Source of the DNA: Candidatus Woesebacteria bacterium
Lineage (GTDB): Bacteria > Patescibacteriota > Microgenomatia > Woykebacterales > 2-01-FULL-43-14
NCBI GenBank assembly: GCA_020060105.1
Contig: JAGVAV010000004.1
Span: forward strand, 1 to 42,558
DNA: 42,558 nt
Reading direction: 5' to 3'
Shown here: positions 1 through 42,558 of the stretch, piece by piece
Position numbering within the stretch: the first letter of the stretch is position 1
How the letters are laid out: each line of letters begins with the position of its first letter
Position numbers and translations under genes: made by a program
The notes under the pieces: generated by a model
Told to the model about the DNA's origin: nothing
The model's database searches: none
What the model saw: only the letters and a program-made list of their open reading frames with translations

Positions 1-784
1 CGCTAAAAAGCACGTAATCGAAAATCGAGGGCAAAGAAGCTTCGGATTTAAAGACCTTAACCTTTCTCTCCGAAGAACCAGAAGTTCCAGTCGAAGTGAT
101 TTCGTAACCTTGGGTTGGTAAAGTGTTACCTAGGTCTGTCTTAAATTTAAACTTTGCATTCCCATAAACGGGACGAACTCTCATATACATTTCATTACTA
201 GTATCATTGAATGGAATATCTATTACTTGCCCATAAGAATACCCTTCAGCCCCCCCACCGGCAGAAATAAAACCATTTTGCGCAGTTCTTGTCGACGTTG
301 GATCATAAGCCCATTTGTTCATCACGATATTCTCTCCGCTAGTGTCATCATCGTAAATTAAAGAAATAACTATTGCTGGCACCTCACCAGTCGAAAGCTG
401 CTTATCCCAATAAACATAAACCTTTTTACCCTGGGAAAAGCCCGTTAGCTTCACTTGAATAACTTCATCCTTTTTGACTGCCTCAAGCGGTTCATAAGAA
501 TCACCACTCACTGGAGCGATACTGTAACTTACGTTAGAACCACCTATACTGAAAGACGACCCAACATAACTACCTTCAGCAATATCGCGTAAAGCTTTTT
601 CCACCCCTGCCTCCGCGGCGGCAAAAGCCCGGTTGGCTTGTTCAGTGTTGGTTGATAAACGGATATCGGTCACGGAGCGAGAAACTAAAGATAAAGCAAT
701 GGTGATACCAACCACCAAAATGAGCACAACGACAACAAGCATTTGGCCTGATTGATCTTTGTAATTGTTTTGAATAACTTTCAT
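1..784 (-). CDS. PilX-like pilus assembly protein (3' end outside window)
   Basis: Minus-strand ATG at 784; translation begins MKVIQNNYKDQSGQMLVVVVLILVVGITIALSLVSRSVTDIRLSTNTEQANRAFAAAEAGVEKAL, a PilX-type N-terminus; open to the window edge. Confidence 0.75.
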   Translation of the reverse strand, partial: MKVIQNNYKDQSGQMLVVVVLILVVGITIALSLVSRSVTDIRLSTNTEQANRAFAAAEAGVEKALRDIAEGSYVGSSFSIGGSNVSYSIAPVSGDSYEPLEAVKKDEVIQVKLTGFSQGKKVYVYWDKQLSTGEVPAIVISLIYDDDTSGENIVMNKWAYDPTSTRTAQNGFISAGGGAEGYSYGQVIDIPFNDTSNEMYMRVRPVYGNAKFKFKTDLGNTLPTQGYEITSTGTSGSSERKVKVFKSEASLPSIFDYVLFS

Positions 785-838
785 GGCAGCCCTCGCTTTC
801 ATTTTATAACTAACCAAAAAACATTTCAAGAGGTCATT

Positions 839-1396
839 TTAGTAGTTTCTCAACAAAAGAATCGTTTGAAAATCCAAAGACATTCCTGATCGAGTAAGAG
901 TCATTTTCGCCCTCACCACTGTCGGCCGGCTGCCCTTATTAGGAACCTCAAAAGTAACACCGCTGACTTGGATACTGGAACTATCCGTTAATGAAGTAAA
1001 ACTCGCATCTCCTGAGTTTTTCCTTTCAATCTTACCGCTATCTAAACGGAAAACCGTCGTCGTCTCATCTCTATTTTTCAGAGCCAACTTATCCCCAGGA
1101 TAGACAATCCCCGCAGCATCCGAAAACTCTGTCGCATCACTGTTATCCAAAACCGCCTTCGCGTTCTTGACTGCAAATTCTAACTGACTGTGTAGATAAT
1201 TGCTGTTTTGTTTAATCTCGTTAACCGCCTCCACCGTCTGATTACTCTGATAAATACTCAAAAGAATGCCCCCAATAAAGACGGAAAGCGTTCCAATAAT
1301 CGACATCACCACCAAAAGTTCGATTAGGGTAAACCCGCGGAAATTTAGGCTTAATTTTTTGGCCAAATTACCTTTACTCATCTTAATTTTCACCAC
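839..1396 (-). CDS. type IV prepilin-like protein
   Basis: N-methylation motif GFTLIELLVVMSIIG; inside pilus operon. Confidence 0.85.
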   Translation of the reverse strand: MVKIKMSKGNLAKKLSLNFRGFTLIELLVVMSIIGTLSVFIGGILLSIYQSNQTVEAVNEIKQNSNYLHSQLEFAVKNAKAVLDNSDATEFSDAAGIVYPGDKLALKNRDETTTVFRLDSGKIERKNSGDASFTSLTDSSSIQVSGVTFEVPNKGSRPTVVRAKMTLTRSGMSLDFQTILLLRNY

Positions 1397-1902
1397 TTAG
1401 ATAACTTTTCCGCTATCTCCACCTCTTCACCTGCCCACCTAACTTTTACGGTTACATCCTTAATGTTTGACCCTCCCTCGATCACGACTCTTCGCTCAAA
1501 ATTAGTTGAGCCAATCGATTCCCAGTTTGTCGGATCTTGCACTATTCTTAAATTATCTAAATCAGCACTACTATTAAGAGGAGTGGGAATCTCTAGTTTA
1601 TAGTTCCCATTAAAATTGTTGCCTGGAGAAGTCGCGCTGTCCCACAAGGCGCTCCAGCGATAAGAGTTTGTGCTAATTTCCACCGAGTTAGCCCGGTCTA
1701 AGTCCCGAATAGCTCTTATCGCTTCCATCCCTTCTTGAGCATATTTAATCGCCTGCAATTTGCTCTTCGCGTAGTCAGCTTCCTTAGTTGCCCTCACGGC
1801 AAAGTTAGCCAAAACAACTACCACCACCGCCGTCAGGGCTACCGCCCCTACCGCCTCAATCAAACTCTGGCCGTTTTGACTAAAGATAACCCGTCTGCTC
1901 AT
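1390..1902 (-). CDS. PilV-like prepilin
   Basis: GQSLIEAVGAVALTAVVVVVL hydrophobic N-terminus; overlaps neighbouring pilin genes. Confidence 0.75.
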   Translation of the reverse strand: MSRRVIFSQNGQSLIEAVGAVALTAVVVVVLANFAVRATKEADYAKSKLQAIKYAQEGMEAIRAIRDLDRANSVEISTNSYRWSALWDSATSPGNNFNGNYKLEIPTPLNSSADLDNLRIVQDPTNWESIGSTNFERRVVIEGGSNIKDVTVKVRWAGEEVEIAEKLSKW

Positions 1903-2447
1903 GGTATCACTATCACTCCGTTCGGATCAACGGTAACGTCGATTGAAATCACCCCGTCGTAAGTAATCTTAAAAGTGGCTCTAGTAATCCCCGATACTTC
2001 CGTAACATTACCTGTAGCATCATCATAGTCATGAAACACTGTTGAGGATGCGACCCTCTTAAAAGCGATTCTATCGGTAGCCGAAGAAGGAATCGTTGAA
2101 AGTTCTATGGTCATCTTTGGGGGAAGATTATATGTCTTTCCTGAATGGGTGCCTCCTAAAGTACAACTTTGAGAAACACGATAAGAAGTGTTACTCGGCA
2201 GGTAAACGTAAGTATACTCTGAACTTCCTAGGGAACACTCATTGATGCTGGAAGAAGCCATATTTTGAGCGTAACGAAGATTGGTTCTTAGCTCTATCGC
2301 GGCATTTCTTAACTTGCCTTGCCGATTTTCAGAATTAAAATAGCTAATCCCTATTCCCGCCAGCACTCCCGCGATTACCACTGTTATGATCAGCTCGATT
2401 ATTGTAAAACCTGAAGAAGATTTTAGAATAAGTTTAGGCAGTTTCAT
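1899..2447 (-). CDS. GspH/FimT-like prepilin
   Basis: GFTIIELIITVVIAGVLAGIG motif; operon context. Confidence 0.85.
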   Translation of the reverse strand: MKLPKLILKSSSGFTIIELIITVVIAGVLAGIGISYFNSENRQGKLRNAAIELRTNLRYAQNMASSSINECSLGSSEYTYVYLPSNTSYRVSQSCTLGGTHSGKTYNLPPKMTIELSTIPSSATDRIAFKRVASSTVFHDYDDATGNVTEVSGITRATFKITYDGVISIDVTVDPNGVIVIP

Positions 2448-2681
2448 ATTGTTTTCCTAGTTTAGAGTTAACATCAGGAGTTACGCACTTATATTCAATG
2501 TCCTTATCTGGTCAAATTACTCTGGATTCCCGGTACGTTAGAACCATTGACCTCGAAGCGAAAACCTAAAGGAATTAACTCTTGTTGAAACCGTGAGTTA
2601 CAAGTATCGTTATCCATGGTTCTTACGTACCCCGCTTCCGCGGGAATGACAAGTATGCAAGTCCTGTCATTACAACTAGAC

Positions 2682-3059
2682 TTACTTCATCTCCACCATG
2701 TAGCTATATGTGTTCCCGCCACAAGACCCGCCAATAGACCCGCTTGGAGGATATTTTAAATCAGTATAGAGCTTATAACCTGTCCGCCGCCCTTTGGCGT
2801 CTGTTACCGGTTCGTAGCAAAAATTGGGTTTTGAATAACTTGCCGGATATTGATAATCATCCGGATTAGCTTTCAACCCCCGCTCCAACTCCTTCTGAAT
2901 CTCCGCCATCTCATTCAACCTGTTAGCATCACTTCTTTGGGAATTAATAAAGGGAAAAACAGCGATCGTCGCGGAAGAAAGAATAGCAATCACCGCAATG
3001 ACAATCAAGAGCTCCATCATCGTTAAACCAGAAGAACCAAGCTTGAAAATATTTCTCAT
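2682..3059 (-). CDS. type IV prepilin-like protein
   Basis: GLTMMELLIVIAVIAILS motif. Confidence 0.8.
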   Translation of the reverse strand: MRNIFKLGSSGLTMMELLIVIAVIAILSSATIAVFPFINSQRSDANRLNEMAEIQKELERGLKANPDDYQYPASYSKPNFCYEPVTDAKGRRTGYKLYTDLKYPPSGSIGGSCGGNTYSYMVEMK

Positions 3060-3117
3060 TAGACAACCATAAAAGAATCCAAGTAAGGTAAAAATTTTGA
3101 ATTCGGTTAAATCGGGT

Positions 3118-3212
3118 TTGATTAAAGATTAACGATTGATGATTAACGATTATTTACTCTTCTGAGGACTAAAGTAAATTCTTTAATCCTTAATCATTAT
3201 TCATTAATCAAG
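3118..3212. repeat. dispersed GATTAA-type hairpin repeat, copy 1
   Basis: ttgattaaagattaacgattgatgattaacgattattta...taaattctttaatccttaatcattattcattaatcaag, imperfect inverted arms. Confidence 0.7.
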
Positions 3213-3228
3213 CTTACTAGTTTTTACT

Positions 3229-4020
3229 TTAACGTAGTATAGCATTAAAATACCAATCAATCAACCAGTTTCCATAAAACATGGCCATTATCGCCCCTAC
3301 CGCCAGAAAGGGCCCGAAAGGAATCGTCTGGCCGAATTTTTTTCTTCTCGTCGCGATCAAGCCCAAACTGACTATCGCCCCCAGAACAAAGCTAAGATAT
3401 AGACCGGCCAAGGCGTTCGGCCAGCCTAAAAGCAGGCCGATAAAAGCCCCCAGTTTGACGTCCCCGCCGCCCATCCCCTTACCCTTAGTCAACCAAATAA
3501 TCGCTAAGAAAAATAGCCCCGCCCCCAAGCCCGAAAGCAGATCTTCCCAACGCCCCAGGAAAGATTTATAGAGTACGCCGATAACAATCGCCGGCAGGAT
3601 AACCTTGTCCGGAATTAGCCCATACCTTAAATCGTAGGCAAAGACGACGATAAAGACAGCCGCGGAAAAAAGGTAAAAGCCCAGAGTTACCAGGTCCATT
3701 ATTTCCACCGCTATGGGGGCAGGTTTGGCCCCTAATCCGATAAAGACGAAAACGAATAAAAGGGCGGTGGATAATTCTACCAGCGGGTATTGAATGGAAA
3801 TAGGGGAGCAACAGTAACGGCAGCGGCCCCTCAAAATTAACCAACTAAAAACGGGGATGAGGTCAAGCCAGGTTAGAACACGATTACATTTTAAACAATG
3901 AGAACGGGAGAAGAGGATCTTTTCCCCAGACTTTAAACGGTAAATTAAAGCGTTTAAGAATGAACCCACCAAAAGTCCAACTACAAAAACAGTAACAACG
4001 AAAAGTGAAATTTCTTCCAT
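3229..4020 (-). CDS. pilD: prepilin peptidase (A24 family)
   Basis: CLKC...CRYC zinc motif, GGGDVKLGAFIG aspartyl-protease motif, multiple TM segments. Confidence 0.92.
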   Translation of the reverse strand: MEEISLFVVTVFVVGLLVGSFLNALIYRLKSGEKILFSRSHCLKCNRVLTWLDLIPVFSWLILRGRCRYCCSPISIQYPLVELSTALLFVFVFIGLGAKPAPIAVEIMDLVTLGFYLFSAAVFIVVFAYDLRYGLIPDKVILPAIVIGVLYKSFLGRWEDLLSGLGAGLFFLAIIWLTKGKGMGGGDVKLGAFIGLLLGWPNALAGLYLSFVLGAIVSLGLIATRRKKFGQTIPFGPFLAVGAIMAMFYGNWLIDWYFNAILR

Positions 4021-4055
4021 TTACTACCTTTGCTCCAAGAAATTAAACATCGTCA

Positions 4056-4091
4056 TTAACCTATACCGGCGGTACCGCCGGTATAGGTTAA
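4056..4091. repeat. 36-bp perfect palindrome between pilin and pilD
   Basis: TTAACCTATACCGGCGGT/ACCGCCGGTATAGGTTAA, no mismatch and no spacer. Confidence 0.9.
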
Positions 4092-4110
4092 ATCAATCCA
4101 AACAACGTCA

Positions 4111-4551
4111 CTAAGGAAGATCAGGCACAGCGGCTAAACAAGGTTCATCTGTCGCCCCTGTGGAAGTTAGGTATCGAATATAACGTGTTTCCCCAACGGC
4201 GCAGCCCACCTGAACGTTCATTGTCGCGTAAGCGACTGCTTGAGTGTTATCTGTATTAGCATCCACAGTCACCCCAGCTGGAGCCAGTTTGAGATAAGCA
4301 GCAGTAACAAGGTTAGCTACTGAATCACAAACACCAGCAGTGTAAGCACCACCCTCGTTCGTATAACAAGCTTCTAAAGCAGTTGCCACTTGCCCTACGC
4401 CACTTCTAAGGTTCGCGTCATTGGCTTCCTGTATTCTTCGTTGAGGGTTAATCGCCACCAAAACTACTCCTGATAATACCCCCACAATGGCGATAACGAC
4501 TAACAGCTCGATTAAAGTAAAACCTCTTTGATTTCTCATGTCTTTGTTCAC
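4111..4551 (-). CDS. major-type type IV pilin
   Basis: GFTLIELLVVIAIVGVLSGVVLVAINP; strong SD (AGGAGGTG); next to pilC. Confidence 0.85.
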   Translation of the reverse strand: MNKDMRNQRGFTLIELLVVIAIVGVLSGVVLVAINPQRRIQEANDANLRSGVGQVATALEACYTNEGGAYTAGVCDSVANLVTAAYLKLAPAGVTVDANTDNTQAVAYATMNVQVGCAVGETRYIRYLTSTGATDEPCLAAVPDLP

Positions 4552-4558
4552 CTCCTTT

Positions 4559-5776
4559 CTACATTTTGCTGACAGAAGTTGTTATCTGGTAAATCGGCAA
4601 GATAATCGAGAGAATCAAGAAAGCAATCATCGCCCCTAAGATAATCAAGATAATCGGCTCCATGGCGGTGGTGATATTTTTCACTTCGTGCTCTGACTCC
4701 GTTTCAAAATACTTGGCCACCTTCGTTAAGACCTCGTCCATCTTACCGGTTTGCTCACCCACCGCGACCATCTGCCCGACAATCGGAGGGAAGTTAGAAT
4801 CTTTGATCAAGGGCGTGCTTAAGGGCAGCCCTTTCTCCACTACTTTTACGGTATTTAAAATCGCTTCCCGATAAACCAAATTATCCATCGTGTCGGCCGA
4901 GATCTTCAGGGCCTCGATGATCGGCACTCCCGTCCCCACCAATGATCCTAAGGTCTGGGAAAAAACAGCCAGATTAGTAATTCGGTTCAGAGAACCAAAG
5001 ACCGGCAAGCGCATAGTTATCTGATCTAAAGTTCTTTTTCCCTCATAAGTGCTTTTAAAGTAACTAAAGCCCAAAAAGAGACTGACTAAAATCAAGATAA
5101 TCAGCCACCAGTAACTGACCGAAAAATCACTCACCGCAATCACGATTTTGGTAGTAACGGGGATCTCCTGGCCGGAAGTCTTAAACATCTCGGTCAGTTT
5201 AGGGATGACCCAGATCATCATCACAAAGATAACGATAACCATCCCCACCAGGATGATCACCGGATAGATCATCGCCCCTTTAACCTTGCTTTTAAATTCC
5301 CTTTCTTTCTCCAACGAATCGGCCAGACGCAAAAGAACCCCATCCAGGTTACCCGAGGATTCGCCGGCCTTGACCATGTTAACGAAAGTCGGGGAAAAAG
5401 CCTTTTTGTGTTTAGCCAGAGCGTTGGCAAAGCTGCTTCCGCCTTGGACGTCTTTGATCAGATCGGCGATGATTTTTTGGAAACGGGTGTTTTGAGTTTG
5501 TTTTTCCAAAACTTTCAGAGCGTCCAGCAAATTAAGGCCGGAGGCAACCATGGTCGCTAACTGGCGGGTAAAATTTACTAAAGCGGTCGCGCTAATCGGC
5601 TGGAGAATGTTTAAGCTGGTTAGACTCTCAGTAAAACCGTCTGTGGTGGAAATCTTGACCACCACAAAACCCTTTTCATGCAAAATCGCCGAAGCTTGGC
5701 GGGTATCCGCCGCTTCCACTATCCCTTTGCGGGTTTTTCCTTGGTAATCTTTCACTTCATAACGGAATTGCTGCAC
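4559..5776 (-). CDS. pilC: type II secretion/type IV pilus inner-membrane protein PilC
   Basis: T2SSF repeats (FTRQLATMVASGLNLLDALKVLEKQ; FSQTLGSLVGTGVPIIEALKIS). Confidence 0.93.
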   Translation of the reverse strand: MQQFRYEVKDYQGKTRKGIVEAADTRQASAILHEKGFVVVKISTTDGFTESLTSLNILQPISATALVNFTRQLATMVASGLNLLDALKVLEKQTQNTRFQKIIADLIKDVQGGSSFANALAKHKKAFSPTFVNMVKAGESSGNLDGVLLRLADSLEKEREFKSKVKGAMIYPVIILVGMVIVIFVMMIWVIPKLTEMFKTSGQEIPVTTKIVIAVSDFSVSYWWLIILILVSLFLGFSYFKSTYEGKRTLDQITMRLPVFGSLNRITNLAVFSQTLGSLVGTGVPIIEALKISADTMDNLVYREAILNTVKVVEKGLPLSTPLIKDSNFPPIVGQMVAVGEQTGKMDEVLTKVAKYFETESEHEVKNITTAMEPIILIILGAMIAFLILSIILPIYQITTSVSKM

Positions 5777-5784
5777 CTATCCTC

Positions 5785-6846
5785 CTACCTTGGCCCCTTT
5801 ACCCGGCGCATCAGATCATCCGGCCGAAGACTGTAAGTTAAAGCCGATTCCAAAGAAACTTTGCCCCCCTTTACCAGCTTGGCCAAAGAATCCTCCAGAG
5901 TCGTCATGCCTACTTCACCGGAGGTTAAAATCATGTTATCGATCAAATGGGTCCTGCCTTCTCTGATTGCCGATCTAACCGCGGAAGTCAGCAAAAGCAA
6001 CTCCACCGCCGGGTAGCGGCCGCCTTCAATAGCCGGGATCAACCGCTGGGAAACTACCCCTTCCAAGACGTTGGACAGCTGCATTCTCACCTGAGCCTGC
6101 TGATGATCAGGAAAAACATCCACCATCCGATCAATCGTTTGAGCTGCCGAATTGGTGTGAAGGGTGGCAAAAACCAAATGCCCAGTTTCGGCGATAGTCA
6201 GAACTGAGGCGATCGTCTCGTAATCCCGCATTTCTCCCACCAAGACCACATCCGGATCCTCCCGGAGAACGGAACGCAGAGCAATCTCCCAGGAGTGGGT
6301 ATCTAAGTGCATTTCCCGCTGGGCAATCAGCGCTTTTCGGGAAGGGTAGATATACTCAATCGGATCTTCAATGGTGACGATGTGACAGGAACGCTCTAAG
6401 TTTATCTGATTAATCACCGCGGCGATGGTGGTTGATTTACCATGTCCAGTCGGCCCGGTCACTAAAATCAGACCTTGAGGAAGCTTGGTAAAATTAGACA
6501 GGTTTCTGGGTAAGTGCAGCTCCTCCAAAGAGCTGATTTTCATAGGAATCAAACGCAAAGAAGCGCTAAGATAGCCTTTTTGATGAAAACAGTTAACCCT
6601 AAAACGAGCCACCTCTCCTAGAGCGAAGGAAAAATCTATTTCTTTATTAGTCAAAAGGATTTCTTTTTGTTCCGGGGAGCAAAGCTGGTAAACCAACCTT
6701 TCCGCTAAATCCGGAGTGATCGGGGAAACATTGGCGATCGGTTCTAACCTCCCATCAATTCGAAGAGTGGGAAACGCGCCAACCATCAGGTGAAGATCTG
6801 AAGCGTTTCTTTGAAGCGCTACTTCTAAAAGCTCTTGGATTTCCAC
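5785..6846 (-). CDS. pilT: type IV pilus twitching ATPase PilT
   Basis: NASDLHLMVGAFPTLRIDG, Walker A GPTGHGKSTT, Asp box IVTIEDPIEY, GEMRD. Confidence 0.93.
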   Translation of the reverse strand: MEIQELLEVALQRNASDLHLMVGAFPTLRIDGRLEPIANVSPITPDLAERLVYQLCSPEQKEILLTNKEIDFSFALGEVARFRVNCFHQKGYLSASLRLIPMKISSLEELHLPRNLSNFTKLPQGLILVTGPTGHGKSTTIAAVINQINLERSCHIVTIEDPIEYIYPSRKALIAQREMHLDTHSWEIALRSVLREDPDVVLVGEMRDYETIASVLTIAETGHLVFATLHTNSAAQTIDRMVDVFPDHQQAQVRMQLSNVLEGVVSQRLIPAIEGGRYPAVELLLLTSAVRSAIREGRTHLIDNMILTSGEVGMTTLEDSLAKLVKGGKVSLESALTYSLRPDDLMRRVKGPR

Positions 6847-7074
6847 GGTTGCCCCCTTAAATTAACTATACATTAGGTCCTTAATTTTGTCTAGTTATCT
6901 TCACAACAAAGCTGTTGCATTCTCCACTGTCACCCCCGACTTGTCTCGATTAAGTCGGGATTTGATCGTGGCCGTCTCCACAGAGGCGGATACGTTTAAA
7001 CCCTTGATTTCGCACGACTCTCGAAAGCAATCCCGTTAGCTGGATTTCCTTCTTCAAGGGAATGGCATTGCAAA

Positions 7075-8877
7075 TTAATCTTGGGCCACTCTTAAGACTT
7101 CTTCTATCGTCGTAGCTCCCTCAAGCACCTTCAGGTACCCATCCTCTTTCATCGTCACCATGCCGTCCGCCATCGCCGCCTTTTCAATTTCCACTGCCGG
7201 CGCTTTTTCCAGCACTAACCGGCCAATTTTTTCCGTCACTGGGATCACTTCAAAAATACCCATCCTTCCCGAATATCCGGTCCCGCCGCAAGCGTCACAA
7301 CCTTTTCCTTTATAAAGTTTCAAATGGGCGATCTTTCCTGATTTTGAATGACCGTCTAAGGACAATTTCTTATGCTCGCACTCTTTTTCCAAGCAAATCT
7401 CGCACTTTTCTCCATCGCAACGCAAAAAGCTATTAAGGACCTTCCTAATATCTGCCACTACCGGTTCGGCCGGCGTAAAACTCTCTTTACAAGAATCGCA
7501 AATTCGGCGGCAAACCCGTTGGGCGATTACTAAGTTCATTGACGAGGCCAGCAAATAGCTTTCCGCCCCCATGTCTAAAAGTCTCGGTAAGGCTCCGGCG
7601 GCAGTGTTGGTATGCAAAGTGGAAAAAACCAAGTGACCGGTGAGGGCTGCCTGAACTGCTAATCCGGTCGTTTCTGAATCCCGAATCTCTCCAACCATAA
7701 TGACATTAGGATCTTGTCTCAAAAAGGAACGTAAACCGGAAGCGAAAGTCAAGCCGGCCGCCGGGTTTATCTGAACCTGATTAACCCCAGGAATCCGATA
7801 CTCCACCGGATCCTCCAAAGTCACGATATTTACCCGGGGAGAATTAATCTTAGAAAGAATGGCAAAAAGAGTGGTCGTTTTCCCACTTCCGGTTGGACCG
7901 GTGACCAGAATTATCCCGTAAGGCTTAAGAATTTCCCTTTCCACCGACTTCAGGGCCGTTCCTCTCATTCCCAAATCGCTTAGGGTCGGGACCGCTCCGC
8001 TTTTGGGAAGAAGACGCATAACTACCTTTTCCCCGTGGACTGTGGGGAGGGTGGAAACCCGCAGGTCAACTACCTGATCACTCATTTTAAAGGTGAAACG
8101 GCCATCTTGCGGAACTCTTTTTTCGTCAATCTTTAAACTGGAGAGGATTTTTATCCGAGAAACCAAAGCTTCGTTTACCCCTCGAGGCAAAACCACCCTT
8201 TCTTGTAAAATCCCGTCTATCCGATAACGCACTCTCGTTTTATCTTCCAAAGGTTCTATGTGGATATCGGAAGCTCGGCCCTTTATCGCGTACTCAACCA
8301 GGGTGGAAACAATCTTGGCCGTCGAAGATTCGCGGATAACCTCTTCCTGAACCTTTCCCAAATCCGAAATGCTTTCCTGCGCCTCAACCATCCCTCCGGT
8401 TTCTTTTAAAACCGCCGTAACCTCGGTCGCCAGGCTTTGGGAGTACTGATTCTCAATACAGCGGTTGACATCCTCCGCTAAAGTAAGGTATGGCTTGACT
8501 TTATGCCCACTTTTTCTTTCGATAAATTCGATAACCTGTAAATCTAGCGGGTCAACCATCCCCACTGAAAGAGTTTTAGTTTCTTGATCAAGATAAAAGG
8601 GGATTAGGGAGTAACGGCGTGCCACGGGCTCGGGAACCAGGTTTAGAATTTCTGAGGGAATCGGTTTATCGCCTAAGTTAATGTAAGGAATCCCTAAAAG
8701 TTCCGCCCGAGCCTTCATCAAGTCCTCTTCGGACACGAAATTATGCTCTAACAAAATACTCTCCACCGGCCGACCAGTGTTAATGCTCTCAATCTTAACT
8801 AAAGACAATTTATCCCCGTCAAGTTTTCCCTGCTCGCTTAAGATATCCTCTATTCCTTTATCGGAGACAACCTTCAT
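7075..8877 (-). CDS. pilB: type IV pilus assembly ATPase PilB
   Basis: MshEN-like N-term, GPTGSGKTTTLFAIL, TLEDPVEY, GEIRDSET, zinc-binding CDSC..CDACGGTGYSGR. Confidence 0.93.
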   Translation of the reverse strand: MKVVSDKGIEDILSEQGKLDGDKLSLVKIESINTGRPVESILLEHNFVSEEDLMKARAELLGIPYINLGDKPIPSEILNLVPEPVARRYSLIPFYLDQETKTLSVGMVDPLDLQVIEFIERKSGHKVKPYLTLAEDVNRCIENQYSQSLATEVTAVLKETGGMVEAQESISDLGKVQEEVIRESSTAKIVSTLVEYAIKGRASDIHIEPLEDKTRVRYRIDGILQERVVLPRGVNEALVSRIKILSSLKIDEKRVPQDGRFTFKMSDQVVDLRVSTLPTVHGEKVVMRLLPKSGAVPTLSDLGMRGTALKSVEREILKPYGIILVTGPTGSGKTTTLFAILSKINSPRVNIVTLEDPVEYRIPGVNQVQINPAAGLTFASGLRSFLRQDPNVIMVGEIRDSETTGLAVQAALTGHLVFSTLHTNTAAGALPRLLDMGAESYLLASSMNLVIAQRVCRRICDSCKESFTPAEPVVADIRKVLNSFLRCDGEKCEICLEKECEHKKLSLDGHSKSGKIAHLKLYKGKGCDACGGTGYSGRMGIFEVIPVTEKIGRLVLEKAPAVEIEKAAMADGMVTMKEDGYLKVLEGATTIEEVLRVAQD

Positions 8878-9047
8878 GGGCAGAACCTCGAAAAAAAATT
8901 AAAAAGCAAAATGTAAGAAGTAAAAATATAAAGTAAAATTCAAATATTTTGCTCTTTTTAGCTCTTCATGAGTAGTTTAAATATTTGGTTTTATAACAAG
9001 CCTTTGCCTTTATGTTAATGTATCAACTACATGCTATAATGTCAACT

Positions 9048-9719
9048 ATGAATGCTTCCTTAATTATTACCGGGCTTAGTAAAGAGGCTCGAGCGAAAGA
9101 AGCTAAAGAAATTGGCCTAAAGTTGAGCACGTCATTTGACATGGTCGAAGTCGAAACCGAAAACGAAAGAGGTATTGAGACGGTTCGCCAAATAAAGCAG
9201 TCTATCGCTCGAACCCCTTTTAGTTCTGAAAACAACGTTATTATTATCCATGAAGCTCAAAGACTTACTCTCGAAGCTCAAAACGCCCTTTTAAAAAGCC
9301 TTGAGGAACCGCCCGAAAAAACCTTGATTATCCTAACCGCCCCTAGTCTCGAAGGACTCTTACCCACCGTTTTGTCCCGTTGCCAAATTCGGCGCCTCGG
9401 AGAAGAAAAACTAACCCTGGCCAAGGAAACCGAAAAAACGACGGGGGAGGTAATATTAAAAGTGCTTAAAGGCACCTATGGCGAAAGGCTATCCGGCGAA
9501 ACTGAAATTAATTTAGATCATTGGCTGATTTGGTGGCGGGAGAGACTAGTTGAAAAAGTCAGTCAAGGAAAGTGTTTTCCAGATTTCAACCTGAAAGAGT
9601 TAGTTAAGATAGTGAGAAGTATCGAAAAGGTTAAACGAAAGCTAGAAAACAACGTCAATAAAAAATTGGCTCAAGACGTTCTACTTTTAAACTTACCCCT
9701 GATGGAGGAAACAAAATGA
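9048..9719 (+). CDS. holB: DNA polymerase III delta'-like (AAA+ clamp-loader) subunit
   Basis: VIIIHEAQRLTLEAQNALLKSLEEPPEKTLIILTAPSLEGLLPTVLSRCQ; no Walker A; start set at 9048 because TATAAT lies at 9035-9040. Confidence 0.8.
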   Translation: MNASLIITGLSKEARAKEAKEIGLKLSTSFDMVEVETENERGIETVRQIKQSIARTPFSSENNVIIIHEAQRLTLEAQNALLKSLEEPPEKTLIILTAPSLEGLLPTVLSRCQIRRLGEEKLTLAKETEKTTGEVILKVLKGTYGERLSGETEINLDHWLIWWRERLVEKVSQGKCFPDFNLKELVKIVRSIEKVKRKLENNVNKKLAQDVLLLNLPLMEETK

Positions 9720-10408
9720 CGACGATGAAATGCCCCGGCTGTCCTTCTTCTACTTGCCATTGCCCAAGTGAGGAAAGCCTCTTCGAGGAAGAGGCCGACT
9801 TAGCGAAAAAGTTAATTGCTAAATACGAGCTTCCGATGAAACTTTTGGAGATTGAAAAACCCAAGGATAACGAATATACTTTTCACTTTAGCTCCGAAAC
9901 AAGAGTCGATTTTCGTCTTTTAGTCAGAGACCTCCAAAGTAAACTGCACTCTAAGGTAATTATGCACCAGGTCGGCCCAAGGGATGAAGCTAAAATGGTT
10001 GGGGGGTACGGCCCTTGCGGCTACGAAGTTTGTTGCCGAGCCTGGCTGGAGGACTTCGAATCAATCACCGCAGATATGGCCAAAGCCCAAGAACTCCCCA
10101 CCAACCTGGCCAAATATACCGGCATGTGCGGAAAGCTGATGTGTTGTTTAGCCTACGAAATCGACCAAAAAGAAAAAGATCGGCGAAAACCTCAACCGCT
10201 AAAAGAAAACGAAACGAAATTAGGCCAAGTAGCTCCAGAAAAGGCCGAGGAAAAACCAGCCGCGCCAAAAGAAATTAGTCACCCAGGCGAAAGTCCTCAG
10301 GAAGAGAAAGTCGACCTGAAGTTAGCAGATAGCAATAAACCTCTAGAAAAGAGCCACCCCAAGCCTCCTCGGATCTTAAGACAACTGCCAAAGAAAAAGA
10401 AAAGATAA
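9716..10408 (+). CDS. ricT: PSP1 domain / RicT (YaaT)-like protein
   Basis: GVRDEAKM-like RDEAKMVGGYGPCGYEVCCRAWL...GMCGKLMCCLAYE signature; overlaps the delta' gene. Confidence 0.85.
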   Translation: MTTMKCPGCPSSTCHCPSEESLFEEEADLAKKLIAKYELPMKLLEIEKPKDNEYTFHFSSETRVDFRLLVRDLQSKLHSKVIMHQVGPRDEAKMVGGYGPCGYEVCCRAWLEDFESITADMAKAQELPTNLAKYTGMCGKLMCCLAYEIDQKEKDRRKPQPLKENETKLGQVAPEKAEEKPAAPKEISHPGESPQEEKVDLKLADSNKPLEKSHPKPPRILRQLPKKKKR

Positions 10409-10476
10409 GTTTTGATCTTTGGGTATATTTTGGTTGAACGCTTGCATTAAAAGAAGTACCTTGGTAAAATGTATAA

Positions 10477-12453
<1,977 letters not shown>

Positions 12454-12528
12454 AATCAAAAAGTAAAATGTAAAAAGTAAAACTAATAGTTTGGTTAATG
12501 ATTAAAGGATTTTGGCTTTAGAGGTTTT

Positions 12529-15162
12529 ATGTCTGAGGAATTAGTTAAAATAGAAAACAATCTAGGTAAAATTCAACCAACTGAGATTGTCGAAGAGATG
12601 CAGCGCTCTTATCTTGATTACGCCATGAGCGTGATCGTCTCGCGGGCTTTACCCGACGTTAGGGATGGCTTAAAACCGGTTCACCGGCGAATTCTCTACG
12701 CCATGAACGAGTTGGGGCTTTCTCACAACGCCAAATACCGTAAATCCGCCACAGTGGTGGGAGAAGTTTTAGGTAAATACCATCCTCATGGCGACGTTCC
12801 GGTTTACGACGCCTTAGTCCGACTGGCTCAAGATTTTGCCATGCGTTATCCCTTTGTGGATGGCCAAGGAAACTTTGGTTCAGTCGATGGAGATCCTCCA
12901 GCGGCGATGCGATACACTGAAGCCCGGCTGGCAAAGATTTCGGAGGAAATGCTTGCCGACATTGAAAAGGAAACCGTTGATTTCGAAGATAATTTTGACG
13001 GCACAAGAAAAGAACCCAAAGTCCTTCCCACCAAACTTCCCAATTTGTTGTTAAATGGAGGGTCTGGAATCGCCGTGGGCATGGCCACAAACATCCCCCC
13101 TCATAATCTTGGCGAGTTGGTTGAGGCAATTAATTTTATGACAAGCAAAGCTCTTAAACCCGACCAACCCGACAAAACCGAAAAATTTGACGTCGAAAAC
13201 ATTAAGATCAACAATCTAAAAGTTGAAAACGTCGAGGAAGTTATCAGCATGGCGGCCGGGCCTTTTGAGTATAACGTCACGGTGGAAGAGTTAATGAATT
13301 TCGTCAAAGGCCCTGATTTTCCAACCGGAGGATCTATCTATGACAGCAGTGAAATCACTAACGCTTACGCCACCGGTAAAGGAAAAATCGTCATGCGTTC
13401 TAAAGCGGAAATTGAAGAGGGCCGGGGAGGGAAGTACAGCATCATCGTCACGGAAATTCCTTATCAAGTCAACAAAGCTCAACTCGTGGCGCGAATCGCT
13501 GAGCTCGTTAAAGATAAAAAACTTGAGGGCATCGCTGACCTGCGAGACGAATCCGATCGGCGGGGAATGCGAATCGTAATTGAGCTAAAACGAGACGCCA
13601 AACCTAAAAATCTCCTTAATCAACTTTATAAATATACCGCGATGCAACTAGCCTTCAACGTCAATATCGTGGCTTTAGTGGACGGCGCCCCGCAAACTTT
13701 AACTTTAAAGACGATACTCGAAGAATACATTCGACACCGTCAAATCGTGATTGCCCGACGAACCATCTTTGAGCTAAACGCCGCTAAAGCGCGGGCCCAC
13801 ATTCTCGAAGGTTTAAAAATTGCCTTAGACCACCTAGACGCCGTGATTAAAACCATTCGAGAATCCCGAGACGCCGAGGTCGCTAAGAAAAATTTGATGG
13901 AAAGGTTTACGTTAACGGAGATGCAAGCTACGGCAATTTTGGATATGCAGCTTCGTAAACTCGCCGCCTTGGAAAGAAAGAAAATTGAAGATGAATACGA
14001 AGAACTTCTAAAGGTGATCAGTCACTTGGAAAATCTTTTAGTCTCTCCTCGCAAAATCCTGGGCGTTATAAATAACGAGCTGAAAGAAATCAAAGAAAAG
14101 TACGCCGACGAACGACGAACTCGGGTCTATAAGCAAGCTGTGGGAGACTTTTCGGAGGAAGACTTAATCGCTCAAGAAACCGTTATTGTAACTATTACCC
14201 GGGGAGGCTATATCAAACGCAGTCCCGTCAATACTTTCCGGACTCAACAGCGAGGGGGGAGGGGAGTCAACGGAATGAGCATGAAAGAAGAAGACGCCAT
14301 TTCTTCTATCTTTGCCGCAAATACTCTTGACAACATTTTGTTCTTTACTAATCGCGGCCGGGTTTTTCAAATCAAAGTTCACGAACTCCCAGAAGGCAGC
14401 CGATTTTCCAAAGGCCAAGCCATTGTCAATCTAATCAATATTGATCAAGGCGAGTCCGTCACCAGTATCCTCACCTCACCAAAAGACACCCGAGGCAAAT
14501 ACATGTTTATGTGCACCCGGAAAGGAATCGTGAAAAAAACCGCCGTTGAAGAATTTGCCAACATCCGGCGTAACGGAATGATCGCGATTAATCTAACTGC
14601 TGGGGATGAATTGGGTTGGGTGAAGCTTACCAGCGGAAAGGACGACGTTATCATCGTCACTAAAAATGGTATGTCGATCAAATTCAACGAAGAAGACGCC
14701 CGACCTCTAGGCCGTCCAACCGCGGGGGTAATGGGTATTCGAGTGAAAGGGTCCGATCAAGTTGTCTCCATGCATATTGCCAATCCCAAAGAAGAATTAT
14801 TGGTAGTCACTGAAAAAGGGTTTGGCAAACGAAGCCTCCTAAAAGATTGGCCTCTGCAGAAAAGAGGGGGAATGGGTGTTAAGGCGGCAGAAGTCGTCGA
14901 GCGAAACGGTAAAATTACCGGAGCAGAAATTGTTTGCCAGGACGATGAAGATCTTATTATCACCTCGAGCAAAGGCCAAGTCATCAAGCTCCCGATTCAG
15001 TCCGTTCCCATACTTACTCGCCAAACTCAAGGGGTGATCTTGATTCGGCTGGCAAATTCTAACGATCAAGTCGCCGCCGTTGCTTGCCTTGCTAGAGAAG
15101 AGAAAGTCGCCGAAATAGCAGAGAAAAAGGAGTCCGAAGAATCGAAAAAAAGTAATATTTGA
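12529..15162 (+). CDS. gyrA: DNA gyrase subunit A
   Basis: [33 protein letters not shown], active-site [10 protein letters not shown]-terminal gyrA repeats. Confidence 0.96.
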
Positions 15163-15187
15163 CAAACAAGAGTCAGTTTGATATAAA
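15159..15187 (+). promoter_or_regulatory. near-consensus sigma70-type promoter overlapping the gyrA stop codon
   Basis: TTGACA (15159-15164)-N17-TATAAA (15182-15187). Confidence 0.8.
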
Positions 15188-15196
15188 GATTTTAAG

Positions 15197-15219
15197 AAAA
15201 CCCCTATTAGGGGGTTTTT
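15197..15219 (+). terminator. rho-independent terminator hairpin after gyrA / in leader of next ORF
   Basis: AAAACCCC-TATTAG-GGGGTTTTTG. Confidence 0.75.
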
Positions 15220-15248
15220 GTTACCTGCCCTCCAGAAAGGAGGGGCTT

Positions 15249-15482
15249 ATGGCCTCCATTAAGTGGGGAGGACATCTCCTCCCTAAGGCTTACGTGGTGG
15301 CCGAGTCACCACGGGAAGAAAGAGTCATGGAGAGATTACAGTCCGGAAAGGTAAGGTTAATGGAGGTGCAAGGCAGTAAATGCCTTGCCATTCCCGCGAC
15401 TCAACCGATGGACTGTATCATCTGCCTTAAAAAGCAGCTCTATGGCTTCCGCCCAAGGTGCAAGAAATGCATTCTTAAGTAA
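15249..15482 (+). CDS. small hypothetical protein with C-terminal zinc ribbon (CxxC-x11-CxxC)
   Basis: MASIKWGGHLLPKAY...MDCIICLKKQLYGFRPRCKKCILK; SD AAGGAGGGG upstream; terminator downstream. Confidence 0.65.
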   Translation: MASIKWGGHLLPKAYVVAESPREERVMERLQSGKVRLMEVQGSKCLAIPATQPMDCIICLKKQLYGFRPRCKKCILK

Positions 15483-15491
15483 GCCAACACA

Positions 15492-15527
15492 GGGGTTCTG
15501 ACATATCGCCGTCAGAACCCCTTTTTC
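15492..15527 (+). terminator. rho-independent terminator
   Basis: GGGGTTCTGAC-N8-GTCAGAACCCC followed by TTTTT. Confidence 0.9.
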
Positions 15528-15643
15528 TTTCTATACGCGCTTTTTGGCACAAAATCAGCTCAAACCTACCACCGAGGACAAAGGCTTTTAACAATTTTTT
15601 GAAAATAAAAAAAGTTAGAGGAGATTCTTAGATTAAATTTCTC

Positions 15644-16879
15644 TTAGGGAACAGGAAAACGAGAGGTCAGGGCAGTAACTTTTTCTCTGACTTCCGAATA
15701 GATCTTTTCATCACCTAAATTTTTGACCACTTTAGAAATAATTTGACCAACTTTTATCATATCAGCTTCTCTAAAGCCCCGGGTCGTCACAGCGGGAGTA
15801 CCAAGCCTCACACCACTTGTAATAAAAGGCGAACGGGTTTCGCGAGGGACAGTATTTTTATTAACGGTTATCCACACCTCATCTAAAGCAGTCTCAACTT
15901 CTTTGCCAGTTGGGCCTTCTGCTCCTAGGTCGACAAGCATCAAATGGTTTTCCGTTCCGCCGCTTACTAGTCGGAGACCTTCTTTACTCAAACTATCGGC
16001 TAAAGCTTGAGAATTCTTGATAATCTGATTAGCATATTTCTTGAATTCTGGTTTCATCGCTTCTTTGAAAGCCACCGCTTTGGCGGCGATAACATGCTCT
16101 AAAGGCCCGCCTTGGAGACCAGGAAAAACAGCCTTATCAATTTGCTTCGCAAACTCTTCCTGACAAAGGATCAGCCCTCCGCGCGGCCCCCGCAGAGTCT
16201 TATGGGTCGAGGAGGTAACAAAATGAGCATAAGGAACTGGGGAAGGATGAACCCCTCCAGCGACTAGGCCAGCAATGTGAGCCATATCCGCCATCAAAAA
16301 AGCGCTCACCTCATCAGCAATTTCGCGAAACTTTTTAAAATCGATAATTCTTGGATAGGCGGTGGCTCCGGTGAGAATGATCTTAGGTCTGTGTTCTTTG
16401 GCTAACTTTCGAACTTGATCGTAGTCAACTCGTTCTGTTTCTAGATCAACCCCGTAATGAATAAATTGGAAGTATTTGCCGGAGATATTAACGGGGTTTC
16501 CGTGAGTCAGATGACCCCCGTGAGTAAGCTGCATCGCCAAAACTTTATCTCCCGGCTCAAGAATCGCCAAGTAAACGGCCAAATTTGGGTTCGAACCGGA
16601 GTAGGGTTGGACGTTGGCGTGTTCCGCCCCAAAGAGTTTCTTTGCCCGCTCAATCGCCAAATTCTCCACAACGTCAACGTACTGACAACCGCCGTAATAA
16701 CGGTGACCAGGATAACCTTCGGCGTATTTATTGGTCAGAACAGAAGCCGTCGCCTCCCGCACGGCGGGGGAAACATAGTTTTCCGAAGGAATCAGCTCAA
16801 TGTTTCGTTTCTGCCGCTGATCTTCCTTCTCAATCACCTCAAAAACCTCTGGATCTTGCTCTTGCAAAATAGGTTTCAT
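15644..16879 (-). CDS. glyA: serine hydroxymethyltransferase
   Basis: [36 protein letters not shown]-lysine motif. Confidence 0.96.
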
Positions 16880-17108
16880 AACTTCATCTTAAACCAGCTC
16901 TTTACTATCTGTCAACGAAAATTGCATTAGGAGTTAATTCATCTCTTGGATAGAGCCTATAGTTTGACTTTTTAATATATCGTGGTAGAAAATCTATACC
17001 GCGCTATAATTTTCCCTACTAGCTTTGTGAAAAAGTTGGCGGCTGCAAGTTACGAGAATCCCCAGCGGGACTAAGAAACATTCGTAACACAGCAGAAAGG
17101 AGAATTTC

Positions 17109-17678
17109 TTGGCCGGATACGACGAGGGGATGCCCTGGACAGGTTTCCTTGGCGTCCTTAAACAGCGGGAATTCCAGATTCTTTACCGCGAAAGATATCT
17201 TTCGCCGTTAGGGTATTACCCAAACGAGGAGCGAGAGTGGCGACCGGAACAAATCGTCGCCGCTCACCCGGAGATGAAACTGCTTCTTCAAGCAGTCTCC
17301 GGCCTGAACTCGAGGGGAGAAGAGGTTTTCTGCGAAGGGGAGGTCGGAGGGGCTTTCCGGGTCAAAGACAGCCGAAGGATTCCCGACCCTTACAGCCTTG
17401 CCGCCAACGGAGGCCATCGGCTGTTCACCGACGGCCGGGTCATGTTTAACCACTTGATCTTGTTGGGAGAAGACCTCGAGCCCTGGTTTGAGAGTTATTG
17501 CGCCGAAGCTGATCCTGCTGTCCCGCCTAGGCGAGATTACGTGATTAGCTATCTCTACGGCGCGTGGGATATGGAGAAAGCGTTTCAGGCCTGGAAAGAC
17601 CTGCTCCAGACCTTTCCAAATTGGGTCCTCGCCTTCGCGCAACCCGAAGAAGAACCTCAGGTCGAAGAGATCGAGTAA
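17109..17678 (+). CDS. hypothetical protein
   Basis: Long ORF with SD AGAAAGGAG before TTG start; followed by a strong terminator. Confidence 0.65.
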   Translation: MAGYDEGMPWTGFLGVLKQREFQILYRERYLSPLGYYPNEEREWRPEQIVAAHPEMKLLLQAVSGLNSRGEEVFCEGEVGGAFRVKDSRRIPDPYSLAANGGHRLFTDGRVMFNHLILLGEDLEPWFESYCAEADPAVPPRRDYVISYLYGAWDMEKAFQAWKDLLQTFPNWVLAFAQPEEEPQVEEIE

Positions 17679-17683
17679 GCTTC

Positions 17684-17715
17684 AAACCGCTGAGAAATTT
17701 TCTCAGCGGTTTTTC
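17684..17715. terminator. (bidirectional) rho-independent terminator
   Basis: AAACCGCTGAGAA-attt-TCTCAGCGGTTTTTC. Confidence 0.88.
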
Positions 17716-17772
17716 TTTACCTTAAAAAGAAGAGGCACCAAGCAAATTGCCTGACGCCTCAGAAAAGGGAAG

Positions 17773-18897
17773 TTATTTGTCCCCCAACACGTACTTTTCA
17801 TAAAGATATCGATCCTTGCTCCCCACGATCTCCTGGAAAGAGGCGATCCCTTCCATCTCCAACATTTTGTCCAAACCCCGCTTAAGATCCTTGACCATGA
17901 AAGGTCCTTGGTAAACAAAGCCGGTATAGGATTCGCCCAGGCTCGCTCCGAGCAAGGCGTATTCAAGAAGATCTCCCCAGGTAAAGATTCCTCCCACGGC
18001 GATTATGGGAACTTTACCCTGGAGACGCTCACTAAGATACCGCACGGTTTTCAGAGAATAAAGCTTCAAACCCCGGCCGCTAAGACCCCCACGTTGATTC
18101 CGATTACGGCTTTTTAGCCAAAGAGGACGCTGAAGAGTTGTATTCGTCGCCACAAAGCCGTCAACGCCATAAGCTAGAGAAACATCCATGACCTTATCTA
18201 TCTGGTCCCAGGAAAGATCCGGGTAGGGAGCGATTTTAATAAGCACTTTTTTTGTTGTCCCTAACCGATCTAGAGTGGCCAAGACTTGGAAAAGAAGCTC
18301 GGCTAAGGCTTCTCTTCCTTGAAGTTCGCGCAGACGAGCGGTGTTAGGCGAGCTAACGTTGATCACGATAAAATCAGCGTACTCGCAAAATTCAACAATT
18401 AGCCGGACATAATCCTCACTCGCCCGTCCTAACTCAACACTTGCCTTGTTGGCTCCTAAGTTAAGGGCTAAGACGTACCCTCGATTCTTCCCTAACCTTT
18501 CCGAGGCTTCCTTGGCCGGTCCCACCCCCTCGTCGGGAAAACCCATCCAGTTAATTAGAGATCGATCGCGGTATAAACGATGGAGACGGGGTAGGGGATT
18601 GCCTTCTTGAGGTGAAGGAACGATTGTTCCCTGCTCTCCGAAAGCAAAACCAAAGCCCATCAAAGACTCAAAGGCCAAACCTTTACTAAACCCCGCGGCT
18701 AAACCGAGGGGACTCTTAAAGACTTGGCCAAGCAGTTTAACCTCCAAGCGCGGGCTTTCGAAACCAAAAACTTTCTCTTGAAGACGGAAGAAACCCGGAT
18801 GTTCTTGGGCCCGAGCAAGACGTTTTAACGCTAGAATGTGCATCTTTTCCGGATCAAATAAAGACAAAATCGGATAGACAAATTTTGGGTAAAGCAT
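17773..18897 (-). CDS. pyrD: dihydroorotate dehydrogenase (quinone-type)
   Basis: FKSPLGLAAGFSKG, VINVSSPNTARLRELQGREAL, IIAVGGIFTWGD. Confidence 0.92.
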   Translation of the reverse strand: MLYPKFVYPILSLFDPEKMHILALKRLARAQEHPGFFRLQEKVFGFESPRLEVKLLGQVFKSPLGLAAGFSKGLAFESLMGFGFAFGEQGTIVPSPQEGNPLPRLHRLYRDRSLINWMGFPDEGVGPAKEASERLGKNRGYVLALNLGANKASVELGRASEDYVRLIVEFCEYADFIVINVSSPNTARLRELQGREALAELLFQVLATLDRLGTTKKVLIKIAPYPDLSWDQIDKVMDVSLAYGVDGFVATNTTLQRPLWLKSRNRNQRGGLSGRGLKLYSLKTVRYLSERLQGKVPIIAVGGIFTWGDLLEYALLGASLGESYTGFVYQGPFMVKDLKRGLDKMLEMEGIASFQEIVGSKDRYLYEKYVLGDK

Positions 18898-19020
18898 TAC
18901 CCTCTCCCTTCTTTTTTAAGAGTAAAAGCTGCCAAAGTCGGGCAGCTTAATAAACTTATCCTAACATAAAACAAGTTGTTTAGCCAGCCGCGATTGGTCA
19001 GACTCACCATCGTTTTTTTG

Positions 19021-19049
19021 TTGACAGATTTCGCGATTGAAACTATGAT
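19021..19049 (+). promoter_or_regulatory. sigma70-type promoter
   Basis: TTGACA (19021-19026)-N17-TATGAT (19044-19049). Confidence 0.65.
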
Positions 19050-19111
19050 AGTGACTCGTCGGTTGATCAAAGAAGCGAGAGAGGAAAGGCAAGATCAGAT
19101 AGGTAAAGAAG

Positions 19112-19345
19112 ATGAGATCTCACGGAACCTGGACTTGCCCAAAGTGTGGCAACCCGGCCTTGCCGGGACCCATCCACTTCGATAAACGTGATCGCCGCTA
19201 TCGCTCGCAAGAATTCTACTGCGTCGGCACGGACTTGGCCCCGGAAGGCTGCGGGTTCAGATTTCGAGTCCAAATTGCCGGCGACAAATGTTTAGGGGAG
19301 GATGACGTCTGCGTCGAAGGACATCGGCACTTTAAAGGAGCGTAA
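19112..19345 (+). CDS. small zinc-ribbon-like hypothetical protein
   Basis: TWTCPKCGNPALPGP...CVGTDLAPEGCGFRFRVQ; promoter 60 bp upstream. Confidence 0.6.
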   Translation: MRSHGTWTCPKCGNPALPGPIHFDKRDRRYRSQEFYCVGTDLAPEGCGFRFRVQIAGDKCLGEDDVCVEGHRHFKGA

Positions 19346-19418
19346 AAAGAACTCCTTTCGCCAAAGCCCCCGGGAGAGGTGTTTGTGATAGCCTTCACTA
19401 ATGCCTCTCCAAACCTCT

Positions 19419-20345
19419 TCACTTATTCCCTGAATGAAAAGCCTTGTGGACATCTTTAAGTTGTTTGTTGGTGATATGAGTATAAATTTGTGTGGTCGAA
19501 ACATTAGCGTGACCAAGCATCTCTTGCACCGATCTCAAATCCGCCCCATTTCTCAGTAAATCGGTGGCGAAGCCGTGGCGGAGGGTATGGGGAGTGGCTT
19601 TAATCGGAATCTTTGCCTTTCGAACATATTTTTCAACAATTCGTTCAATCGAACGGGTAGTTAGACGCATGGTTTCGCCGCCGTTGGTTGGATCAACCCG
19701 GCCTTGATAACGGATAAATAAAGGCTTAAAGTTATCTTGACGAGCTTCTAAATATTTCCCCAACCAATTTGCAGCCTCGTCGGACAAAAAAACAACTCTT
19801 TCTTTCCCGCCTTTACCCACCACGCCAAATTCCTTTCGGTCCAAATTAACCCCATCTCGGTCAAGCTTGGCCACTTCCGAAACGCGCAATCCCGTGCTAA
19901 AAAGGATTTCTAAAACAGCTTTATCCCGCAATCCTACCTCATCAGAAACATCCGGTGAACTAAGTAGCCTCTGAAGTTGATCATCATCCAACACCTTAAT
20001 CGGTCGGGGATCTTGGTCACCAAGTTCAACCTTTTCGGCCGATAACGTCTCCACATCCTGCCGGGCAAGATATTTTAAAAAGGCCCGCAAGGCAATCATA
20101 AAGTAATTTTGGGTCACCCGTTTTAAGGAAAGGCCGGTTTCTTCGTCCACATATCGAGCGAGATAAACCCGGTATTTTCGGATTAGTTCCAGATTTATTT
20201 TCCTTGGCTCAATGTCTCCAGCAAAGGATAAAAACCGTTGAAGATAGTGGTCATAGTTGCGGATTGTCAACTGAGAACAGTTCCGTTCCACTTCGAGGTA
20301 CTCAAGAAAATCAGTAATCAATTTAGAAATTGTCATAGGCAGCAT
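19419..20345 (-). CDS. xerC: tyrosine recombinase XerC/XerD-like
   Basis: N-terminal SAM-like domain, LEILFSTGLRVSEVAKL, catalytic HTLRHGFATDLLRNGADLRSVQEMLGHANVSTTQIYTH. Confidence 0.9.
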   Translation of the reverse strand: MLPMTISKLITDFLEYLEVERNCSQLTIRNYDHYLQRFLSFAGDIEPRKINLELIRKYRVYLARYVDEETGLSLKRVTQNYFMIALRAFLKYLARQDVETLSAEKVELGDQDPRPIKVLDDDQLQRLLSSPDVSDEVGLRDKAVLEILFSTGLRVSEVAKLDRDGVNLDRKEFGVVGKGGKERVVFLSDEAANWLGKYLEARQDNFKPLFIRYQGRVDPTNGGETMRLTTRSIERIVEKYVRKAKIPIKATPHTLRHGFATDLLRNGADLRSVQEMLGHANVSTTQIYTHITNKQLKDVHKAFHSGNK

Positions 20346-20625
20346 AATTAAATTAAAAGTTCAAATTTAATCGGATTCAAAATGCAAAGTTAAGAGTTAC
20401 AATTCGAATTTTGAAATCGCACGTTTTCAAACTTCTAATTCCTCAACTTTTCACCTTTAACTGGCTTCAAACGTCCGAGAGTTATTTAACGAAATTATAA
20501 CAAACAAGTTAGAGGAGATAAAGCGATAGTTGATAAACCCGCCCGAAGGCCCTCCTAACTTTTCATCATTCACACCCTTCCCTAGGGAAGTCAAACGGTA
20601 GGGTGGAGGAGGGCCCGGCAGGAAT

Positions 20626-20649
20626 TAAAAGATCCCTCACGGGATCTTT
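20626..20649 (-). terminator. terminator hairpin (GUGA loop on minus strand)
   Basis: minus strand AAAGATCCC-GTGA-GGGATCTTTTAATT. Confidence 0.7.
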
Positions 20650-20861
20650 GTGGAGTTAGAGCTCTATTTTTTCGGCTGAAGTTCTCAGGCGTGCACACCC
20701 ATTCTTGCCTCTAGAGTCTTACCATGGCTATCTCTAAGAGGGATCTCACCGAATCTTAGCCGCTTGGTTATCATAACTACTAGCCATTCCTCTGGTCAAG
20801 ACACGTTTTGTATCTATAGGCTCAAGGTAACCTAATCCTATCATCTCTTCCTTAAGAAAAC

Positions 20862-22001
20862 CTAAAGTTCAACCTCGCTAATCTTTGGTTTTCCAGGAGT
20901 TTGGGGATCTAAGACGGCAGATAGCCAGCGGGTTCTGTCGTTCTCTGTTACCCAACCCAAACCAGGCTGAGGTAAAAATTTCTTATCAAAAGAAATCGAA
21001 AGAGCGGTCCGTTTATCAGTGGATTCGATAATAACAGGAAGACCCTCAAGATGATAATAGCTGGATGTAAAGTTGGTAATGGTTTTCTTAGAGGACAAAG
21101 AATAAACTTTCACTAACTCCCATAGTAATGGATTAAGCTCGACTGGCAATGGTTCAGCCGAAAGCCCAATTTGCTGTGCCTCCTTAAGAACAATAGGATA
21201 CCCGTGGATAGGGTAAGAGTCATTTAAAGCATTTGCAATTGCCGCTTGTTGTTCTTCAGTTGGAGGGTTAACACGAAGCTTCATAATATTTATCGCCACC
21301 ATCTTACTTAAACTACTGCAACGCTGAATTTCCCCTAGAACCACGGGATGAATCTTTTCAAAAAGGATCTCGGATAAACTTTTACTACTAGCATGGCTCT
21401 TTAAATCCCCTTCGATAAAACTGATAACCCGGTTAATCTGATCAATTGAAATGCTGCAAGGCGCAGAGCGTTCATCAGCGCGCGGATTAAGGGGGTGTGT
21501 TAAGGAGGTATCAATAGCCGTAAGATAACCAGCCGGGCCAAAAAATACTCTTTCCGCGGAAAGAGCAATCAAGGTAGCAGCGCTGGCGCAACGACTAGGG
21601 ACAATAACGTTAAGACTATGACAAAAACTCCTCAAAACATTTGCAATCCTCCACGCGGCGGTGATGCTCCCTCCATCGCTAACAAGGATTAAAGAAAGAT
21701 TTGAGCCAGATTGAAGCTCCCTGAGGTGAGAATAGAAGTAGTCAACGTCCTCATTGTTTATCCTTGCCTCGGGGTGAGTAAAGTAAACAAGAACCTTGTG
21801 TTGTAGTTTCTGTTCAATCTCGCGAATCAAAGTTTGCGATTTTTCCCAGAGAAAAGGCGGGTACTTAATGGGGGTAATGGGTTTTAAGTCTGCAGGCCCA
21901 ACTGGCCTGTGAGGCATCGACGGCTTTACTTCAGGAAAAGTACCCTCCTTAGTATCTGGGATACCTGGTGGCTGAACAAAAACATTTTCTTTTTCTGGCA
22001 T
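20862..22001 (-). CDS. ClpP-class/S49 SDH-like serine protease
   Basis: SLILVSDGGSITAAWRIANVLRSF...VPSRCASAATLIALSAERVFFGPAGYLTAIDTSL: crotonase-fold oxyanion GG and candidate nucleophile Ser in CASAATLIAL. Confidence 0.75.
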   Translation of the reverse strand: MPEKENVFVQPPGIPDTKEGTFPEVKPSMPHRPVGPADLKPITPIKYPPFLWEKSQTLIREIEQKLQHKVLVYFTHPEARINNEDVDYFYSHLRELQSGSNLSLILVSDGGSITAAWRIANVLRSFCHSLNVIVPSRCASAATLIALSAERVFFGPAGYLTAIDTSLTHPLNPRADERSAPCSISIDQINRVISFIEGDLKSHASSKSLSEILFEKIHPVVLGEIQRCSSLSKMVAINIMKLRVNPPTEEQQAAIANALNDSYPIHGYPIVLKEAQQIGLSAEPLPVELNPLLWELVKVYSLSSKKTITNFTSSYYHLEGLPVIIESTDKRTALSISFDKKFLPQPGLGWVTENDRTRWLSAVLDPQTPGKPKISEVEL

Positions 22002-22048
22002 AATTTTATTTTAGTTTTTATTCACAAATTAGTCAACCAACCTTAAAC

Positions 22049-22312
22049 TTACCTTTTCGACCTTCGCCAGCCTTCTTTTTGCGCCTCTTCTTCAGAACAA
22101 AACATCTTCTCTCCTTCTTCATCGCCAATCACCGTTTTCTCGTAATAATAACCTTCTGGAACGTGGTAAATCTTTTCACCGGTCCGATGAGAGATGTTTC
22201 CCTTAATTTGGCAGTCAGATGGGAGACTAGAGGTCGTTGAAGAATCCTTGACAGCTAAAACTGAGGGTAGGGGAGAAGAGCTGTTTTCTTCGGACCGACA
22301 GTTCCCCCACAA
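22049..22312 (-). CDS. C-terminal part of thermonuclease protein, out of frame with 22255..22776
   Basis: DCQIKGNISHRTGEKIYHVPEGYYYEKTVIGDEEGEKMFCSEEEAQKEGWRRSKR, typical SNase-associated C-terminal module; RGLWGNC junction readable in this frame. Confidence 0.7.
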   Translation of the reverse strand: MWGNCRSEENSSSPLPSVLAVKDSSTTSSLPSDCQIKGNISHRTGEKIYHVPEGYYYEKTVIGDEEGEKMFCSEEEAQKEGWRRSKR

Positions 22313-22776
22313 GCCTCGGTTATTTGTCGCGCTTCCTCTTCCGCCTCTTTAAACCTTTCCTGATACTTAACATCCGGCGGATAGGAAGAAGCGTAAGCGT
22401 AACCTTGGCGAATAAGATAATCATTAATAAAAGTATCTTCTAGATAAACATATCGGAGCAACCTCCGATACTTATCAGTTTCGGAAACATCTTTTTCCAA
22501 CCGAACCTTTTTCCCTTCGACCAACTCTTTATTCTTCTTTACCGCTTCTTGACCAAAGCACTGGACGGGCTTCCTTGGGTCAACTGACTCTGGAGCGTTA
22601 AGACCGATATATCGAACCCTCTGGCCGCTCTCCAGCTCAATCGTATCACCATCTATTACTCTGGTCACCTTAGACAACCCATCCTCGGATCTTTTCGGGC
22701 CGGGAAATATAACCTCATCACTAAAGAGGCCTAAAATAAAGGCAAGGAGAAAAATCAAGAAACCCTTCTTTGCCAC
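22255..22776 (-). CDS. staphylococcal nuclease (thermonuclease) domain protein
   Basis: VTRVIDGDTIELESGQRVRYIGLNAPES, KDVSETDKYRRLLRYVYLED, NDYLIRQGYAYA; GTG start. Confidence 0.88.
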   Translation of the reverse strand: MAKKGFLIFLLAFILGLFSDEVIFPGPKRSEDGLSKVTRVIDGDTIELESGQRVRYIGLNAPESVDPRKPVQCFGQEAVKKNKELVEGKKVRLEKDVSETDKYRRLLRYVYLEDTFINDYLIRQGYAYASSYPPDVKYQERFKEAEEEARQITEACGGTVGPKKTALLPYPQF

Positions 22777-22842
22777 GATATCAAAATAGCGAATCGCTGA
22801 AAGAATGTCAAATAACGCCGCAAAATGTGATAGACTTTTTTT

Positions 22843-23316
22843 ATGAAACTTAAAAAAACTCTCGTTTTTTTCCTAATCACTCTCTTTTCTCTCGGAATTA
22901 TCCTTTGGTTTCGGCAACCAAAAGATAGTTCAGTCAATAAAACAAGAATCGAGGTGGAAGGCCAGATAATTTACGCTGAGATTGCCGATACCCCTGCGGC
23001 TAGAGAAAAAGGATTGGGAGGAAAGGAAAACCTTGCTGAAAATGAGGGAATGCTTTTTCTCTTCCCTGAGAAAGATTATTATTCTTTCTGGATGAAAGGG
23101 ATGATTATACCAATTGATATTATCTGGTTGTCTGATAGCGAGATTGTGGATATTACTGAAAATCTCTCACCCCCAAAAAATGGCGACCCGTTACCCCTCT
23201 TTAAGCCAAAACTTCCAGTAAATAAGGTTCTTGAAGTTAACGCTGGTTACGTCAAAAAACATAACCTTAAAATTGGCCAGAAAGTAGTAGTTGAAAAAGT
23301 CTTTCAGTTAAGATAA
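22843..23316 (+). CDS. DUF192 family protein with N-terminal TM anchor
   Basis: EIADTPAAREKGLGGKENLAENEGMLFLFPEKDYYSFWMKGMIIPIDIIWL. Confidence 0.85.
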   Translation: MKLKKTLVFFLITLFSLGIILWFRQPKDSSVNKTRIEVEGQIIYAEIADTPAAREKGLGGKENLAENEGMLFLFPEKDYYSFWMKGMIIPIDIIWLSDSEIVDITENLSPPKNGDPLPLFKPKLPVNKVLEVNAGYVKKHNLKIGQKVVVEKVFQLR

Positions 23317-23338
23317 GATACTCTTAAGAGAGTGGTTT

Positions 23339-23680
23339 ATGAAATTACTTATTTCCTGGCTTATCAATACTGCGGCACTAGTAATCACCGCCTTCATAAT
23401 CGATGGGATAAAAATCACCAACGTCTCGACTGCTTTCATCGCCGCGCTGGTACTAGGTTTAATCAATACCTTCATTAAACCTATTCTAATTTTCTTAACC
23501 TTACCAATTAATCTGATTACCCTAGGTTTGTTTACCCTTGTCATTAACGCTTTGATGCTTATGCTAGCCGCTAGAGTTGTCCCAGGTTTTGACGTCGAAA
23601 ATTTTTGGCCAACGGCTGTTTTGGGGGCGTTGGTTCTCTCGATCGCTAGTATGATCTTGGGGACCTTAAAAAATCGCTAA
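23339..23680 (+). CDS. phage holin family 4 / YvlD-like membrane protein
   Basis: LLISWLINTAALVITAFIIDGIKI...LGLINTFIKPILIFLTLPINLITLGLFTLVINALMLMLAARVVPGF. Confidence 0.82.
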   Translation: MKLLISWLINTAALVITAFIIDGIKITNVSTAFIAALVLGLINTFIKPILIFLTLPINLITLGLFTLVINALMLMLAARVVPGFDVENFWPTAVLGALVLSIASMILGTLKNR

Positions 23681-24195
23681 TCTTTGGAAAAATTGCTGAC
23701 GGTTGTTACCGTTCCGTTAGGAATAATGTAACAAACCCCATCTTTATCCTTAAGAGTTATTGTTCTTAAACCAATTTTTTCCACCACCCCTCTTTTACCC
23801 GCCACTTCCACCTCATCTCCTTCGTAAAACTGACCTTCCACTAAAAGAAACAAACCGCTAATGACATCTTTTACCAAAGTTTGAGCCCCAAAACCAATCG
23901 CTAAACCCACCACTCCCGCAGAAGCAATTAGGGGAGTAATATCAAAACCGACCTCCTTAAGAATCATTAGTAAGGCAATGATTAAGATCACCACCGACGC
24001 GGTTGTCCTCGAAACGCTACTTAAAGTCCGAATCCGTTTGGCCCGGTGGCCGTTACTGGATATTCTTTGAACGAAATTAATAATAGCTATGTCAATTAAT
24101 AGGCGGGCAACAACCGCAAAAGCGATAATTGAAATTATCCTGATTCCTGTTTCAGAAAAAATTAAGTTTAGTAGCAACTCAACAGTAGAAAGCAT
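23677..24195 (-). CDS. small mechanosensitive ion channel (MscS family)
   Basis: ASAGVVGLAIGFGAQTLVKDVISGLFLLVEGQFYEGDEVEVAGKRGVVEKIGLRTITLKDKDG. Confidence 0.88.
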   Translation of the reverse strand: MLSTVELLLNLIFSETGIRIISIIAFAVVARLLIDIAIINFVQRISSNGHRAKRIRTLSSVSRTTASVVILIIALLMILKEVGFDITPLIASAGVVGLAIGFGAQTLVKDVISGLFLLVEGQFYEGDEVEVAGKRGVVEKIGLRTITLKDKDGVCYIIPNGTVTTVSNFSKD

Positions 24196-24250
24196 CTTAG
24201 TGCAATTTTAATAGATTTAGGAGGCGAATGCAAATTAGAGCAAACTTTTT

Positions 24251-25321
24251 TTACTTTTGGGCTATTTCTTTTAAACGTGACAAGGCCTTGCCCTGGCGTA
24301 AGGCGTGGTAAACATAGTTCTTTTCTCTCTCTTTCTCCTCCGGAGTTTTTTCTCCCTGCTGATCTCCCAAAGGCAAGTTTTCCGAAACTTCTGCTTCCGT
24401 AACTTCGATCCCTTCTCTCTCAGAAACTTTTCTTAGCATGAGTTCGATTTTAACATTAGCTTCGGCCTGATCGCGCCACTGCGCTCTCAGTTGTTCAACG
24501 GTCTTACCCTCTTTGGATAAATAATCTTGAAGTTTCAAACCATATTGAGCAAGATACTGGCTAAAATTGAGGAGTAACCGATTTAACTCGGCCTCAATTA
24601 AAGCCTCTGGGACCTCAACTTCAATACTTTTCAAGGCTTTTCCAACCACTTCATTTTCAAATTCTTTTTCCACCTGATATTTCTCCTGAATCTCTAATTC
24701 TTTCTTCACCTTATCTTTTAAATCACCCAGGTCCTTAGCCCCCAACTTTTTGGCAAACTCATCATCTGGAGCTTTTTTCTCTAAGGAAATCTTTTCTCCC
24801 CCCGGTGTATAAAGCACCTTTTCTGAATCCGCTACTTTTGACTGTCCTTTTTCCGTTTCTTGAGCTACTTTCCAACGCTCGAAAAGGCTCATTACCGCCT
24901 CTTCAATTTCTTTTTCTCCAACTTCCTTAACCTCTTTCTTTTTCACCCTAATGTTCTGGTAGTCTTCCAGTTTAACCTCAGGCATTACGGTAACTTTCGC
25001 CTTATAAACTAGGTCCTTCCCTAGCTCAAACTGTAAAATACTTACGGCAGGATCAGTAATCGGCATCAGCTTTTCTTCTTTTAATGCCTCAATTAAAGAG
25101 TGGGGGAGGACACTTTCCAAAATTTCTCGGCTAATTCGATCCCGACCGATCTTAGATTCCACCATTTCCAAAGGAGCTTTACCCTTCCTAAACCCAGATA
25201 TTTCAACCTGAGCCGCCAGATTTTCCAAAATGTGGCGACGCTGTTTCGCCAAAGTCTCTGCCGGAACGGTAACCGTCAATTCGTATTCACTTTTCGGCAA
25301 TTTCTGTACTTCTTTTTGCAT
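24251..25321 (-). CDS. tig: trigger factor (apparently without FKBP PPIase domain)
   Basis: N-term ribosome-binding GFRKGKAPLEMVESKIG; C-term DDEFAKKLGAKDLGDLKDKVKKELE and helical domain; SD GAAGGTGG. Confidence 0.88.
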   Translation of the reverse strand: MQKEVQKLPKSEYELTVTVPAETLAKQRRHILENLAAQVEISGFRKGKAPLEMVESKIGRDRISREILESVLPHSLIEALKEEKLMPITDPAVSILQFELGKDLVYKAKVTVMPEVKLEDYQNIRVKKKEVKEVGEKEIEEAVMSLFERWKVAQETEKGQSKVADSEKVLYTPGGEKISLEKKAPDDEFAKKLGAKDLGDLKDKVKKELEIQEKYQVEKEFENEVVGKALKSIEVEVPEALIEAELNRLLLNFSQYLAQYGLKLQDYLSKEGKTVEQLRAQWRDQAEANVKIELMLRKVSEREGIEVTEAEVSENLPLGDQQGEKTPEEKEREKNYVYHALRQGKALSRLKEIAQK

Positions 25322-25357
25322 CGCAAACCACCTTCAAAACAACTTCACCATTATATC

Positions 25358-26395
25358 ATGAAAGACCCAGTTTCCAAAAGTCAAAAAAATGTTAAACTTT
25401 ATCTAATGAGCCGTCAAGGTAGTCATCTGTTTAGCTTTATCTTCTTTCTAACAGCAATCATCTTAATATTGTTGGGGAGTTTGCTGTTTTCAAGTGGGAG
25501 GCTAACAACCCCTCTCTTAAAATCCAGCAATGTCTCTCAACAGGCCAAAAATCTTCTGACTGAAAAACGTTTTCTAGACGAGTTTCAACCTCCGAAGTTA
25601 AAGAACTTCAATCAGCTAGAAGTCGAAAAAGTAATTGAAACTTTTCTCGGAAATCTGCCTGGAAATTACGCTATCATCATTAAGAGTCTAGAAAGCGGGG
25701 AAGAATTTACTTTGTTTGAAAATAAAGTATTTCATTCTGCTAGTCTTTACAAGTTAGCGGTCATGTGGGCCACCTACCAAGCCATTGAAGAAAGGGGGCT
25801 TGACAAAGAAACATTACTTTTTCCGTCGAATAACAGCTTGCCTTCAATGAAAGTAGCTGAAGCCTTGGAGAAAATGATTACGGTAAGTGATAACCATTCC
25901 GCTATATTGCTGGCACAAAAACTTGGTTGGGAAAAAATCACTCAACTGATGCATCAGGAAGGGTTAACCCGCACGTCCTTAATTGACTACCCTCAAACAA
26001 CTGCCAAAGATATAGCCAAGCTTCTAGAAAAAGTGTATCTTGGTCAAGCGGTTAACAAAGAAGCTTCAAAAGAAATGCTTGATTTACTACTAAAACAAAG
26101 AGTTAACGATCGAATCCCTAAATACCTCCCAGAAGAAATCAAAGTCGCCCATAAAACGGGTGAGTTAGACACGGTTCGCCACGACGCAGGAATTGTCTTT
26201 ACCCCCAATGGAGGTTACATCTTAGTTGTCTTGACCGACACAATTCGCCAAGATTTCACTAAAAATCAAGTCGCCCTTCTTTCTCAAGAGATTTATAACC
26301 TGTTTGAAAAAAATCTCTCTTCAGAAATAAACGCCTCTCCCCAGGGCCTAAATTCAGAAAAAACCTACGTCAGCTTTGGGGATTTACTTAAGTAA
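25358..26395 (+). CDS. class A beta-lactamase-like serine hydrolase with TM anchor
   Basis: SxxK (HSASLYKLAV), SDN (VSDNHSAI), KTG (AHKTGELD); N-terminal TM; alternative start 25406. Confidence 0.83.
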   Translation: MKDPVSKSQKNVKLYLMSRQGSHLFSFIFFLTAIILILLGSLLFSSGRLTTPLLKSSNVSQQAKNLLTEKRFLDEFQPPKLKNFNQLEVEKVIETFLGNLPGNYAIIIKSLESGEEFTLFENKVFHSASLYKLAVMWATYQAIEERGLDKETLLFPSNNSLPSMKVAEALEKMITVSDNHSAILLAQKLGWEKITQLMHQEGLTRTSLIDYPQTTAKDIAKLLEKVYLGQAVNKEASKEMLDLLLKQRVNDRIPKYLPEEIKVAHKTGELDTVRHDAGIVFTPNGGYILVVLTDTIRQDFTKNQVALLSQEIYNLFEKNLSSEINASPQGLNSEKTYVSFGDLLK

Positions 26396-26517
26396 AAAGG
26401 GCTTCCCTTCCTCCTTGACAAGGATTTGTACAACAGGTGTTTGATTTGAAACTTTAAATTGTATATTATTAAAGGCGACAAAATGGAAGAAGTTGACCGC
26501 GATTAAAGGTAGTCATT

Positions 26518-26844
26518 ATGAGTCAGGAGAATCATTCAACAATTATCTCTGCCTCGGAAATAGGGGAGTATGTTTATTGTTCCCGCTCTTTCTGGCTTCA
26601 TCGAGAATACCCAGAATTTAAAGAAACAGCCCCGAAAAAAACTTTTTTGGATCTCTTCAGAGCCAGAGAAAACCGGTTAGAGATTGGTATTAGGCTTCAC
26701 GCCAAGCAAGCCGCTCAAGTCAAACGGCAAGCTCAACTAAGAAAGGTCGCTTACTTATTAGTGTTAATCATTAGTCTCTTTATTATCGTCACCCTTGGTC
26801 TTTATTTAGTATGGAAAATGCGTTTATTGTTTTTGCCATTTTAA
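26518..26844 (+). CDS. N-terminal half of membrane Cas4-like PD-(D/E)XK nuclease
   Basis: SASEIGEYVYCSRSFWLHR (first Fe-S Cys), LEIGIRLHAKQA (GxxxH motif), C-terminal TM helix. Confidence 0.72.
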   Translation: MSQENHSTIISASEIGEYVYCSRSFWLHREYPEFKETAPKKTFLDLFRARENRLEIGIRLHAKQAAQVKRQAQLRKVAYLLVLIISLFIIVTLGLYLVWKMRLLFLPF

Positions 26845-27341
26845 TTCTTGTAATCACTTTGTTGATCGCCTACTTCCTTATTCGCTACGCTAAGGTGCTT
26901 GGAAAAAGGGCTGGGTTTGATTACAAACAAGTGGTTTATCAAGACATTCGCGAGGACGGAACTTTGACCAGGCCGCTTTATGCCCGACAATACGGTTTAG
27001 TAGGCAAACCTGACTGGATCATTGAAGAAAACGGAAGTCTAATTCCCATCGAAGACAAACCTACCAGCATGAATCTTTACCCGTCCCACATTGGCCAACT
27101 AATGGCTTACTGCTTTTTAATCGAAGAGGTTTATGGCCTAAAACCTCCCCACGGAAAAATCCGCTTAAGTGACCGGATTGAAAAAATTGTTTATAACGAA
27201 AGAGCAAGAGAAGAAGTCATTCGGATCCTCCGTCGCATGAGAGAAGATTTGAAAAAAGACACAATTCACCCAAACCACCCGGACAAAAACCGTTGCCTTT
27301 CCTGCAAATACCTAGATATCTGTGGCGAAACAAAACGCTAA
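26811..27341 (+). CDS. C-terminal half of membrane Cas4-like PD-(D/E)XK nuclease
   Basis: N-terminal TM helix, GLVGKPDWIIEENGSLIPIEDKP (PD..ExK), QLMAYCFL (QxxxY), CLSCKYLDIC (C-x2-C-x5-C). Confidence 0.82.
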   Translation: MENAFIVFAILILVITLLIAYFLIRYAKVLGKRAGFDYKQVVYQDIREDGTLTRPLYARQYGLVGKPDWIIEENGSLIPIEDKPTSMNLYPSHIGQLMAYCFLIEEVYGLKPPHGKIRLSDRIEKIVYNERAREEVIRILRRMREDLKKDTIHPNHPDKNRCLSCKYLDICGETKR

Positions 27342-27451
27342 CTACACCCTTCCCATCCCTTAGAAAAGCGGCCCAGTCGCCGAAGCGAAAATAAGGCCTT
27401 GACTCTTGCCTGGTGACAAAATAGTTTGGTTATGCTAGGATATCATTATAA

Positions 27452-27486
27452 ACTGGCTGAGGGCTTAGCTTCCAGCCGGTTTTTTA
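27452..27486 (+). terminator. terminator-like hairpin just upstream of 27500 ORF
   Basis: AACTGGCTG-agggcttagcttC-CAGCCGGTTTTTTATT. Confidence 0.55.
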
Positions 27487-27499
27487 TTGGGAGAAGAAT

Positions 27500-27772
27500 A
27501 TGTTTATCATTGGCCGTCTCATTTATCTTTTCTTTGCCATCATTGCTTTTTCCATTTTTTTCCGACTTGTCTTTCTTTTTTTCGGAATTTTTAATGATAA
27601 TCCCTTTGTTTCCTTAGTCATGAACTGGGGTGGATTCTTTGCTGGTCCATTTTTTGGCATCCTTCCCAGCTTTGATTTGCCCGCCCCACTCGGAATAATC
27701 GAAACCGGCTCTCTCATTGCTTTAGTTGTCTACGCCATCTTAGGCCAACTGTTAGCCGCAATCTTTCGCTAA
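27500..27772 (+). CDS. small membrane protein (YggT-like, tentative)
   Basis: Two hydrophobic segments, NPFVSLVMNWGGFFAGPFFGILPSFD; SD GGGAGAAG. Confidence 0.6.
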   Translation: MFIIGRLIYLFFAIIAFSIFFRLVFLFFGIFNDNPFVSLVMNWGGFFAGPFFGILPSFDLPAPLGIIETGSLIALVVYAILGQLLAAIFR

Positions 27773-27837
27773 ATAACCACTAAACTGACCCACCAGCACT
27801 TCCGTTTCACCTCTTTGGATTGTTTCGATAATCAAAC

Positions 27838-27898
27838 AAGATTAATGATTGAGGATTAACGATTAATAAATTCTTTAATCATTATTCATCAATCAAGT
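27838..27898. repeat. dispersed GATTAA-type hairpin repeat, copy 2
   Basis: gattaatgattgaggattaacgattaataaattctttaatcattattcatcaatcaag; similar to 3118-3212. Confidence 0.7.
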
Positions 27899-28036
27899 TC
27901 TGGTCAATGGAATTTGTTTAGGGTTTCGGATTCAGAATTTCGAACTTGGTGTTTTTTGTCAGACTACCAGGGCCTTGACCATCTAACCTCACAGATGATA
28001 CCATCAACCTACCCTTTGTTACGACTGGGAGGTTTG

Positions 28037-28852
28037 ATGTTTGAAATATCTCCTTATACCTTTCGGATGTTCTCTGATTGCCCTCAACAGTATTTCTTTT
28101 ACCAACAAAAGGATCTCCGTTTAAAGTACAAAAAGACGCGGATCTACTTTGTGGCAGGAAGTGTAGTTCACTCGACCTTGAAGAATCTTTTTAGCGCTTA
28201 CCAACCCGAAGAGAGAGACAAAGAAACTTTACTGGGCCTTTTTCAAAACGAGTGGAAGAAAAACAGCTTAAACTTTCAAAAAGCTGGGGGAGACGAACAA
28301 CTTTACTTTCAACGGATGCGTGATCAAATAATGCTCTTCGCCAAAGTACAAGATCTAAAAGCCACCCCCGCTCTAACGGAGGACTACTATGAAGCTCCTT
28401 TAACAGAAGGGGTTCTCCTTAGGGGCAAGATTGACCGGGCGGATAGAGTAAACGGAGGAATCTTAATCATCGACTATAAAACCAACAAATTGATTCCAGA
28501 GAACCAAGACCCTTTACAACTTTATGCTTACGCTTTGATTTTAAATGAAAACGCTAAACAAAGGCTTAATCTTGACGGCGATATCAAGGTCACTCAAGTC
28601 AATTATCTCTATCTTGCCACCTCTGATTTTTACAGCTTTGAGGTCAACGAGGAGATTATGGAAAAAACAAAACAAATTTTTCTCGATAAAGTTGAAGAGA
28701 TTCGAAATGCCGCAGATAGTCTTTACCAAAAGGGAGCGGAAGCTAGAGTAGGGAAGCAGTGTAGCTTTTGTGATTTTACTGAAATCTGTCCAAGAAAAAA
28801 TGAAGCTTTAGCCTTCGCCAAACCTGGCAGCGACCTTGAAGAGCTTACTTAA
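28037..28852 (+). CDS. RecB/Cas4-like PD-(D/E)XK Fe-S nuclease
   Basis: FSDCPQQYFF, GSVVHSTL, LRGKIDRADRVNGGILIIDYKTNK, QLYAYALIL, CSFCDFTEIC; ATG 28037. Confidence 0.86.
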   Translation: MFEISPYTFRMFSDCPQQYFFYQQKDLRLKYKKTRIYFVAGSVVHSTLKNLFSAYQPEERDKETLLGLFQNEWKKNSLNFQKAGGDEQLYFQRMRDQIMLFAKVQDLKATPALTEDYYEAPLTEGVLLRGKIDRADRVNGGILIIDYKTNKLIPENQDPLQLYAYALILNENAKQRLNLDGDIKVTQVNYLYLATSDFYSFEVNEEIMEKTKQIFLDKVEEIRNAADSLYQKGAEARVGKQCSFCDFTEICPRKNEALAFAKPGSDLEELT

Positions 28853-28895
28853 CCTACTTGCTGGATTAGCGCTTTAGGAGTATTATAAAAACAGA

Positions 28896-29732
28896 ATGTA
28901 TATCGGTATTGACATCGGAGGCACACACACCCGAGTCGCTTCCGCTAACGTCCCAAATCAAATTATTCAAAAAGAGGACTTTCCCACAACCTCTTACCAA
29001 GAAACTATTTCCTCAATTGTCAAATCGATTAGCCGTATTACACAAGATAAAATCAAAGCTATTGGTATTTCCAGTCCCGGGCCGTTAAGCCCGGATCAAA
29101 GAATCCTTTTAAACTCTCCGAATCTTCCCGGTTGGGAAAATCAACCCCTAGGTGACACCTTAGAACAAAACTTTCACTGCCCAGTTACGCTAGAGCACGA
29201 TGCGGCCGCCGCCGCCATAGCTGAATATAGCTATGGAGCAGGAATCGGAAGTAATCCTCTTTTATATCTTACTCTCAGTACCGGTATTGGGGGAGGAGTG
29301 ATCAAAGATGGCCAAGTATTTAAAGGAGTTTATAATCTCGAAATAGGACATCAAACAGTTGATAAAACAGGGCCAAGGTGCAACTGTGGCCGGAGGGGCT
29401 GTCTTGAAGCGTTAGTCTCAGGTTGGGCCATCGAAAAAAAATATGGCCACCCTCCTCGAGAAATCAATCAACCAGAAGTTTGGGAAGAGATTGCCGCAAA
29501 TCTTGCCGTGGGAATTGCTAATTCTATTTTTCATTACTCCCCAGCGGTAGTCGTCTTGGGAGGAGGATTGGTTCAAAAAGGCTCTCTGCTATTTAAGCCT
29601 TTAGAAGAACACCTAAAGTCTAATCTTCCTCTCTATCGTCATAAACCTTTAATCAAGCCCGCGGCCCTAGGCCAAGATTCTGGTCTTATCGGCGCTTTAA
29701 TCTTAGCCCAACAAAGTAAACAAATCTCATAG
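28896..29732 (+). CDS. ROK family sugar kinase
   Basis: YIGIDIGGTHTRVA, STGIGGGVIKDG, GHQTVDKTGPRCNCGRRGCLEALVSG. Confidence 0.93.
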   Translation: MYIGIDIGGTHTRVASANVPNQIIQKEDFPTTSYQETISSIVKSISRITQDKIKAIGISSPGPLSPDQRILLNSPNLPGWENQPLGDTLEQNFHCPVTLEHDAAAAAIAEYSYGAGIGSNPLLYLTLSTGIGGGVIKDGQVFKGVYNLEIGHQTVDKTGPRCNCGRRGCLEALVSGWAIEKKYGHPPREINQPEVWEEIAANLAVGIANSIFHYSPAVVVLGGGLVQKGSLLFKPLEEHLKSNLPLYRHKPLIKPAALGQDSGLIGALILAQQSKQIS

Positions 29733-29783
29733 TGATCATTACTGTCTTGTGCCAGCTTGGGTGATTAGTTATAAAATAAACTA

Positions 29784-30602
29784 GTGATGGTAGAAGAGTT
29801 TAAGTTTTACCAAGATCCCGTTAATAAAAAATGGACGATTTTTGCCCCAAGAAGAGCTAAAAGGCCAGACATTGCCAAAGGGAGTGAGCCTGTTTGCCCC
29901 TTTTGTCCGGAGCATGAAAGATTAACCCCACCAGAAATTTACCGTTTTGGAGACGGGCCAGCAAACCAACCTGGATGGCAAGTTCGGGTTATTCCCAATA
30001 AGTTCCCTTTCACTTCCGTTCACGAGATTGTTATCCATAGTCCTAATCATCATCAAAACCTTCCAGACCTGCCCCTAATTCAAGTAGAAAGAGTCCTCAA
30101 AGTTTACCAGCTTAGATACAAGTTTTATAAAGATCGAGGGCAGGTATTTATTTTTCATAATCGAGGCAGCGAAGGAGGGGAATCTTTACCTCACCCACAT
30201 AGCCAGATTTCAGTGATCCCTAAAGAAGTTTCTCTAGAAACACCCCGATTAGGGGAAATAACCAACTTAGCTCGATCAACTAAACACTTCCGCATCTTTT
30301 GCCCCCAAGATTCACAGTGGCCGTATGAAGTTTGGATCGCCCCAAAAAGAAAAGGGACAACCTTTGAGGAAGTAACCGACGGGGAGTTGGCTGATTTTTC
30401 CAAAACAGTCCAAGAAGTTCTCCAAAAACTCCTGATGAAGTTAGGAAAAAATCTCTCCTTTAACTATTACATTTATCCTGGAGGAAACTGGTATTGGAGA
30501 TTAATCCCTAGAACTGCGGTAAAGGGGGGCTTTGAAATCGGGACAGGAATTTTTATTAACACCGTCGATCCAAGAGAAGTCGCGGCTTTATTAAAAGATT
30601 AG
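29784..30602 (+). CDS. galT: galactose-1-phosphate uridylyltransferase-like
   Basis: CPFCPEHERLTPPE, VRVIPNKFPF, GGESLPHPHSQISVIP (HPHxQ); GTG 29784 or ATG 29787. Confidence 0.88.
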   Translation: MMVEEFKFYQDPVNKKWTIFAPRRAKRPDIAKGSEPVCPFCPEHERLTPPEIYRFGDGPANQPGWQVRVIPNKFPFTSVHEIVIHSPNHHQNLPDLPLIQVERVLKVYQLRYKFYKDRGQVFIFHNRGSEGGESLPHPHSQISVIPKEVSLETPRLGEITNLARSTKHFRIFCPQDSQWPYEVWIAPKRKGTTFEEVTDGELADFSKTVQEVLQKLLMKLGKNLSFNYYIYPGGNWYWRLIPRTAVKGGFEIGTGIFINTVDPREVAALLKD

Positions 30603-30609
30603 GAGGTTA

Positions 30610-31836
30610 ATGCTCCAAGAGGTCTCCATAAAACCAGCTGATCTTTCTGCCTATGAAACGATTATTAAAAACGGATTATTGGAAGAAATCCAAACTCTAG
30701 CCAAATCGTTAAAAGGAAAGAGGGTTTTACACCTCAACGCCACTTCCTCAGGTGGGGGAGTAGCCGAACTTTTAAAAAGCCTCTTACCTTTAATGCAAAA
30801 TACCGGCCTTGAAACTCGCTGGTTTACTCTAACCCCCAACGAAGAGTTCTTTACCATCACCAAAAAAATTCATAACTTTCTGCAAGGAAGAAAGGGTGAC
30901 TTGACCCAGAAAGAAAAGGAGTATTTCCTCAGATACGGACAAAAACTAAGCACCCAATTAGACATTAAACAATTTGACCTCCTGGTAGTTCACGATCCTC
31001 AACCACTACCCGTCATCTTAAATAATTTCCATCCAAGCATTTGGCACTGCCACATTGACACCTCCAAGCCTAACAAAAACGTCTGGAAATTTGTAAGCCC
31101 TTTTATCCGTCGCTACGACCGTTACATCTTCACCCTCAGAAAATACTTTGGGCCGGGGTTAGATTATAAAAAACTAAGATTTTTTACTCCAGCCATCGAC
31201 CCTCTCTCAAGCAAAAACACCCTCTTAAAAGAGGTGTACGCGAAAGCCGTTCTTAAAAAGTTTGGCCTTCATCCCGACGAACCGCTTATCACTCAAGTTT
31301 CTCGCTTTGATCATTGGAAAGATCCTTGGGGGGTAATCGACGCTTATCGAGTTGCCAAGAGAAAGATGCCAAATTTACAACTTGCCCTAATCGGCGTTCT
31401 AGCCATTGACGACCCTGAAGGCAAAGTTATTCTTGCCGATATTAAAAAGTACGCTAAAGAAGACCCAAACATCTTTATCTTAACTAATCTTGATGGCGTA
31501 GGCCCCCTTGAAGTTAACGCTTTTCAATGCGCTTCAAATATTCTCCTTCAAAAATCAATTAAGGAAGGTTTTGGTTTAACTGTTTCTGAAGCGTTGTGGA
31601 AAGGCAAACCAGTCATCGGGGGAAACTGCGGCGGAATTACGGTTCAGATTAAGCAGGGTAAAAGCGGCTATTTGGTCAACACTCCTCGCAGTTGCGCCAC
31701 AAAAATCACCCATTTACTTAAGAACCCAAAACTTGCTTTAGAAATGGGGGAGTACGGTAAAGAAACCGTTCGGGAAAAATTTCTCATGCCCCGGCTGCTA
31801 AGAGACTACCTGAAACTTTTCCAAGAATTTAATTAA
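30610..31836 (+). CDS. GT4 glycosyltransferase, trehalose synthase (TreT)-like
   Basis: VLHLNATSSGGGVAELLKSLLPLMQNTGLETRWFTL; VSRFDHWKDPWGVIDAYR; KSIKEGFGLTVSEALWKGKPVIGGNCGGI. Confidence 0.86.
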   Translation: MLQEVSIKPADLSAYETIIKNGLLEEIQTLAKSLKGKRVLHLNATSSGGGVAELLKSLLPLMQNTGLETRWFTLTPNEEFFTITKKIHNFLQGRKGDLTQKEKEYFLRYGQKLSTQLDIKQFDLLVVHDPQPLPVILNNFHPSIWHCHIDTSKPNKNVWKFVSPFIRRYDRYIFTLRKYFGPGLDYKKLRFFTPAIDPLSSKNTLLKEVYAKAVLKKFGLHPDEPLITQVSRFDHWKDPWGVIDAYRVAKRKMPNLQLALIGVLAIDDPEGKVILADIKKYAKEDPNIFILTNLDGVGPLEVNAFQCASNILLQKSIKEGFGLTVSEALWKGKPVIGGNCGGITVQIKQGKSGYLVNTPRSCATKITHLLKNPKLALEMGEYGKETVREKFLMPRLLRDYLKLFQEFN

Positions 31837-31844
31837 CCAAAGGA

Positions 31845-31872
31845 TTGATTTAACTAAAAGGAGTGTTATAAT
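31845..31872 (+). promoter_or_regulatory. sigma70-type promoter
   Basis: TTGATT (31845-31850)-N16-TATAAT (31867-31872). Confidence 0.65.
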
Positions 31873-31918
31873 TACTTTTGCGATAAAAAGCCCAGAATTG
31901 AAAGGAGAAGGAAAAGTC

Positions 31919-32374
31919 GTGAAAGCACACGGGAATACCATCGCTTGGTTTTGCTATGACGACCGATTCGCTAAAGGCTTTTTCGAATTTACTTGCAAAA
32001 CATCGGGGGAGACTTTCTTCCCTATCACCGGCCCTGGCGGCCCTCTCCCAGCCATTGTAGAGCCAAACCATCAAGACTGGGGTAAGCTCAGGTATGCGGT
32101 TGGCATTATCGCTCAACAGGGACCTCAGAAGTGGCTTAAAATCCTTACCTTCACCCACGATGATTGTGCGTGGGTAAATGACTGTCAGTTCCCAGGCGAG
32201 CCTTGCGGATGGGCATCGCAAATCCAAACGGAAATTTCTAAAAGATTATCCCAGTTTCCAGGGAGAATCGTTTTGGAAGCTTATCACGCAACGATAGGAG
32301 AGGAGGATCGTGTCCAGTTCACGATTGTTTCGATAAGCCATCACAATATCTGGAAAGAACTTGTGTCTCTATAG
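31919..32374 (+). CDS. hypothetical protein
   Basis: GTG start with SD AAAGGAG; own promoter; tandem hairpins/terminator after stop. Confidence 0.65.
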   Translation: MKAHGNTIAWFCYDDRFAKGFFEFTCKTSGETFFPITGPGGPLPAIVEPNHQDWGKLRYAVGIIAQQGPQKWLKILTFTHDDCAWVNDCQFPGEPCGWASQIQTEISKRLSQFPGRIVLEAYHATIGEEDRVQFTIVSISHHNIWKELVSL

Positions 32375-32376
32375 AG

Positions 32377-32444
32377 GTAACTCACAATAAAGTGAGTTAC
32401 TTATCTTCGCGGAGTAGTTACAATGAAGTAGCTGCTCCGCTTTT
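32377..32444 (+). terminator. tandem hairpins ending in rho-independent terminator
   Basis: GTAACTCAC-AATAAA-GTGAGTTAC then GCGGAGTAGTTAC-aatgaa-GTAGCTGCTCCGC-TTTT. Confidence 0.8.
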
Positions 32445-33599
32445 CATTGTGCGACATCGCCTCCAAAACCGCTCAGAACCATTTGAGCTTCGACCAGTGT
32501 TTCAAGTTTTTATTTGAGATAGGATCAACCCGTTGTCTCTTAGTAATCGGAAAAAGCAGCAGCGATAAATTATTTAAAACTAAAAATAAGATCGAAAACG
32601 ATGAATCCGTGGTATCAGCAAACCCAGGCAAGAAGAACTGGTTTTGGGGTTTCAGCCCCGCATCCCGAGGCGCTGTAAAGGCCTAGAACGCCCCTTTGGG
32701 GGATTGGTGGACGGTAGGACCTCTTAAAATTATTTTGTCCCTTAGAAAGGATCGTCAGGTCAAGTAAATTTAATATTTTGATAGTCAAAAACTTATCGTC
32801 AAAAGTTTTCTCAGTTAGAACCGAAGCTGGGGACCATTTTAAAGCCTTTTTAGCGTTTTATTTGTAAGTGAAAATCCCAAGACTAAACAAAGTCGGCTTT
32901 TTCGTGAGCCAATAAAAAATTAGCTTTAATGTCGGATAAGATACATTGTACGACATTAGATAAAACACTAGCCCAGAAGGCCAAAGAGATTAAACAGTAG
33001 GAGGAGAGAAGGCCTCTTAACCATACCTTCTATCAAACAGTTTATATTCCTTTCCCGCGATGTTTTATGTTTTCTTTCTCCTCTTTAAAAGTATCTAATT
33101 TAGACGAGAATAAGTAAGGCAGGCTTACCCTAGGTCGTTCGGGTAATTTTAGTAAGCGTAAATTTTTGAGAAGTTTTAGATTGGGGACAGTAGAAACTAA
33201 GAGCCCCATCTAAAAAGGTCATTAGCACTCAAATCCTACAGCCGCTGGAAATTTAGGAGTTATCCACAATACTTTTAACTCTACCTATCTTCCCCCTCCG
33301 TAAGTCCTATAATAATACTTTCCACGCGTGGAAATTTCTGCATCAAAGTGTACCACCTAAACTTCCCTCACTCCTCTACTCCTACCTGGCAGGGGAATTT
33401 TTAAAACCCTCCTCTACCCTAATTTTAAAATTAAAATATTTTTTAGCTTTCTAATTAAAAACGCTTTATTTTTAACCAACACCTTAAAGATAAGTTTAAT
33501 TCCCCTTCTCCCTAACTCAAGAAACCCAAACCAAACTTTCGCTAAAAAGTCCGTTAGATCAATCTAATTTATATCTTTTCTGGAAAAAAGAGGCGCGTT

Positions 33600-34379
33600 T
33601 CAGGCTCCCCAACGGGTAAGAAAGACCATTAGGGAGAAAACAGCAAAACTGACAAAAATGTACTCGAAGACCACTTGACGATTGAGGCTGTTTTTTAACT
33701 TATGTTGCACAACTCCTAAAAAGACGTATAAAGCCGCGGTGAGCACCAAACCGGCATTAAGAGGTTGAAGAGGCCAAAAGCTAAACAAAAAAGCAATCTC
33801 GCCGATCACCAGGCTTAAAATCACGGAACTTAAGATAATGTTAGCGTTAAGATGTTCCTCCAGTTCTATCTGCCATAAGGCTTGAATAAAAAGCAAGGTT
33901 GAGGTAAAAAAGGTAATTAAACTAAGCATCCAACCATCAAGATAAAGATTGCCAAGTAGAGAAAAAAGGACAAAAGCCACGGTTAAAGTCGCTAAATAGC
34001 CCACCGTATGGGCGGCCCGAATTAGAGGAATGCTTCTTTTCGCCGCCACGTTAAAGATGTTTTCGGCGAGCAGTATCACATACATCACGGCCCCAAACCC
34101 CACCAAGCCCCCAATTCGGTAAGGCACCGAAGGTAAAAAACTAAAATAAATTAGCCCAACAGTTAGGGTAAACGAAACAGGTAGAACAAAAAGGGTCAGA
34201 AATTCAATTCCCTCTAAATCATGATACAAAATCCAAGCGGAAAGTAGATAGCTAGCAATAACTATTCCCGCCAAAAAAGTTCTTCGCCAATCATAAACGA
34301 TATCAGGCAACAAAAATATCCCTAAAGAAAGGAGCAATATTGAGATGATAATTTTATATCTTTTAGTGAGAAACAGCAT
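33600..34379 (-). CDS. multi-pass membrane protein of unknown function
   Basis: About seven hydrophobic segments; downstream of ruvC on same strand. Confidence 0.7.
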   Translation of the reverse strand: MLFLTKRYKIIISILLLSLGIFLLPDIVYDWRRTFLAGIVIASYLLSAWILYHDLEGIEFLTLFVLPVSFTLTVGLIYFSFLPSVPYRIGGLVGFGAVMYVILLAENIFNVAAKRSIPLIRAAHTVGYLATLTVAFVLFSLLGNLYLDGWMLSLITFFTSTLLFIQALWQIELEEHLNANIILSSVILSLVIGEIAFLFSFWPLQPLNAGLVLTAALYVFLGVVQHKLKNSLNRQVVFEYIFVSFAVFSLMVFLTRWGA

Positions 34380-34404
34380 TAGAGCTAAGTTCCAAACGTA
34401 CTTA

Positions 34405-34914
34405 CTATGACTCGGTGTTTGACAATTTACCTTTTATTACATGACAAATGGCGATCGCCAAAGCATCCGCCGCGTCGTCAATATAACCTGATTTTGGTTT
34501 GACAAACTCTTTAATGTTTAGTCTTTCCTTAACCGCCGTCTGCATTTGTTTTTTATCCGCCCGTCCATAACCAGTCAAAGTTTGCTTGACCGCTAAGCCC
34601 TGATATTCAAAAAAGGAAATATTATTCTCGGCGATTGTTACCATAACCACCCCTCTCGCCTGTCCAACCGTCATCGCCGTTCGAGAGTTCGCCCCAAAAA
34701 AAAGCTGTTCAACTATCGCACAATCTGGACTGAATCGGTTAATTAGTTGTTGAAGTTCGTTTCTTAATATCAATAGCCGCTCGGTCATCGGCTTTTCTGG
34801 CGGCGTGCTGATACAACCGTAATCAAGAGCCTCAAGAGTGCCGTTGATTTCCGAAGTTCTTAAAACTCCCCATCCGGTTGTCGCCGTGCCGGGATCTATG
34901 CCTAATATTAGCAT
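34405..34914 (-). CDS. ruvC: crossover junction endodeoxyribonuclease RuvC
   Basis: ILGIDPGTATTGWGV, VEQLFFGANSRTAMTVGQARGV, DDAADALAIAICH. Confidence 0.95.
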   Translation of the reverse strand: MLILGIDPGTATTGWGVLRTSEINGTLEALDYGCISTPPEKPMTERLLILRNELQQLINRFSPDCAIVEQLFFGANSRTAMTVGQARGVVMVTIAENNISFFEYQGLAVKQTLTGYGRADKKQMQTAVKERLNIKEFVKPKSGYIDDAADALAIAICHVIKGKLSNTES

Positions 34915-34921
34915 CTTACCC

Positions 34922-35671
34922 TCAGGTAATATTAATTAACTCTTCCGGTATATCAAAGTTAGCGTAAACTTTTTGAACATCGTCAAGTTCTTCTAACTTA
35001 TCCATTAAGCTTAACACTTGTTGAGCAACTTTCGGATCCTCGATTTTCAAAGTCGTGGTTGGCCGATAGGTCATATCTGATTGTTTTACCACAAAACCTA
35101 GGTTTTCCAAAGATTTTCTCGCTTCGTCTAAATTTTCCGGCCTAAAATAAATAACTACTGTCCCGTTAACTACCTCCGCGTCTTCTGCCCCCGAGTCCGC
35201 CGCCTGAAGAACTGCTTCTTCAGGATCCGCATCTCCCAATTCAATAACAATTTCCCCCATAGGATTAAACATCCAAGAAACTGAACCAGGCCCAGCCAAA
35301 CTTCCTCCCGAACGCTCAATAACGCTTCTCACCGCGGAGGAAGTTCTCTGACGGTTGTCAGTCGCCGTGCTTACTAAAATCGCCACACCTCCCGGCCCGT
35401 AACCTTCATAGTTAACTTCTTCTAGTTTAGCCGCGCCTTCAATTCCACCTGTTCCCCGAACAATAGCCCTTTCAATGTTTTCTTTAGGCATATTAATTGC
35501 CTTAGCTGCCTCAATTGCCAAACGCAATTTAAAGTTAAACTCAGGACTACCTCCGCCTTCCCTCGCCGCAATGGTGATTGCGTTAGCGGCTTTGGTAAAT
35601 TGCTGACCGCGTCGAATATCCGCAACTCCCTTTTGTCTCTTTATGGTCGACCACTTGGAATGCCCCGACAT
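34922..35671 (-). CDS. yebC: YebC/PmpR family regulator
   Basis: MSGHSKWSTIKRQKGVADIRRGQQFTKAANAI; GYGPGGVAILVSTATDNRQRT. Confidence 0.95.
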   Translation of the reverse strand: MSGHSKWSTIKRQKGVADIRRGQQFTKAANAITIAAREGGGSPEFNFKLRLAIEAAKAINMPKENIERAIVRGTGGIEGAAKLEEVNYEGYGPGGVAILVSTATDNRQRTSSAVRSVIERSGGSLAGPGSVSWMFNPMGEIVIELGDADPEEAVLQAADSGAEDAEVVNGTVVIYFRPENLDEARKSLENLGFVVKQSDMTYRPTTTLKIEDPKVAQQVLSLMDKLEELDDVQKVYANFDIPEELINIT

Positions 35672-35830
35672 TTGTATCCTCTCTAAAGCTAATTATTCTT
35701 TACATTAAATGGCACTCTCCAATTCTAACACAGGATCAAAAAGATTCGCAACCAAAATCTATCTTCCGCAAATATTATTTGGGTTCTATACAACTTGAGT
35801 TAACTATAGGCCATAATGGATTGTGTATTT

Positions 35831-35872
35831 CCTTGTCAAGATCTTGACAAGGTTTAACAAGATATGTATTTT
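35831..35872 (+). promoter_or_regulatory. promoter with -35 inside a 22-bp perfect palindrome
   Basis: CCTTGTCAAGATCTTGACAAGG (35831-35852); TTGACA 35844-35849, N17, TATTTT 35867-35872. Confidence 0.75.
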
Positions 35873-35924
35873 TTACAGAGTAGGTAAAAGTCTATCATTA
35901 AAAAGTAGGAAGGAAGAATTACTT

Positions 35925-36827
35925 ATGACTGAAGCTGCCCTTGATCCATTAACACAGCAAGCAATAAATGCGGCCCTAAATAACGAATGGCCCACCGCGG
36001 TGGAAATAAACGAAACTCTCCTTTCCAAGTATCCAAACGATGTTGAAACTTTAAACCGGTTAGGACGAGCCTATTTTGAAGTAGGTCAGTTTAGCAAAGC
36101 AAAAACAGTTTACCGCAAGGCCTTAGAGATTGACCCTTATAATTCGATTGCCTTAAAGAATCAAAAACGAATTGCTGAAATTAAAGTCAACGACTTTAAC
36201 AATCGAAAGAAAAGCGTTAACGCTCTTAACAGCTTAGGTTTTATGAAGGACAACGGTGCTCCTCTTAACCCAGACATATTCTTAGAGGAACCGGGAAAAA
36301 CTAAAGTTCTTGCCTTAACCGAGCTAGCCCCACCTGAGGTTTTGGCCAATCTCCATAATGGCGACAATGTCTCCTTAACCTCCTATCGAAACGAGGTTGT
36401 AGTTACCTCCGTGCACGGACAAAGACTGGGAAAGATTTCGGACGAATGGGGTGAAAAAATTGCTAAAGCGATAAGACTTGGCAGTAAATTTGGGGCAATT
36501 ATTAAGGCCAACCAACTTAAAAGAAATAAATCTGAGACCGCTCGCTTAACTATTTTGGTCAGAGAGTTAGAAAGAGCGAAAGAACTGGAAGGAAACCCGT
36601 TTTTTCCCATTAACAACCATGCGGGATTTACCCCTTTTGTGAGCGAAGAAACAATTTCTCTTCTTAATATTGAACAAACAGAAGAGAGTCCAGAAAACCA
36701 ATCATTCGAAGGAACAGACGAAGAAAATGTTAATTACGAGCATTCTCCCCAACCATATAACTCCCTCGAGTCGTTAGCCAAGAAAGAAGAAGACGCTTTA
36801 GAAGAGCTTGAAAAAGAAGACAGCTAG
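35925..36827 (+). CDS. TPR-repeat protein
   Basis: DVETLNRLGRAYFEVGQFSKAKTVYRKALEIDPYNSIALKN; ATG 35925 with SD and promoter upstream. Confidence 0.8.
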   Translation: MTEAALDPLTQQAINAALNNEWPTAVEINETLLSKYPNDVETLNRLGRAYFEVGQFSKAKTVYRKALEIDPYNSIALKNQKRIAEIKVNDFNNRKKSVNALNSLGFMKDNGAPLNPDIFLEEPGKTKVLALTELAPPEVLANLHNGDNVSLTSYRNEVVVTSVHGQRLGKISDEWGEKIAKAIRLGSKFGAIIKANQLKRNKSETARLTILVRELERAKELEGNPFFPINNHAGFTPFVSEETISLLNIEQTEESPENQSFEGTDEENVNYEHSPQPYNSLESLAKKEEDALEELEKEDS

Positions 36828-36832
36828 TCTTT

Positions 36833-37564
36833 CTAACGAAGCTCATCCTCAGTTACTCCCGGCATCTTAACTTCCACTGCCGCTTCATCAAGAGGCTTTT
36901 GGGATGGTTGATTTTCGACTGGCGGTGGAAACGAAATAGATTCCTGGGGCTCAAGCGGAGTATGCAACGGCCCGTTTTTCAACTTAGCCTTCTCCTCTTT
37001 CTCTACTTTTACGGGAAGAGTAGGAATCGCTTCCTTTTTAACTAGTTCGACTGTCTCGTTTTTATCCTTGTCTTTAACTTCAACTGATTCAATTGCGGCG
37101 TAGGCGGCGGTTAAATTATTTGCCGGAAGTTGAATAGTCACCTCATCCCCTACTTTTCCTCCAAAATGGGATACCGCTGCCGGCAGGACTTTATAACTTC
37201 CCTCCGACGTCACCACTTTAAACTTTCCGTCTTTTTTGGTTAACATCCCGACACTCTTATGCCTTTTTACATGTTCTACCTGTTTAAATCTTTTTTCTCC
37301 TCCCTCGTCGATTAGCTTCAGAGTGTCTCCAACAACTAGCATCGACTTTGAGGCATAATTAACCGGGACGGGATATTTACTCCCATCCTCACAAACCATG
37401 TTTTCACCGTCAAAAACTCCCGTCAAGCCAGGTAAATCCTTACTTGCCGCCTTGCCGGCTTCCTTTCCTAGCTCCAATTCCGCTAAAAGTTGTCTCGATA
37501 ATTTAATACTGGACTCCGCGGCATTAAGCGCTTGCCTAATTAAATCAACTTTGTTTGTCCCCAT
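36833..37564 (-). CDS. conserved-looking hypothetical protein
   Basis: 732-nt ORF with SD GGGAGG; acidic/Pro-rich C-terminal tail. Confidence 0.75.
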   Translation of the reverse strand: MGTNKVDLIRQALNAAESSIKLSRQLLAELELGKEAGKAASKDLPGLTGVFDGENMVCEDGSKYPVPVNYASKSMLVVGDTLKLIDEGGEKRFKQVEHVKRHKSVGMLTKKDGKFKVVTSEGSYKVLPAAVSHFGGKVGDEVTIQLPANNLTAAYAAIESVEVKDKDKNETVELVKKEAIPTLPVKVEKEEKAKLKNGPLHTPLEPQESISFPPPVENQPSQKPLDEAAVEVKMPGVTEDELR

Positions 37565-37672
37565 TTTACCTCCCTTTTAATCTCTCCTTTTTCAACTTTG
37601 TAAACCTATCTGTTTCATTTAATGAAATTGGTCAATTCAAATTGAAGGATTATATTTTAACATAAAAGCGTT

Positions 37673-40369
37673 TTATCTACTAATAAGCTTTATTTTTGGA
37701 CTTCCTTCTTCTGGGCTTGGTAAGGTAATCTCCCCAGACAAATTTCCTTGCTCAGACCTTCTTTCTCCCCCCGCAATCAAAGGAATACCTCCTTCGGAAG
37801 AAACATTTACTGGTGGAGAGTCCTTAACCTCCCCAACCGGTAAATTCCCAGGGATTAGAGTCGCGTTAAACTCTGCTTGAGGTTGCTGAACTTGAGGCTG
37901 CGGCTGAATTTGGCTCTTCTTAATCTCCTCTATTGCCCACTGAGGAGGAATTGGAGGTCCTCCTAATCTGAACTTCGTTTCCGTCCAACGCCGAATAATT
38001 TTTTCTACTCTTTCGATTGGTTTTGAGTACTTTGCCCGGGAAAGCATGATTGCTTGTTCTCGCATACCCGTCACGTCTGCGAAAGGTGGAAGAGTTTTCG
38101 CGCTAAACGGAGCTGAGGCCATATTATCAATCTGAAGTTTTAAATAAACTTCATGCATCCCTAGGTTAATAATGTCTTGAGCAGTAAAGGTCGGCGCGAA
38201 CTCCTTCTCGAGATACAGAGCGTCAGTCGGCCCGGCGACAAACGATATCAAGGTACCCACGTTCCCAAAAACAGCGTCCTTCACCGCAAGCGGCATTTGC
38301 TCGATGTACTGATGAGCCACAAATAAGTTTAAACGATATTTTCTGGCTTCAGATAATATTGTCGCAAAAGAATCGGTAGCAAACTTCTGAAACTCATCGG
38401 CGTAAACGTAAAAATCCCGACGCTGTTCTTCAGGCATATCTACCCGCCGCATGGCCGCAAATTGAAGCTGAGAAATCACCATCGCTCCCAGTAAAGCGCT
38501 ATTACTCTCCCCTATTCTGCCTGTCGCTAAATTTACAAAAAATATCTTTCCCGAATTAATAATTTCATCAATTCGAATCGTACTTTTTGGCTGTCCAACA
38601 ATGTTTCGAATGGTACTAGCGTTTAAAAATTGGCCAACCTTGTTTTGAATTGGAGAAATAGCTTCAGTAATTAACTTTTGATTACTTTTCATTTGAGTAA
38701 ACTCTTTGTTCCAAAACTCTTTCATCACTGGATCACTGATCTGGCTAACGATAAATCTTTGATAATCCGGGTCCGTCAGCAACCTCACTATCCCTAACAA
38801 TGACGTATTTGGCACCTCTAGTAAAGTTAAAATACAATTCATCAATAAATACTCAAGTCTTGGTCCCCAGCTATTAGCAAAATATTTTTTAAATACATCT
38901 AAGAGGCCAGAAGCGATTAAGTTACGTTGCCTGGGATCAACCACCTCAAGCATATTTAAAGCCACGGGATACTCTGAATCGGCTGGGTTGAAGATAACGA
39001 CATCTTCCAACCTATTTTCTGGGACAAAGTTTAAAAGATCATCAATCGCGTCTCCGTGAGGATCTAAGAAAGCCACCCCTTCCCCGGAACGCATATCTGA
39101 AATGATCATGTTTTTCATTAAAGTAGATTTTCCTACTCCCGTTTTGCCAATAACGTACATGTGCTTCCGCCGATCCGCCCGTTTTATACCAAACTTTACG
39201 TTGGAATCTCTAAAAACTGTTTCCGCAAAGTAAGTGCAGTTGGTGGTGGGTAAGTTAAGAGGAGGTTCACCTTTTTTAGCTCTCGTCCAAGCAATCGTCG
39301 GAGTCTCCACGGAGATGTTGGGCAAATGGAATATTGAAGCTAGCTCTTCGATATTTAAAATATACGCGTTGTCTTCAGATTCAGGAAATAATCTTCTTCG
39401 GTATTCAGAAAGAACTTCCTTTGGCAATTTCTTCTCTGGGTTAGGAACAAAATTATTTAGATTCGCCGTTGAAAACTGTTTAAATGAGGCAATCGCGGAA
39501 GAAAGTTGTTGCCTAGCCTGCTCCTCGGACTCTGAAACTGCGATAATTCTCACTTTAGTTTCAAAACCCATTTTGGTTAGCTTGTTTTCTATCGCCTTTA
39601 ATTCTAAATCCTGGCCAGCGGACAATCTGGGAGGAGGGGTATTTAGTTGCGACTGTTTGAGCGGTTCTTGAGGACCGGTTGTCGCGTGAGTAACCATATT
39701 ACCCACGTGGGAAAAGAGTTGCTTCGCAACATCAGCCGCTAGAGCCGCGGGGTCTAAACTGACCGGGGAGGCGCCAGATCGAATCATTGTCACATACTGA
39801 TGTCCTCTTTCCTGCCACACATCTTCGACAGGCCGAATTAATATCTGAACCCAAATTTTCTCTGTCGGTGAAACTTTCCCCACTGCCCCGGTAATGGCTG
39901 CTAAAGGATCTACCTCAAAATCCCGAAAAGTCTTAATCGGAAAAATATAATCCCGCGCTAAAACAATCTCTGCTGAAGCGAGATGGCTGTTTTCCGAAAC
40001 ATTTTGAGTATAATCATCAACTACCCTGATTTCCGCGTCTGGATATTGAGCATAAATCTGGCCTTCAACAAAATTTTTGAAGTGCTTAGGGGTAAAAACG
40101 TAAAAACGAATTCCCGACTCTGAAGAGGCAATCTCCAAACTAAGGTGTTCCTGTACTTCGGGGGTGAACTTTAATAAGCCGTGAAGGGAAGCGAACATTT
40201 GTTCAGCGGCGATAGGAGTTTTTTCATTTTCTTTAGGCAGTTCAATAGCTAGCAAAACTCCCTCTGCTACTTCTGGGGAAATATTACTTCCCTCTAATCT
40301 TTTTGCCGCTTGATAAGCTAAAAAGAAGGAAGTTCCTAAAATCAAGGTAATCAATATCAAGTACAACAT
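37673..40369 (-). CDS. TraG/VirB4-like type IV secretion DNA-binding ATPase with TM anchor
   Basis: Walker A VIGKTGVGKSTLMKNM, VAFLDPHGDAIDDLL, Walker B-like FYVYADEFQKFATDSFATILSEARKY, HQYIEQM; TTGACA-N17-TACAAT upstream. Confidence 0.88.
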   Translation of the reverse strand: MLYLILITLILGTSFFLAYQAAKRLEGSNISPEVAEGVLLAIELPKENEKTPIAAEQMFASLHGLLKFTPEVQEHLSLEIASSESGIRFYVFTPKHFKNFVEGQIYAQYPDAEIRVVDDYTQNVSENSHLASAEIVLARDYIFPIKTFRDFEVDPLAAITGAVGKVSPTEKIWVQILIRPVEDVWQERGHQYVTMIRSGASPVSLDPAALAADVAKQLFSHVGNMVTHATTGPQEPLKQSQLNTPPPRLSAGQDLELKAIENKLTKMGFETKVRIIAVSESEEQARQQLSSAIASFKQFSTANLNNFVPNPEKKLPKEVLSEYRRRLFPESEDNAYILNIEELASIFHLPNISVETPTIAWTRAKKGEPPLNLPTTNCTYFAETVFRDSNVKFGIKRADRRKHMYVIGKTGVGKSTLMKNMIISDMRSGEGVAFLDPHGDAIDDLLNFVPENRLEDVVIFNPADSEYPVALNMLEVVDPRQRNLIASGLLDVFKKYFANSWGPRLEYLLMNCILTLLEVPNTSLLGIVRLLTDPDYQRFIVSQISDPVMKEFWNKEFTQMKSNQKLITEAISPIQNKVGQFLNASTIRNIVGQPKSTIRIDEIINSGKIFFVNLATGRIGESNSALLGAMVISQLQFAAMRRVDMPEEQRRDFYVYADEFQKFATDSFATILSEARKYRLNLFVAHQYIEQMPLAVKDAVFGNVGTLISFVAGPTDALYLEKEFAPTFTAQDIINLGMHEVYLKLQIDNMASAPFSAKTLPPFADVTGMREQAIMLSRAKYSKPIERVEKIIRRWTETKFRLGGPPIPPQWAIEEIKKSQIQPQPQVQQPQAEFNATLIPGNLPVGEVKDSPPVNVSSEGGIPLIAGGERRSEQGNLSGEITLPSPEEGSPKIKLISR

Positions 40370-40530
40370 GTCTTTAACAAAATTTTCTCGACTCTCTCGA
40401 ACGTATTGTAACTAAATTCCTTCTTATTGTCAAATAACAGTTAACACCTACTAGACAAAGGTAGAATAGTTCATGCTATAATGTAATAACTTAGCTAAAT
40501 TTAAACCACTATTCAGGAGGGCGTAAAACT

Positions 40531-42453
40531 ATGAAAAAAATAAAAACGTATCTAAACGCGAAAGGACTTTTTCAATCTCTTTCTCACCTCAAGCCAAACA
40601 AAGAACTACTTCACAAAATTTCTAGAAGTCTTAACTACCGACAAATAAAGCCTGAACAAATACCCTCCTGGTTACTCGTAATTCTCGCAATTACCTTCCC
40701 CTTATTTTACTCCAGCGCTTTCTTAAATCCCTTAGGCTTAAGTAAGCAGCTGTTGATTCTTTTTCTAGCCGCCCTTATTCTTCTTTCCTATGCGATAATC
40801 AATAAGTTCTCTTTTAGTTTCAGAGGCGGACGTTTAGGGCATTTCGTTTTTGCTTTCATTCTCACCGCCGTTTTCTCTACCTTGATCAGCAAAAACCCTT
40901 ATTTGTCCTTTTTCGGCAACTACCCAGAATTCGCCGGTGGTTTACTTTCAATATTAATATTAGGAGGGTTTTATTTCCTAGTTATTAATGTCTTAAACGA
41001 AAAATGGGTTGAAAATATATTAGGCGGGGTAGTTCTAGGCGTCACCCTCGCAACTTTATTAACCATATCCCAGTCCTTCTTTAAAGAGGTTTCTACCTTT
41101 CTAAGTTTAAGTTCTCCCGCGGGCGTTTTTGGCACAAGCGAAAACTGGCGGGTAGCTTTACTCCTAACCCTACCTTTAGGACTGGGACTTTCTTTCTTAG
41201 CCAAGCTAAAGTGGAATAAGATAATAGGTAGCCTTTGTCTAATCATTCTTTCCCTAATTTTGTTTCTTCCCCAAACTGCCAAACTTCTTTCACCTGAAGT
41301 AAACTCAGTTAGTTTCTCTGAAAATATCAGTTTAAGTCAAAAAATAGCGGAAAAAAATCTCATTTTTGGGGTGGGTCCGGCAGGAGTAGAAAACACCTTA
41401 GAAACAATTGAAAAGACCTCTCCTTCGGCTGATTCCCAACCGCCAGTTTTGGGTTCTATCTTTAACAAGTTCACCAATCTTGGAGTTGTTGGGCTTGTTG
41501 CCTACTTGGCTCTAATTGTTGTTTTCTTAAAAACCGGTTTTAGGATTATCAAAAAACCAGTCAAGGATTCCCGGCAGTATCTCAACCTAGTCGTTTTTGT
41601 CACAGCTCTTGGCTACTTAACCTACCAAGTTTTTTCTCCAGCGAGCTTTCTCTTAGACTTTTATTTTTGGCTTCTGCTTTCCCTCCTAATCGTTAATACT
41701 GAAGAAAAAATCAACGTAAAGATCAGAAATAGTTCTCCGCTAAACAGCTATTTGACCGTAACTTCGGTAATTATTGTCTTAGGCTTCTTTTACCTCTTGG
41801 GGAGAGTTTATGAGGCTGAAGTCAGTTTTGCCGAAGGGTCTAAATATCGAACCAGTGGTAACGATAAAGAGGCAGTCTTAAAAATCGAAAGAGCAGCCGA
41901 TCTTAACCCACTAATGGACGTATATAAAAGCGAGTTGGGGCGGGCTCAAGTATCGCTAGCCTTGGAAAGTTTCAACTCACAGGACACCTCGAACAAGCCC
42001 GAAGTAGAGAGTCTGTTGGATAAGGGAATCGCTGCTGTCAAAGACGCTCTTAAGTTAAACCCAACCTTAAAATCAAACCACCTTGCCCTAACTCAGGTTT
42101 ATTATAACGCCGCTTTAGTTAACGAAGAGTATCTTATGAAAGCAATCGATTCGGCAAAGGAATCCGTTTCTTTGTTCCCCACCGACCCATCCATTGTGGC
42201 GAACCTAGCTATTATTTATGAAAGAACTAAAAACTTCGATTCGGCAGTGGAAATTTATTCCAAACTCCTCGACCTCATCCCTCAAAAGGCGATCGTTTAT
42301 ATGAGAATCGCTACCATATACGAAGAAAAGAAAGACCTAACCAAAGCCATTGAATATTGGGAAAAAGTCTATGAAATGGAAAGCCGATCAGAAATCAAAG
42401 ATAAAATTGAGGAACTAAAGAAACAATTAACGGAAAATAGCTCAAAAACTTAG
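40531..42453 (+). CDS. O-antigen ligase-like membrane protein with C-terminal TPRs
   Basis: Multiple TM helices, Wzy/WaaL-like region, C-term TPRs (PSIVANLAIIYERTKNFDSAVEIYSKLL); SD AGGAGGG. Confidence 0.85.
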   Translation: MKKIKTYLNAKGLFQSLSHLKPNKELLHKISRSLNYRQIKPEQIPSWLLVILAITFPLFYSSAFLNPLGLSKQLLILFLAALILLSYAIINKFSFSFRGGRLGHFVFAFILTAVFSTLISKNPYLSFFGNYPEFAGGLLSILILGGFYFLVINVLNEKWVENILGGVVLGVTLATLLTISQSFFKEVSTFLSLSSPAGVFGTSENWRVALLLTLPLGLGLSFLAKLKWNKIIGSLCLIILSLILFLPQTAKLLSPEVNSVSFSENISLSQKIAEKNLIFGVGPAGVENTLETIEKTSPSADSQPPVLGSIFNKFTNLGVVGLVAYLALIVVFLKTGFRIIKKPVKDSRQYLNLVVFVTALGYLTYQVFSPASFLLDFYFWLLLSLLIVNTEEKINVKIRNSSPLNSYLTVTSVIIVLGFFYLLGRVYEAEVSFAEGSKYRTSGNDKEAVLKIERAADLNPLMDVYKSELGRAQVSLALESFNSQDTSNKPEVESLLDKGIAAVKDALKLNPTLKSNHLALTQVYYNAALVNEEYLMKAIDSAKESVSLFPTDPSIVANLAIIYERTKNFDSAVEIYSKLLDLIPQKAIVYMRIATIYEEKKDLTKAIEYWEKVYEMESRSEIKDKIEELKKQLTENSSKT

Positions 42454-42558
42454 GCTCAAACTGAAAAAGATCAAACACATTTGAGACAATTAAGTTAAAT
42501 TGCCGTCCGATTTTAACAAGATTGTTTACTCTAGACCAAAATATTCTAATACTGTATA

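Follow-up and report, generated by a model that had tools for sequence, protein, structure and literature searches.

A gene-free block in a Candidatus Woesebacteria genome as a probable dif locus with a linked motif cassette

Introduction

Why should a bacterium of the candidate phyla radiation (CPR) keep more than 1.1 kb of its chromosome free of genes? The question is raised by a block at positions 32447–33599 of the window analysed here, a 42,558 bp stretch of a Candidatus Woesebacteria genome. A preliminary description of this DNA, made from the sequence alone, drew attention to the compactness usual in CPR genomes and proposed three candidates for the block: one or more unrecognised structured RNAs, a decayed element or a chromosomal site. 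The last of these was correct. In our analysis the block is the dif locus of the chromosome, within the replication-terminus region, with a probability of about 0.92 that is attached to the identification of dif itself; a cassette of short motifs is linked to the site.

Most of what is known of the CPR, a huge group, comes from fragmented genomes. A dif site would be an easy sequence marker for the replication terminus in part of this group, of use in orienting assemblies and in estimating growth rates. In the open-licence PMC literature, no paper pairing Patescibacteria with a dif site was found, and a search for the candidate phyla radiation together with dif matched only a growth-rate method paper. 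The motif cassette at the side of dif seems not to have been described previously.

Results

The block lies between convergent genes, at 31898–32374 on the plus strand and 33600–34379 on the minus strand, and contains no recognisable gene, both as originally reported. Its sole ORF of at least 60 aa, a 79-aa frame with a TTG start (32447–32686), had no NCBIfam or Pfam match. The impression of unusual length was also well founded: across 105 related loci, gene-free stretches of at least 500 bp are rare outside the surroundings of the dif site, and the gap around dif has a median of 634 bp versus 9.5 bp for the other gaps of the same loci. With a stricter ORF threshold, the medians around dif were 747 bp in loci with the cassette and 631 bp in loci lacking it, and those of other gaps were 6.5 and 19.5 bp, respectively. 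At CPR dif loci such a length is normal, the median gap being about 630–750 bp and other gaps 7–20 bp.

The inverted repeat at 32927–32958, which the preliminary description had placed exactly, is very probably the dif site. The first sign was a BLAST search of the block against 94 relatives, in which short matches fell on the same 24–30 bases and the surroundings were unmatched. A pattern derived from these matches (GTCGNAWAAGATACATTGTRCGAC, with up to three mismatches allowed) found a 24-bp core, GTCGnAwAAGATACATTGTrCGAC (9-6-9), about once per genome in 193 of the 374 genomes of the class, as opposed to one of 374 for a reversed-pattern control; because related genomes are not independent, such counts overstate significance. 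The site is single copy in its own genome, and almost always so in the 193 genomes matched. The arms are symmetric at 9 of 11 positions and are conserved across the class, while the 6-bp centre varies (GATACA, GTTATA, GTATCA and others), as would be predicted for a tyrosine-recombinase site. In GTDB, the exact consensus occurs in 105 DNA stretches, and among the matches listed (80 of the 105) every record with a named lineage belongs to the CPR, including Shapiro-, Davies-, Beckwith-, Magasanik-, Kaiser-, Moranii- and Saccharibacteria. No copy was found in the viral contigs searched. Identity to the dif site of Escherichia coli is 17/28; other, unrelated 28-mers of the window equal or exceed this value by chance, so that taken alone it is not significant. 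The strand was assigned by the best fit of the 6-bp centre to E. coli dif; the assignment of the XerC and XerD arms by similarity to E. coli is ambiguous, as only the centre favours one orientation. With three mismatches allowed, roughly half of the genomes in the class were unmatched, and their dif sites may have diverged, as in genome G001. There, an apparent dif at about position 2019 of locus L055 has a degenerate left arm (GGCTGTTTAGTAATATTGTACGAC), and its right arm and cassette are intact.

Table 1. Features of the window considered in this study (coordinates are those of the whole window).
Feature	Position	Strand	Remarks
Xer-type tyrosine recombinase gene, 308 aa	19419..20345	-	TIGR02225/TIGR02224, PF00589; 12.6 kb from dif
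Terminator-like hairpin	32409..32440	+	13-pair stem, then T-rich tail; follows the left-hand gene and lies immediately outside the block
dif site (very probable), 28 bp	32929..32956	-	ATGTCGTACAA-TGTATC-TTATCCGACAT, 11-6-11
TTAGCACTC	33222..33230	+	Conserved or nearly so in the order (alignment)
DnaA box TTATCCACA	33260..33268	+	Outward-pointing; 329 bp separate it from the start of the dif core
CCTATAAT motif	33306..33313	+	Up to several copies, in both orientations, in relatives
Perfect 16-bp palindrome TTTCCACGCGTGGAAA	33319..33334	.	Single copy in own genome
Degenerate pair of 10-bp-period repeats CTGCATCAAAGTGTACCAC	33338..33356	+	Alignment with G002, G003 and G007
Gene for DUF5656-type membrane protein	33600..34379	-	Pfam PF18900, E 6e-12; constant neighbour of the cassette
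ruvC	34405..34914	-	PF02075 and synteny; frequent neighbour
yebC	34922..35671	-	PF01709 and synteny; frequent neighbour

The position of the site on the chromosome was taken from relatives, because the genome itself is fragmented (40 contigs) and shows no local flip of GC skew inside the window. With dnaA located in single-contig relatives, dif was found, in five complete genomes, where the G-rich arm next to dnaA ends. In G050 (820,489 bp, of which 800 kb was read) the cumulative GC-skew minimum, at 371,722, lies beside dnaA at 370,592, and the arm of positive skew extends to about the dif site, at 664,920; the leading-strand bias of words declines to neutral at dif, in an analysis trained without the sequence beyond the site. 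For the four further genomes, each represented by 20 sample points, the arc from dnaA to dif is the richer of the two in G; in G016 it ranks first among all sampled partitions. The arms are unequal, with dif at 0.36–0.41 of the circle from dnaA rather than 0.5 in the five genomes tested for skew. A search for FtsK-orienting words identified no KOPS-like word among the leading-strand words. Directly beyond dif, the GC skew of G050 is near zero (contig C1, about 680000–800000), as if forks meet anywhere in that stretch. Two other complete genomes, G071 and G090 (loci L224–L263), have skew of one sign round the whole chromosome, all positive in the former and all negative in the latter, and only its magnitude shifts at dnaA and near dif; either the asymmetry between the strands is unusual here, or the pattern arises from an oddity of assembly.

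Two Xer-like recombinases are encoded in the genome, one in the window and the other by a 298-aa ORF on contig C13, as is an FtsK (PF01580, E 1.4e-49, contig C6). The Xer-like gene in the window scores E 3e-72 with TIGR02225 and E 7e-72 with TIGR02224, both below the equivalog cut-offs. Its orthologues lie 0.16–1.3 kb from dif in 32 of the loci with a cassette, their starts most often 270–720 bp away, and this adjacency links the enzyme to the site independently of chromosomal position.

A second conserved feature, recovered by word enrichment, a motif table and alignments, is the cassette at 33222–33356, downstream of dif. In the Microgenomates it occupies one fixed side of dif in a fixed orientation, and includes a DnaA box (TTWTCCACA) and repeats of 10-bp period, ACTATATCA-N-ACTATATCA; in many cases an inverted TGATATAGT precedes the repeats, and those repeats are degenerate in the window. 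The characteristic words also include CCTATAAT/ATTATAGG and CGTGAAAA/TTTTCACG. Cassette 9-mers are enriched 20–90 fold near dif, an enrichment found by searching many words; the orientation of the DnaA boxes was not selected for in this way, and in the relatives all 61 DnaA-like boxes that lie no more than 700 bp from dif point outward, where about six in either direction would be expected from their density elsewhere. The box lies mostly 128–194 or 294–327 bp from dif, and 12 bp separate it from the repeats in 24 loci. Because ACTATATCA reads the same backwards, the reversed-pattern control is void for the repeats. The motif TTAGCACTC, identical to one half of the CIRCE operator of HrcA, is conserved or nearly so within the order, and the other half of CIRCE does not accompany it. 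The palindrome TTTCCACGCGTGGAAA is shared within the order, being single copy also in G001, G002, G003 (with one mismatch) and G007, and was absent from the other genomes searched except G039 (one mismatch). It was considered as a parS site and rejected, as its likeness to the parS consensus falls short of a match, and it is sited at the terminus.

Beyond the cassette, a homologue of the DUF5656 gene lies beside dif in 43 of 55 loci with a cassette versus none of 54 loci lacking one, and is usually followed by yebC and, in some lineages, by ruvC. The cassette faces the 3′ end of the DUF5656 gene, and so is not its promoter. The membrane protein itself is a candidate for a role linked to the terminus.

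The remaining observations bear on the proposal that the block encodes RNA. All of the named hairpins are present, including the TTACCC/GGGTAA pair and the long stem at 33174–33215 (−14.7 kcal/mol), but the suggestion of dense structure held only in part. Compared with dinucleotide shuffles, only two places stand out in folding: 32380–32499 on the plus strand (z −5.7), where the terminator-like hairpin lies, and 32860–32979 (z −4.6), which contains the dif palindrome. Windows clear of both range from about z −2.6 to +1.4, against a window background with a mean of −0.06 and an sd of 1.1; the listed stems thus mostly represent ordinary folding.

Discussion

Two of the three candidates put forward for this block can be set aside with some assurance. 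That it gives rise to an unrecognised structured RNA, or more than one, is very unlikely. The terminator-like hairpin and the TATAAT-like words in the cassette would suit such transcripts, but an Rfam scan of the block at the gathering score gave no match (at E values up to 10 the matches were at chance level), a search for tRNA and tmRNA found none, and folding is unremarkable outside the terminator and the dif palindrome. Nor does comparison with relatives reveal the conserved pairing that an RNA would be expected to keep: the stem at 33174–33215 has no counterpart in the alignment, the inverted half-site TGATATAGT changes and its partner does not co-vary, and what is retained is a set of short motifs at variable spacing. 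Variable spacing with no compensating pairs points to DNA-binding proteins rather than RNA. A decayed element, or the remnant of one integrated at dif, is more improbable still. Some mobile elements do use dif, but the order of the cassette motifs and the neighbouring genes are conserved across many genera of the class, no viral contig carries the site, and the genome has no second copy of dif.

The site itself invites comparison with the dif/XerCD system of E. coli and most bacteria, which likewise has a 28-bp near-palindrome with a 6-bp centre, present about once per chromosome at or near the terminal switch in skew, together with FtsK and two Xer proteins. It differs in its GTCG-based arms, and in the conserved cassette of DnaA box and repeats that is linked to dif in the Microgenomates. 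The proximity of an xer gene to dif in the relatives recalls the tendency of xerC genes to lie near dif (Kono et al., PMC3025954). In streptococci, XerS is genetically linked to difSL (PMC2731167), and many Microgenomates loci resemble that system, and XerH/difH of Helicobacter, in having the recombinase gene adjoin the site. Unlike those systems, two Xer-like proteins are encoded here, which fit XerC/XerD far better than the XerS model, and in the window the gene is not adjacent. By analogy with the known Xer/dif pathway, from which we infer the steps, resolution of dimers at dif by Xer and FtsK is expected: an odd number of crossovers would yield a chromosome dimer, at the septum FtsK would pair up the two copies of dif, and cutting and strand exchange by the Xer proteins at the 6-bp centre would leave two monomers.

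The cassette is most likely a protein-binding control or accessory DNA element tied to dif. The specific form that we favour, although we put it at well under even odds, is an accessory region that would regulate or polarize Xer recombination, or couple it to replication. The plasmid sites cer and psi offer a precedent, as they combine a core with a protein-binding region (ArgR, PepA, ArcA) that lies one to a few hundred bp away on one fixed side. The Microgenomates cassette is comparable in its fixed side and orientation beside a core; it differs in being chromosomal and associated with FtsK, and its motifs (DnaA box, CCTATAAT and TATATCA-type repeats) include no known accessory-protein box. 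Slightly more tentative is the proposal that the Microgenomates possess a terminus control element, in which a cassette of fixed polarity linked to dif binds DnaA and at least one further protein. If this is true, dimer resolution or termination would be tied to the replication initiator, and the DnaA-box cassette, if functional, would represent an unexpected connection between initiator and terminus.

The main alternative to an accessory region is that the cassette could titrate or reset DnaA, in the manner of datA or DARS, or act as a polar fork barrier at the terminus. We regard this as rather doubtful, even though the consensus DnaA box next to dif, whose outward polarity is fixed, and a non-coding design of multiple motifs would both suit it. 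The sites datA, DARS1 and DARS2 are reported to be non-coding DNA with DnaA boxes and other motifs (PMC4585315), a description that the cassette would share as far as its sequence goes; it differs from them in its linkage to dif at the terminus and in usually having a single box per side, and the named Parcubacteria dif loci have no DnaA box. It is less probable again that the cassette is only a promoter or operator of xer, with dif in the xer leader. In the 32 loci with a nearby xer, the gene starts beyond dif and is read on the minus strand in the direction leading away from the site, and CCTATAAT occurs in the cassette on that same strand; both would suit such an arrangement. However, 23 loci with a cassette have no xer within 1.5 kb (locus ends cut some of them short), and the cassette is likewise retained with no xer beside dif in the window, G002 and G003; its persistence in these loci argues that the cassette is not the xer promoter alone.

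An outward-pointing DnaA box also occurs at five Saccharibacteria dif loci (L112, L138, L140, L156 and L177), where it lies on the side opposite to that seen in the Microgenomates.
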